From positions 1-44,590 of the forward strand of contig JAGWYZ010000003.1 of the NCBI GenBank assembly GCA_018969115.1: a DNA stretch of 44,590 nucleotides, written 5' to 3'. Below are positions 1 through 44,590 of the stretch, one piece after another (within the stretch, counting starts at the first letter, position 1; every line of letters starts with the position of its first letter). The position numbers and the translations under genes are program-made. The notes beneath the pieces are model-generated. The model searched no databases. It was not told the DNA's origin and saw only the letters and a program-made list of their open reading frames with translations. This stretch comes from Chloroflexota bacterium (GTDB lineage: Bacteria; Chloroflexota; Anaerolineae; J036; Brachytrichaceae).

Positions 1-132
1 CCGCCCCATAACAACGCTGAGATAGTGATTTCGGCATTCGTTTTGTCTAAATATGCTCTCTGATTTGATAAAACCACGTAATTTCAGCTGACAAAAAAGT
101 GAAATTTGATTTAAGAAACACTCTCTTACAAA
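1..132. repeat. Diverged dispersed repeat, left copy (hairpin right arm plus about 100 bp tail)
   Basis: This stretch aligns without large gaps to 37401-37533. Shared blocks include CCCCATAACAAC, TAGTGATTT, TATGCTCTCTGATTTGAT and a TTGATTnAAGAAA block. At the 37.4 kb copy the first ~32 bp form the right arm of a perfect 33-bp hairpin. Here the left arm would lie outside the window. The differences are scattered point changes, so the copies are old. No coding potential is visible. Confidence 0.75.
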
Positions 133-187
133 AATGCAAAGGCACAAAGAATTTAAACCTTGCGACTTTGCGTCTTGTGAGAAAGAT

Positions 188-652
188 TCACTCACCCGTC
201 GCATCATCTTCAAGCAAGGTCACGAACCGCTGACTTTTAGCACTTGTCTCTACCAATTCACTCATCTCAAGCGCGTGCATCAGCCGATCGCCGCTGGTTT
301 GCACGAAGGTCACACGTCGCCATTTGAGCGATGGAATCGGGCGTGGCAACCGTTGCAGCGGGTGAAGCTGTATTTGATAATATAACTCTTCGGCGCGGGG
401 GTGTTTAGGTTGGTCGGGGAAAAGATCGACGCGCCGCACCATTTCATGCCCACGCACCCGCGCATATTCGTGAATGGCCCACTTTTCATCGCCAAATGGT
501 GCGGTCAGATAAAACGCCAAAACATCGGCCAAATATTCTTTGGGCGCGTGTTTGACAGGGATGCGATACCAATGATCCCAACGCACAATTTCTAGGTCGC
601 GTGGGCGATTGATCATACAAATCAAGACACGGTCGGCAGCTTCGAGCATGTC
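188..652 (-). CDS. Conserved-looking hypothetical protein (about 154 aa)
   Basis: I do not recognise this family. The product is a soluble, charged, aromatic-rich protein with no membrane segment or signal peptide. Its N-terminus reads MLEAADRVLICMINRPRD, followed by a W/Y-rich stretch (VRWDHWYRIPVKHAPKEYLA). The frame is open to 718, but I chose the ATG at 652. A TATGAT box lies 6 nt before it, matching the leaderless pattern of many genes here, and the extra 22 residues would be encoded by a palindromic G/C-rich repeat (690-734). It is divergent from the aldolase gene and has no operon partner. No function is proposed. Confidence 0.6.
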   Translation of the reverse strand, partial: DMLEAADRVLICMINRPRDLEIVRWDHWYRIPVKHAPKEYLADVLAFYLTAPFGDEKWAIHEYARVRGHEMVRRVDLFPDQPKHPRAEELYYQIQLHPLQRLPRPIPSLKWRRVTFVQTSGDRLMHALEMSELVETSAKSQRFVTLLEDDATGE

Positions 653-689
653 AAAATCATACCGCAATTTGTGACAAAGCGACCGGCGG

Positions 690-734
690 GTGAGGGGGTG
701 ACAAGGTAATTTTGTCACCCTGTTATCCCCTCAC
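690..734. repeat. Nested palindromic G/C-rich repeat between divergent genes
   Basis: Outer arms GTGAGGGG (690-697) and CCCCTCAC (727-734) enclose inner arms GGGTGACA (696-703) and TGTCACCC (713-720). The composition (runs of G and C with CCTCACCCCCTCCCC following) resembles the palindrome inside the GH13-GT gene at 5527-5582. It lies in the divergent promoter region, so it could also act as a regulatory hairpin or protein site. Confidence 0.55.
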
Positions 735-764
735 CCCCTCCCCTTGTCATATACAATCACGCCC

Positions 765-1595
765 ATGCGAAAAAATCATTCACTTCATCAAATTCGAGAG
801 GGGAAGCCCAGCTTGGGCTTGTGGTTTACCAGCGGCAGCTATATGTTGGCGCGTTATTTGGCCATGCAAGGCACGATGGATTGGCTGATGATTGACGGTG
901 AACATTCACCGATTGATCTTTCAACCATGTCACAATTAGCCTCGGTCATCTCAGATGCCAGCCAAGGCAAATGCACGCCATTTATTCGCGTGGCTTCCGG
1001 CACGGTTGATCAAATCAAGCAAGTGCTCGACGCGGGTGCTCAAGGTGTGCTTGTCCCAATGGTCAACACTGCTCAAGAAGTGCGCGATATCGTCAGCTTT
1101 TCGCGTTATCCGCCCGAAGGCGTGCGCGGCAATGGCGGCCTAATGCCACATTTGGGTTTTGCAGCCACACGTGGTGAATATACCCAAAAGGCCAATCGTG
1201 AAGTCGCTGTTGCCATTCAAGTAGAAACCCAAGCATCGGTGGATAACATCGAAGAAATTGTGGCCGTGCCGGGCCTCGATATGGTGTTCATTGGCCCGAA
1301 CGACTTGCACATTTCATATGGTTACGCCCCCAGCTTTTGGAGCGACGCGCCCGGTTTCCGCACAGCGGTGGGGAAAGTGCTCAGCACATGCAAACGGGTT
1401 GGGATGCCTTGCGGTATTTTGATGGGCAACGCTGCCCAAGCCAAGGCACGGGTTGAAGAGGGCTTTACCTTTGTCGGTATCGGCGGCGACACCGGTTATT
1501 TGATGAGCGGCGTTGGCGCGGCCTATGGTCATATTACTGGCACAGCAGACCCAGCCGGTGGCTGGGGCGCTTATGTGCGTCAAGATATTCAGTAA
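765..1595 (+). CDS. HpcH/HpaI-family aldolase (2-keto-3-deoxy acid aldolase type)
   Basis: Members of this class II, metal-dependent pyruvate aldolase family cleave or form 2-keto-3-deoxy (di)carboxylic acids, releasing pyruvate. The sequence shows the family marks: WLMIDGEHSP near the N-terminus, a QGVLVPMVNTAQE segment, RGNGG, the metal-ligand region QVETQASVDNIEEI and VFIGPNDLHIS, and GFTFVGIGGDTGYL near the end. At about 276 aa it has family length. I prefer the ATG at 765 over an in-frame TTG at 744, because a TATACAAT box ends 7 nt before the ATG, suggesting a leaderless transcript. The next gene follows after 2 nt, so the two are probably co-transcribed. The substrate cannot be named from sequence. 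Confidence 0.85.
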   Translation: MRKNHSLHQIREGKPSLGLWFTSGSYMLARYLAMQGTMDWLMIDGEHSPIDLSTMSQLASVISDASQGKCTPFIRVASGTVDQIKQVLDAGAQGVLVPMVNTAQEVRDIVSFSRYPPEGVRGNGGLMPHLGFAATRGEYTQKANREVAVAIQVETQASVDNIEEIVAVPGLDMVFIGPNDLHISYGYAPSFWSDAPGFRTAVGKVLSTCKRVGMPCGILMGNAAQAKARVEEGFTFVGIGGDTGYLMSGVGAAYGHITGTADPAGGWGAYVRQDIQ

Positions 1596-1597
1596 CC

Positions 1598-2299
1598 ATG
1601 ATTATTGTTCTCACCCCGTTGCCTGAAGAATTTGACGGCTTTGTGGCGGGTTGCGCCAAGCGCAGGCTGCCGGTTGAGGCTAGGCAAATTGGGCGATTGC
1701 CAGCCCATTATTACCCCAGCCTTGGGGTGATGTTGGTGCGGGGTGGGCATGGCAAAACCCAATTTGGTATTCATACCCAACATGTGTTAGATCATGTTGC
1801 CTTCAGTGCAAATCAACCTGACGATAAAGATCTGCTGGTGATTTGCGCTGGGGCGGCAGGAGCTTTGGCCGAAGGCTTGCAGGTTGGTGATGTGGTCGTG
1901 GCGACTGAGACTGTTGAACATGACTATAACCTCAAGTTTGTGCGTCGACCCCTGCCACGTTTTGCTGGCGACGCAACAAGTATTGCCACGATGCGGTTAT
2001 TGGCCCCAGTCAATTTCAAGCTACATTTTGGCGTGGTTGCCAGCGGCGATGAAGATGTAATAGACGTGACTCGTGGGGCCGATCTGCGTGAACGCACAGG
2101 TGGGATCGCGGTTGCATGGGAAGGGGTTGGTGGGGCACGCGCCTGCAAATTTAACCATGTGCGTTTTCTCGAACTGCGCGGCATTACCGATACCGCCAAT
2201 CATGATGCCCCTGCCGATTTTGAAACGAATCTTGCGCTTGTCATGGACAATCTGGTAGAAGTGCTGAGTGCTGAGTGCAAAGTGGAAAGTAAAAAGTAA
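1598..2299 (+). CDS. MTA/SAH nucleosidase-like protein (purine nucleoside phosphorylase superfamily)
   Basis: The fold is that of PNP/UDP-type enzymes, which cleave the N-glycosidic bond of nucleosides; MTA/SAH nucleosidases recycle methylthioadenosine and S-adenosylhomocysteine. Visible marks are the N-terminal strand IIVLTPLPEEF, a glycine-rich LLVICAGAAGAL segment, LQVGDVVVATETVEHDYN, and the late AVAWEGVGGARACKFNHV segment followed by LELRGITDTAN. The last two correspond to the family's VDMEGAA...VRxISD region, but with W in place of M and G in place of A, so the exact nucleoside is uncertain (futalosine hydrolase is an alternative). The C-terminal residues AECKVESKK are encoded by a palindromic repeat rather than the conserved domain. 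It starts 2 nt after the aldolase gene. Confidence 0.75.
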   Translation: MIIVLTPLPEEFDGFVAGCAKRRLPVEARQIGRLPAHYYPSLGVMLVRGGHGKTQFGIHTQHVLDHVAFSANQPDDKDLLVICAGAAGALAEGLQVGDVVVATETVEHDYNLKFVRRPLPRFAGDATSIATMRLLAPVNFKLHFGVVASGDEDVIDVTRGADLRERTGGIAVAWEGVGGARACKFNHVRFLELRGITDTANHDAPADFETNLALVMDNLVEVLSAECKVESKK

Positions 2300-2340
2300 A
2301 AAGGGTAGCCTAACAAGTTTGACTTTGCACTTTGCACTGA
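2262..2340. repeat. Imperfect A/G-rich palindrome at convergent gene ends
   Basis: The left arm, with AGTGCTGAG duplicated and then GAGTGCAAAGTGGAAAGT, is complementary to the right arm GACTTTGCACTTTGCACTGA. It encodes the last residues of the nucleosidase-like gene and lies just before the convergent EamA gene end. It may serve as a two-way terminator, and it belongs to the same class of short-unit palindromes found at 4497, 5083 and 40815. Confidence 0.6.
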
Positions 2341-2352
2341 TTGCCAAGCTAA

Positions 2353-3255
2353 TTATTGTTTGCGAATGATGATGCCCATCGCCACAATCAAAAATAACGA
2401 TCCAAGCAATGTGCGATCATTGAGTGGTTCGTTAAATAGCAAGGTGGCGATAATCGTAGCGGTGAGCGGTTCCATAAACGTGGCAATGCTAGCATGAGTG
2501 GCGCTGATGCTACGCATGCCAGCATAAAACAGCCCATAGGCAATGGCGGTTGGAAAAACGCCGAGATAAATAAGGCCGAGCCACCCCTCAACCGGATATT
2601 GCACGACCAAACCTGCCGACAACCCAATCCCCAGAAGCAACACCGAGCCAAAGGCAAAACCGGCGGTGGTGGTTTGCAATGGATGCACCCGCCGGTCGCC
2701 GCCCAATTTGCGCCCAACTAAGGTATTGATGGCATATAACCCGCCGGATAGCACCGACAGCAACACCCCGCCAAGCATGTCGCTTTGTTGGGCATTTTGG
2801 GTATTATTGGCGGGCACTTGTACCAGCAACACTGTGCCTATGATGGCAAGCCCCAAAGCCAGTAACACCAATGCTGGCGGGCGCTCGCGGGTGACAAGGC
2901 TAGACAGGACGGCCACGCTAATGGGGGCGCTGCATAAGGCTACCAAGGTTGAAATGGCGACCCCGACCCGCGGGATGGCTGCAAAATAGGCCACTTGGTA
3001 GAGCGCCACCAACGCTCCCGCGATTAACATACGCGGCAAATCTTGTCGTTGCACATCCCACATTCGCCGCCCAAGCGTAACCCAGCACAGCACTAACAAT
3101 AATGGCACCGAAAGTGCCATGCGAAAAAACGCCACCGAGGTTGGGTTGGTTGGGCTGAGGGCATAGATGGTTTTGGCCGCAACTCCGCCGGTTCCCCATA
3201 GCACAGCGGCAAACATAACCATTAAAAGCCCACGTCGAGCATGATGTGTTTGCAT
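2353..3255 (-). CDS. EamA/DMT-superfamily transporter
   Basis: This is a 300-residue integral membrane protein with about ten hydrophobic segments arranged as two EamA repeats, the usual architecture of drug/metabolite transporters that export or import small metabolites. The N-terminus contains the typical LLMVMFAAVLWGTGGVAAK segment. The second repeat begins near LGGVLLSVLSGGLYAINTLVGRKLGG and contains the typical AYGLFYAGMRSISATHASIATFMEPLTA region. The ATG is immediately after the TAA of the upstream GH13-GT gene, so it depends on that gene for transcription and probably on translational coupling. The substrate is unknown. Confidence 0.88.
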   Translation of the reverse strand: MQTHHARRGLLMVMFAAVLWGTGGVAAKTIYALSPTNPTSVAFFRMALSVPLLLVLCWVTLGRRMWDVQRQDLPRMLIAGALVALYQVAYFAAIPRVGVAISTLVALCSAPISVAVLSSLVTRERPPALVLLALGLAIIGTVLLVQVPANNTQNAQQSDMLGGVLLSVLSGGLYAINTLVGRKLGGDRRVHPLQTTTAGFAFGSVLLLGIGLSAGLVVQYPVEGWLGLIYLGVFPTAIAYGLFYAGMRSISATHASIATFMEPLTATIIATLLFNEPLNDRTLLGSLFLIVAMGIIIRKQ

Positions 3256-6200
3256 TTAAATAATCCCCGGCAAAAACATGGTGCGGGCCACCACATCCCA
3301 CGATGAAGCCTTGGCCAAGGCATAACCGCTGTCGAGCAAGGCTTGCCGCGCCGCGTCGCTACGCGGCAAACGTTCGATGATTTGATTCGCCACTTCCCAA
3401 GCGGCCCGCGCCTCAAGATCATCACGCTGCGATTGTCCAAGCCATCCCGCGCTATTGAGGTCAAGCGTGTAGGGCAACTGTGTGTAGTTGGCGATAATCA
3501 AGTTTTGGTCTGGCACTTTGCCAGATGCAATGATGCCTTTGCAACCGCATACATCGCTAATCACGCATAGCGCCCCAAATGTCAACGGCTCGATTTGGGC
3601 GATGCCGAATGGCTCGTAAATGCTTTGTCCAAATTCGACATCCGAGCCTCTGCGTAAGTCGCTAAACTCAATCCCTTCGGGGATAGCCCCACCCAAACGG
3701 TCGTGGCTAAAACCAAATTGATTGACGAACACAGCGCGTGCTGCGCGGGCGTAGCCATTAAAACTCATTATCGAATGCCAGAGTGGTATTTCTTGATCGA
3801 CCAAATCGGGCATACCGCTGTAATGGTTGCGCGGCCAGCCGTAGGCTTGATGCATCCGTCGGGCATCGTTGGTTGAGCGGCCTTGCGCCAAGTTTGATGA
3901 TACGACTAAAAAGGCGGCAGTTTCACCACGTTGCGCCAATAGATAATCGAGATGACGCATGACGGCGATGTCGCGCCACAAAGCCTTGCTTTGGGCCAAA
4001 CGGGTGACATGGGTAAAGACCCAATTGGGGCGAAAACCGGCCAAGGCATGGGCTGCGTCTTTTAGTTTTTCACTGGCCGCATACCGTTCATCCAAATTAA
4101 AGCGTTGGCTGGGCACGCCGTTATAGGCCAAAGCAATTTCGCGCTGGCCACGTTGGCTGCGGTTTCTAAAACGCCAATCCATAAAACGCAATTCATCGGC
4201 GGTGACATCGCTGACAGCCAAAACGTAATCGCACTGAGCGGCGGTTTGGGTCATGGGGTGTTTAAAGTAACCCGATGAATCACCCAACACCTGCTCCATT
4301 TGCAAGCCGTGCCGCATGGCTTGGCGCATGATGTTGTAAAAGCGCACATCGTGCCCCGAATTGCCCTCAACGGCGGCGCGAACCGAGGCAACCTCGTGCG
4401 CAACGTAGGCGCTGGCAAATTCACCTCTTGCGCTTAATTCGGCGGCATACCACAGCGGCAAGCCCATAAATTCGTGGGCGATGATGACGGGCTTTGAGAT
4501 TAAGGATTGGGGATTAGGGATTGAGGTTTGAGAATTAGACGATTCTATAGAATCCTTCATCCAGAATCTTTCATCCTTAATCCCTAAAATGGCCTGCAAC
4601 GCCAAAAAGCTGGGCACAGCCAGCGCCATATATTCATCAAATTCGGGGTTGTTTTGGTAGCGGTTGCAATCAAGACCAAAACGTTCCCACACACCAAATT
4701 TAAAGTCGTTGAGTTTATAACGCGGTAAATCAGTTGCATCGACTAACAAGACCTCGTGCTCAGCACTGTTATTTGCATCGCCAAATGCACGGCGGGCATA
4801 GCAAATACGCACCTGCCAATCACGCTCAATGGCACTGAGCCGTAGTGCCAATTCAGCCGGACAACTCGACAAGTCACGATCGGCAAAATAGTAAAAATAT
4901 TTTACGCCATTTTTAAGCGAAAAGAAGCGCTCCATTTCGGTGCTGTTGTTGGTGTGCATGGGGCCAACCAACACCGTGCGTTTAACTGATTTGACATAAC
5001 TGGGTGCACTGAGCAAGCCATCTAACACCGCCCCAATCCCACCGATCTTAAGACCAGCCTCATGAGTGCTGTGAATTAAAGTTGAAAATTGGGTGTTAAA
5101 TTCAGAAACCTCATCTTCCGTTCTTAATTTTTCATTTTCAATTTTCAATTTTTCAATATCGTCGCACCCTTTGCCACCTAAATGAGCCGTTAAACGGGCA
5201 TAGCTGCCATCGGTATCTAGCACTTGTTGCCAATCGAGAAAAACATGGCATTTATAGCCGCCCAATTCAGCATACAAACCGCGATCGCGCAATTCGCTAT
5301 TGCTGCGAATAAATTGCTGACCACTCATTTGATCGCGGAAAATGCTAAAGGCGTTGTCTTGAATATTTAGCCGTAGCGCTTCGATGAGCGATTTGCGTTT
5401 GCTGATTTGGGCTTTGCGGCTTTCGAGGGGTGCATCTTCATGGTCAAATTGGGGTTTAATTTCGGTTTCAATCTGCACCCAACCCGTCGCTTGGCTCATG
5501 CGATTGTTATAAAGGATGAGCGCTCGTTCAATGCCCCCACTCCCCTCTCCTTCTGGTATAGGGAAATGGGGGTGAGGGCCGATGGTGCAGTTGGTATAAG
5601 CAAAGACATCTTCATTGAGAGCGGTATCGTTGCCAACAAAGTCGTACAGCACAAAATGATCGACCTCGGCAAACATGGCGCGGCGCTTGAGCAAAGGCGC
5701 AATCACGCGCTCATGATGCTCCATCAATCCAGTATCGACTTGCTCGTCCCACATCGGGCGGCGAAATTCCATGCCATATTTTTCAGAAAAGCCCTCAAAT
5801 TGCCCATGCCCAAACATGGGCAAACCGGGCAAAGTGGCCAGCATGACGCAAATGCCAAAATATTTTTCGCCACGTCCAAATTGCTCTACCGCCGTTTTTT
5901 CGTCGGGGTTATTCATAAAGCTGACATAACGCTTAAGAATTTGTGGGTCGAAGGCCATGGTGTCTTTGATCACGGCGCGATATCCGGCGTTCTTTTCGTC
6001 GCGCAACATGTGCATAAACGAGCTGTTATAAACACGGTGCATGCCCAAGGTGCGCACAAAATAGCCTTCCATCATCCAAAACGCTTCGGCCAAAAGCAGC
6101 GTGTCGGGGGCTTCGGTGGCGCAGCGGTCAACCACATCGCGCCAAAATTCGTTTGGCATCAGCGCGTCAAATTCGGCTTTGCTCATGGCATGGTTTTGGC

Positions 6201-7896
6201 GCGATGGAATTGAGCCGGTGGCCCCCGGCCCGGGAAACCACAAACGCTGAATATGGCGCTTTGCCAAGGTCATGGCCGCATCGAAGCGAATGACCGAAAA
6301 CTGCCGTGCCACATGCAAAATGGTTTGAATGACGGCTTCGCGCACTTCGAGCTTAAGGTAGTTTAATTGAGCAGTGTCATTCCATGGGGTTGAAGTGCCG
6401 TCATTGCCATGATAAACATATTGGGTTTGGTTGGTGGCGTGGTTGTGCAATTTAAAAACGACCGCCGCGTCACTATGGTTCCAATAATGGTCTTCAAGAT
6501 GCACGCTAACGCGGCTATCTGCCGACAAATCTTGGCCCGCAAAGGTGTAGCTGGGGTATGGCACTTGATCAACACTCAAAAACCAATCGGGGTGATCGGC
6601 TACCCAAGCCGAATCGATGCCCATATGATTGGGAACCATGTCGCTGGCGAGGCGAATACCGCGTTGGGCGGCACGGTCACGCAAATTGGCACAAGCCTCT
6701 GGCCCACCCAAATCATCGGCAATGCGATAATCGTGTAGCGAATATGCCGAGGCGACCGCATCGGTATTGCCCATCCATTGTTTAATTGTGCGCGAGGCTT
6801 TGCTGCGCTCCCATAGGCCAATCAGCCACAAGCCAGTAATGCCCCAGCGCTGCAACTGATCTAGTTCCTCATCGGGTATTTGGTCGAGCTGCGTAATATT
6901 GCGTTGATATTTTTTGCTCAATTGGTCGAGCCAAACATACGAATTTTTCGCCATCAACACCATTTGTGGCATCCATGCACGGTCGGGGGTGAATTGCTCT
7001 GGCTCAGCGGCCAGCTCGTCGTTGAATTGGGGGGGCTGGGCCGCCGAAAAACCATGCCCACCAACCGCATAACTGTCAGGTTGAACATTTGGCTGGTTTG
7101 TGGCGGCACTGGCTTGTTCGTTGGCGATCCAACGATTTTCATCATGCAATAAATGAATGACTTTTCGGGCATTGTCAACCAATTGGCTCAGGCGTTGCCG
7201 CCCTGAAAGATTAGGCCAGTGTTGGGCAATATGATCAAGCTGACCGATTAAATCATCGGGCGAGGCATTGAGCGGGGCATTTAATAATTCGAGTAAATTG
7301 TGCTGGGTTGGGCCTGCTTCTAATTTGGGTTGCTCGGCATAAAACGGTTGCAACCCTTTAATCAGTTGTTGGTAATGTGAATTAACCCCTTCGCCATTTA
7401 AAACCGCGTCATCAAACAAGGCCTTTAGCTTAATCGCTGCCTTATTTTGGTTGGTTAACCACACCAACACCAATGCTTCAAGCATATGTTCGCGGTTTGA
7501 AACGCCGTCTGTAACACCATTTAAATAGGTATCGGCGGCATATTCATCACGATAAACAACAGGTGGAGGAAAAGAGCGGACAAAATCGGTGAGTAAGCGC
7601 GCAAATGTGGCTTCGCCCAAACGCGCTCGCAACCATTCGCTCATGTTGGTGTGCAGTTGGGGCGCAATGTCGGTGCGGTAGGCGGCCAATATTTCGCGGG
7701 CGCAATCATCTAATACCGATAAGGCATACATTTGGGCTGGCAAGAGTTGCTCGCTGGGTAAGCGGCCATTGTTAATGCGTTTTGCTAAGGTGTAGGCTTC
7801 GGTAATATCAGTCAGAGGTAAATCGCCAAATTGGCTATAGGCTAGGTCTTCGAGTTGGTTTTGTTCACGAAATTGTCGATTGATATGCAATGCCAT
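3256..7896 (-). CDS. Giant GH13 alpha-amylase-type + GT-B glycosyltransferase fusion (1546 aa)
   Basis: A helical, unassigned N-terminal region (about 1-300) precedes a GH13-type (beta/alpha)8 domain (about 320-760). It carries SDMVPNHMG (418-426), IRFDA with the expected nucleophile Asp539 and Arg537, LLAEAFW with the acid/base Glu604, and FMNNPDE with Asp665 in region IV, where the usual His is Pro. The second half (about 945-1540) is a glycogen-synthase-like GT-B domain: KIGGIGAVLDG (950-960) matches the KxGG loop (family Asp is Ala here), and EFGQSIYEPFGIAQIEPLTFG (1421-1440) has the C-terminal Glu pair (1428, 1436). There is no signal peptide, so it is probably cytoplasmic. A TATACAAT box ends 6 nt before the ATG, suggesting a leaderless mRNA. 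Three in-frame palindromic insertions fall at residues ~772-790, 912-937 and 1102-1133. The domain order resembles fungal alpha-1,3-glucan synthases. The product is unknown. Confidence 0.82.
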   Translation of the reverse strand: MALHINRQFREQNQLEDLAYSQFGDLPLTDITEAYTLAKRINNGRLPSEQLLPAQMYALSVLDDCAREILAAYRTDIAPQLHTNMSEWLRARLGEATFARLLTDFVRSFPPPVVYRDEYAADTYLNGVTDGVSNREHMLEALVLVWLTNQNKAAIKLKALFDDAVLNGEGVNSHYQQLIKGLQPFYAEQPKLEAGPTQHNLLELLNAPLNASPDDLIGQLDHIAQHWPNLSGRQRLSQLVDNARKVIHLLHDENRWIANEQASAATNQPNVQPDSYAVGGHGFSAAQPPQFNDELAAEPEQFTPDRAWMPQMVLMAKNSYVWLDQLSKKYQRNITQLDQIPDEELDQLQRWGITGLWLIGLWERSKASRTIKQWMGNTDAVASAYSLHDYRIADDLGGPEACANLRDRAAQRGIRLASDMVPNHMGIDSAWVADHPDWFLSVDQVPYPSYTFAGQDLSADSRVSVHLEDHYWNHSDAAVVFKLHNHATNQTQYVYHGNDGTSTPWNDTAQLNYLKLEVREAVIQTILHVARQFSVIRFDAAMTLAKRHIQRLWFPGPGATGSIPSRQNHAMSKAEFDALMPNEFWRDVVDRCATEAPDTLLLAEAFWMMEGYFVRTLGMHRVYNSSFMHMLRDEKNAGYRAVIKDTMAFDPQILKRYVSFMNNPDEKTAVEQFGRGEKYFGICVMLATLPGLPMFGHGQFEGFSEKYGMEFRRPMWDEQVDTGLMEHHERVIAPLLKRRAMFAEVDHFVLYDFVGNDTALNEDVFAYTNCTIGPHPHFPIPEGEGSGGIERALILYNNRMSQATGWVQIETEIKPQFDHEDAPLESRKAQISKRKSLIEALRLNIQDNAFSIFRDQMSGQQFIRSNSELRDRGLYAELGGYKCHVFLDWQQVLDTDGSYARLTAHLGGKGCDDIEKLKIENEKLRTEDEVSEFNTQFSTLIHSTHEAGLKIGGIGAVLDGLLSAPSYVKSVKRTVLVGPMHTNNSTEMERFFSLKNGVKYFYYFADRDLSSCPAELALRLSAIERDWQVRICYARRAFGDANNSAEHEVLLVDATDLPRYKLNDFKFGVWERFGLDCNRYQNNPEFDEYMALAVPSFLALQAILGIKDERFWMKDSIESSNSQTSIPNPQSLISKPVIIAHEFMGLPLWYAAELSARGEFASAYVAHEVASVRAAVEGNSGHDVRFYNIMRQAMRHGLQMEQVLGDSSGYFKHPMTQTAAQCDYVLAVSDVTADELRFMDWRFRNRSQRGQREIALAYNGVPSQRFNLDERYAASEKLKDAAHALAGFRPNWVFTHVTRLAQSKALWRDIAVMRHLDYLLAQRGETAAFLVVSSNLAQGRSTNDARRMHQAYGWPRNHYSGMPDLVDQEIPLWHSIMSFNGYARAARAVFVNQFGFSHDRLGGAIPEGIEFSDLRRGSDVEFGQSIYEPFGIAQIEPLTFGALCVISDVCGCKGIIASGKVPDQNLIIANYTQLPYTLDLNSAGWLGQSQRDDLEARAAWEVANQIIERLPRSDAARQALLDSGYALAKASSWDVVARTMFLPGII
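4497..4590. repeat. In-frame palindrome of GGATTAG-like units inside the GH13-GT gene
   Basis: Short units of the form GATTAAG/GATTGGG/GATTAGG on the left are mirrored as complementary TCCTTAATCCCTAA on the right around ATTCTATAGAAT. It translates to a low-complexity insert of about 30 residues (WMKDSIESSNSQTSIPNPQ region) between two conserved-looking GT segments, without breaking the frame. Confidence 0.6.
5083..5160. repeat. In-frame A/T-rich palindrome inside the GH13-GT gene
   Basis: The left arm GAATTAAAGTTGAAAATTG mirrors the right arm with CATTTTCAATTTTCAATTTTT. It encodes a charged linker (DIEKLKIENEKLRTEDEVSE) right before the KIGGIG loop that opens the GT domain, so it sits at the domain junction. 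Confidence 0.55.
5527..5582. repeat. In-frame G/C-rich palindrome inside the GH13-GT gene
   Basis: CCCCCACTCCCCTCTCC on the left mirrors GGGAAATGGGGGTGAGGG on the right around TTCTGGTATA. It encodes the odd segment GPHPHFPIPEGEGSGG at the end of the GH13 domain. C-rich/G-rich palindromes of this type occur as dispersed repeats in many Chloroflexota and cyanobacterial genomes (recollection, not checked). Confidence 0.6.
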
Positions 7897-8029
7897 ATGC
7901 TGATTGTATATGCAACATAGGCAAAACGACGAGTGAAATAGCTGCTAAAAATCGGAGGTTTTAGCGCAAGTCAAGGATAAGCGGATTTTTGGAAAAGAGT
8001 TATCTGGACAACGAAAATTGCATAACAAT

Positions 8030-8069
8030 AAAAAAACACAAGCGTATGATGCTTGATCATACGCTTGTG
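8030..8069 (-). terminator. Intrinsic terminator of the DoxX gene
   Basis: A 14-bp perfect stem, CACAAGCGTATGAT (8037-8050) with ATCATACGCTTGTG (8056-8069) and a 5-nt loop. On the minus strand the stem is followed at once by a run of seven T. It ends the leftward DoxX transcript. Confidence 0.85.
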
Positions 8070-8096
8070 CTGGGTGGGATGGGAAGAATATAAAAA

Positions 8097-8531
8097 TTAA
8101 AGCAATTCGCGCTTCATCACATTTCTTTCAATCGATGGTGAGCCGAGACCACTAAATAAAAGTGACAAACATGCCAAAAGAAGCATCAACTCAAGCCGAG
8201 AGGCGTTCCAGCCGTTTGGTAAACCCAATGTCAAAAAGCCTTGTGGCCCGCTCATTTTGGATGCAAAAATAGCGATAAGCATATCGCAAATTAACAAAGC
8301 CGCCGCCAAACGGGTGCCAAAGCCCAAAAGCAGCATCAGCCCGCCAACCGTTTCGAGAATGGCGATGAATGAGGCCATGATTTCTGGCGCAGGAATGCCT
8401 AATTGTGTAAAAAATGCGACTGGTGGGGTACCTAATTTTGCAATTCCGGTGAAAAGAAAAGTGAGACCGGCCCCAATTCCTAGGAGTAATGGAATGAGCG
8501 ATGTCTTATTTCCCAATGTTTTAGCTAGCAT
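8097..8531 (-). CDS. DoxX-family membrane protein
   Basis: A 144-residue protein with four predicted membrane helices in the DoxX pattern. The first helix carries LLGIGAGLTFLFTGIAKLG. A second region, LGIPAPEIMASFIAILETVGGLMLLLGFGTRLAAALL, is the most typical part of the family. DoxX proteins are small membrane proteins linked to quinone or thiosulfate redox functions and oxidative stress; the exact role varies, and none is assigned here. It is a single gene with its own terminator. AGAGGG lies upstream of the ATG as a possible ribosome binding site. Confidence 0.85.
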   Translation of the reverse strand: MLAKTLGNKTSLIPLLLGIGAGLTFLFTGIAKLGTPPVAFFTQLGIPAPEIMASFIAILETVGGLMLLLGFGTRLAAALLICDMLIAIFASKMSGPQGFLTLGLPNGWNASRLELMLLLACLSLLFSGLGSPSIERNVMKRELL

Positions 8532-8700
8532 AAATTAAACCCTCTTTGAATAAAATAGATACTAGTTTTTCTCATCATTGTGTCGAGATCCGAATCTCAA
8601 CCATAATTAAGACGAGCCTAATCATATAAACAATTCAATATCACGAATTGGATTTATGATGATGCCGATTAATTTGATTTATCCTTAAAATTTATTAAAC

Positions 8701-9192
8701 ATGGCAAAACGAAATTCTCATTGCAGCTATTGTGGTGCGCCTTTTGGCGAGGGCCAAGCTTGGCCGCGCACCTGCGCCAACTGTGACAATATCAGCTACA
8801 TCAACCCCATTCCAGTTACGGTCGTGATGTTGCCGGTAGATGATGGCGTATTGGTGGTGCGGCGGAATATTGAGCCGCGAATCGGTTGGCTGGCCTTGCC
8901 GGGTGGCTATGTTAATTTTGGCGAAACATGGCAACAGGCTGGGGCACGTGAATTGCTCGAAGAGACGGGTTTTGTTATTAGCCCTGACGAATTGCAGCTA
9001 ATTAATGTGCATAGCACCGCGCACGGCCAAGTGCTTATTTTTTCCAAGGCCCAAGCCCGCCGATGGGTCGATTTGCCACCATTTGTGCCCAATGATGAAA
9101 CACAAGAGGTTACAATTTTGCGCCAACCCGAAGAATTAGCCTTCCCATTTCACACTCAAATTGCCAAAGATTTTTTAATGAGGTTAACATAA
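8701..9192 (+). CDS. Nudix hydrolase with N-terminal zinc ribbon
   Basis: The N-terminus has a zinc ribbon, CSYCGAPF...CANCDN (four Cys), as in NADH pyrophosphatase-type proteins. The Nudix box follows: G(Y)VNFGE...ARELLEETGF, with the expected Gly, Glu and the REXXEE core, which binds Mg2+ for pyrophosphate-bond cleavage. At 163 aa it lacks the extra N-terminal domain of NudC, so the substrate is open (nucleotide sugar, NADH or ADP-ribose type). A TTAAAAT box lies 9 nt before the ATG and no Shine-Dalgarno is visible. Its stop overlaps the next start (TAATG), so it is coupled to the dehydrogenase gene. Confidence 0.88.
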   Translation: MAKRNSHCSYCGAPFGEGQAWPRTCANCDNISYINPIPVTVVMLPVDDGVLVVRRNIEPRIGWLALPGGYVNFGETWQQAGARELLEETGFVISPDELQLINVHSTAHGQVLIFSKAQARRWVDLPPFVPNDETQEVTILRQPEELAFPFHTQIAKDFLMRLT

Positions 9193-9956
9193 TGCAACTA
9201 CAACATAAAACCACACTCGTCACCGGCGCTGGCAGCGGCATTGGCCGCGCTATTGCAGAATTATTTGCCCAAGAAGGGGCAAAAGTCGTTGTGCATGATA
9301 TTTCGCCTAATGCTAAAGCCGTGGCTGATGCCATTGGCGGCGTTTTTATACAGGCCGACTTAAGCGACCGTGAGGCTGTGCGCAACTTGGCTCAGCAATC
9401 GCTGGCTGCATTGGGGGGCCGCATCGATATTTTAGTCAATAATGCCGGTTTTCAACATATCGACAAAATTGAAGACTTCCCCGAAGATAAATGGGCGCAG
9501 ATGATTCAAGTGATGCTAATTGCACCCTTCCAATTAACCAAAGCCTGTATTCCAGCAATGAAAACCAATGGCTGGGGGCGCATTATTAATGTGAGCAGTT
9601 TACATGGCGTGGTCGCTAGCCCATTCAAAAGCGCCTATATTAGCGCCAAGCACGGCATTATTGGCCTCACCAAAACGGTGGCGCTCGAAGTCGCCGAGGC
9701 GGGCATCACGGTTAATGCCATTTGCCCAGCTTATGTGCGCACTGCGATTGTTGAAAAGCAAATTGCTGATCAGGCTCGCACCCTCAATATTTCTGAAAAT
9801 GATGTAGTTGACAAGGTGATGCTTGCGCCAGCAGCCATCAAACGTTTGATTGAGCCGAGCGAAATCGCCGATTTTGCGTTGTATCTTGCCAGCAATAAAG
9901 GCGCTATTATTACCGGGGCAACCCATATGCTCGATTTAGGTTGGACAGCGCGTTAA
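9192..9956 (+). CDS. bdhA: D-3-hydroxybutyrate dehydrogenase (SDR family)
   Basis: A classical short-chain dehydrogenase that interconverts 3-hydroxybutyrate and acetoacetate with NAD(H) in the cytoplasm. It shows the cofactor motif TGAGSGIG (11-18), NNAG, and the catalytic Ser136, Tyr149 and Lys153 (YISAK). Segments typical of 3-hydroxybutyrate dehydrogenases rather than general SDRs are GFQHIDKIEDFPEDKW, SLHGVVASPFKSAY and AKHGIIGLTKTVALE, plus the C-terminal HMLDLGWTAR. Length (254 aa) is usual for the family. The ATG overlaps the Nudix stop codon. Confidence 0.88.
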   Translation: MQLQHKTTLVTGAGSGIGRAIAELFAQEGAKVVVHDISPNAKAVADAIGGVFIQADLSDREAVRNLAQQSLAALGGRIDILVNNAGFQHIDKIEDFPEDKWAQMIQVMLIAPFQLTKACIPAMKTNGWGRIINVSSLHGVVASPFKSAYISAKHGIIGLTKTVALEVAEAGITVNAICPAYVRTAIVEKQIADQARTLNISENDVVDKVMLAPAAIKRLIEPSEIADFALYLASNKGAIITGATHMLDLGWTAR

Positions 9957-9965
9957 TTTAAAGAC

Positions 9966-10772
9966 ATGAAATCGACAAAAAATGGCGCAGCGGTAGAAAT
10001 AAGCGAGGCTCAATTCGCCGAGCGTGAACGTCGTTATCGCAGGCTTCCGACGCTGCGTTGTCAAAATGATGCTGATATTCGTAACTTTGTCAGTGATGTC
10101 GGTATTTGTATGCTTTTTCCGGTGCAAGGGATCGAGATGCCGAATGTGTATCATGCTGTCGCAGGTTATAACAAAGCCATGACCGCTAAACATGATGACC
10201 CGACCATTTCACTAACCTGGAACACCAAAGATCAATCACTCGATAAGCGTTGGTGGTTTTATGCCAAATACATACACGGCAAAGCAACGCTTATTTCGCT
10301 CGATCTACTGCCCTGTTTTTATGCTTTGTCAGAAAACTTGGGTGACGATGACGATTATTTACAAGAATATCGAGATGGCAAATTAAGCACCGATGCAAAA
10401 ACGATTTACGAAGCGCTGCTCAAAGATGGGGCTGCCCATGCCATTCAACTTAAACGTGTTTCAGGTTTTTATGGTGATGAGAAAAAATCGCGTTTTGACC
10501 GTGCTTTAAATGAATTACAGTGCGGGCTAAAAGTGCTGCCGGTAGGTGTTGCCGAAGCTGGTGCATGGCGATATGCATTTATTTATGAAGTGCTTCAGCG
10601 TTGGTTGCCAGATGTGCCACAACAAGCCCAACAACTCAGCCGCAGCCAAGCCCGTCAAATAATCACCCAACGTTACCTGCAAAATGCAATCGTAACAACC
10701 CCAACCTCACTCGCTAAATTATTTGGCTGGACCCTGCGTGAAGCCCAAGAAACACTGCACCATCTTTCTTAG
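9966..10772 (+). CDS. AlkZ-related protein (winged-helix, DNA-glycosylase-like)
   Basis: A 268-residue protein resembling the family labelled 'AlkZ-related', distant relatives of the YcaQ/AlkZ glycosylases that unhook interstrand crosslinks. Matching features are FVSDVGICMLFP near the N-terminus, SLTWNTKD, KATLISLDLLPCFYALS, DDDDYLQEYRDGKLS, RFDRALNELQCGLKVLPVGVAEAGAWRYAFIYEV, and a C-terminal helical Ser/Arg-rich stretch. The family assignment is from remembered pattern, not from a search. The QxQ/QxD catalytic motif of true AlkZ is not evident, so enzymatic activity is uncertain. It is 9 nt downstream of bdhA and probably the last gene of that operon. Confidence 0.65.
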   Translation: MKSTKNGAAVEISEAQFAERERRYRRLPTLRCQNDADIRNFVSDVGICMLFPVQGIEMPNVYHAVAGYNKAMTAKHDDPTISLTWNTKDQSLDKRWWFYAKYIHGKATLISLDLLPCFYALSENLGDDDDYLQEYRDGKLSTDAKTIYEALLKDGAAHAIQLKRVSGFYGDEKKSRFDRALNELQCGLKVLPVGVAEAGAWRYAFIYEVLQRWLPDVPQQAQQLSRSQARQIITQRYLQNAIVTTPTSLAKLFGWTLREAQETLHHLS

Positions 10773-10790
10773 TTACGTGCTATTCTTTTA

Positions 10791-10973
10791 TTGCAAATTG
10801 ACAGGTGCGACCCAACAACCCAATCCGTCGTGTTGTCATCGCAAGGGACAAAGGCTGTGCCTATCCCAACGTCGAGTGCAAGGCTAACACCAACCCCGAC
10901 CACAGAATATGTGGGTTATTTGTCGGTGCGCTCAATGCCAAAAAAGGTGTATTTGCCGATGGTGTTGAAGTAA
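10791..10973 (+). pseudogene. Remnant of an exported protein's C-terminus (TPTPT linker + VYLPMVLK)
   Basis: One forward frame ends in a short Thr/Pro linker (SARLTPTPTTEYVG) followed by a terminal VYLPMVLK and a stop. Chloroflexota exported proteins commonly end in a hydrophobic YLPxV-type motif after a Pro/Thr linker (recollection). There is no signal peptide or domain upstream, so this looks like the stranded 3' end of a lost gene. Confidence 0.35.
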
Positions 10974-11019
10974 ATCCATCTGTCTGTTTTGAAAATAAAA
11001 CAAGTAAAATAAACTTACA

Positions 11020-11089
11020 TCGAAATCGTAAGGTGACCTTTGCTAACGTGGGATTGCCCACGTTAGCAAAGGTCACCTTACGATTTCGA
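11020..11089. repeat. Perfect 33-bp-stem hairpin between convergent genes
   Basis: Arms 11020-11052 and 11057-11089 are fully complementary around a 4-nt ATTG loop. There is no clear U-tract on either side. The outer motif TCGAAATC.../...GATTTCGACATT matches the other hairpins of this window (28269, 37364, 34908). It probably ends transcripts of the flanking convergent genes, but the stem is unusually long for a terminator. Confidence 0.85.
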
Positions 11090-11118
11090 CATTACATCTT
11101 TATGTGATTTTTTGTATT

Positions 11119-12135
11119 TTAGCGCCGAGCAATTTGGGGGTCACGTTCACGCGGCAAATTGAACCAAACTGCATTACAGGCCGCAAGTTCATCTGCATCA
11201 AGCGTCATCCCCACACCCTTTAAGCTATCTCGTAATTGGGCTGCGGTGCTCGCCCCAATGATGGCAGTGGTAATATCGGGTTGCTGTAACACCCACGCAA
11301 TAGCAGCATGGGTTAAGCTTTTGCCGCAGCTGGCAAAAAATTGGCTCAGTCGATCCACCTCATCAAAAATTTCATCATGCCAATAACGTTTCTGATACAT
11401 CTCTCCGCGCCCTTCGCCCAAACCAAAACGTGTCCCAGCTTGAACTTGACGCTGCCCGTTATAACGCCCTGTTAACATGCCACCAGCGAGTGGGTTATAC
11501 ACAATCACACCAACCCCATGTGTGCGACACACCGGCAAAATTTCATCTTCAATCATACGAAAAAGTAGGTTGTAGCGGGGTTGAACGCTGTCGTAACGCG
11601 CAACATGGTTTAATCGGCTGGTCCATAACGCATCAGATAAAGCATGGGCAGGGTAGTTTGAACAGCCAATATAACGCACTTTGCCAGTACGCACTAAGTC
11701 ATCTAAGGCCCGCAATGTTTCATCGATAGGCGTATTGGGGTCAGGCTGATGCGTTTGATAAAGGTCGATATAATCGGTTTGTAAGCGGCGCAAACTGGCA
11801 TCACAAGCGCTGATAATATGTTTACGGCTGAGACCGCTGTCATTGGGTAGCTTTCCCATTGCGCCATAACACTTGGTTGCCAGTACAATGCGATCACGTG
11901 CATGACGCGTCTTCAACCAGTTCCCAACATACATCTCGGTCATGCCCACTTTGTCAGCCCCACCACCCAATGGGTAAACATCGGCGGTATCAAAAAAATT
12001 GACCCCAGCTTCATCTGCCACATCCATGATATCGAATGATGTCGCCTCATCACACTGGTTTGCAAAGGTCATCGTGCCTAAACACACCTCGGTTACTTTT
12101 AAGCCAGTTCGGCCCAATGATTTTATTTTCATCAC
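11119..12135 (-). CDS. Aldo/keto reductase
   Basis: A 338-residue NADPH-dependent oxidoreductase of the AKR superfamily, TIM-barrel fold, acting on a carbonyl substrate that cannot be named. The expected catalytic residues are visible: Asp and Tyr in FFDTADVYPLG, Lys in IVLATKCYG and His in DLYQTHQPD. The C-terminal cofactor region contains AWVLQQPDITTAIIGAST. The most N-terminal ATG follows a TACAAT box by 6 nt (leaderless pattern), so that start is kept although a second ATG follows directly. It is monocistronic. Confidence 0.92.
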   Translation of the reverse strand: MMKIKSLGRTGLKVTEVCLGTMTFANQCDEATSFDIMDVADEAGVNFFDTADVYPLGGGADKVGMTEMYVGNWLKTRHARDRIVLATKCYGAMGKLPNDSGLSRKHIISACDASLRRLQTDYIDLYQTHQPDPNTPIDETLRALDDLVRTGKVRYIGCSNYPAHALSDALWTSRLNHVARYDSVQPRYNLLFRMIEDEILPVCRTHGVGVIVYNPLAGGMLTGRYNGQRQVQAGTRFGLGEGRGEMYQKRYWHDEIFDEVDRLSQFFASCGKSLTHAAIAWVLQQPDITTAIIGASTAAQLRDSLKGVGMTLDADELAACNAVWFNLPRERDPQIARR

Positions 12136-12180
12136 TAAATTGTATGTCGGATAGTAAGGAAGCGTGCCGCCTTGGTATGC

Positions 12181-12205
12181 AAAAAAGGAGGGTCATAGAC
12201 CCTCC
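12181..12205 (-). terminator. Intrinsic terminator of the DUF1499 gene
   Basis: Stem GGAGGGTC (12187-12194) with GACCCTCC (12198-12205) and a 3-nt loop. On the minus strand it is followed by a run of six T. Confidence 0.88.
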
Positions 12206-12222
12206 TAAACTACAAATTTGGC

Positions 12223-12705
12223 TTATTTAAGCCCCGCTCGCACCATTTCCATGTTGCGGCGGTTTACCCCAGCATCGCCCCAGCCTAAACGCGAAGCCGA
12301 ACGTAGATCAATGCGGCTATTCCCACTACCGTCGTCGCTAATCACAAATTCGGCATCATCAATGAAACTCATCCCCGGTGTGCGAAATTCGGCGTGAATA
12401 TAGCCGGGTGTATTGGTAATAAGAGTGACATTGGGCAGTGATTTGAGAAAGCTAACCAATTTATCTTGTGCCTGTGCCGAAAGCCCCGTTAATGCAATGG
12501 GGGCAATTTGGTGAATCGTCATCGTCGCGTCACTAGAAACACAGTTGGGTGATGATGGGCAGGGCGATAATTTACCATTTTGTAATCCAATTTTTGGCAT
12601 AGGGCTTAGTGCTGCTACCAAATCACGTCGAAATAGAAAACCGATGCCAAATAAAATGGCAATAACCACTAAAAACATACCACATCCTCTGAATAAAAGT
12701 TTCAT
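12223..12705 (-). CDS. DUF1499-family membrane-anchored protein
   Basis: One N-terminal hydrophobic segment (MFLVVIAILFGIGFLF) is followed by the DUF1499 domain: LSPCPSSPNCVSSDA, then a pattern of YIHAEFRTPGMSFIDDAEFVI and IDLRSASRLGWGDAGVNRRNMEMVR, which is the most typical part of the family. The function of DUF1499 proteins is not established. The frame is open to 12768, but the ATG at 12705 (MKLLFRG) places the hydrophobic segment at the N-terminus and has a TAAAAT box 10 nt upstream. The domain would face the outside of the cytoplasmic membrane. Confidence 0.8.
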   Translation of the reverse strand: MKLLFRGCGMFLVVIAILFGIGFLFRRDLVAALSPMPKIGLQNGKLSPCPSSPNCVSSDATMTIHQIAPIALTGLSAQAQDKLVSFLKSLPNVTLITNTPGYIHAEFRTPGMSFIDDAEFVISDDGSGNSRIDLRSASRLGWGDAGVNRRNMEMVRAGLK

Positions 12706-12829
12706 TAATATCTTGATTTTAGAAGGTATATCTGAGAGGTATTTAAAAATTCCCCTTATTCTTTCCAAGAAGTCACGAATGATTATTTGTTTGAAATTTA
12801 ACCTTACTCATAACAAAAATACCTAATCG

Positions 12830-13320
12830 TTTTATTCAAATCATTCGGGTATTCCATCCTGTTTTTTTAAAGCAAATTGCTTTCTTTTTTTTTATTTCTT
12901 TTCGCAATAACAGTAGGGGCTGTGGATATGTGGGTATCTCATTGACACCAGAACATGCACTGTAATATAAATTATATTAACGTATATGTGCAGGTTAAAA
13001 AATAAAACCCAGTTATCCACATGAATATAACATGTGTAAATAAAAATTCACAAATTCTCAAAAAATAGCCCAAATTCACATAGAACACGCTTGTATACAC
13101 ATCGTGTTGATATGTTTATCCACAGTGTTGATATTGTTATGTTAATAATTTATGGAATTTTTCCAGGACTGGGGATAACTTGGGGACGAAAGTCAAAATT
13201 ACAATCGTCTGTATCAAGCTGCGGAGGCCAGCGTTGCAGTGTTTGCCCACTATTTACTGTTGTGCTGAAGGGGATTGTTCCTGGCAAAGCTGTGGATAAC
13301 CATTGTACGATATCCACAAT
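12830..13320. other. AT-rich region with DnaA-box cluster (candidate replication-related site)
   Basis: The 12706-13149 gap is strongly AT-rich (for example TGTAATATAAATTATATTAA near 12961). It holds two exact DnaA boxes TTATCCACA at 13013-13021 and 13116-13124 and a near match on the other strand at 12921-12929 (TGTGGATAT). Just inside the end of the following gene are an exact reversed box at 13291-13299, near matches at 13170-13178 and 13310-13318, and, further in, an exact reversed box at 14297-14305. No dnaA or dnaN is nearby. Confidence 0.5.
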
Positions 13321-15582
13321 GCCATCGTTTTGGTTGAGTAATAAGACTTGATCCCCTGTGTTGCTGAGGTTGATGCTGCCGTTGCTCCAAGCCAAATAGG
13401 GCATGAGATCAGGCACGTCAGGGTCATATTTCCCCATTTCAAACTGGGGTTTTTGACCATAATCTTCAAAAAATGCTAAAGCATTTTGAGCGACTACGAC
13501 TACGCCCCCCGCTGCAATAACACTACCTGTGGGAAACTCAAACATGCCATCGCTGCCGTTTTTACCTACTGTTTCAGCATCACCAATTTTGTAATGGCTT
13601 AAATTAATAGGCGTATTTGTTGGGTTATAAATTTCGATCCATTCATGCCCAGCATCTAACCCAATTGGGTCAATCATTATTTCACTAATTAACAGATGAT
13701 TAGCGGGGGTAATTGGGGTAACATTATGTAAGCTAAGTGGCAAATAAATTGCTTGAGATTGCCAAAAATCACTTATAAACATAGTGCGTAAATAACTATA
13801 AACCTCAGAAGATTTAATTAAAAGTGTCATTTCACGATTTCGTTTTGCACTCACTTCACTGCCATTCCATGACCCTATTTGTGCAAATTTGCGCTCACCG
13901 ATGCGTATTAAAAATAATTTGTTGTGAATTCCATGCCCTGTTGGGTTGCCGCGACCAGCACGTATATCCCAGCCCATCTGACGGGCTAGTGTATTTAAAT
14001 ACAAGGTGGTGCTAATATTGCTACGTGCCCCAGCTCGATCATAATAGCTGTCTAATAACACCCGCACCGATGCGCCACGGGATGCAGCCCCCAGTATTGC
14101 ATTAAGTCTTAGGTTGGGAGTGGCCTGTGGATTACTGTTGACCGCTCCCCAATAAGTTGGCTCATCAAGCTGTTGTACCAAAATTTCATCACCCGCGCCA
14201 GCTTGTTCCATTAGCTTAATGATTCCCCCATCTCTCAGGTTGCTTTCGGGCGATGTGGACAACTCAAGGCTAACGGGTGTTGAAACTTGTAGTGCTTGTG
14301 GATAACGCACAACATAACTAATCCCATTTGCCGGCGGTTTCAACATAAATTGATTGCTTGGCCCACCAAATGGCGTGCAAGTAGCACACCAACGGCTGAT
14401 GTCACGATGATTGGGGCGAAAATCGGCTTCGAAGATATCGCGAGCACGCTTTACCAATGCTGGTGCTTGGGTTATGGCAATAATGCCGCGATGCCCGACC
14501 GTACCATCACTTTTGTCATCGGTCGGGTAGCCATTTTGCCCAAAGTTTTCAGACCCCAATACCAACGTTTTGTTATCAGCAATAATGAATTTGGCATGTA
14601 GTTCTTTATAGCGGTCATGGGCTTTGATGGCATCATCTGAGTGCATAAACCAACACCCACTATTGGGGTTCGATGAGGTACTGATGCGTTGACAAGCATA
14701 ACGGGTTTCATCGGTTAGCCCGCCGCTGGGTGTGCCATCTAATAGTACACGCACTCTGACTCCCGCATCGGCTTTTACACGCAATATTTCGGCTAAATTG
14801 GCATGTTCAAAAGAATAACTTTCAATATCAATATGTTGGGTGGCGCTATTTAAAATGGGGACAAGTGCGTCGTAGCTGGCATCGGGAGCAATTGCAACTT
14901 CCACAGTTCCCATGTCATGCTCAGGTTGCGAAAACCGCTCTAATTGCCAGCCGGGAAATAATATTTTGCGCCCAGTGAGTTGGTTTACTGGGTCACTGAG
15001 CCAGTCTTGGGCTGTATCGCTGTCGCTCAAGGGCAGCTTGCGCGCCAAAATTTGACCATCGGCGGCAACAGATTGTGGGATGACATAAGGTTGTAAGGTC
15101 GGTCCATTCCAGCCAGATTGAGGGACACCATTGCCATATACCAGCGTGTCAATCACTGTGTCATCTTGCAAAAGCCTAATTGATCCACCGCTGTTGGAAA
15201 AAAGTAAATTTGTGCCACTCATCTGGTCATAACTTAAAGCCGGTGGGTCACCAAATTGACGTTGAAAAGCTTCTGGGTCGTTTGCAATCCAAGCGCGTTG
15301 ACCAGCTGGCAGAATGGCACGTGGAAATTTTAGACGATGATTGCTTTGGTCAATTAAGCTCCATGTGCTATCGAGTGTAATGTCATAGTCTGTGGTGTTT
15401 GTTATTTGTACAGCTTCATCATTATTACTTTCATAGCCCCAGTAGTGTAATGCTGAAATAACAACGACAGGTAAATTTAACTTGGTTTTGGCATTAGGCT
15501 GAAACGCAAGGCTAGGGTGAATCGTTAATGAAAACGCACAAAACACTGATATCAGCCACCGCACTGAAAATCCATTTTGCAT
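13150..15582 (-). CDS. Secreted phospholipase D-like protein with two lamin-tail domains
   Basis: An N-terminal signal peptide (about 1-26) is followed by a lamin-tail domain (about 40-150, VVISALHYWGYESNNDEAVQI...), two PLD-type halves (about 225-640), and a second lamin-tail domain (about 650-810, LLISEIMIDPIGLDAGHEWIEIYNPT...). The first half has an intact HxKx4D motif (His329, Lys331, Asp336) followed by GSENFGQN. The second has HNK near GHGIHNKLFLIR, but Arg stands where Asp is expected, followed by IGSWNGSE. PLD enzymes normally use two HKD motifs, so this may be a phosphodiesterase/nuclease with a modified second site. It acts outside the cell. Substrate (nucleic acid or lipid) is unknown. 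Confidence 0.85.
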   Translation of the reverse strand: MQNGFSVRWLISVFCAFSLTIHPSLAFQPNAKTKLNLPVVVISALHYWGYESNNDEAVQITNTTDYDITLDSTWSLIDQSNHRLKFPRAILPAGQRAWIANDPEAFQRQFGDPPALSYDQMSGTNLLFSNSGGSIRLLQDDTVIDTLVYGNGVPQSGWNGPTLQPYVIPQSVAADGQILARKLPLSDSDTAQDWLSDPVNQLTGRKILFPGWQLERFSQPEHDMGTVEVAIAPDASYDALVPILNSATQHIDIESYSFEHANLAEILRVKADAGVRVRVLLDGTPSGGLTDETRYACQRISTSSNPNSGCWFMHSDDAIKAHDRYKELHAKFIIADNKTLVLGSENFGQNGYPTDDKSDGTVGHRGIIAITQAPALVKRARDIFEADFRPNHRDISRWCATCTPFGGPSNQFMLKPPANGISYVVRYPQALQVSTPVSLELSTSPESNLRDGGIIKLMEQAGAGDEILVQQLDEPTYWGAVNSNPQATPNLRLNAILGAASRGASVRVLLDSYYDRAGARSNISTTLYLNTLARQMGWDIRAGRGNPTGHGIHNKLFLIRIGERKFAQIGSWNGSEVSAKRNREMTLLIKSSEVYSYLRTMFISDFWQSQAIYLPLSLHNVTPITPANHLLISEIMIDPIGLDAGHEWIEIYNPTNTPINLSHYKIGDAETVGKNGSDGMFEFPTGSVIAAGGVVVVAQNALAFFEDYGQKPQFEMGKYDPDVPDLMPYLAWSNGSINLSNTGDQVLLLNQNDGIVDIVQWLSTALPGTIPFSTTVNSGQTLQRWPPQLDTDDCNFDFRPQVIPSPGKIP

Positions 15583-16003
15583 TTTGAGACATTTGGTGCT
15601 TTACATTAAAGCAAAACGCCGACAATAGCTGCTTGATATCTGATTTAGATAAAGGAAAGCACACAATAGTATGGGGGGAGGGGGACTATTGTGTGCTTTT
15701 TATTAAACACACAAATCTTTGCAAAAATTACGAAAGTGTTGTGTTTAACATTTTTATATTCTACTTGAAAGTGACACTTTGTATAGGGCTAAGTTTATTA
15801 GAAACCTTAAATTTACTTGATGAATTCTATGCTTGTAAACACTTTTCTGCGTTTTTAATAATTGTATAGATTTTTAAAAATATATAAATCGACAAATAAA
15901 AAGTAATAATAAAAGATTAATTCCAAATGATAAAAAAGTTTAATGTCACATATAAGGTTTATATGAAATCTCTTAGATGTTAGAGTTGGTAGATATGGTC
16001 AGA
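15583..16003. other. Intergenic region, AT-rich, without genes
   Basis: About 420 bp between two minus-strand genes. It contains the strong hairpin at 15656-15702 and otherwise very AT-rich sequence. A 78-codon forward frame here (15633-15869) has no ribosome binding site or recognisable content and overlaps the hairpin, so I regard it as chance. Confidence 0.6.
15656..15702 (+). terminator. Hairpin with purine loop and T-tract (terminator-like)
   Basis: A 15-bp perfect stem AAAGCACACAATAGT (15656-15670) with ACTATTGTGTGCTTT (15685-15699), a 14-nt loop of almost pure G, and TTTTT-like downstream sequence on the plus strand. No plus-strand gene precedes it closely, so its role is unclear. It lies in the 5' region of the minus-strand PLD gene. 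Confidence 0.65.
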
Positions 16004-16933
16004 TTACTTTTTGTTTAATGTCCTGCGAATTAGTTTGCCTACAGTCATATCATGTACGAAACCAATCCCTTCTTTTAGCTTGATTGGCTTGATCCCAAAT
16101 ATAGATTCGGTCGTATTATTTGTAGCGACGTTATCTACCCCAATTTGTGCTAATAAACTTGGCGTAACCGGGGGTTTGGGCAGGGTTTTATCCATAATGT
16201 TTACGGCTATTTTTAGTAATGGCACAGGCATCTTAAGTTTGAGGCGATGAATGCCCATTTCAGCCATAATGGCATCGATAATTTGCTCAAGTGTAAAGAT
16301 TTCTGAACCGCAAATTTGCAATCGCTGATTAAGCGCTGCCGGTAAACTAAGTGATTTGACGGCACAAGCCGCTACATCTTGTGCAGCAATTGGCTGAAAC
16401 CGTGATTGCCCATCTCCAGGCACAATCATCACTGGCGGTATTCGCGCTAAGCCAGCCAAGGTATTTAAAAATTCATCACCTGCCCCGAAAATGACCGAGG
16501 CTTCAAGAACTGTATATGGCATGCCGCTTGTCATCAAGTAATTGACCCCTATGCCTTGGCTGCTGGCAAGTGGGTAAGGTCTATTTGCATCTGCGCCCAA
16601 GCCTACCACCTGAACGACGTGTTTGACACCAGCATTTTTTGCCGCGTTTACAAGGTTGATTGTGCCTTCCGCATTTACTCGGTGCATCGTGACTGTGCCT
16701 TTGTCTCGATTCACGGCGGCTAGGTGAATAATTTGATCAACCCCTTCGCATGCTCGTTTCAGTGATTCTGGGTCGGTTACATCACCGATAAAAGGTTCGG
16801 CTCCTTGCCCACGAATCTTTGCACTTTGTGATTCATTGCGAATCAAGGCGCGTATTGGTTGTGTGGTGTTTTTTTTAAGTTGTGTGATGGTATAAGATGC
16901 GACGTAGCCGTTTCCACCTGTAACTAAAATCAT
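16004..16933 (-). CDS. NAD(P)-binding atypical SDR (NmrA/epimerase-like)
   Basis: A 309-residue Rossmann-fold protein with the N-terminal cofactor motif VTGGNGYVAS, then AEPFIGDVTDPESLKRAC and VDQIIHLAAVN, as in extended/atypical short-chain dehydrogenases related to the complex I NDUFA9 group. The segment RFQPIAAQDVAACAV is typical of this subgroup. The canonical YxxxK active site is not present, so it may be a binding or regulatory protein rather than a dehydrogenase. A GGAGAAT ribosome binding site precedes the ATG, in contrast to its leaderless neighbours. The function cannot be narrowed further. Confidence 0.82.
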   Translation of the reverse strand: MILVTGGNGYVASYTITQLKKNTTQPIRALIRNESQSAKIRGQGAEPFIGDVTDPESLKRACEGVDQIIHLAAVNRDKGTVTMHRVNAEGTINLVNAAKNAGVKHVVQVVGLGADANRPYPLASSQGIGVNYLMTSGMPYTVLEASVIFGAGDEFLNTLAGLARIPPVMIVPGDGQSRFQPIAAQDVAACAVKSLSLPAALNQRLQICGSEIFTLEQIIDAIMAEMGIHRLKLKMPVPLLKIAVNIMDKTLPKPPVTPSLLAQIGVDNVATNNTTESIFGIKPIKLKEGIGFVHDMTVGKLIRRTLNKK

Positions 16934-17028
16934 AAATATTCTCCGATCACCAAACTCTACGCTTTTAGTTTAAATATTTATGAGTTTGAGGTAAAATTTA
17001 TATAATCTTTGTTTATGGAAATGAGATT

Positions 17029-17874
17029 TCAATAACCCCCATGTGATTTGAGATGGGCTTTTACTGATTCTTCAAGGCTCATTTCTCCACGCATCACAGG
17101 GGCACGATAATTTTCATTCCATCGAAATAAATGAGAGCAGCCCTTCTCAAATTCGTCGAATACGAGTGGAGAAAGTGCGCCGGCTTCATCTAAATAACCA
17201 CTTTCATAAAAATCACGGCGGGTGGCAGCACGATCATATTCAACCCGCACAATCTTAGCCTGCCATTCACTGTTGTGCCAAGTTAGTTGGGCATAGCCAG
17301 CTCTAGTATCGCGGTCAAATGGCATGCCGACCGATCCAACATTTACAACACAGGTGTTATGCAATTTGCGAACAAAGGGTAAATGCGTATGCCCTGAACA
17401 AAATAAACCCGGTAATGGCAAGCCAATTTGTGACATTAATAAAGTTTCGGGTGCATCTACAATCATGCTGTCACGAATATGGCGCATGGAAGCATGAGTG
17501 ATGCGAATTTTGCTGTCATCGGGTGCAGTTTGTGTTAAATGAAAAGGTAGTTTGCCCAATTCGGTTACCGTTTCGCCTAACTGAGCAAATGTCCAATGAG
17601 ACATGCGGTAGATTTCAAATTCAACCCCTTTAATGTCACGTTTTACGGTTAAATGTTCTAAAACATAATCTTCGTGGTTACCTCGCAGCACTTCCCACTT
17701 TTGGGATTGCTGCTTTGTTTTTACAAATTGAAAGCATGGCAATGGCATTGGCCCACGATTAACCACATCACCGGCTACAATAACTTGATCTGCCTGCCAG
17801 CGATCAATATGTTCTGCTACAGCTTCGAGCGCCCTAAAGTTGGAATGGATGTCGGCAATTACAGCTATTTTCAC
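17029..17874 (-). CDS. Calcineurin-like metallophosphoesterase (YfcE/MJ0936 type)
   Basis: A dimetal phosphoesterase with the ordered motifs IADIHSN, GDVVNRGP, GNHED, THASM and GHTHLPF, all metal ligands present, plus the NVGSVG tail motif seen in this subgroup. The substrate is unknown; relatives act on cyclic or aryl phosphodiesters in the cytoplasm. The frame is open to a TTG at 17883, but GTG at 17874 begins directly at the first beta strand (VKIAVIADIHSN) and has a TACAAT box 8 nt upstream. A degenerate parS-like palindrome (17867-17882) overlaps this start. The length (281 aa) is longer than minimal YfcE because of a C-terminal extension. Confidence 0.88.
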   Translation of the reverse strand: MKIAVIADIHSNFRALEAVAEHIDRWQADQVIVAGDVVNRGPMPLPCFQFVKTKQQSQKWEVLRGNHEDYVLEHLTVKRDIKGVEFEIYRMSHWTFAQLGETVTELGKLPFHLTQTAPDDSKIRITHASMRHIRDSMIVDAPETLLMSQIGLPLPGLFCSGHTHLPFVRKLHNTCVVNVGSVGMPFDRDTRAGYAQLTWHNSEWQAKIVRVEYDRAATRRDFYESGYLDEAGALSPLVFDEFEKGCSHLFRWNENYRAPVMRGEMSLEESVKAHLKSHGGY

Positions 17875-17891
17875 GTAAAACAATTGTAACG

Positions 17892-18299
17892 TTAATCTGA
17901 AACCGTAATGCGCTCTTTAATGGCATCGAAAATTACGTCTCCAATTCCACTTACTTCTTTTAGATCTTCAATCTGCCGAAAAACTCCTTTTTGTTGGCGA
18001 TATTGCACAATTCGGTCCGCGGTTACATTTCCAATTCGCGGCAAAGTGGCAATTTTTTCTGCATTGGCCGTATTGATGTTTATTTTGCCAATGCTCACTG
18101 TAGTGCGGGGCGTTGTTGTTAATCTTGGGGGTTGGGTTGGCGGGATTGGTGTTGCCGTATTATTCGGGCGTGGTGTCGCCCGTGCTTCTCGTGAAATACG
18201 AGTTGCTGGCACACTTGGGGTTTCGATAAAGATGTCATCAGGTGTGTTGCCACATGCACACAAAATGATGAGTCCTAATTGTATTGACCTGATACGCAT
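17892..18299 (-). CDS. ComEA-like helix-hairpin-helix lipoprotein
   Basis: A short lipoprotein signal (MRIRSIQLGLIILCAC) with a plausible lipobox LCAC is followed by a Pro/Thr-rich linker (ATPRPNNTATPIPPTQPPRL) and a C-terminal ComEA-type double HhH domain: INTANAEKIATLPRIGNVTADRIVQYRQQKGVF and EDLKEVSGIGDVIFDAIK. ComEA proteins bind DNA on the cell surface during uptake for transformation. Nothing else of a competence system is visible here, so the role is inferred. The start at 18299 is chosen because TATAAT lies 10 nt before it and it gives a proper signal peptide. It is divergent from rmlD. Confidence 0.8.
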   Translation of the reverse strand: MRIRSIQLGLIILCACGNTPDDIFIETPSVPATRISREARATPRPNNTATPIPPTQPPRLTTTPRTTVSIGKININTANAEKIATLPRIGNVTADRIVQYRQQKGVFRQIEDLKEVSGIGDVIFDAIKERITVSD

Positions 18300-18354
18300 A
18301 AATTGGGGCATTATAGATAGCTTGTGGCTGGTACAATCTATATTCAAAATAATC

Positions 18355-19266
18355 ATGAAAATTGTATTAATTGGTGCAAATGGGCAATTGGGGAGCGATC
18401 TGCGTGACGCACTTTCGCAACATCAAGTTTGGTCTTCAGCCCGTGTCGCACTTAGCCCCAAACACACATCTGAGAATACAGTACGGATGGATGTAACAGA
18501 CTTGGTCATTGTGCACGAATGTATTCGCCGTATTAGCCCTGACATCATCATTAATACCTCAGCATTTCATCGAGTTGATGATATTGAACGAGATGCCTCA
18601 CAAGCCTTATTGGTAAATGGGCATGTAGCACATCAGATAGCACGATTAAGCCGAGAGCTAAATTGTGCATTTTTGCATGTTAGCACGGATTATGTTTATG
18701 ATGGCCTAAAACACGCGCCATATGTTGAAACAGATTTGCCAAATCCGTTAAGTGCCTATGGCTCTAGCAAACTTGTGGGCGAGCACTTAATTCGCGCGGC
18801 ATGGCATAAACACTTTATTGTGAGAACTTGTGGTTTATATGGTTTTGCTGGGGCGAGTGGCAAAGGTGGCAATTTTGTTAACACGATGTTACGGCTGGCT
18901 CGTGAGAATAAAGCCATTAATGTTGTGGCAGATCAAATCTGTACCCCCACTTTTACCAAAGATTTGGCACAACAAATTGCCCTTTTAATTGAATCAACCC
19001 AGTATGGCCTGTATCATGCTACAAATGATGGCGGTTGCTCGTGGTATGAATTTGCTGGTGAAATTTTTAGGTTGGCTGGTGTTTCACCTCAATTATCACC
19101 CATTACGAGTGCTCAATTTAATGCGCCAGCCACTCGCCCACCTTATTCGGTGCTTGAAAATGCACACCTAAAAACAATCGGTTTGGATCGAATGCGTCAT
19201 TGGCGCGAGGCTTTGGCGGAATATGTGCACCATATTGTTTCACGTGAAACATCAACTACGAGCTAG
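18355..19266 (+). CDS. rfbD: dTDP-4-dehydrorhamnose reductase
   Basis: The last enzyme of dTDP-L-rhamnose synthesis, reducing dTDP-4-dehydrorhamnose with NAD(P)H in the cytoplasm. The 303-residue product shows the cofactor motif GANGQLG (7-13), HVSTDYVYDG (108-117), and the catalytic YxxxK (Tyr135, Lys139 in SAYGSSK). The C-terminal half contains GLYHATNDGGCSWYEFAGEIF and TRPPYSVLEN, typical of RmlD. The frame is open far upstream, but the ATG at 18355 begins the first beta strand. Its last codons contain a perfect parS site (19236-19251), adding residues such as HIVSRETSTTS after the conserved domain. No other dTDP-rhamnose genes are in the window. Confidence 0.9.
   Translation: MKIVLIGANGQLGSDLRDALSQHQVWSSARVALSPKHTSENTVRMDVTDLVIVHECIRRISPDIIINTSAFHRVDDIERDASQALLVNGHVAHQIARLSRELNCAFLHVSTDYVYDGLKHAPYVETDLPNPLSAYGSSKLVGEHLIRAAWHKHFIVRTCGLYGFAGASGKGGNFVNTMLRLARENKAINVVADQICTPTFTKDLAQQIALLIESTQYGLYHATNDGGCSWYEFAGEIFRLAGVSPQLSPITSAQFNAPATRPPYSVLENAHLKTIGLDRMRHWREALAEYVHHIVSRETSTTS
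19236..19251. promoter_or_regulatory. parS: parS site (ParB/Spo0J binding), copy 1
   Basis: Exact match to the canonical 16-bp palindrome TGTTTCACGTGAAACA, which is bound by ParB in most bacteria for chromosome partition. It lies inside the 3' end of the rmlD coding region. Confidence 0.9.
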
Positions 19267-19310
19267 CGGCTCGTCAGTGGTACGTTGCGATTGTTTTGTA
19301 CCAGCAAAAT

Positions 19311-19347
19311 AAAACGGCCATAAGTATAATCAACTATGGCTGTTTTT
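19311..19347. terminator. Bidirectional intrinsic terminator between rmlD and tRNA-Arg
   Basis: Stem AAAACGGCCATA (19311-19322) with TATGGCTGTTTT (19335-19346), one G-U pair. T-rich flanks on both sides end the rightward rmlD transcript and the leftward tRNA transcript. Confidence 0.85.
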
Positions 19348-19348
19348 A

Positions 19349-19422
19349 CGCGCCCAGCAGGATTTGAACCCACAACCCCTTGATCCGAAGTCAAGTGCTC
19401 TGTCCAGTTGAGCTATGGGCGC
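19349..19422 (-). tRNA. tRNA-Arg (anticodon UCG)
   Basis: A cloverleaf can be drawn on the minus strand. The 7-bp acceptor stem is GCGCCCA with TGGGCGC and discriminator G; the D-arm is GCTC...GAGC; the anticodon stem CTTGA/TCAAG carries loop CTTCGGA (anticodon TCG, reading CGA); the T-arm GTGGG/CCTGC carries loop TTCAAAT. It is 74 nt long. CCA is not encoded, and a terminator follows. Confidence 0.95.
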
Positions 19423-19528
19423 ATAGTTGAAAATTATAGCATGTCCATTACTGCCGAAAATCAAAAAAAGAAAATTTTTGTATCGATAGAGATCTGAGAT
19501 CAATAAACGATTGCTGTATCATTTGTAT

Positions 19529-20902
19529 ATGGAATTCCAATCATTTGATGCCTATTTAATCGAACATCGTGAACGTTTGTTAGAAGACTATAAAGATTTT
19601 TTGCGGCAACCTAGTGTTGCGGCAACCGGGCAGGGGATCGTAGATATGGCGGCATTGGTTGCTCGCCGTTTGAGTGGCATTGGCTTTAGTGTAAAAGTAG
19701 TGCCCACAGAAGGCGATGCGCCGCCCGTGGTGTGGGCAGAACTGGGCGAAGGCGACAAGGAATTATTGATTTACAACCACTATGATGTGCAACCAGCCGA
19801 GCCTCTTGAGTTGTGGGAATCACCGCCCTTTGAGCCAACCATACGCAATGGCAAAATTTATGCACGTGGTGCGTCTGATGACAAAGGCGAATTAGTGACA
19901 CGTATTCATGCCATCGAAGCTTGGCTAAAAACCCAAGGGCCACTGCCATTCAAAATTAAATGGTTGATCGAAGGCGAAGAAGAAATTAGTAGCCCACATT
20001 TGCATGGGTGGGTTGAAAAACATATTGATTGGCTCAAAAAACCGGATGGTCGCCCGATGGATGGCTGTATTTGGGAGTTTGGTGGTTTTGATGATAAAGG
20101 GCGTTTTACTTTAACGATGGGTGTTAAGGGGATTTGTTACCTCGAATTACACGCAAAGGCTGTTTCCCATGATTTGCATTCATCGTTAGCCGCGTTAGCA
20201 CCGAATGCGGCTTGGCGTTTGACATGGGCATTAAGTACCATTAAGAATAGCGATGAACGAATTCTGATTGATGGTTATTATGACCATGTAAGACAGCCGA
20301 CCGAAGATGAGTTAGATGTGTTATTTGCGATGCCATTTGAAGAGCAGGTGATGAAAGAGAAATGGCAAATTTTAGATTTTGTTACTGGTGTCACGGGTTT
20401 TGACGCAGTCAGACGTCTATATTTTCAACCGACTGCCACTATTTGTGGGCTTACTAGTGGTTGGGAGGGTGTTGGGGCAAAAACCGTGTTACCTGCAAAA
20501 GCGATGGCTAAAATTGATTTTCGACTTGTGCCCAATCTGACCCCTGAAATTGTGGTCGATTTGTTACGCAAACATCTGGATAAACACGGGTTTAATGATA
20601 TTGAAATTAAACTGTTGGGCGGATATCGGGCTGAAATTAGCGATGTAAATGCCCCAATTGTGAGTGCATGTGCCCGCGCTAGTGAAATTGTGCACAAACA
20701 AACACCTGTAAAACAATTATTGAGTGCCGGCAGTGGACCGATGTGGTCATTGTCATCGTTTATTGGTGGCGTGCCAGTCGTTTGCGCTGGTATCGGGCAT
20801 CCTAATGCGCTTGTGCATTCGCCAAACGAGAATGCCATTATTAAGAACTATGAAGAAGGCATGCGTTACTTTGGCGTATTTATAGATGAATTTACAAAAT
20901 AA
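19529..20902 (+). CDS. M20-family peptidase (dipeptidase/deacylase)
   Basis: A zinc-dependent exopeptidase or deacylase of the M20/ArgE-DapE-CPG2 group. Metal-site segments are visible in order: LLIYNHYDVQPAEP (His and Asp), YARGASDDKGE (bridging Asp), and IEGEEEISS (catalytic and metal Glu), with a C-terminal His in GIGHPNALVHSPNE. The dimerisation (lid) domain lies in between, starting near TLTMGVKGICYLELHAKAVSHDLHS. The length of 457 aa fits the family. ATG at 19529 is preferred, with a TATCAT box 6 nt before it. It is likely a cytoplasmic dipeptidase, but specificity is open. A terminator follows 10 nt after the stop. Confidence 0.9.
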   Translation: MEFQSFDAYLIEHRERLLEDYKDFLRQPSVAATGQGIVDMAALVARRLSGIGFSVKVVPTEGDAPPVVWAELGEGDKELLIYNHYDVQPAEPLELWESPPFEPTIRNGKIYARGASDDKGELVTRIHAIEAWLKTQGPLPFKIKWLIEGEEEISSPHLHGWVEKHIDWLKKPDGRPMDGCIWEFGGFDDKGRFTLTMGVKGICYLELHAKAVSHDLHSSLAALAPNAAWRLTWALSTIKNSDERILIDGYYDHVRQPTEDELDVLFAMPFEEQVMKEKWQILDFVTGVTGFDAVRRLYFQPTATICGLTSGWEGVGAKTVLPAKAMAKIDFRLVPNLTPEIVVDLLRKHLDKHGFNDIEIKLLGGYRAEISDVNAPIVSACARASEIVHKQTPVKQLLSAGSGPMWSLSSFIGGVPVVCAGIGHPNALVHSPNENAIIKNYEEGMRYFGVFIDEFTK

Positions 20903-20912
20903 AGTGATATTA

Positions 20913-20945
20913 AGAAATCGGGTTTCTGTAAGAAACCCGATTTCT
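20913..20945. terminator. Hairpin between convergent peptidase and permease genes
   Basis: A perfect 15-bp stem AGAAATCGGGTTTCT (20913-20927) with its complement (20931-20945), loop GTA, starting 10 nt after the peptidase stop. The U-tract is weak. It carries an outer GAAATC/GATTTC as in other hairpins of the window. Confidence 0.75.
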
Positions 20946-20959
20946 AACACAAGTGACAA

Positions 20960-20975
20960 TGTTTCACGTGAAACA
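20960..20975. promoter_or_regulatory. parS: parS site (ParB/Spo0J binding), copy 2
   Basis: Exact TGTTTCACGTGAAACA, extended by one matching base pair on each side. It abuts the stop codon of the permease gene in the convergent intergenic region. With copy 1 it brackets tRNA-Arg and the M20 peptidase, about 1.7 kb apart. Confidence 0.92.
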
Positions 20976-22001
20976 TTATGAAAATCGATTTTTTCGCAAA
21001 ATCACCCAAATAATGAGTGGTGCGCCAATTAATGATGTAACTGCATTTAGCGGCAAAACAATCGAAATACCTGGAAGTTGGGTTAAAAGGTCAAAAACAA
21101 GTGCGAGCAATGCCCCTAAGATTGCGACTGCTGGAATTAATCGGCGATGGTCTGATGTATTAAGTAATGCACGAGCGAAATGAGGAACAGCCACCCCCAG
21201 AAAACCAATTGGCCCACAAAACGCAGTGATAGACCCGGCCAATAAACTTGCACTGGCGATAATCCACCAACGGGCTTTGCGCACATTAACTCCCATACTG
21301 CTCGCATAATTTTCACCCAGCAAGAGTGCATTTAACGGTTTTGCACAAAAAAATGACACAATTAGCCCTAAACAGACAGCAGCCGTTAATGTTGTCAGGT
21401 TATCCCATGTTACACCACCAAAACTGCCGAGTAACCAACCACTAAATGCTTGCACTTGCTCTGGCACGCTCATGTATATCATCAAGCTGACTAAGGCGCT
21501 GACTGCATAACCCATCATGAGGCCAATGATGAGTAAGGCAACCATATTTCGTAAATTGCGTGAAGCGAGCATGACTAGCATAAAAACGAAAGCTGAGCCA
21601 AGGCTGGCAGCCAAAATAAGCCCGACACCCCCAATCACGTCTAGCCTCGGCAGTAGTGCTTTACCTGCTACGCCTGTCCCCAATATCAAGATTGCTACTC
21701 CCAATGTTGCGCCTGAACTGATGCCTAGCACATATGGATCTGCCAAAGGATTGCGGAAAATAGTTTGCATATTTAGCCCACTAACGGCTAAACTGGCCCC
21801 TGCTAAGACTGCTGTAATCGCCTTGGGCAAGCGCAATGTCAAAATAATTGTAGACCATGTGTCGATATCGGCCTCGCCGCCTAAAAAAACGCGAAACACA
21901 TTATTAAGCGGAATACTCACTGGCCCGACAGACACAGACAAAAAAAACGCTGCAATTGTTGCAGCGAATAAAAACAATAACCATAAATGACGCTTTAACA
22001 C
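20976..22001 (-). CDS. FecCD/BtuC-family ABC transporter permease
   Basis: A 341-residue permease with about ten membrane helices, of the family importing iron-siderophores, heme or vitamin B12. Typical segments are LRLPKAITAVLAGASLAVSG near the N-terminus (LRLPR motif), QTIFRNPLADPYVLGISSGA, WLLGSFGG, and the C-terminal FCGPIGFLGVAVPHFAR with the EAA-like loop that contacts the ATPase. It begins 3 nt after cobQ, so cobalamin or a cobinamide-type corrinoid is the likely substrate. The ATPase and binding protein are not in the window. No cobalamin riboswitch was seen upstream. Confidence 0.9.
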   Translation of the reverse strand: MLKRHLWLLFLFAATIAAFFLSVSVGPVSIPLNNVFRVFLGGEADIDTWSTIILTLRLPKAITAVLAGASLAVSGLNMQTIFRNPLADPYVLGISSGATLGVAILILGTGVAGKALLPRLDVIGGVGLILAASLGSAFVFMLVMLASRNLRNMVALLIIGLMMGYAVSALVSLMIYMSVPEQVQAFSGWLLGSFGGVTWDNLTTLTAAVCLGLIVSFFCAKPLNALLLGENYASSMGVNVRKARWWIIASASLLAGSITAFCGPIGFLGVAVPHFARALLNTSDHRRLIPAVAILGALLALVFDLLTQLPGISIVLPLNAVTSLIGAPLIIWVILRKNRFS

Positions 22002-22004
22002 AAA

Positions 22005-23483
22005 TTAACCTAGATTTTTGTCTTTAAACCAACCTGTTGCTTCAATTTGAGCCGCAACATGATCTAACTCTGCATCCATAATCGCCTCCCAATCGACAGA
22101 CTGACCCTGCCAGCCAATTGATTGTAGCCAAGTTTGGCGATAAGCTGTATTTTTGAGCAAATCATGTAAATACACGCCAATTACATTCGCTTGTTGCCAA
22201 CCTAGCGCATTTGATGTATCCAATTTTTCTGCTTTTTTCATTATATTGGCTGAATTATTGCTTAAACCTAATAAATGTACTTTTGCGTGGTTGCCTGCAA
22301 TCGTATGCCCATGATGAATTTCATAACCTTGTAACTTTCCCCCATTTACCCACTGTACTGTACATTGTTGCGTGATTTTATGTGGCAACAATTCAGTTGA
22401 AACATCGAGCAAACCTAACCCGGTCATGTCTCCATCTTCTAAGTTGTGAGGGTCGCGCAATTCTTGGCCCAATAATTGCATACCACCACATATCCCTAAG
22501 ATCATTTTGCCACGCCGTGCCGCCTGTGTGATCTCTGCAGCTAAACCGCTGTGACGCAAATAATGCAAACTTGCGGCTGTATTTTTGCTGCCTGGAAGAA
22601 TAATTGCATCGTAGTCATCTAAAGATTCACGTTCTCGGACAGGAACCAAATTTATGCCTTTTTCGTCTAATAATGGGTCAAACTCATCGAAATTGCTGGC
22701 ATAAGGATAAGCAATAAGTGCAATATTAATGGTTTTTCCATCTTTTTTCAATGAAGAATGGTGATGCAGCGCATCTTCTTCAGCAAGCCGATGAGGTAAC
22801 ATTGGCACAATCGCGACAGTTGGCACACCTGTTTGTTTTTCGAGCCATTCCATGGCATCTCCTAACAATTTGGGATCTCCACGGAATTTATTAAGCACAA
22901 AACCTTTGACCAAAGTTTGCTCTTTGGGGCTAAAACACATAAAAGTGCCTAAAAGATGTGCAAATGAGCCGCCGCGATCAATATCTGAAACCAGATAAAC
23001 ATCAGCCTGACATTCAAGCGCGACGCTCATGTTGACGATATCACGTTGCCGTAAATTTATTTCCGCTGGGCTACCTGCTCCCTCAATAATAACCAAGTCA
23101 TATTCATGAATGAGGCTGTGTAGTGCATTACAAACGATTGGCCATAATTTGGGCATTCGCTCCATCCACACGGTTTTTGTGATTTCAGGGTCATATTTGC
23201 CATTGACAATCACCTGACTAAAGGTATCGCTGCTTGGTTTGAGCAATACCGGGTTCATGCTTACTTGTGGTGTTACTCTTGCTGCGAGGGCTTGTAAATA
23301 TTGTGCCCGCCCTATTTCGCCGCCATCTGGGGTAACGGCGGCGTTATTGCTCATATTTTGGGCTTTAAATGGGGTAACCCGCACCCCACGATTTGAAAAT
23401 AATCGACAGATACCAGCGCTCAAAAACGATTTCCCCGCATCACTGGTACAGCCCATAATCATAATTGGGCGATATTTGCTCAT
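22005..23483 (-). CDS. cobQ: Cobyric acid synthase
   Basis: The glutamine- and ATP-dependent amidase that converts adenosylcobyrinate a,c-diamide to cobyric acid in B12 synthesis. At 492 aa it has the N-terminal P-loop-like GCTSDAGKS (11-19), QNMSNNA, the SDIDRGG segment, and a C-terminal class I glutaminase-type domain with the nucleophile Cys332 in ILGICGGMQLLG and a histidine-rich YEIHHGHT. The frame is open to 23510, but the ATG at 23483 begins the conserved MSKYRPIMIMGCTSD and overlaps the upstream gene's stop (ATGA), implying translational coupling. It is followed by a BtuC-type permease, forming a corrinoid salvage or synthesis pair. Confidence 0.93.
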   Translation of the reverse strand: MSKYRPIMIMGCTSDAGKSFLSAGICRLFSNRGVRVTPFKAQNMSNNAAVTPDGGEIGRAQYLQALAARVTPQVSMNPVLLKPSSDTFSQVIVNGKYDPEITKTVWMERMPKLWPIVCNALHSLIHEYDLVIIEGAGSPAEINLRQRDIVNMSVALECQADVYLVSDIDRGGSFAHLLGTFMCFSPKEQTLVKGFVLNKFRGDPKLLGDAMEWLEKQTGVPTVAIVPMLPHRLAEEDALHHHSSLKKDGKTINIALIAYPYASNFDEFDPLLDEKGINLVPVRERESLDDYDAIILPGSKNTAASLHYLRHSGLAAEITQAARRGKMILGICGGMQLLGQELRDPHNLEDGDMTGLGLLDVSTELLPHKITQQCTVQWVNGGKLQGYEIHHGHTIAGNHAKVHLLGLSNNSANIMKKAEKLDTSNALGWQQANVIGVYLHDLLKNTAYRQTWLQSIGWQGQSVDWEAIMDAELDHVAAQIEATGWFKDKNLG

Positions 23484-24331
23484 GGGCGTGTTTGAGCACA
23501 GGCTGACCATAGGCCTGCGCGGGCGCTAACTGCAGTTTGTTGGGCCGCTGTTAGTCGTTCGGTTAGTGTTGTGTTTAATGCTGTTGGTTGAATGCGTGCT
23601 GCGCCTTTGCTCAATAACTCTTCATTGATGAGTTTGTTGTTGCTCAGGTAGACCAATCGCAATAAATTACCAGCTGAATCAGTATTTGTGGTGCTTTGCT
23701 CGAGTGTAACCGTTTGCCCAGTAACCATTTGACGATTTAATGTTGTCGCATTTGCCGCATAGCATTGGGTGCCAGTGGGTGCGCTGATGCCTAAATAGCG
23801 TAATCGTCGCCGCGTAGTACCGATCGTGACATCAATCGTGTCCCCATTTATGACTGCTGCCACCTTGGCTATGGTGAGTGGCCCACGAGTTGCGGTTGGT
23901 GCAGTGGTAGGGGCCGCAGTCGGTGCAACTGTTGGTGTAGGCAAAGGTGTTGCTGCGGGTGATGTTGTGGCTGTTGCTGTGATCGTTGTTGGAGATGGCT
24001 GTGCCGTTAGCATGGAAGTTGTGTTTGCGTTGGAGGGAAGTGTTGATGTGGCTTTGATAAGCGTAATAGGAACCTCGGCCAAAGTTGGGGTTGGCGTACC
24101 CCCCATTATTCGATTAATGACATTATCTAACGCAGTGTTTGGTCTGGCTGATTGTGTGCCACGTACCATCGGCAAAATAAATAATGGGCCAATAATGAGC
24201 AACGCACAAAGCGGCACGATTACAAAGGCTGCTCCCGCTGCGGCACAGCCAGCAGCCAATTTTGATGGCTGTGCTTTATTGTTTGGGTGACTGTGCTTTT
24301 GTTCTTGAATAAATGGGCGACGATTAGGCAT
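23480..24331 (-). CDS. Membrane-anchored staphylococcal-nuclease-like protein with degenerate active site
   Basis: A 283-residue protein with one N-terminal membrane segment (about 27-56), a long Thr/Pro/Ala linker (about 78-150), and an OB-fold SNase-like domain (about 152-280: VAAVINGDTIDVTIG...LRYLGISAPTG...LINEELLSKGAARIQP). The catalytic pattern of SNase is largely lost. The conserved Asp after LxGI is Ser183, the Glu of 'DTPE' is Thr186, and the Arg of 'DKYGR' is Asn222, while Arg178 and the Asp in GDTID remain. It is therefore probably a binding or scaffold domain rather than a nuclease. It is the first gene of the cobQ-permease cluster and overlaps cobQ by 4 nt. Confidence 0.75.
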   Translation of the reverse strand: MPNRRPFIQEQKHSHPNNKAQPSKLAAGCAAAGAAFVIVPLCALLIIGPLFILPMVRGTQSARPNTALDNVINRIMGGTPTPTLAEVPITLIKATSTLPSNANTTSMLTAQPSPTTITATATTSPAATPLPTPTVAPTAAPTTAPTATRGPLTIAKVAAVINGDTIDVTIGTTRRRLRYLGISAPTGTQCYAANATTLNRQMVTGQTVTLEQSTTNTDSAGNLLRLVYLSNNKLINEELLSKGAARIQPTALNTTLTERLTAAQQTAVSARAGLWSACAQTRP

Positions 24332-24410
24332 ATGAGATGCGCTTGATTATGCCATTATGCCAGATCGTAGGGCTGCAATCGGTTAACGTTGGTAGAATAG
24401 TGCAATCAGT

Positions 24411-25157
24411 ATGTTGATTACGACACTTGTATTTTTCTTTGCATTTGGATTGTTGTTACTATTGGGGCGGCAGGTTCACCGCGCCATGCATGGGCTTGCC
24501 TTGTTATTGACCAATAACTACCAGTCAGCTGCTTTTCTTTATGCCTTGCCATTGTTACCGGGGGTGGCTTTACATGAAATTAGCCATGCTGTTATGGCTT
24601 TGATTCTGCGAGTGCGAGTGCGTAGTTTTACATTAGTGCCACAACGCAAGGCTGGCTCAATTACCCTTGGCTCGGTTGAGGTGAATCGTGCCGATATTGT
24701 GCGGATGACGTTTATTGGCTTGGCCCCAATGCTGGTCGGAATTGTGGTGCTAACGATGATTGGTTGGTATGTGTTTGATATTGGGCGCTTGACTAAAACC
24801 ATTGTGTCTGGTGATTTTCGCCAAATTAGCAATCAAGTGATGTTGGCGACACAGGTTGGTGATGCCTACTTATGGTTTTATTTGATGTTTGTGGTTGCTA
24901 ATGCCATGTTGCCATCTAGCTCAGATACAGTTACACTTCCCCCCGTGTTACTTTTTTTAACTTGTATTTTTGCTACAATAGTGTTTGTCGTTGGGTTTGA
25001 TTGGTTGCGTTATGTGAAAACTGGGGTCGTATCTACCATGCAGTGGCTTTCAGCCGTATTTATTTTGACCTCATTTATCAATTTGTTGGTGTTAATTCCA
25101 TTGTGGTTTTTGGTGCAAATCTTTCAAAAACTGACAGGCCGGCAGATTGTGTATTAA
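24411..25157 (+). CDS. Membrane protein with HExxH motif (M50-like metalloprotease relative)
   Basis: A 248-residue integral membrane protein with about six hydrophobic segments. The second contains HEISH (55-59), flanked by LLPGVALHEISHAVMAL, the pattern of intramembrane zinc metalloproteases of the M50/S2P type. The second ligand motif (LDG/NxxPxxxxDG) is not evident; NAMLPSSSDTVTLPP is the nearest in position, as in M50-like variants that lack the classical LDG. The substrate is unknown. A start of ATG 24411 is supported by TAGAAT 12 nt upstream. It probably forms a unit with the next gene, 7 nt away. Confidence 0.7.
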   Translation: MLITTLVFFFAFGLLLLLGRQVHRAMHGLALLLTNNYQSAAFLYALPLLPGVALHEISHAVMALILRVRVRSFTLVPQRKAGSITLGSVEVNRADIVRMTFIGLAPMLVGIVVLTMIGWYVFDIGRLTKTIVSGDFRQISNQVMLATQVGDAYLWFYLMFVVANAMLPSSSDTVTLPPVLLFLTCIFATIVFVVGFDWLRYVKTGVVSTMQWLSAVFILTSFINLLVLIPLWFLVQIFQKLTGRQIVY

Positions 25158-25164
25158 AGCAATA

Positions 25165-25872
25165 ATGATGACTTATGCCGACCTGCTGTGGCTTACCCTC
25201 AGCGCCCGTATCGTAACCCCCGAAAATATGGGCGTGTTAATTGTTGGCTCAGCCGCAACTGCCATACCCACGCCCATCTATGGGGCGCAGGTGCAACCTA
25301 TGCAGCCTGTGCCCGTTTGCTTTGGCATCCCTTTAATAACAGAGCCATATGCTTTTATTTTGAGCAGTGTGTTTACCGAGCGTAATACCCAAATTCGATC
25401 ATTGGCAGCGTATGGTTGGATTGAAGATAACTTTATTTATGAGCCACGCGCCGAGGTCATGGGCATTACATCGATTGGTACTCAGCCGGTGACATTTGTG
25501 CGTGACCTTGATTTAGATATCCCCCCGATTGCGTATATGCCATCGGCTAATGCCCCATCAACTTTGATCAGGCTATCTGGGGTTGTTATTGCTTCTTTTG
25601 AGCATACTGGCCCCGCATTGCAACTTGAAGGCACCATGGCGGCTTTGGCGGGCATTAGCAGCGCCGAGCCAGCATTTGGAGCGATATTGCGGGCCGAGGT
25701 GGCGGGTGGTTTATCGTTATGGGCGGCGCTTAAGCCGCGCCGACGTAGCATCGACCCTGTGCTCGTCACCTTGGCAGATGGTTGGTCACTTCTTGCCCGC
25801 GCTGCACCATGTATTCTTGTGAATCCACAGCATACTGATAATACACTCATCCAGCAATTATTGGCGGGCTAG
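25165..25872 (+). CDS. Hypothetical protein, 235 aa
   Basis: I do not recognise this protein. It has no clear membrane segment; the composition is Ala/Pro/Leu-rich with moderate hydrophobic stretches (FGIPLITEPYAFILSSVF, LRAEVAGGLSLWAALK) and a pattern suggesting several beta strands. It begins 7 nt after the HExxH membrane protein and is likely its partner. ATG at 25165 or 25168 is preferred over an in-frame TTG at 25147 that would overlap the upstream gene. A long hairpin 20 nt after the stop ends the unit. Confidence 0.6.
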   Translation: MMTYADLLWLTLSARIVTPENMGVLIVGSAATAIPTPIYGAQVQPMQPVPVCFGIPLITEPYAFILSSVFTERNTQIRSLAAYGWIEDNFIYEPRAEVMGITSIGTQPVTFVRDLDLDIPPIAYMPSANAPSTLIRLSGVVIASFEHTGPALQLEGTMAALAGISSAEPAFGAILRAEVAGGLSLWAALKPRRRSIDPVLVTLADGWSLLARAAPCILVNPQHTDNTLIQQLLAG

Positions 25873-25893
25873 TCACCAAATATCGACTGCTTT

Positions 25894-25952
25894 GTGCGCG
25901 TTCCCAGACACGCATTTTGGCCTACGCAAAATGCGTGTCTGGGAACGCGCAC
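25894..25952. repeat. Perfect 25-bp-stem hairpin between convergent genes
   Basis: Arms 25894-25918 and 25928-25952 are exactly complementary around a 9-nt loop. It lies in the convergent gap between the hypothetical gene and truB, and no long U-tract follows on either side. It is a likely bidirectional terminator or a mobile palindrome. Its stem is unrelated to the other long hairpins. Confidence 0.85.
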
Positions 25953-25973
25953 TAAGCACCGCAGATAAAGGTA

Positions 25974-26840
25974 TTACCCAGTCAAAACCTTAACTGGCTT
26001 TACTGTTCCGCCATTTTCGGGTAGCCATTGCCCAATCCCTAAAAACGCATCCCACGTATCATAGACGCGACAAAATCTTGCTTGAGGCGAATCACCTATG
26101 ATCGAAGCTAAAACGCTTTGCCCAAGCAAAAAACGGGGTGTTGTGGCACTGCTTAATTGCACCTTGGCAAAAGATTGGACTGCACGATCGGCTGGCAACA
26201 GTTTTGCCGGTGAAATCTGATCGATAGGTGTTGCTTCATCAACCGAAAATGGACCAATATGCGTGCGGCGCAACATGGATAAATGCCCACCACAGCCGAG
26301 TTGTTCTCCAATATCACGCGCCAATGAGCGAATATAGGTCCCCGACGTACACCGCACAGCCATTTGTAAATAGTCGCCTTCTATCCTTAGCTCTAATTCG
26401 CTAACGGTTACTTGTCTTGCCTCAAGCGCTACCTGCTCACCTTTGCGAGCTAAGACATAAGCGTGTTGTCCATTGCGTTTAATGGCCGAAAACTGTGGGG
26501 GAATTTGCGAGATAAGCCCTGAAAATTGCTGTTTAATGTATGTTAATTGGGCCGCGCTAGTGTTGGGTACGGGTCTTTGCGCAAGAATTTCTCCATCGCT
26601 GTCATCGGTATTGGTGCTTATGCCTAGGGTGATGGTGGCGACATAACGCTTATCTTGCCCAAGTAAATATTCACTTAGGCGGGTAGCCGGTCCGATGCAC
26701 AAAATAAGCAGGCCAGTTGCCAAGGGGTCGAGCGTGCCGCTGTGACCAATGGCGCGAGTATTGAGCGTACGACGTGCTCGTGCAACAACATCATGCGAAG
26801 TTAGCCTTTGCGGTTTATCAACTAAAAGAATGCCGTTCAA
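25974..26840 (-). CDS. truB: tRNA pseudouridine(55) synthase
   Basis: Makes pseudouridine 55 in the T-loop of tRNAs. The 288-residue product has the N-terminal family signature LLVDKPQRLTSHDVV, the catalytic Asp38 in GHSGTLDPLATGLL, and the GTYIRSLARDIGEQLG segment. The start is a TTG 2 nt after the NrnA stop codon, with the frame beginning directly at MNGILLVDKP. It is the last gene of the nusA operon, and a long hairpin follows. Confidence 0.95.
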   Translation of the reverse strand: MNGILLVDKPQRLTSHDVVARARRTLNTRAIGHSGTLDPLATGLLILCIGPATRLSEYLLGQDKRYVATITLGISTNTDDSDGEILAQRPVPNTSAAQLTYIKQQFSGLISQIPPQFSAIKRNGQHAYVLARKGEQVALEARQVTVSELELRIEGDYLQMAVRCTSGTYIRSLARDIGEQLGCGGHLSMLRRTHIGPFSVDEATPIDQISPAKLLPADRAVQSFAKVQLSSATTPRFLLGQSVLASIIGDSPQARFCRVYDTWDAFLGIGQWLPENGGTVKPVKVLTG

Positions 26841-26842
26841 AT

Positions 26843-27838
26843 TTATGCCTCGGCAATAACGCGCCGTAGTTGGGGTACCACTTGATTGACGACATCGCGC
26901 ATTGGGCCGGGCAAGGTGCAGCCTGCGGCTGGGGCATGACCGCCGCCGCCAAACTCAAGTGCCACCTGCGATACGTCGTATCCCGGGCGGCTGCGCATAC
27001 TTACTTCAATTTTGCCTTCAGGGTTTTCGGTAAATACCGCTGCAATTTTGGCTTCGTGGGTGTTAATAAGCACAGAGACCAATCCACCATCACCTCGGTC
27101 ATCTTTTAAGCCCAATTCTTGGCGCAATTTACGTGAGATGGTCGCGTAGGCCAAGCCATCTTCCATCTTAGTATTGCGAATCCCTTCGCCCAATACGCGA
27201 ATATTATCGAAGGGCTGTGTTACGACAGCTTTGTTGATAATTTCCATCAATGGTGCACCGGCTTTCATCAAGATCATCGCCGCTGCCATGCTATCGGCAG
27301 TGGTGCTGCTGGTACGAAATGCTTGTGTGTCGCTCACCAAGCCAGTTAATAATGGGCTTGCAATTTCGGGTGAAATAGCAATTTTTAGACGTTGCAGCAA
27401 TTGCAAAATTATTTCAGCCGCAGATGCCACCTCGCCAATTACAATATTAACATTGCCATAATAGCTATTGGTGATGTGATGGTCGAATACCAAAATGGGC
27501 AAATGCCCATGCAAATCGTTTTGATAAATGCTCCCCAGTCGTTTTAAGTCACTGCTGTCTATCCCGACCACCAAATCAAAATTGCCATTCACCTTGGTGC
27601 GAATCTCATTAAGCCCAGAAAGATAAGCAAATTTAAGTTGTGGTTTGTCTTGGCAGGCTGGTATCACCGTTTTGCCCATGGTGCGCATCGCATGGGTAAA
27701 ACCCAGTAAGCTTCCAATGGCATCGCCATCTGGTGAGACATGGGTAATGGCAAGAATGTGCTTGGATTGCCTGAGAAGTTGCTCAGCCTGTTGCCAATCT
27801 TGTTCAGAAGCGCGCTTATAACCAAAAGAAGACATCAT
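26843..27838 (-). CDS. nrnA: DHH/DHHA1 phosphoesterase (NrnA-type oligoribonuclease / pAp phosphatase)
   Basis: Degrades short oligonucleotides and dephosphorylates 3'-phosphoadenosine 5'-phosphate, using Mn2+. Visible metal motifs are ITHVSPDGDAIGS (32-43), GIDSSDLKR and the DHH motif VFDHHITNS. The DHHA1 domain carries the C-terminal GGGGHAPAAGC. Its length of 331 aa is usual. Position between rbfA and truB is the classical operon order in many phyla. The second ATG (27835) is also a possible start. It has no unusual substitution. Confidence 0.93.
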   Translation of the reverse strand: MMSSFGYKRASEQDWQQAEQLLRQSKHILAITHVSPDGDAIGSLLGFTHAMRTMGKTVIPACQDKPQLKFAYLSGLNEIRTKVNGNFDLVVGIDSSDLKRLGSIYQNDLHGHLPILVFDHHITNSYYGNVNIVIGEVASAAEIILQLLQRLKIAISPEIASPLLTGLVSDTQAFRTSSTTADSMAAAMILMKAGAPLMEIINKAVVTQPFDNIRVLGEGIRNTKMEDGLAYATISRKLRQELGLKDDRGDGGLVSVLINTHEAKIAAVFTENPEGKIEVSMRSRPGYDVSQVALEFGGGGHAPAAGCTLPGPMRDVVNQVVPQLRRVIAEA

Positions 27839-27880
27839 TATGTAGGGTATTTTGTTGCGTACTAAACCGATAAATGGGGT

Positions 27881-28234
27881 TTAGAGTGCAAGAGGGTCAT
27901 TGAGTTTATCGATCAATTGTTGCATCCGCTCACCACGCTCTAGCGATTCATCATATTTAAACTGTAATCGTGGGGTGTTTTTTGTGCGCAAACGCAAGCC
28001 CAATTCGCGGCTCAGCCAGCCACCAGCACTAATTAAGCCTTGTAAAGCGCGGTCTTTGGTGGCTTCATCGCCGATAACGCTAAAGTAGACATAAGCATAA
28101 TGGGTGTCTGCCGTAACTTCTACATCAGTCACGGTGATGCCTTGCACTCTGGGGTCATTAATTTGTGTTTCAATAAGAGTACACAGATGGGTTCGGACTA
28201 GGTCGCTGATGCGACGCTCATATTTTCTGCTCAT
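27881..28234 (-). CDS. rbfA: 30S ribosome-binding factor A
   Basis: A small KH-fold protein that matures the 16S rRNA 5' region of the 30S subunit. The 117-residue product shows RKYERRISDLVRTHLCTLIETQINDPRVQGITVTDVEVTAD and the C-terminal LRTKNTPRLQFKYDESLERGERMQQLI, both typical of RbfA. ATG at 28234 (MSRKYERR) is preferred over the ATG two codons upstream. The gap to infB contains a long hairpin rather than a direct junction. Confidence 0.94.
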   Translation of the reverse strand: MSRKYERRISDLVRTHLCTLIETQINDPRVQGITVTDVEVTADTHYAYVYFSVIGDEATKDRALQGLISAGGWLSRELGLRLRTKNTPRLQFKYDESLERGERMQQLIDKLNDPLAL

Positions 28235-28268
28235 TATCAAAAAGTGGGGTAGATGAAATAAATTTTTG

Positions 28269-28336
28269 TCGAAATCTCTATAGCAATCTGTTGGAATTTA
28301 AAGCCCAATCCCAACAGATTGCTATAGAGATTTCGA
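28269..28336. repeat. Perfect 26-bp-stem hairpin between infB and rbfA
   Basis: Arms 28269-28294 and 28311-28336, loop 16 nt. It lies within the operon, so as a terminator it would separate infB from rbfA. There is no U-tract of note. The outer TCGAAATC.../...GATTTCGA matches the hairpin at 11020. Confidence 0.88.
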
Positions 28337-28362
28337 TGTTGCCTCTTTATCGGATGCCCTAA

Positions 28363-30474
28363 CTATCTGGCTTGTTCTTCTTCTACATAGACTTCGATAA
28401 TATCGCCGCCTTTATAGGTTTCAAATCCATCTACACTCAGACCACATTCAAGTCCAAGCTTCACTTCACGAACATCTTCAGTTAAACGCTTAAGTGTTGC
28501 AATTTTGCCTGTGTATTCAATCTTGTCGCCGCGCATCACTTTGGCCATGGCGCCACGTTGCACAACCCCATTGCGCACCACACAACCGGCGATTACCCCC
28601 AATTTTGATATTTTAAAGGTGGTTTTTACTTCTGCGCTGCCAATAACCCGTTGCACAATCTTTGGCGGTAGCAGACCCTTCATCGCTAATTCAACATCTT
28701 CAATGAGTTTGTAAATAACCTCATAGTGGCGAATGTCGACTTTACTGTCTTCGGCCTTGCGGCGGGCCATGCCATCCATGCCTACTTCAAAGCCCAAAAT
28801 CACGCCACCAGAAGTCATCGCCAAATCGACATCGCTTTCGGTAATATTTCCAATGCCTTGTTGAATAATGTCAAGGCGAACTTCGCCATTGGGCTGATTG
28901 AGCCGATTGAGCGACTCAATAATGGGTGGCAACGAGCCTTGGTTATTGGCTTTTAGAATTAAGGTCAGTTTCTTAGATTTACCAGCCTTTGCTTGCGCAA
29001 AATATTGATCGAGTGTGACCGCCCGCTGTGGTGTAGCCGATCCACTTGAAACCTTACTATTGGCGCTGCGTTGTGCCGCGACCACTTTGGCGGCACGCTC
29101 ATCCAAAAATACTTCCAACACATCCCCAGCCGCTGGTACATCTGACAAACCAATGATACTGACAGGCGTAGATGGGGTGGCTTTTTTGACCCGGTGACCA
29201 CGAAAATCAAACATCGCACGCACCTTTCCAAATACTTGACCTGCGACAAAGGCATCGCCCAAATTTAATGAGCCATTTTGAATTAAAACGGTCGCAGTTG
29301 GGCCTTTGGCTTTGTCGAGTTTGCTTTCAAGAATCGTGCCAACGGCAGGTGCATCTGATTTTGCCCGAATTGAATCGAGCGATTCTGCTGTTAACAAAAC
29401 GCCTTCAATTAGGTCTTCGATCCCAGAACGTTGTTTTGCTGATACAGGTACTACCATCGTATCGCCACCCCAATCGTCTGGGGTCAAACCAGCTTCTGCC
29501 AATTCTGCTTTTACGCGATCTGGCGCAGCATTGGGGCGGTCAATTTTATTAAGTGCCACAACAATGGGCACTTGGGCGGCGCGAGCATGAGCAATAGCTT
29601 CGCGTGTTTGTGGCATCACACCGTCATCAGCCGCAACAACCAAAATAGCAATATCGGTGATGTGTGCCCCGCGTGCTCGCATGGCAGTAAAAGCCTCGTG
29701 ACCCGGCGTGTCGATAAAAGTCACTTTGCGACCCAAATGTTCAACCTGATACGCCCCGATGTGTTGTGTAATGCCGCCAGCTTCGCCTGATGCCACATTC
29801 GATTTACGAATTGCATCGAGCAATGATGTCTTACCGTGATCGACATGCCCCATCACCGTGACAATTGGTGGGCGCATATCGGTCATATTGATGCCTTCTT
29901 TGCTTAACAGGCGTTGTCGTAACGTTGATGGTTTTGCAGAAACTTTTTTGCCATCAAGATCAACTTGTGCGCTTGCTACACCTACTGCCGTCGCCGCAAT
30001 CTCATCCATAATGCTGCTAACGATAATTTGCTTGGGCTTGGCTTCAATGTTAAATGCAGCTGCAACAATCGCCGAGCTATCATAATCAAGTTGCTGATTG
30101 ATATTAGCCATCACCCCGTTATTCATTAATTCACGAATCACGTTAATTGGGCTAACATTCATTAGCGTTGCGAGTTCTCGAACCGTAATGGATTCTGGCA
30201 ACTCTAAAACTTTTTTCTGAGGAGGCTGAACTGGGGCTCTACCCATCGGTGGGCGCGGGCCATTATTATAGGGTGGGCGTGGGCCATTACTATGCGGTGG
30301 GCGTGGGCCATTATTATTGCCTGATGATTGTGCTCCGCCATCTGATCGGCGGGTAAATTGCCCTTTGGGTCCTCGATTTTGGATGGGTGGTCTGTTATTC
30401 CCGCTATTGCCCCCACTCGGACGCGATTGTTGGGAATCTCCCGTCCTCACTGGATCTTTTGTCACTGTCGCCAT
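28363..30474 (-). CDS. infB: Translation initiation factor IF-2
   Basis: The GTPase that brings initiator tRNA to the 30S subunit and drives subunit joining. The 703-residue product has a low-complexity Asn/Pro/Arg N-terminus with three NGPRPP-type repeats, an IF2-N helix region, then the GTP-binding domain with the P-loop GHVDHGKT (209-216), DTPGHEAF and the NKID motif. IF2 C-domains follow. The start at 30474 follows AGAGGAG by 7 nt, a strong ribosome binding site that is unusual in this window. A terminator-like hairpin lies just upstream, so this gene is probably subject to attenuation. The N-terminal region is short compared with E. coli IF2. Confidence 0.96.
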
Positions 30475-30731
30475 ATACACACTCCTCTTAATATAAAAAT
30501 AAAAAACGCAGGCACTGAGCCTGCGTTCGGCGACGCACTCCTAGAGGCGACTAGGGTGTCTAGTCGTCTAATAGATTTGGTTCCCTAATCTGTTAGATTC
30601 ATAAATTGTCAGTTAATTGACTAGAGAAACACGTCGATGCAGGCACATCCAACCCCCAATTCTAATTCACAATTCTTTATAATTTGATTTGAATGGCAAT
30701 TATGCAAAGTATTTAAGCTAACTCTAGCCAA
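30475..30731 (-). promoter_or_regulatory. Structured infB leader region
   Basis: The 257-nt gap between rnpM and infB is non-coding. On the minus strand it holds weak paired elements around 30568-30596 (CTAAtAGATT-like arms), the CGACTAG hairpin at 30548-30566, and the terminator hairpin at 30505-30527. The order fits an attenuator leader; no known riboswitch motif was recognised. Confidence 0.5.
30490..30527 (-). terminator. Terminator/attenuator hairpin directly before infB
   Basis: A 9-bp stem AACGCAGGC (30505-30513) with GCCTGCGTT (30519-30527), loop 5 nt, followed on the minus strand by TTTTTATTTTTATATT. It lies about 16-35 nt before the infB ribosome binding site, inside the operon, after the rnpM gene. 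A further stem, CGACTAG/CTAGTCG at 30548-30566, precedes it. Confidence 0.8.
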
Positions 30732-31025
30732 TTAATCAGGAAATTCGTTAAAAAAGGCTAAAATAGCTTTGGCATCTTCAGGTTTTAGGGGTTGCTCAAA
30801 TTGATTTTCGATGCGTTTATGCTTAATAGCATTTAAGATAGCTGTTTTACTTTTGCTAATATAGGCCCCTCTGCTGCCATTTAATTTGCCTGTCGGGTCT
30901 ACCACAATATGCCCCGTCGGTAGACACACCAAACGAATCATTTCCCGTTTTGGCTGTTGGGTTTGGGTTCCAATACACGTGCGCATTGGCACATGTTTAG
31001 GTTTCTTCGTGCCTTTGCTTGTCAT
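30732..31025 (-). CDS. rnpM: YlxR family protein / RNase P modulator
   Basis: A small RNA-binding protein of the DUF448/YlxR family, recently shown in Bacillus to modulate RNase P (recollection). The 97-residue product has the family signature: HVPMRTCIGTQTQQPKREMIRLVCLPTGHIVVDPTGKLNGSRGAYISKS, although the second Cys of the usual RTCxxC is Thr. Its operon place between nusA and infB is the classical one. A TATAAT-like box touches the ATG, so the initiation mode is unclear. Confidence 0.93.
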   Translation of the reverse strand: MTSKGTKKPKHVPMRTCIGTQTQQPKREMIRLVCLPTGHIVVDPTGKLNGSRGAYISKSKTAILNAIKHKRIENQFEQPLKPEDAKAILAFFNEFPD

Positions 31026-31036
31026 ATATTATAGAA

Positions 31037-31089
31037 TGCCAAAATCACTAACTTGCTACCTTGCTGAGGGTGGGTTCGTGATTTTGGCA
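31037..31089. repeat. Hairpin between nusA and rnpM
   Basis: A 12-bp perfect stem TGCCAAAATCAC (31037-31048) with GTGATTTTGGCA (31078-31089), loop 29 nt. The right-arm end GTGATTTTGGCA also ends the hairpin arm at 37427-37438 and matches GTGATTTCGGCA near position 26. It is part of the same family of hairpins. Confidence 0.75.
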
Positions 31090-31101
31090 AAGCTTATATG
31101 T

Positions 31102-32925
31102 TTATTCTTCCTCGTCTAAAATATCGAGCACACGCCCGGGTTTGCGGTTGCGTTGAATAACGGTCCGGCCCAACGCTTCATCAAATACAAGAACGCGATC
31201 TTTGGCAGGTTTTTTGCCACCAGCTTCTTTCTTTTTGGCAGCCGCCGCCCGCCCGCGTGGCGTATCATCTTCTTCATCAACAATATCATCTTCATCTGGC
31301 TCATAATTGCCATATAAAGTGTCCAGATCATCTTCTGGCGCAGGTTCTGTTTTTGTTTTTTGTGAGGCGGGTGTTGCTGCGATTGGGGCTGGCTCAGGTG
31401 GTACAGGTCGACCGATCACTTTATCGAGCGCGGCTTTGATTTCAGACAAAGCTTTTGAGCCAATGCCTTCGATGCTGAGCAACTTTTCGTCGCCACGCAA
31501 GCTATATTCCATGAGCTTACCCACCGAATCTACCCCACTGGCGGCGATATGTTGGGCTACCCGTGGTGATAATTCGAGTACACTCAATGGAATTGCGTAA
31601 GTGTCAGCCGGTACGCCGGGGGCAACGACCAGCGGCACTCGGGTATTTGTCGATTTGCTTACATCGGCTGCCACTGGTTTTACAGCACCGCTGCCAGCAT
31701 GAGTAAACAATTGAACCGCATCAAGCAAACGCTTGACCATTTGAAATTCTTCGCCGCTTAATGGTGAAGGCATCAGACGTTGGCGAACCATTAGCTCACG
31801 TAGCACAGGCATATTTTGCACCATGCCAACCCCAACGTAAGCCTGTAATGCTGTGCTTTCGTTTAGCAAATTTAGCGCATCGCCCATTGCTTCGGTTACG
31901 CTTTTGATATCGATACGCCAACTGGTGAGTTTGGCCGCTAGCCGAGCATTTTGACCTTCGCGTCCAATAGCAAGCGATAATTCATTATCGAGCACAATAA
32001 CAGCTGCACTTTTGCTCTCAATACTGCCCGGATACACCGACATTGGCTTGGCAGGGCTAAGTGATTTGCTAATGAATTGAACGGGATCATCGCTATATTC
32101 GATAATATCGATCTTCTCGTTATGTAATTCATTGACAATTGTTTGAATACGCGCCCCGCGTTGTCCAATACACGCGCCGACGGGATCAATATTGTGTTCT
32201 TTGGCAATCACAGCCACCTTTGAGCGTGAGCCAGCTTCACGGGCAATCGCTTTGATCTCGATTGATCCTTTTTGAATTTCGGGGATTTCAAGCTCAAGTA
32301 ACCGCCTTAACATGCCCTTGTGCGTGCGTGAGAGATAAATTTGCATCCCTTTAACCCCACGTTTAACCTCAGATACATAGGCGCGTACCCGCTGTTGTAG
32401 CTCATATCTTTCGCCAGAAATCTGATCTTTTTTAGGCAAAAGTCCTTCTGCGCGTCCCAAATTGATGACCAAACCACCCCCGGCCATGCTTTGCACCACC
32501 CCGGTCACAATCTCACCTTCACGCTCAGAGAATTGGTTATATTGGAAATCGCGCTCTGCTTCACGCAATTTTTGCACGATCATTTGTTTGGCGTTTTGGG
32601 CGGCAATCCGCCCCAGTTCTTTGGCTGTAACGTCAACCATGACTGTATCACCAATTTGAGCATCTGGGTAATCGGTCTTTATTTCTTCTTCTAGAACCTC
32701 TGTTCGTTCATCATAAAGTGAGTCGACGACTTCTTTCTCGACGAATACGCGCATAGACCCATTGTCAATATCTACTTTGACCGCAACTTGTTGACCATTC
32801 ATGATGTTGGCATTTTTGCGATATGTTGTCGATAACGCACTTTCCAACACTTCAGTGACGATCTCGCGTGGCAAGCTGCGCTCTGAAACAATTTGGTTGA
32901 GTGCCAAAATGAAATCGCTTTTCAT
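31102..32925 (-). CDS. nusA: Transcription elongation/termination factor NusA
   Basis: Binds RNA polymerase and nascent RNA to modulate pausing, termination and antitermination. The 607-residue product has the N-terminal domain (MKSDFILALNQIVSERSLPREIVTEVLE), an S1 domain near GEIVTGVVQSMAGGGLVINLGRAEGLLPKKDQ, and KH1/KH2 with GACIGQRGARIQTIVNEL and ELSLAIGREGQNARLAAKLTSW. A HhH-like segment is near LLSIEGIGSKALSEIKAAL, and the long acidic/basic tail is longer than in most NusA proteins. It is the first gene of the operon. rimP, which normally precedes it, is absent here. It has its own leader with a terminator-like hairpin. Confidence 0.96.
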   Translation of the reverse strand: MKSDFILALNQIVSERSLPREIVTEVLESALSTTYRKNANIMNGQQVAVKVDIDNGSMRVFVEKEVVDSLYDERTEVLEEEIKTDYPDAQIGDTVMVDVTAKELGRIAAQNAKQMIVQKLREAERDFQYNQFSEREGEIVTGVVQSMAGGGLVINLGRAEGLLPKKDQISGERYELQQRVRAYVSEVKRGVKGMQIYLSRTHKGMLRRLLELEIPEIQKGSIEIKAIAREAGSRSKVAVIAKEHNIDPVGACIGQRGARIQTIVNELHNEKIDIIEYSDDPVQFISKSLSPAKPMSVYPGSIESKSAAVIVLDNELSLAIGREGQNARLAAKLTSWRIDIKSVTEAMGDALNLLNESTALQAYVGVGMVQNMPVLRELMVRQRLMPSPLSGEEFQMVKRLLDAVQLFTHAGSGAVKPVAADVSKSTNTRVPLVVAPGVPADTYAIPLSVLELSPRVAQHIAASGVDSVGKLMEYSLRGDEKLLSIEGIGSKALSEIKAALDKVIGRPVPPEPAPIAATPASQKTKTEPAPEDDLDTLYGNYEPDEDDIVDEEDDTPRGRAAAAKKKEAGGKKPAKDRVLVFDEALGRTVIQRNRKPGRVLDILDEEE

Positions 32926-33031
32926 AATTTATACCTATCAAACCTGTTTTCGCTACCCGATATTCCTTGCCGTTAGAAAAACAAAAGTGGGTTGTTCGCC
33001 CACTTAATCATCACGCTACCGGATAGGTATG
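32926..33031 (-). promoter_or_regulatory. nusA 5' leader with terminator-like hairpin and closing stem
   Basis: The leader is about 105 nt. Its 5' end (ATACCTATC on the minus strand, 33022-33030) is exactly complementary to GATAGGTAT just before the nusA start (32931-32939). Between them is a stem of AAGTGGG (32985-32991) and CCCACTT (32999-33005), followed on the minus strand by TTGTTTTTC. The closing stem would mask the region before the ATG, so alternative folding could control nusA. Confidence 0.6.
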
Positions 33032-33038
33032 TATACCA

Positions 33039-33067
33039 ATCATACCAACAACAAAAGCCTTTGTCAA
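33039..33067 (-). promoter_or_regulatory. Sigma70-type promoter of the nusA operon
   Basis: On the minus strand: TTGACA (33062-33067), a 17-bp spacer, and TATGAT (33039-33044). Both boxes are near-consensus at ideal spacing. The start of transcription is predicted near 33032. Confidence 0.85.
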
Positions 33068-33297
33068 TAAAAATTGATGGGATTGATTGTCCCAAAAGCC
33101 TTTTTTACAAAACTGTCAAGTTTTTGTCAGGTTAAACGATATGAAATGGGCAAAGCCCTAGCCTAAAATTACACTCAATTTATTCAAATTCTGCCCGAAG
33201 GAAATACCCTCGTTTGATCGATATTTTGATCGATATATAGTGGGCCTCGAAAACCAGACATGAAAAAGGGCTAAATTCAGGTAGAGTGAAAACAACA

Positions 33298-33561
33298 ATG
33301 AAGAAACAATTTACACCCACCTGTAAGTCTGAAGTAGCCCGTGAGCTACTACGAGGAGAAGAAAAAACAATAGCACAAATTGGCAGTGAATGAAAGATGG
33401 GGCCAACCCAGTTGAATCAATGGAAACAATTTGTGATTAATGGCTTGGTGCGCTTATGTGAAGATAGACAACGTGAAATTGAACAGGTCAAAAAGCAGAA
33501 TCAAATAGAAAAATGGCAATCATATGCCGAAACTAAGTGTTTAACCAGTGAGATGAGCTAG
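33298..33561 (+). pseudogene. IS3-family OrfA (helix-turn-helix) relic
   Basis: Begins with ATG and reads MKKQFTPTCKSEVARELL...TIAQIGSE, then an in-frame TGA. It continues as MGPTQLNQWKQFVINGLVRLCED, which matches the IS3 OrfA pattern HPTQxxQWK...GLxxLF. It ends in a TAG without the leucine-zipper and frameshift signal of a working element. Confidence 0.7.
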
Positions 33562-33584
33562 TTGAAAAGAAATATCAACCGAAG

Positions 33585-34449
33585 TGAGCCAAATTGATCG
33601 ATTAACGATATTGGAGCCTGAAAATGACAAGATCAGTTTTAAGATGCACTGTGAGTTATTAGGGGGCAATCAAAATGGGACGTATTACATACCCCGTGAA
33701 GTAAGTCACGAAGGGGGGCAAGATTAAACTTAAAACAGACAAAATATATATGAACGCATCTTTTATGGCTCACATAGAATTACAGCCCAAATACAACGTA
33801 TGGGTTGGGATATTAATCGTAGCGGTGTAAAGCCATATGCAAGAAATGGGTATCTCAGGCATTTGCCCTAGTCCTAATTTGAGCCACGCAGTAGCAAAGG
33901 CCAAAATCTACCTGTATTTGTTTCGTAATTTAGCAATAACGGCAGTAAATCAGGTCGGAGAATCGATATTAAGTATATGCAAATGCAAAAAAGTTGGATG
34001 TATTTTGTAGCAATCTTAGATTGGCACTCGCGTTACGTGTTGGCATGGCAAGTGAATGAGATGCTTAAAATGCCACTTGTTGTTGAGACAGTGGAGATAT
34101 CACTTGGGGGGCGAAGCCTCAAATTATGAATAGCGATCAAGGCAGTTAATTTACCAGCCTGCAATACTGGGAATTGCTGTTGAAATTAGGGGTTTAGATC
34201 AGTATGGATGGCAAAGGTTGGACTTTAAACAATATATTTGTTGGATGATTATGGCAAACCATGAAATATGAGAACACCTATTTGCATAATTATGGAAAGC
34301 CCAGTGAGTTAGTGGCTGGCCTAGATACTTATTTTGTGTTTTACAACCATCGTCGCCCTCATCAATCACTCGACTGCAGAACCCAAGCTGAGGTCTATTT
34401 TCAGCCACTCATTCCAAATAAACCTGACAATAATCCACCTGAAATTTAA
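33585..34449 (+). pseudogene. IS3-family OrfB (DDE integrase) relic
   Basis: Pieces of OrfB are recognisable in three frames, with many stops: CELLGGNQNGTYY, then FYGSHRITAQIQRMGWDINR, MQKSWMYFVAILDWHSRYVLAWQV, the MNSDQGS*FTSLQYWELLLKLGV region containing the second Asp, and a last piece, MKYENTYLHNYGKPSELVAGL...FYNHRRPHQSLDCRTQAEVYF. The DDE triad is broken by stops and shifts, so it is not active. Confidence 0.8.
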
Positions 34450-34535
34450 TGTTTTCGTGTCTTGACAAAGGTTCTCACTTTGATAAAAATATGTTTTAAT
34501 AAAATTTTTAGAACTTTTAAAATGAGGAAATAAAA

Positions 34536-34865
34536 ATGATACAAGAGTTTATTAAATTTGTTAAGGCGACCAATGCCATCGCGTTGGCTATCGGTGTCAT
34601 CATTGCTGGCGCCTCTGGTAAGTTGATAGATGCAATTGTTGCCAACTTGATTAACCCAATTCTTGGAGTGATATTAGGTGGAATAAACCTTACAAACGCA
34701 CTTGTGATCCCTTTGGGTACTACTATTAACGAAAAAGGCGAAAAAGTGCTCAATGCCATTAAGATTGGAGACATGATTTCAGTCTTGATTAACTTCTTGA
34801 TTGTAATGTTTGTCGTGTTTATTATTGCACGTAAGGTTGCACCTTCGGTTGTTGCGCCCAAATAA
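34536..34865 (+). CDS. mscL: Large-conductance mechanosensitive channel
   Basis: A pentameric membrane channel that opens under osmotic downshock. At 109 aa it has two membrane helices. The first contains FIKFVKATNAIALAIGVIIAGASGKLIDAIVANLINPILG, the TM1 pattern with its glycine-rich face and the conserved Asn-Pro, and the second is MISVLINFLIVMFVVFIIARK. It is a little shorter than E. coli MscL (136 aa), mainly in the C-terminal helix bundle. TGAGGAAA lies 6 nt before the ATG, a clear ribosome binding site. It is a single gene just after the IS relic. Confidence 0.9.
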   Translation: MIQEFIKFVKATNAIALAIGVIIAGASGKLIDAIVANLINPILGVILGGINLTNALVIPLGTTINEKGEKVLNAIKIGDMISVLINFLIVMFVVFIIARKVAPSVVAPK

Positions 34866-34907
34866 TTCGTACCCTTTCAATAAACGAGGGAAATTAAAAC
34901 AAATTTT

Positions 34908-34982
34908 CGCCGAACTCACTATCACTACATATTCGATGAAGACTTCGCCCTCATCAAATATGCAGTGATAGTGAGTTCAGCG
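34908..34982. repeat. Long imperfect hairpin between convergent mscL and murE
   Basis: The exact 15-bp core GAACTCACTATCACT (34912-34926) with AGTGATAGTGAGTTC (34964-34978) is extended inward by ACATATTCGATGA with TCATCAAATATGC and outward by CGC/GCG. Right-arm end GTGAGTTCAGCGTT follows the family motif. It probably works as a shared terminator. Confidence 0.8.
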
Positions 34983-35027
34983 TTTTGTTTGTTGACCCCC
35001 CTAATTCTCGATAAGATACATCAATGT

Positions 35028-36572
35028 TTATCTAGCCAATTGCCGTATCGCTTTTTGCAGGGCTTCGCGGTCATCCCACGGCACTTCGGTTGTGGCAAAA
35101 CACAGCGATTGCTCGTGTCCTTTGCCACAAGCCACCACAACATCGCCGGTTTGCGCAATTAGGCAAGCGGTTTGAATGGCATCACCGCGATCATGGATAC
35201 GCAAAATAGTGGCAGCAGCGGTGCTAGGAACCCCAGCTTGCATTTCAAGCAAAATCTGATCAAGCGATTCGCGGCGTGGATCTTCGGCCGTAAAAATAGC
35301 AATGTCGGCCAATGTGGCCGCAACGCGTGCCATCATTGGCCGTTTTTGGGCATCGCGCTCACCCGCACAGCCAAATACGACAATGAGCCGTCGCCGTGTC
35401 ACCCTTCGTAAAGCCTTCAATACGTTTTCAAGCGCGTTGGGGGTGTGGGCAAAATCAACAATCGCGGTAAATGGCTGACCCAAATGAATGCGCTCCATAC
35501 GCCCGGGCACGCCAACGGTTGCGGTTACCCCAGCTGCAATGATTGCTGGTGGTAGATTAAGCGCCAACCCTGCACTAACAGCAGCCAAAATATTGGCAAC
35601 GTTGTAATCGCCAATAAATGTGCTGTGTAATTTGATTGGGCCAACTGGTGTTTCTGCCGTGATGACCATGCCATCTGGGGTGTGGGTTACACTGCTGGCC
35701 CCTATCGTGCAATGAGGTGAATTTTGGCTTGAGTAGGTGATTGGGGAGGCAACCAATTCGCGTAAATAATCAAATGAATAAGCGTCATCGGCATTTAATA
35801 TCGCCTGTTTTTTTGTTTGGGTTTTAAACCCTTTTAATGCCAAGTTCTCAAATAATCTTGCTTTTGCGGCGCGGTATGCTTCACGCGAGCCATGCAAATC
35901 TAAATGATCATGCGTGATATTGGTGATGAGGGCTAAGTCAAACTCGCAGCCATCGACGCGATGATGGGCTAAGCCATGCGATGTGACTTCGAGTACACAA
36001 TGTGTGGTGCCGGCATCACGCATTTGCGCCAAATAATGCTGAATTTCATCGGCATCGGGGGTGGTGGTGTGTAAACCAGTGTCAAAGGTTTCATCACCAA
36101 TAACTGCATTTACCGTGCTAATTAGCCCAACTTTGTAGCCATAAACGGCAGGGGCAGCCTTGAGAATGTTGTAAATCAGCGTGCTAGTGGTGGTTTTGCC
36201 ATCGGTTCCGGTCACGCCAATAAGTGTCATGCTGCGCGATGGGAAATCGTGCCATGCCGTGCATAACCAAGCAAAAGCCTCACGCCCATTGGGCACAAGA
36301 ACAATCGGCGTGGTCGTTTCTGCGGTTAATGTGGGCATATATTCACAAATAATGACTGCGGCCCCGCGTTGTAAGGCTCCAGCAATATATTTGTGTCCAT
36401 CAGTTTGCACCCCGTGATAGGCTACAAAAATGCTACCGGGCTGCACTTGCCGTGAATCATCGGTGATACTGGTAATTTTGGTTGTTGCTTGTTGTAATTC
36501 GGCAGACAGTTGTAAACCGGGGATGGCGGTTAACAATTGATGAAGGGGTTTGGTGTGAGCAGGAATATTCAT
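35028..36572 (-). CDS. murE: UDP-N-acetylmuramyl-tripeptide synthetase
   Basis: Adds the third amino acid to the peptidoglycan stem peptide using ATP. The 514-residue product has all Mur-ligase parts: an N-terminal UDP-binding domain (TSITDDSRQVQPGSIFVAYHG), the P-loop GVTGTDGKTTT (about 119-129), THDHLDLHGS, and the C-terminal domain with GCAGERDAQKRPMMARVA and TAEDPRRESLDQI. The specificity loop is EDPR in place of the DNPR of meso-diaminopimelate enzymes, so DAP, lysine or ornithine cannot be chosen with certainty. It starts 13 nt after smpB stops. Confidence 0.94.
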   Translation of the reverse strand: MNIPAHTKPLHQLLTAIPGLQLSAELQQATTKITSITDDSRQVQPGSIFVAYHGVQTDGHKYIAGALQRGAAVIICEYMPTLTAETTTPIVLVPNGREAFAWLCTAWHDFPSRSMTLIGVTGTDGKTTTSTLIYNILKAAPAVYGYKVGLISTVNAVIGDETFDTGLHTTTPDADEIQHYLAQMRDAGTTHCVLEVTSHGLAHHRVDGCEFDLALITNITHDHLDLHGSREAYRAAKARLFENLALKGFKTQTKKQAILNADDAYSFDYLRELVASPITYSSQNSPHCTIGASSVTHTPDGMVITAETPVGPIKLHSTFIGDYNVANILAAVSAGLALNLPPAIIAAGVTATVGVPGRMERIHLGQPFTAIVDFAHTPNALENVLKALRRVTRRRLIVVFGCAGERDAQKRPMMARVAATLADIAIFTAEDPRRESLDQILLEMQAGVPSTAAATILRIHDRGDAIQTACLIAQTGDVVVACGKGHEQSLCFATTEVPWDDREALQKAIRQLAR

Positions 36573-36587
36573 CAAATAGGATAATTT

Positions 36588-37055
36588 TTAACGGTCGCGC
36601 AAGGCACGATCAATGTCGCGTTGAGAATCGCGTTTGGCGATGCTTTCACGTTTGTCATAATTCTTTTTGCCACGGGCTAAAGCAATCTCAACTTTGGCGC
36701 GCCCACGCTTAAGATAGACTTTGGTGGCGATGGCTGTAAAGCCTTTTTGCTCAATACCTTTGGTGATATTGCTAATCTCACGACGGTGTAGCAATAGCAA
36801 TCGTTCGCGCCGTTCTTCGCTGATTTTGTTAAACCCCGTTGCCATTTCATATTGGGGAATATAAGCGTTGATCAGCCAAGCATTGCCTTGGCGAATCAAC
36901 ACAAATGCATCACGCACATCCATTTTGCCAGTGCGAATCGATTTGATTTCAGCGCCGCTAAGAGACATACCTGCCTCGAACCGTTCACCTAACTCATAAT
37001 CAAAAGAGGCACGGCGATTTGAAGAAACAATTTTTATTGGCGTATCATCAGCCAT
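36588..37055 (-). CDS. smpB: SsrA-binding protein
   Basis: Partner of tmRNA in ribosome rescue. The 155-residue product has the OB-fold RRASFDYELGERFEAGMSLSGAEIKSIRTGKMDVRDAFV, NAYIPQYEMATGF and the C-terminal tail KKNYDKRESIAKRDSQRDIDRALRDR, which enters the ribosome decoding site. A TACAAT box lies 10 nt before the ATG and there is no Shine-Dalgarno. No tmRNA gene was found in the window. It is followed by murE. Confidence 0.96.
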   Translation of the reverse strand: MADDTPIKIVSSNRRASFDYELGERFEAGMSLSGAEIKSIRTGKMDVRDAFVLIRQGNAWLINAYIPQYEMATGFNKISEERRERLLLLHRREISNITKGIEQKGFTAIATKVYLKRGRAKVEIALARGKKNYDKRESIAKRDSQRDIDRALRDR

Positions 37056-37075
37056 AGCTTGCTTAATTGTAGCAG

Positions 37076-37276
37076 CTATAACGGCCTACGGCCTTCAAGT
37101 GCGGCAACAAACATTTCGTATGAAGGGATACCACAAATGCGCTTGGGTGCACCCCCATTAATTGAAATGTCGAAAATGGGTTGAAAGTAAATGCCGCCTG
37201 CCTCGGCAGCCCGAATGCTGCCTTCGTCACAGCTTAGGGTGTTGTGGAAAGGCAACTTTAACTCTACCCGTCTCAA
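37076..37276 (-). CDS. Unrecognised small reading frame (66 aa), possibly a remnant
   Basis: I do not recognise it. It reads a mixed soluble sequence (GGIYFQPIFDISINGGAPKRICGIPSYEMFVAALEGRRPL) with an ATG but no ribosome binding site. Parallel frames also look protein-like upstream, which suggests a frameshifted gene fragment. It lies just before smpB. Confidence 0.25.
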   Translation of the reverse strand: MRRVELKLPFHNTLSCDEGSIRAAEAGGIYFQPIFDISINGGAPKRICGIPSYEMFVAALEGRRPL

Positions 37277-37363
37277 TACAGGTTTCGATCAATGTCGGTA
37301 GGGTCGTTAACATGTGACTAGCACATGCATATCAGACACTGTTCCTTAAAACAATTTTTCACT

Positions 37364-37432
37364 AAAATCACTACCTCAAGGTTGTTATGGGGTGGCAAAG
37401 CCACCCCATAACAACCTTGAGGTAGTGATTTT
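37364..37432. repeat. Perfect 33-bp-stem hairpin
   Basis: Arms 37364-37396 and 37400-37432 match exactly around a 3-nt loop AAA. The right arm continues into GGCATTCATTTTG. The window's first bases (CCGCCCCATAACAAC...TAGTGATTTCGGCATTC) are a diverged copy of this right arm and its tail. Confidence 0.9.
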
Positions 37433-37533
37433 GGCATTCATTTTGTCTAAGTATGCTCTCTGATTTGATGAAATTACGTGATTTCATCTGCTAAAAAAAG
37501 TGGAAATTGATTGAAGAAATACCCTCTCAGAGA
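37401..37533. repeat. Diverged dispersed repeat, right copy
   Basis: Aligns over its whole length with 1-132. It consists of the right arm of the perfect hairpin and about 100 bp of AT-rich tail containing TATGCTCTCTGATTTGATG and TTGATTGAAGAAAT. Confidence 0.75.
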
Positions 37534-37543
37534 AAATCTGAAT

Positions 37544-37890
37544 AATCATGTAAGACCACACGTGCATTTGGGTTGCCCCAAAAGGTACGCCATCTGCAAT
37601 CCCCCCTGAATGACTTGCCACCCCAAAGCCATTGGCGGCGCTGCCGCAACTGGAGCCTGTGTCGGTGCTGGGGGCAATAGGGTCAGTGATGTTGTCAAGG
37701 CTTGCGTTGCTGTCGCCGTGGTAATTGCCGTTGGTAATTTGCAATAATGGCTGGCGGAATGGGGGTGTTCGAGTTAAATCGACGCTTCGATGATTTGCGT
37801 AGCGGTAGTTGCAAGTATAGGTTGGGTAATGACGGCTACTGGGGTCGCGGTTGCAGCGTTGAACCCATCAACAAATTCAATATGACCAAT
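37544..37890 (-). pseudogene. Fragment of a Thr/Pro/Ala-rich exported protein
   Basis: On the minus strand, frame-shifted pieces read ATATPVAVITQPILATTATQIIEAS and TQALTTSLTLLPPAPTQAPVAAAPPMALGWQ, the style of linker seen in the exported proteins of this window. Stops interrupt it and neither end is a domain. It is best read as decayed. Confidence 0.35.
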
Positions 37891-38178
37891 GGCCAATTTC
37901 TTTTCACTTGTTTTATCACATCCATGAACCTATCAGGTTTTTATCGGTCTTTTGACGTGTCATCTCAAAAAATCGGGGGAAATAAAACTATTTTTTGCCA
38001 AAAGCACTATATATTTGGGGTTTACCTCGAATTATTGCGATGATACCTTTTGATGGTAAAAAACATCCTTTAGATCATTGGAGACATTTCCCAAAATGCC
38101 ATATGCCGCCTGTAAATTTCACAAGCAGGCAATCGCAAACTGATGAAGGCATTGGGCAATTTAAGTAAGTTTTGGGGC

Positions 38179-38212
38179 ATATGCATTTTCATATGCATTT
38201 TATTGGTATAGT
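38179..38212 (+). promoter_or_regulatory. Tandem 12-bp repeat and -10 box before the beta-lactamase-fold gene
   Basis: ATATGCATTTTC and ATATGCATTTTA lie in direct repeat (38179-38202), followed by TATAGT (38207-38212), 13 nt before the ATG. The repeat could be an operator or chance in AT-rich DNA. Confidence 0.45.
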
Positions 38213-38225
38213 CACATCCAATTAA

Positions 38226-39302
38226 ATGAATACCCCATCTTATATTCCTCTCATTGATCGATACATTCGCGAGGGCGGTTTTTCTGGCGGTGCAGTGGCT
38301 GTAGCACAACATGGGCAAATGGTGATTGAGCATTATGCGGGTTGGGCTGCGCCCAATTTACCAGCTTCGCCAGATGTATTGTGGCCTTTAGCGTCGATCT
38401 CAAAACTTTATAGCGTTGCAATGGTGATGCGGATTGTTGAGCAAGGACACTTAACGCTTAATACGCTAGTTAGCCACGTTATTCCCCAGTTCACTGGCGA
38501 GGGGCGCGAAGAAGTGCGATTGCGCCATTTGCTCACCCATACCTCTGGGCTAATTTATGAATCACCCGAGATGGAGGCAAGGTTAATTGCCCAAACCCCA
38601 CGTGCGGCTTTAGTCGAAGAGGCATTTAGTGCGCCTTTGCAATTTAAGGCGGGCACATCAATGGTTTATGCCGATTACAACACCTTATTGGCGGGGCATA
38701 TGGCCGAGGTCGTTATGGGTAAATCGTTTGCCGATTTAGTGCAAAAATGGGTGATTGGGCCAATGAAGTTGAGCAATACATTTATGCCGCCGCCGCCCAG
38801 CGAATATGGGCGTATTGCCAAAGTGGCAAATGTGATGGCCGAGGGCAGCGCGGGTGCGATGTATAACTCGCCTTATGCTTTGTCATTGGCGCACCCTGCG
38901 TTTGGCACAGTGGCAACTGTGCGTGACCTCATTCAATTTGGGCAACATTTTGCCCCGGGCGGGCCACGCATCCATTCACCACTTACGGTGCGGGCCATGA
39001 CCAGCGATCAAACCGGCGGGGTATTTGGCAAACACGTTGCGGTAGATGGGCTTGGCCCAAATACATTTATGCCTTGGGGGTTGGGCTTTATGTTACAAAC
39101 ACCGGCAGTACCCAGTATGTTGTGTGATTTGGCTTCAAACAGTAGTTTTGGGCATGGCGGTGCGAGTGGCTGCCAGTTGCTCATTGACCCTGAAAATGAG
39201 GTGGTGGCTTGTGTTGTCAGCAATAATCATGTGCGAATTGGGCGTGAGCGTTGGCGAGTGCGTTTGCAATCAATGTTGAATAGTGCATTAGCCACTTTGT
39301 AA
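38226..39302 (+). CDS. Beta-lactamase-fold serine hydrolase (class C/esterase type)
   Basis: A 358-residue penicillin-binding-protein-like hydrolase. It has the active-site SxxK in LASISKLYSVAM, the YxN-type motif in YADYNTLLAGH, and a C-terminal HGG in FGHGGASGC, where class C enzymes have KTG. No signal peptide is present, so it is probably a cytoplasmic esterase or peptidase relative, not an antibiotic-resistance enzyme. The typical RHLLTHTSGL and GPMKLSNTFMPP segments are present. It is a single gene. Confidence 0.88.
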   Translation: MNTPSYIPLIDRYIREGGFSGGAVAVAQHGQMVIEHYAGWAAPNLPASPDVLWPLASISKLYSVAMVMRIVEQGHLTLNTLVSHVIPQFTGEGREEVRLRHLLTHTSGLIYESPEMEARLIAQTPRAALVEEAFSAPLQFKAGTSMVYADYNTLLAGHMAEVVMGKSFADLVQKWVIGPMKLSNTFMPPPPSEYGRIAKVANVMAEGSAGAMYNSPYALSLAHPAFGTVATVRDLIQFGQHFAPGGPRIHSPLTVRAMTSDQTGGVFGKHVAVDGLGPNTFMPWGLGFMLQTPAVPSMLCDLASNSSFGHGGASGCQLLIDPENEVVACVVSNNHVRIGRERWRVRLQSMLNSALATL

Positions 39303-39632
39303 CGAACTGATCTCTGGGTTTTTATACAATATCCGCAACTTTTTGCAATGGTTAATGCTAGGCTATAAATATGTCATGCAATTAATAAATCATGTTTGCA
39401 ACAATTTTCATCATAGAGATATGCAACCGACTTGCAGTACCACATTTTTAGACGTTATCCACAAAAATGTGGATAACTCCCTATATTGTTGGGGACAAGT
39501 CGACAAAATTGTGAATAACATTAGCATTAGAGTTCAACATATTGCTCATAAAACAGATAAGTTTTGCTTAAAAAGCCTAGTTTGTCATTGGTGTTTTGCC
39601 TTTTGTGGCGTGTTTTATATGGAGGGCGTGTC
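39303..39632. other. Intergenic region with DnaA-box palindrome
   Basis: About 330 bp with no gene. It contains the 24-bp palindrome of two opposed DnaA boxes (39454-39477) and the promoter region of the next gene. Forward frames here lack a ribosome binding site; the longest only reads into the true GT start. Confidence 0.6.
39454..39477. promoter_or_regulatory. Palindrome of two opposed DnaA-box sequences
   Basis: GTTATCCACA and TGTGGATAAC face each other around AAAA. Each half is an exact DnaA box (39455-39463 and 39468-39476). It lies about 155 nt before the glycosyltransferase start. It may be a DnaA-responsive site or a hairpin in the leader. Confidence 0.5.
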
Positions 39633-40844
39633 ATGTTGACTTCGCCGATTCACATCGCTTTAGTTGCTGCCGAAGAATGGGCTGGTGGGGTGATGTATAC
39701 GCATAATCTTGCCAAGGCTTTGTCGATGTTGTCGTCAGACCAGCGCCCGCATATTACTTTGTTGTATGAGCGTGATGCAAAGTCCTTCGGAGCCTTAAAA
39801 AACATTGTCAACACGTCTGTTGCTTACCAACCCATGTTTGTGCAACGCCGCAATCGCTTCGAGTCGTTGCTGGCAAATCACGGTTGGCGGCTATCGCAAT
39901 GGGTATTGGGTGAGCGTTCGTTTCGCTTGGCAATGGCAGCGCGGCGAGTTGGGGCTGTCATCACATTTCCGGTGTTTGGTGCGGCGCATCGGCTTGTGCC
40001 CGGCCCAGTTGCGTGGATTCCTGATTTTCAACATCGGGGGATGCCTCATTTGTTTTCACCTGCTGAGATACGCGGACGCGATCGCCGTTTTGCGGCGATC
40101 CTGAAGCATCCTCAACAACAGGTCATTTTTAGCAGCCAACATGCCCAAAATGATGCCAAATATTACTTTGGGCATATTGCTGCGCAGCAACATTTGCTGC
40201 GCTTTGCCACTGTGCCAGAGCCAAATTGGGCCGACGATCCTGCATCTATTGTGGCTAAATATCAGTTGCCAGCGCGTTATTTGATTGTTTGTAATCAATT
40301 TTGGGCGCATAAAGGTCATGCGACCTTGTTCGAGGCACTTTATCAATTGGCTCAAGTTGGGCAGCCGATTCATTTGGTGTGTACTGGCCCAACCCAAGAC
40401 TATCGCAATCCGACTTATTTTCCTTCGTTACAGGCCAAATTACGCGAATGGGGTATCGAATCGCTGGTGCATATGGTGGGCATGATTCCACGTTATGATC
40501 AAATCATGTTGATGCGCGGGGCCTCGGCCATTATGCAACCATCGGTATTTGAGGGCTGGAGCACAGTGTTAGAAGATGCGCGGGCCTTGGGTCAGCGGGT
40601 CATTGCTACCGATTTTCCGGTGCATCTTGAGCAAGATGTGCCGGGTGCACTCTATTTTCGGGCGGGGGATGTGGCCGATTGTGTTTGCGCCATTCGTCAA
40701 CATTTTGATACTGAACCAGCCTGGCAGTGCCAACGCGCCGCCTTCAACCCAGACATGCATCATCAACGTTTGTTGGCTTTTGCGCGCGCCTTTATGGCAA
40801 TTGCGGTTGAAAGCCAAGAAGCAGGAACCAAGAAGCGAGATTAA
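39633..40844 (+). CDS. GT4-type glycosyltransferase
   Basis: A retaining GT-B glycosyltransferase acting in the cytoplasm on an unknown acceptor. The 403-residue product has an N-terminal domain with IHIALVAAEEWAGGVMYTHNLAKAL and a C-terminal nucleotide-sugar domain with LIVCNQFWAHKGHATLFEAL, LVHMVGMIPRYDQIMLMRGASAIMQPSVFEGWSTVLEDARALGQRVIATDFPVH. The EGWSTVLEDA segment corresponds to the E-x7-E motif. ATG at 39633 follows GGAGGG by 7 nt, so the longer frame from 39564 is rejected. The last residues (AVESQEAGTKKRD) are encoded by a palindromic repeat. Confidence 0.85.
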   Translation: MLTSPIHIALVAAEEWAGGVMYTHNLAKALSMLSSDQRPHITLLYERDAKSFGALKNIVNTSVAYQPMFVQRRNRFESLLANHGWRLSQWVLGERSFRLAMAARRVGAVITFPVFGAAHRLVPGPVAWIPDFQHRGMPHLFSPAEIRGRDRRFAAILKHPQQQVIFSSQHAQNDAKYYFGHIAAQQHLLRFATVPEPNWADDPASIVAKYQLPARYLIVCNQFWAHKGHATLFEALYQLAQVGQPIHLVCTGPTQDYRNPTYFPSLQAKLREWGIESLVHMVGMIPRYDQIMLMRGASAIMQPSVFEGWSTVLEDARALGQRVIATDFPVHLEQDVPGALYFRAGDVADCVCAIRQHFDTEPAWQCQRAAFNPDMHHQRLLAFARAFMAIAVESQEAGTKKRD

Positions 40845-40945
40845 AGATTAAAGAGTTTAGACGTGCGTAAACTTTGATTTAAACTCTATGTTCTGTACTT
40901 GGTTCTTAGTTCTTAGCGCTTGGTTCTTGTTTCTTTAATCTTTTA
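40815..40945. repeat. Imperfect palindrome of AAAGATTAAAG/GAACCAAG units between GT genes
   Basis: GGAACCAAGAAGCG and GATTAAAGATTAAAGAG on the left are mirrored by CTTGGTTCTTAG, CGCTTGGTTCTTG and TTTCTTTAATCTTTT on the right. It contains the 3' end of the first GT gene and reaches the start of the second. It is the same class as 2262 and 4497. Confidence 0.55.
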
Positions 40946-42051
40946 TGACTTCTCGCCACATTGTTCTATCGGCCATCAATATTTATCAATCGGGTATGTT
41001 GACGATTGCGCGTGATTTTTTGTTGCAGTTATGTCAAACCCCAGCCTTTCAACGTGGTGAGATTCGGGTGACGATGTTTTGTTATCGTGCTGATTTATAC
41101 CGAGACTTGCAGCAGGCTAGTGTAACTTTTATTGAGAAACCACGTTCACGCCAAAGTTGGGGCATTCGCTTGTTTTATGAGTATGTTTATTTTTGGTTTT
41201 GGTCGCTAAATCAATCGGTTGATACGTGGGTTTCGTTGCATGATGTGTCGCCCAATGTGCGTGCAAGGCAGCGTGTGGTGTATTGTCACAACCCAATGCC
41301 GTTTTATCGTGGCAGCATCAGTGCTCGTTATGATCTTAAACTCAAGCTTTTTCAATGGTTTTATACGTTTAATTATCAAACCAATTTACATAAAAACAGG
41401 CATATTGTTGTGCAGCAACAATGGATGCGTGAAGCCTTTGTGCAATTTTATGCGTGTGACCCTGCCAGAATTATTGTTGCGCCCCCGCAAACGATGGTTA
41501 ACCGGCCAGCACAACCCTCAATCCTCAAGGTGCAATCCTCAACGCTTAACTTAATATACCCAACTTTTCCACGCACTTACAAAAATTATGAGGTGATTTT
41601 AGCGGCGATGCGTTTGCTAGTGGATACACCATTACGGCTTATTTTGACTGTTGCACCTAAGATGAATACCTATGCCAGTATGTTGGCGGCAAAATATGCT
41701 GATTTGCCGAATGTGGCATGGGTCGGTTTTCAAAGTAGGCAGCAAGTCGAGATCCAATATATCGATGCGGCAGCGATGGTTTTTCCATCTAAAAGTGAGA
41801 CATGGGGTTTGCCGATGTCGGAATTTCAGCGATATGGCAAACCCATCTTTGCCGCCGATTTGCCTTATGCCAAAGAGACATTGTCGGGTTATGACCATGC
41901 GGTATTTTTAGACCCAGATGACGCACCAGCGTGGGCCGAGGCATTGCGGATGTTTGTGACCAAAGGTGAGTATCACCCAACACGCGTCATCACCCATTAC
42001 CCGCCCCCATTTGCGCCTAATTGGCAGGCTTTAATGGCATTGGTGTTGTAG
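40945..42051 (+). CDS. GT4-like glycosyltransferase
   Basis: A 368-residue GT-B protein, less typical than its neighbour. The C-terminal domain shows NLIYPTFPRTYKNYEVILAAM, LILTVAPKM, NVAWVGFQSRQQVEIQYIDAAAMVFPSKSETWGLPMSEFQRYGKPIFAADLPYAKE, with SETWGLPMSE as the E-x7-E element. The segment QPSILKVQSSTL before it may derive from an in-frame TCCTCAA repeat. No signal peptide or anchor is visible. It is likely the partner of the upstream GT in building a surface glycan. ATG at 40945. Confidence 0.85.
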   Translation: MTSRHIVLSAINIYQSGMLTIARDFLLQLCQTPAFQRGEIRVTMFCYRADLYRDLQQASVTFIEKPRSRQSWGIRLFYEYVYFWFWSLNQSVDTWVSLHDVSPNVRARQRVVYCHNPMPFYRGSISARYDLKLKLFQWFYTFNYQTNLHKNRHIVVQQQWMREAFVQFYACDPARIIVAPPQTMVNRPAQPSILKVQSSTLNLIYPTFPRTYKNYEVILAAMRLLVDTPLRLILTVAPKMNTYASMLAAKYADLPNVAWVGFQSRQQVEIQYIDAAAMVFPSKSETWGLPMSEFQRYGKPIFAADLPYAKETLSGYDHAVFLDPDDAPAWAEALRMFVTKGEYHPTRVITHYPPPFAPNWQALMALVL

Positions 42052-42153
42052 GCTATATTGAAAAATTCAACTTTTGGCGCAGCGATTTTTTCATTGGGTT
42101 TACATCAATATCACATGGCAATAAGCTAAACTTATTAAAATCACCCACTTACC

Positions 42154-44541
42154 ATGCGTCGCGCTGAATTTCTCATCCTATTTGTTTTAGCCGCCATGTT
42201 GTTGGCCGTCACCAATGCCGTCGCTGCCGCCGAGTGGATTCCGGGGCTACGAGCAGCGGGTTGGGTGGGATTGTTGGCCTTAGCTAGCGGCGTGGCTTTG
42301 TCATATAGCAATTTCCCCAGTTGGACCGCCCATCTCACAAGCCTGATGTATGGCTTGTTTACGATTGGGGTGGCGGCGGGCCGTAGCGATTATGTCAACC
42401 TTGATTTGCCTTGGCGTGGGCGCATTTTGCAATTGTTTGACAAAATTAATGCATGGCTTTATGAATTGTTAAACAATGGCAGCAGTAACGATCGTTTAAT
42501 CTTCTTTTTGTTGGTGTGTATTTTGGCTTGGGTGATCGCCTATTTTGCTGCATGGAACACGTATCGACATCAGCAGGTGTGGCTAGTAATTTTGCCTGCT
42601 GGCTTTTTGTTGTTTGTCAATACCTATTATTATGGTGGCGATGTGCCGATGCAAAGTTATTTGGCGGTGTTTTTGATTGGTGCATTGTTGATGTTGGTTT
42701 ATACCTACTTGGCCGAGCGCGAAATGGTTTGGCTCAATGAACATATTCGTTTTTCAACCGAATTGCGGCGTAGTTTTACACTTGCCAGCGTCATCATCGG
42801 CGCAGTGGTATTGCTGAGTGCCTCGCAATTGCCCGATATTGTTGAATCGAAAACGGCGCAAGAATTTTTTGGGCAAATGACCCAGCCTTACACCGAGATG
42901 CAAGCCCGTTTTGGACGCATGTTTTCGGCGGTGCGTAATTTCAATGTGCGTCCGGTCGATTCATTTGAAAACCAATTAACCCTAAGCGGCCCGCGTGATT
43001 TGCCCGAAGACCCAGTCATGACCGTCAATGCCCGCGCCGATTTGCGCCATTATTGGCGGGCACAGTCGTTTGATAATTATGATGGGCAAACATGGTTAAA
43101 CACGGTTTCAGATTCGCTTGAGGTGCAGCCGCTTAGCGCCCCCATCACCCAAACGCTTTACTTTAGCCGCACGCGGGTCGATGGGCAGTTTTCGTTGTAT
43201 CGCGGCACCAATGTGCTTTATACGGTGGGGCAGCCATTGTGGGGCAATGTGGTAGCAATGGCAAACTATGCCCCTGTTAGCAATAACACCTATGAAATTG
43301 TGCAATTGCGGCTCAATACCCCGATGTTGAGCGGCAATCGTTTTGCTTCGATGGGGTCTGTTAGCGTGGCCGAGATTGAACGTCTGCGCCAAGCGCCAGT
43401 GCAACAGCCGCGCCAAATCACCCAGCGTTATTTGCAATTGCCCAATAATATTTCGTCAGAGGTGCGCAATTTGGCCCGTAACCTCACCCAAAATGATCGC
43501 ACAAATGTTGACAAAGCGCTAAAAATTGAACGTTGGCTGCGTGACAACATTTTGTATGATGAGGGGGCACAAGCGCCGCCGCCCGGGGTTGAGGCGGCGC
43601 ATTATGTGCTATTCGAGACGCGTCGCGCTTATTGCACCTATTACTCAACCGCGATGGTTGTGATGTTACGCTCGTTGGGGATACCGGCCCGTATGGCAAC
43701 GGGCTATGCTCAAGGTGAGCCGCAGGCCGATACACTTGATCAACCGCTTAATGGGTTGGCTTCGATGGATTATTTGGTGCGGGCGCGTGATAGCCATGCG
43801 TGGGTCGAAGTGTATTTTCCTGATTACGGCTGGGTCGAATTTGAACCGACCGCTGGTCAACAACCCATTGTGCGGCGGGCGATTGCTACCGCGACCCCTA
43901 CCCCACAGCCTACTGCCACCCGCTTACCGCCCACGCCTACCCCATCGCCGCAAGCCACATCGGGCACGCCGGGCACACCAACCCCACGACCCAATGCCGC
44001 TACGCCCACCCCAACGCCGACGGCTGTCGTCGCCAATGCCACGCCTGCACCCAATGACACGCCGCCAGCGGCATCAATTGTGCCGCCTTGGTTAATGAAG
44101 GCACTCACGGCGTTATTAGCCACCTTATTGTTAATGTGGAACTATATGCTGCGTATTGCCCCTTATGTCATCGGGTTGTTATTGTTGATTGGGTTGCTGT
44201 TGTTGGCGTTGCGCATCGCTGAAAGTTATGGGTTTAATCACCTTAAACCGGTGGCGCGGGCTTACGCCATGCTCAGCCGTTGGGCCAGTTGGCTGGGGCT
44301 AGGGGCTACGCTTACGCCTAATGAGCAAGCGCAAAAGTTAGCTGTGTTGGCCCCACGTGCTAAAGATTCGGCCTCGCAGATCACTGAGCTGTATGTGTTA
44401 GACCGCTTTGCCCTGAACCCAGAACGTGACGATAATGCCAAAGCCCAAGATGAGGCGCGTGCCCAAACCGCCTGGCAAACCATGCGGGGTGATTTGCGTT
44501 TGGCTTGGCTTAAATTACGATTGCGGCTTAAGCGCGTTTAA
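42154..44541 (+). CDS. TgpA-like transglutaminase-domain membrane protein
   Basis: A 795-residue protein. About the first 240 residues hold several membrane helices, as in TgpA. An extracytoplasmic transglutaminase-like domain follows, with Cys494 in RRAYCTYYSTAMVVMLRSLGIPARM, His548 in DSHAWVEVYF, and the WVEFEPT segment, where the usual Asp is Glu. A Thr/Pro linker (about 573-643) leads to two more membrane helices (about 648-690) and a C-terminal DUF4129-like domain. TgpA proteins are thiol-dependent enzymes at the outer face of the membrane, possibly acting on cell-wall protein; the substrate is unknown. TTAAAAT lies upstream of the ATG. It is probably co-located with MoxR-type genes in many genomes, but none is in this window. 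Confidence 0.9.
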   Translation: MRRAEFLILFVLAAMLLAVTNAVAAAEWIPGLRAAGWVGLLALASGVALSYSNFPSWTAHLTSLMYGLFTIGVAAGRSDYVNLDLPWRGRILQLFDKINAWLYELLNNGSSNDRLIFFLLVCILAWVIAYFAAWNTYRHQQVWLVILPAGFLLFVNTYYYGGDVPMQSYLAVFLIGALLMLVYTYLAEREMVWLNEHIRFSTELRRSFTLASVIIGAVVLLSASQLPDIVESKTAQEFFGQMTQPYTEMQARFGRMFSAVRNFNVRPVDSFENQLTLSGPRDLPEDPVMTVNARADLRHYWRAQSFDNYDGQTWLNTVSDSLEVQPLSAPITQTLYFSRTRVDGQFSLYRGTNVLYTVGQPLWGNVVAMANYAPVSNNTYEIVQLRLNTPMLSGNRFASMGSVSVAEIERLRQAPVQQPRQITQRYLQLPNNISSEVRNLARNLTQNDRTNVDKALKIERWLRDNILYDEGAQAPPPGVEAAHYVLFETRRAYCTYYSTAMVVMLRSLGIPARMATGYAQGEPQADTLDQPLNGLASMDYLVRARDSHAWVEVYFPDYGWVEFEPTAGQQPIVRRAIATATPTPQPTATRLPPTPTPSPQATSGTPGTPTPRPNAATPTPTPTAVVANATPAPNDTPPAASIVPPWLMKALTALLATLLLMWNYMLRIAPYVIGLLLLIGLLLLALRIAESYGFNHLKPVARAYAMLSRWASWLGLGATLTPNEQAQKLAVLAPRAKDSASQITELYVLDRFALNPERDDNAKAQDEARAQTAWQTMRGDLRLAWLKLRLRLKRV

Positions 44542-44552
44542 AGCATTTGAAA

Positions 44553-44590
44553 ACGCATACGGCCTCAGCAATTGCTGAGGCCGTATGCGT
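44553..44590. terminator. Perfect 38-bp palindrome after the transglutaminase gene
   Basis: ACGCATACGGCCTCAGCAA is followed directly by its exact complement, without a loop, 11 nt after the stop. It reaches the window end, so any U-tract is not visible. It would form a long hairpin ending the transcript. Confidence 0.8.

Follow-up and report, generated by a model that had tools for sequence, protein, structure and literature searches.

The window analysed here is a stretch of 44,590 nucleotides from the genome of a Thermoflexales relative (Anaerolineae, Chloroflexota) near the Candidatus Roseilinea type, represented by the assembly G000 (4,613,850 bp in 472 contigs, 94% complete). At the locus of interest, an rmlD-like gene, a tRNA-Arg(TCG) gene, an M20 family peptidase gene and a gene for a FecCD-type permease follow one another, and two copies of a 16-bp palindrome enclose both the tRNA gene and the M20 gene (Table 1). 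For rmlD, the ATG at 18355 was taken as the start; the open reading frame as listed, beginning at 17908, is over-extended. The M20 protein shares 99% identity with its counterpart on the MAG contig L016.

Table 1. Features at the parS locus and elsewhere in the window (positions refer to the whole stretch).
Feature	Position	Strand	Remarks
parS site 1, exact TGTTTCACGTGAAACA	19236..19251	.	within the last codons of rmlD; 16/16 at the same place in G001 and G003
parS site 2, exact	20960..20975	.	M20-FecCD intergenic, abutting the FecCD stop codon; exact site between the same genes in G001 and G003
tRNA-Arg (TCG)	19348..19423	-	3′ end toward parS site 1, 96 bp off
rmlD-like dTDP-4-dehydrorhamnose reductase gene	18355..19266	+	Pfam PF04321; carries parS site 1
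M20 family peptidase	19511..20902	+	Pfam PF01546/PF07687; between the two parS sites
FecCD-type permease	20976..22001	-	Pfam PF01032; adjoins parS site 2
3-mismatch parS-like sequence	17867..17882	.	judged chance rather than functional; 6 mismatches in G001
810-aa protein with two PLD-like nuclease/phospholipase and lamin-tail domains	13150..15582	-	PF13091 + PF00932; unusual-looking pairing near the parS locus
1546-aa protein with alpha-amylase domain	3256..7896	-	weak C-terminal glycosyltransferase match

The palindrome TGTTTCACGTGAAACA matches the parS consensus exactly, and a scan of the window found both perfect copies where the sequence-only reading had placed them. That reading had also described one copy as lying in coding sequence at the end of rmlD and the other as touching the stop codon of the permease. 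Both descriptions are correct: site 1 encodes VSRET shortly before the rmlD stop codon, while the stop codon of the permease (20976-20978, minus strand) is immediately next to site 2. Over the whole assembly, the exact 16-mer is expected 0.0014 times from base composition and 0.0023 times from a first-order Markov model, and the chance of a second copy at most 1.7 kb away is 1e-6. The assertion that such a palindrome occurring twice in 1.7 kb is far beyond chance is therefore borne out, with two copies present against about 0.002 expected genome-wide. When up to 3 mismatches were allowed, the window contained four matches compared with 0.34 ± 0.59 in shuffled sequences. A map of all parS copies in the full genome, proposed in the same reading, revealed these two sites only, 1.7 kb apart, at up to 2 mismatches in 4.61 Mb, and none of the 472 contigs of this 94% complete assembly carried a further site at that threshold.

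The third, degenerate parS site claimed by the sequence-only reading fared differently. The 13/16 match at 17867-17882 is indeed present (ATTTTCACGTAAAACA), but it behaves like a chance match, since the corresponding sequence in the congener G001 (AGTTTCACGTCGGGCA) has 6 mismatches while the exact sites are kept there, and only the near-identical G003 has it unchanged. A further match with 3 mismatches at 18183, absent from the earlier reading, was likewise not accepted as parS because of its weakness. Near yabE in the own genus, a possible relic site (TGTTTTACGTCAAATA, L286:2543; also in G003) was taken as chance as well, because it has 3 mismatches, is common to two near-identical genomes only and lies in coding-looking sequence.

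Within the genus of the window, both exact sites are conserved 16/16 in G000, G001 and G003, with site 1 at the same rmlD codons and site 2 between the same two genes. The non-coding flanks of the sites in G001 can hardly be aligned, yet both sites are intact, site 2 being situated just past the M20 stop codon. This conservation, combined with the counts given above, rules out chance palindromes, a reading to which we assign practically no probability. In G002, a congener at greater distance, rmlD contains an exact parS at about codon 96, where it likewise encodes VSRET, and a site with 1 mismatch is found 79 bp from the tRNA-Arg, on the other side of the tRNA. Since these positions differ from those in G000, G001 and G003, the placement of parS has turned over inside the same gene neighbourhood.

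The fact that both sites flank genes, and that one of them is intergenic, would also suit a local regulator of transcription that binds them to control rmlD, M20 or FecCD, instead of a centromere. However, the inside of the rmlD 3′ end (site 1) and the edge of a stop codon (site 2) are poor places for an operator, and the palindromes agree with the parS consensus at every position. Moreover, elsewhere in the family the gene set at the locus is another one (yabE, ksgA, sugar epimerase), with the tRNA alone constant. Combined, these points make a regulatory role of the palindromes very improbable.

The own genome encodes a single ParB_N protein (112 bits) of 315 aa; its gene is on contig C121 and immediately follows that of a ParA-like ATPase of 271 aa. 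The protein reaches 188 bits with TIGR00180 (cut-off 58), and its best PDB matches are Spo0J/ParB proteins. Its top bit score came from the NCBIfam model for Noc, a ParB paralogue family involved in nucleoid occlusion at NBS sites, but this score (233.7) remains under the curated cut-off of 315. The motifs GERRWRA and ENIQR are retained in the ParB, and the alignment shows counterparts of R173 and G201 in it as well. These two residues are present in all extant parS-binding ParBs, whereas Noc has Q173 and R201 at the equivalent positions (Jalal et al., PMC7383237). A cognate ParB with parS-type specificity residues and CTP motifs is thus encoded together with a ParA in the same genome, and a Noc/NBS assignment is contradicted by the site, which is parS and not NBS, by the retained R and G, and by the Noc score below the cut-off. 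The parAB genes and dnaA are located on contigs other than that of the parS pair, and no canonical parS was found beside parB in any of 28 family genomes, with flanks of mostly ~1.5 kb inspected on each side. For the SMC condensin, the best match in the 94% complete own assembly, despite its ParABS genes, reached 31 bits, far short of the SMC_prok_B cut-off of 567, whereas 10 of 14 control genomes exceeded that cut-off in the same search. This absence could reflect an assembly gap or a real loss.

Using ARAGORN, a parS-like site was found 5-97 bp from a tRNA-Arg(TCG) in 27 of the 28 family genomes, that is, in every genome with a readable locus (G018 alone could not be resolved), and in all eight genera. 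The 3′ end of the tRNA points toward the parS-like site throughout, with the G002 near site as the sole exception. The site is a canonical or near-canonical parS in seven genera, and in genus g7 a split element takes this position. Sites with no more than 2 mismatches occur in 20 of the 28 genomes, a count that includes some isolated 2-mismatch matches at chance level, as a backwards control yields similar numbers. The real parS sites form one locus per genome, organised as a tight pair (40-72 bp), a wide pair (1.6-1.9 kb) or a single site. The identification of the palindromes as parS is therefore well supported, as they are unique in the genome, accompanied by canonical ParA and ParB, and conserved in relatives.

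In most of the other genera, yabE (DUF348/3D) and ksgA lie a short way downstream of the locus, and an inositol monophosphatase gene, often together with RidA, is found nearby; the names ksgA, inositol monophosphatase and RidA are our own presumptive assignments from reading the sequences. In the genus of the window (G000-G003), yabE is found on other contigs and its examined flanks contain neither parS nor tRNA-Arg. The tRNA-parS module has consequently become separated from yabE in this genus, where it is flanked by rmlD and an M20 peptidase gene. In genus g5 (G012), both yabE and parS are found at the end of a contig, and the two may still be neighbours. In the g6 genomes G014 and G015, 12-28 kb separate the M20 gene from the parS locus. 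Across the class, the exact 16-mer occurs in 78 of 200 Anaerolineae genomes, usually in 1-2 copies, and the reversed control in one. Outside the family, the tRNA-Arg sequence of the family is present in almost no other Anaerolineae genome, G051 has no tRNA within ~10 kb of parS, and ksgA was not seen adjacent to parS in the compared genomes. Because neither linkage was observed beyond the family, the association of parS with tRNA-Arg and with ksgA looks like a family trait in both cases, and we did not retain it as a wider one.

The sequence-only reading had further proposed that the locus is close to the replication origin. GC3 skew was calculated as third-codon GC skew corrected for gene orientation, and change points were compared with 200 permutations. 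On contig C6 of G011, the sign changes at 44.2 kb (0/200 permutations), 4 kb from the parS pair (40.4 kb); the position of dnaA is 26-28 kb, 13 kb from parS. In G002, the sign change occurs at 37.2 kb of contig C20 (0/200 permutations), about 41 kb from parS at 77.8 kb; the dnaA contig of this genome (C19) has no sign change, and parS and dnaA, on separate contigs, are at least ~118 kb apart. The complete genome G051 carries parS at 475.6 and 476.3 kb, inside a broad, noisy region of negative-to-positive skew, with dnaA at 3.07 Mb, ~1.8 Mb from parS and over 1 Mb from the skew switch. In G021, assembled as a single contig, the skew turns at 2.8-3.5 Mb; the split element next to yabE lies at ~2.99 Mb, and dnaA is at 4.02 Mb, roughly 0.5-1.2 Mb from the switch. 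In G151, G161 and G169, dnaA lies 6-19 kb from parS. Since dnaA is far from the skew switch in G021 and G051 and its contig in G002 lacks a sign change, dnaA is an unsafe origin marker in Anaerolineae. From the positions of skew, dnaA and parS in the relatives examined, it follows that parS is a better guide to the origin region there than dnaA, and parS together with tRNA-Arg gives a marker for following the replication origin in these relatives.

In the window itself, GC3 skew is positive overall (0.12, 95% interval 0.06-0.17) and weakest at the left end for plus-strand genes. It shows no sign reversal, and the best change point is not significant (p = 0.105), which argues against an origin inside the window; dnaA is absent as well and sits on another contig of the own genome. 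Origin proximity is thus supported through the relatives, with skew switches 4 kb (G011) and ~41 kb (G002) away, but not by the window's own skew or gene content. Because both a skew reversal and dnaA are missing from the window, the origin is probably located near the parS pair but outside this stretch. By analogy with G002, we infer that it lies tens of kb away, past the left end of the window.

Alternatively, the parS sites could be real and the locus moved away from the origin by a rearrangement in the genus of the window. Such a relocation would agree with the uncoupling of the parS-tRNA module from yabE in G000-G003, with the missing skew reversal, and with the placement of dnaA on another contig, as in G002 with its distant dnaA. 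On the other hand, it is the congener G002 in which the GC3 skew changes sign 41 kb from parS and not on the dnaA contig, and G021 and G051 demonstrate that the position of dnaA is undependable in this class. We therefore regard a relocated locus as rather unlikely.

Based on the sequence comparisons, we consider it highly probable that the palindromes are chromosomal parS sites at a parS-tRNA-Arg(TCG) locus typical of the family, here split from yabE-ksgA, with the origin probably within tens of kb, outside the window, and the pair very probably serves as a functional chromosomal centromere. Chromosomal parS sites are expected to be few and to lie close together in the fifth of the chromosome nearest the origin; the clustering is seen here, and nearness to the origin is indicated by the relatives G011 and G002. 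One parS can be sufficient, which makes two adequate. In known systems, ParB nucleates on parS and spreads, while ParA moves the resulting complex and thereby separates newly replicated origins (PMC7022226, PMC7333895). At each of the two sites, the ParB encoded next to parA on contig C121 would likewise be loaded in the form of a CTP-dependent clamp, and from there it would spread across a few kb of DNA that include the tRNA-Arg and the M20 gene. Early after replication, ParA would draw the sister complexes away from each other. Recruitment or loading of SMC downstream of ParB, the second customary role of such systems, is uncertain and may not apply here, owing to the lack of an own-genome match near the SMC_prok_B cut-off.

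Compared with the chromosomal ParABS systems of Bacillus, Caulobacter and Thermus, the locus shares the exact 16-bp consensus, a canonical ParB with CTP and specificity motifs, an adjacent ParA, and few, clustered sites, and is very probably an ordinary chromosomal centromere. In contrast to these systems, parS is apart from parAB and dnaA on the contigs at hand, there are two sites only, one of them in coding sequence, and the linkage to tRNA-Arg(TCG) extends throughout the family. What this analysis adds is the tRNA-Arg linkage of the family, the uncoupling from yabE in the genus of the window and the split element in genus g7. Among the listed open-access titles and abstracts on parS in Chloroflexi/Thermoflexales or in connection with tRNA-Arg, none reports these three features, and, at that level, the conserved tRNA linkage and the split parS-like element of the sister genus seem to be undescribed. 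A centromere can thereby be placed in a largely uncultured bacterial order, and the same locus in eight genera offers a natural experiment in which the centromere holds its position while the neighbouring genes reshuffle.

In genus g7 (G016, G017, G019-G024), no canonical parS was found at the locus upstream of yabE by the tRNA-Arg. The same place is occupied by a conserved 29-bp element, TGTTTCACGGAGAAATTTTACATGAAACA (L265, L266, L268, L272, L273, L277, L278 and L281), which consists of two inverted GTTTCA half-sites situated 13 bp further apart than in parS. At the position corresponding to A177 of Caulobacter, within the recognition helix, the g7 ParBs have in common a tyrosine, which occurs in no other genus of the family. 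ParB is known to bind half-parS sequences (GTTTCAC) in Pseudomonas aeruginosa and others (PMC7022226). The g7 element is also composed of half-sites, two GTTTCA copies in inverted orientation, but it is one conserved element that seems to stand in for canonical parS at this locus, and not a set of hundreds of scattered half-sites. The g7 locus may thus provide a natural experiment in possible parS/ParB co-evolution.

More speculatively, the tRNA-Arg could be functionally tied to the Thermoflexales centromere, either because a highly transcribed tRNA gene acts as a roadblock limiting the spreading of the ParB clamp on one side, or because it holds the locus in place during changes in gene order; in g7, the canonical parS would have been replaced by the split element, read by a ParB with the lineage-specific tyrosine in its recognition helix. 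We regard this combined proposal as distinctly unlikely.

Other variants of the site were also encountered. In genus g3 (L181:8760, L279:246), there is a related form of 30 bp whose right half is near-canonical. In genus g5, beside the tRNA-Arg of G012 (C21:43398 and 43777), we observed the variant TGTTTCACGTGCAACA and the perfect palindrome TGTTGCACGTGCAACA, suggesting another shift in the parS sequence.
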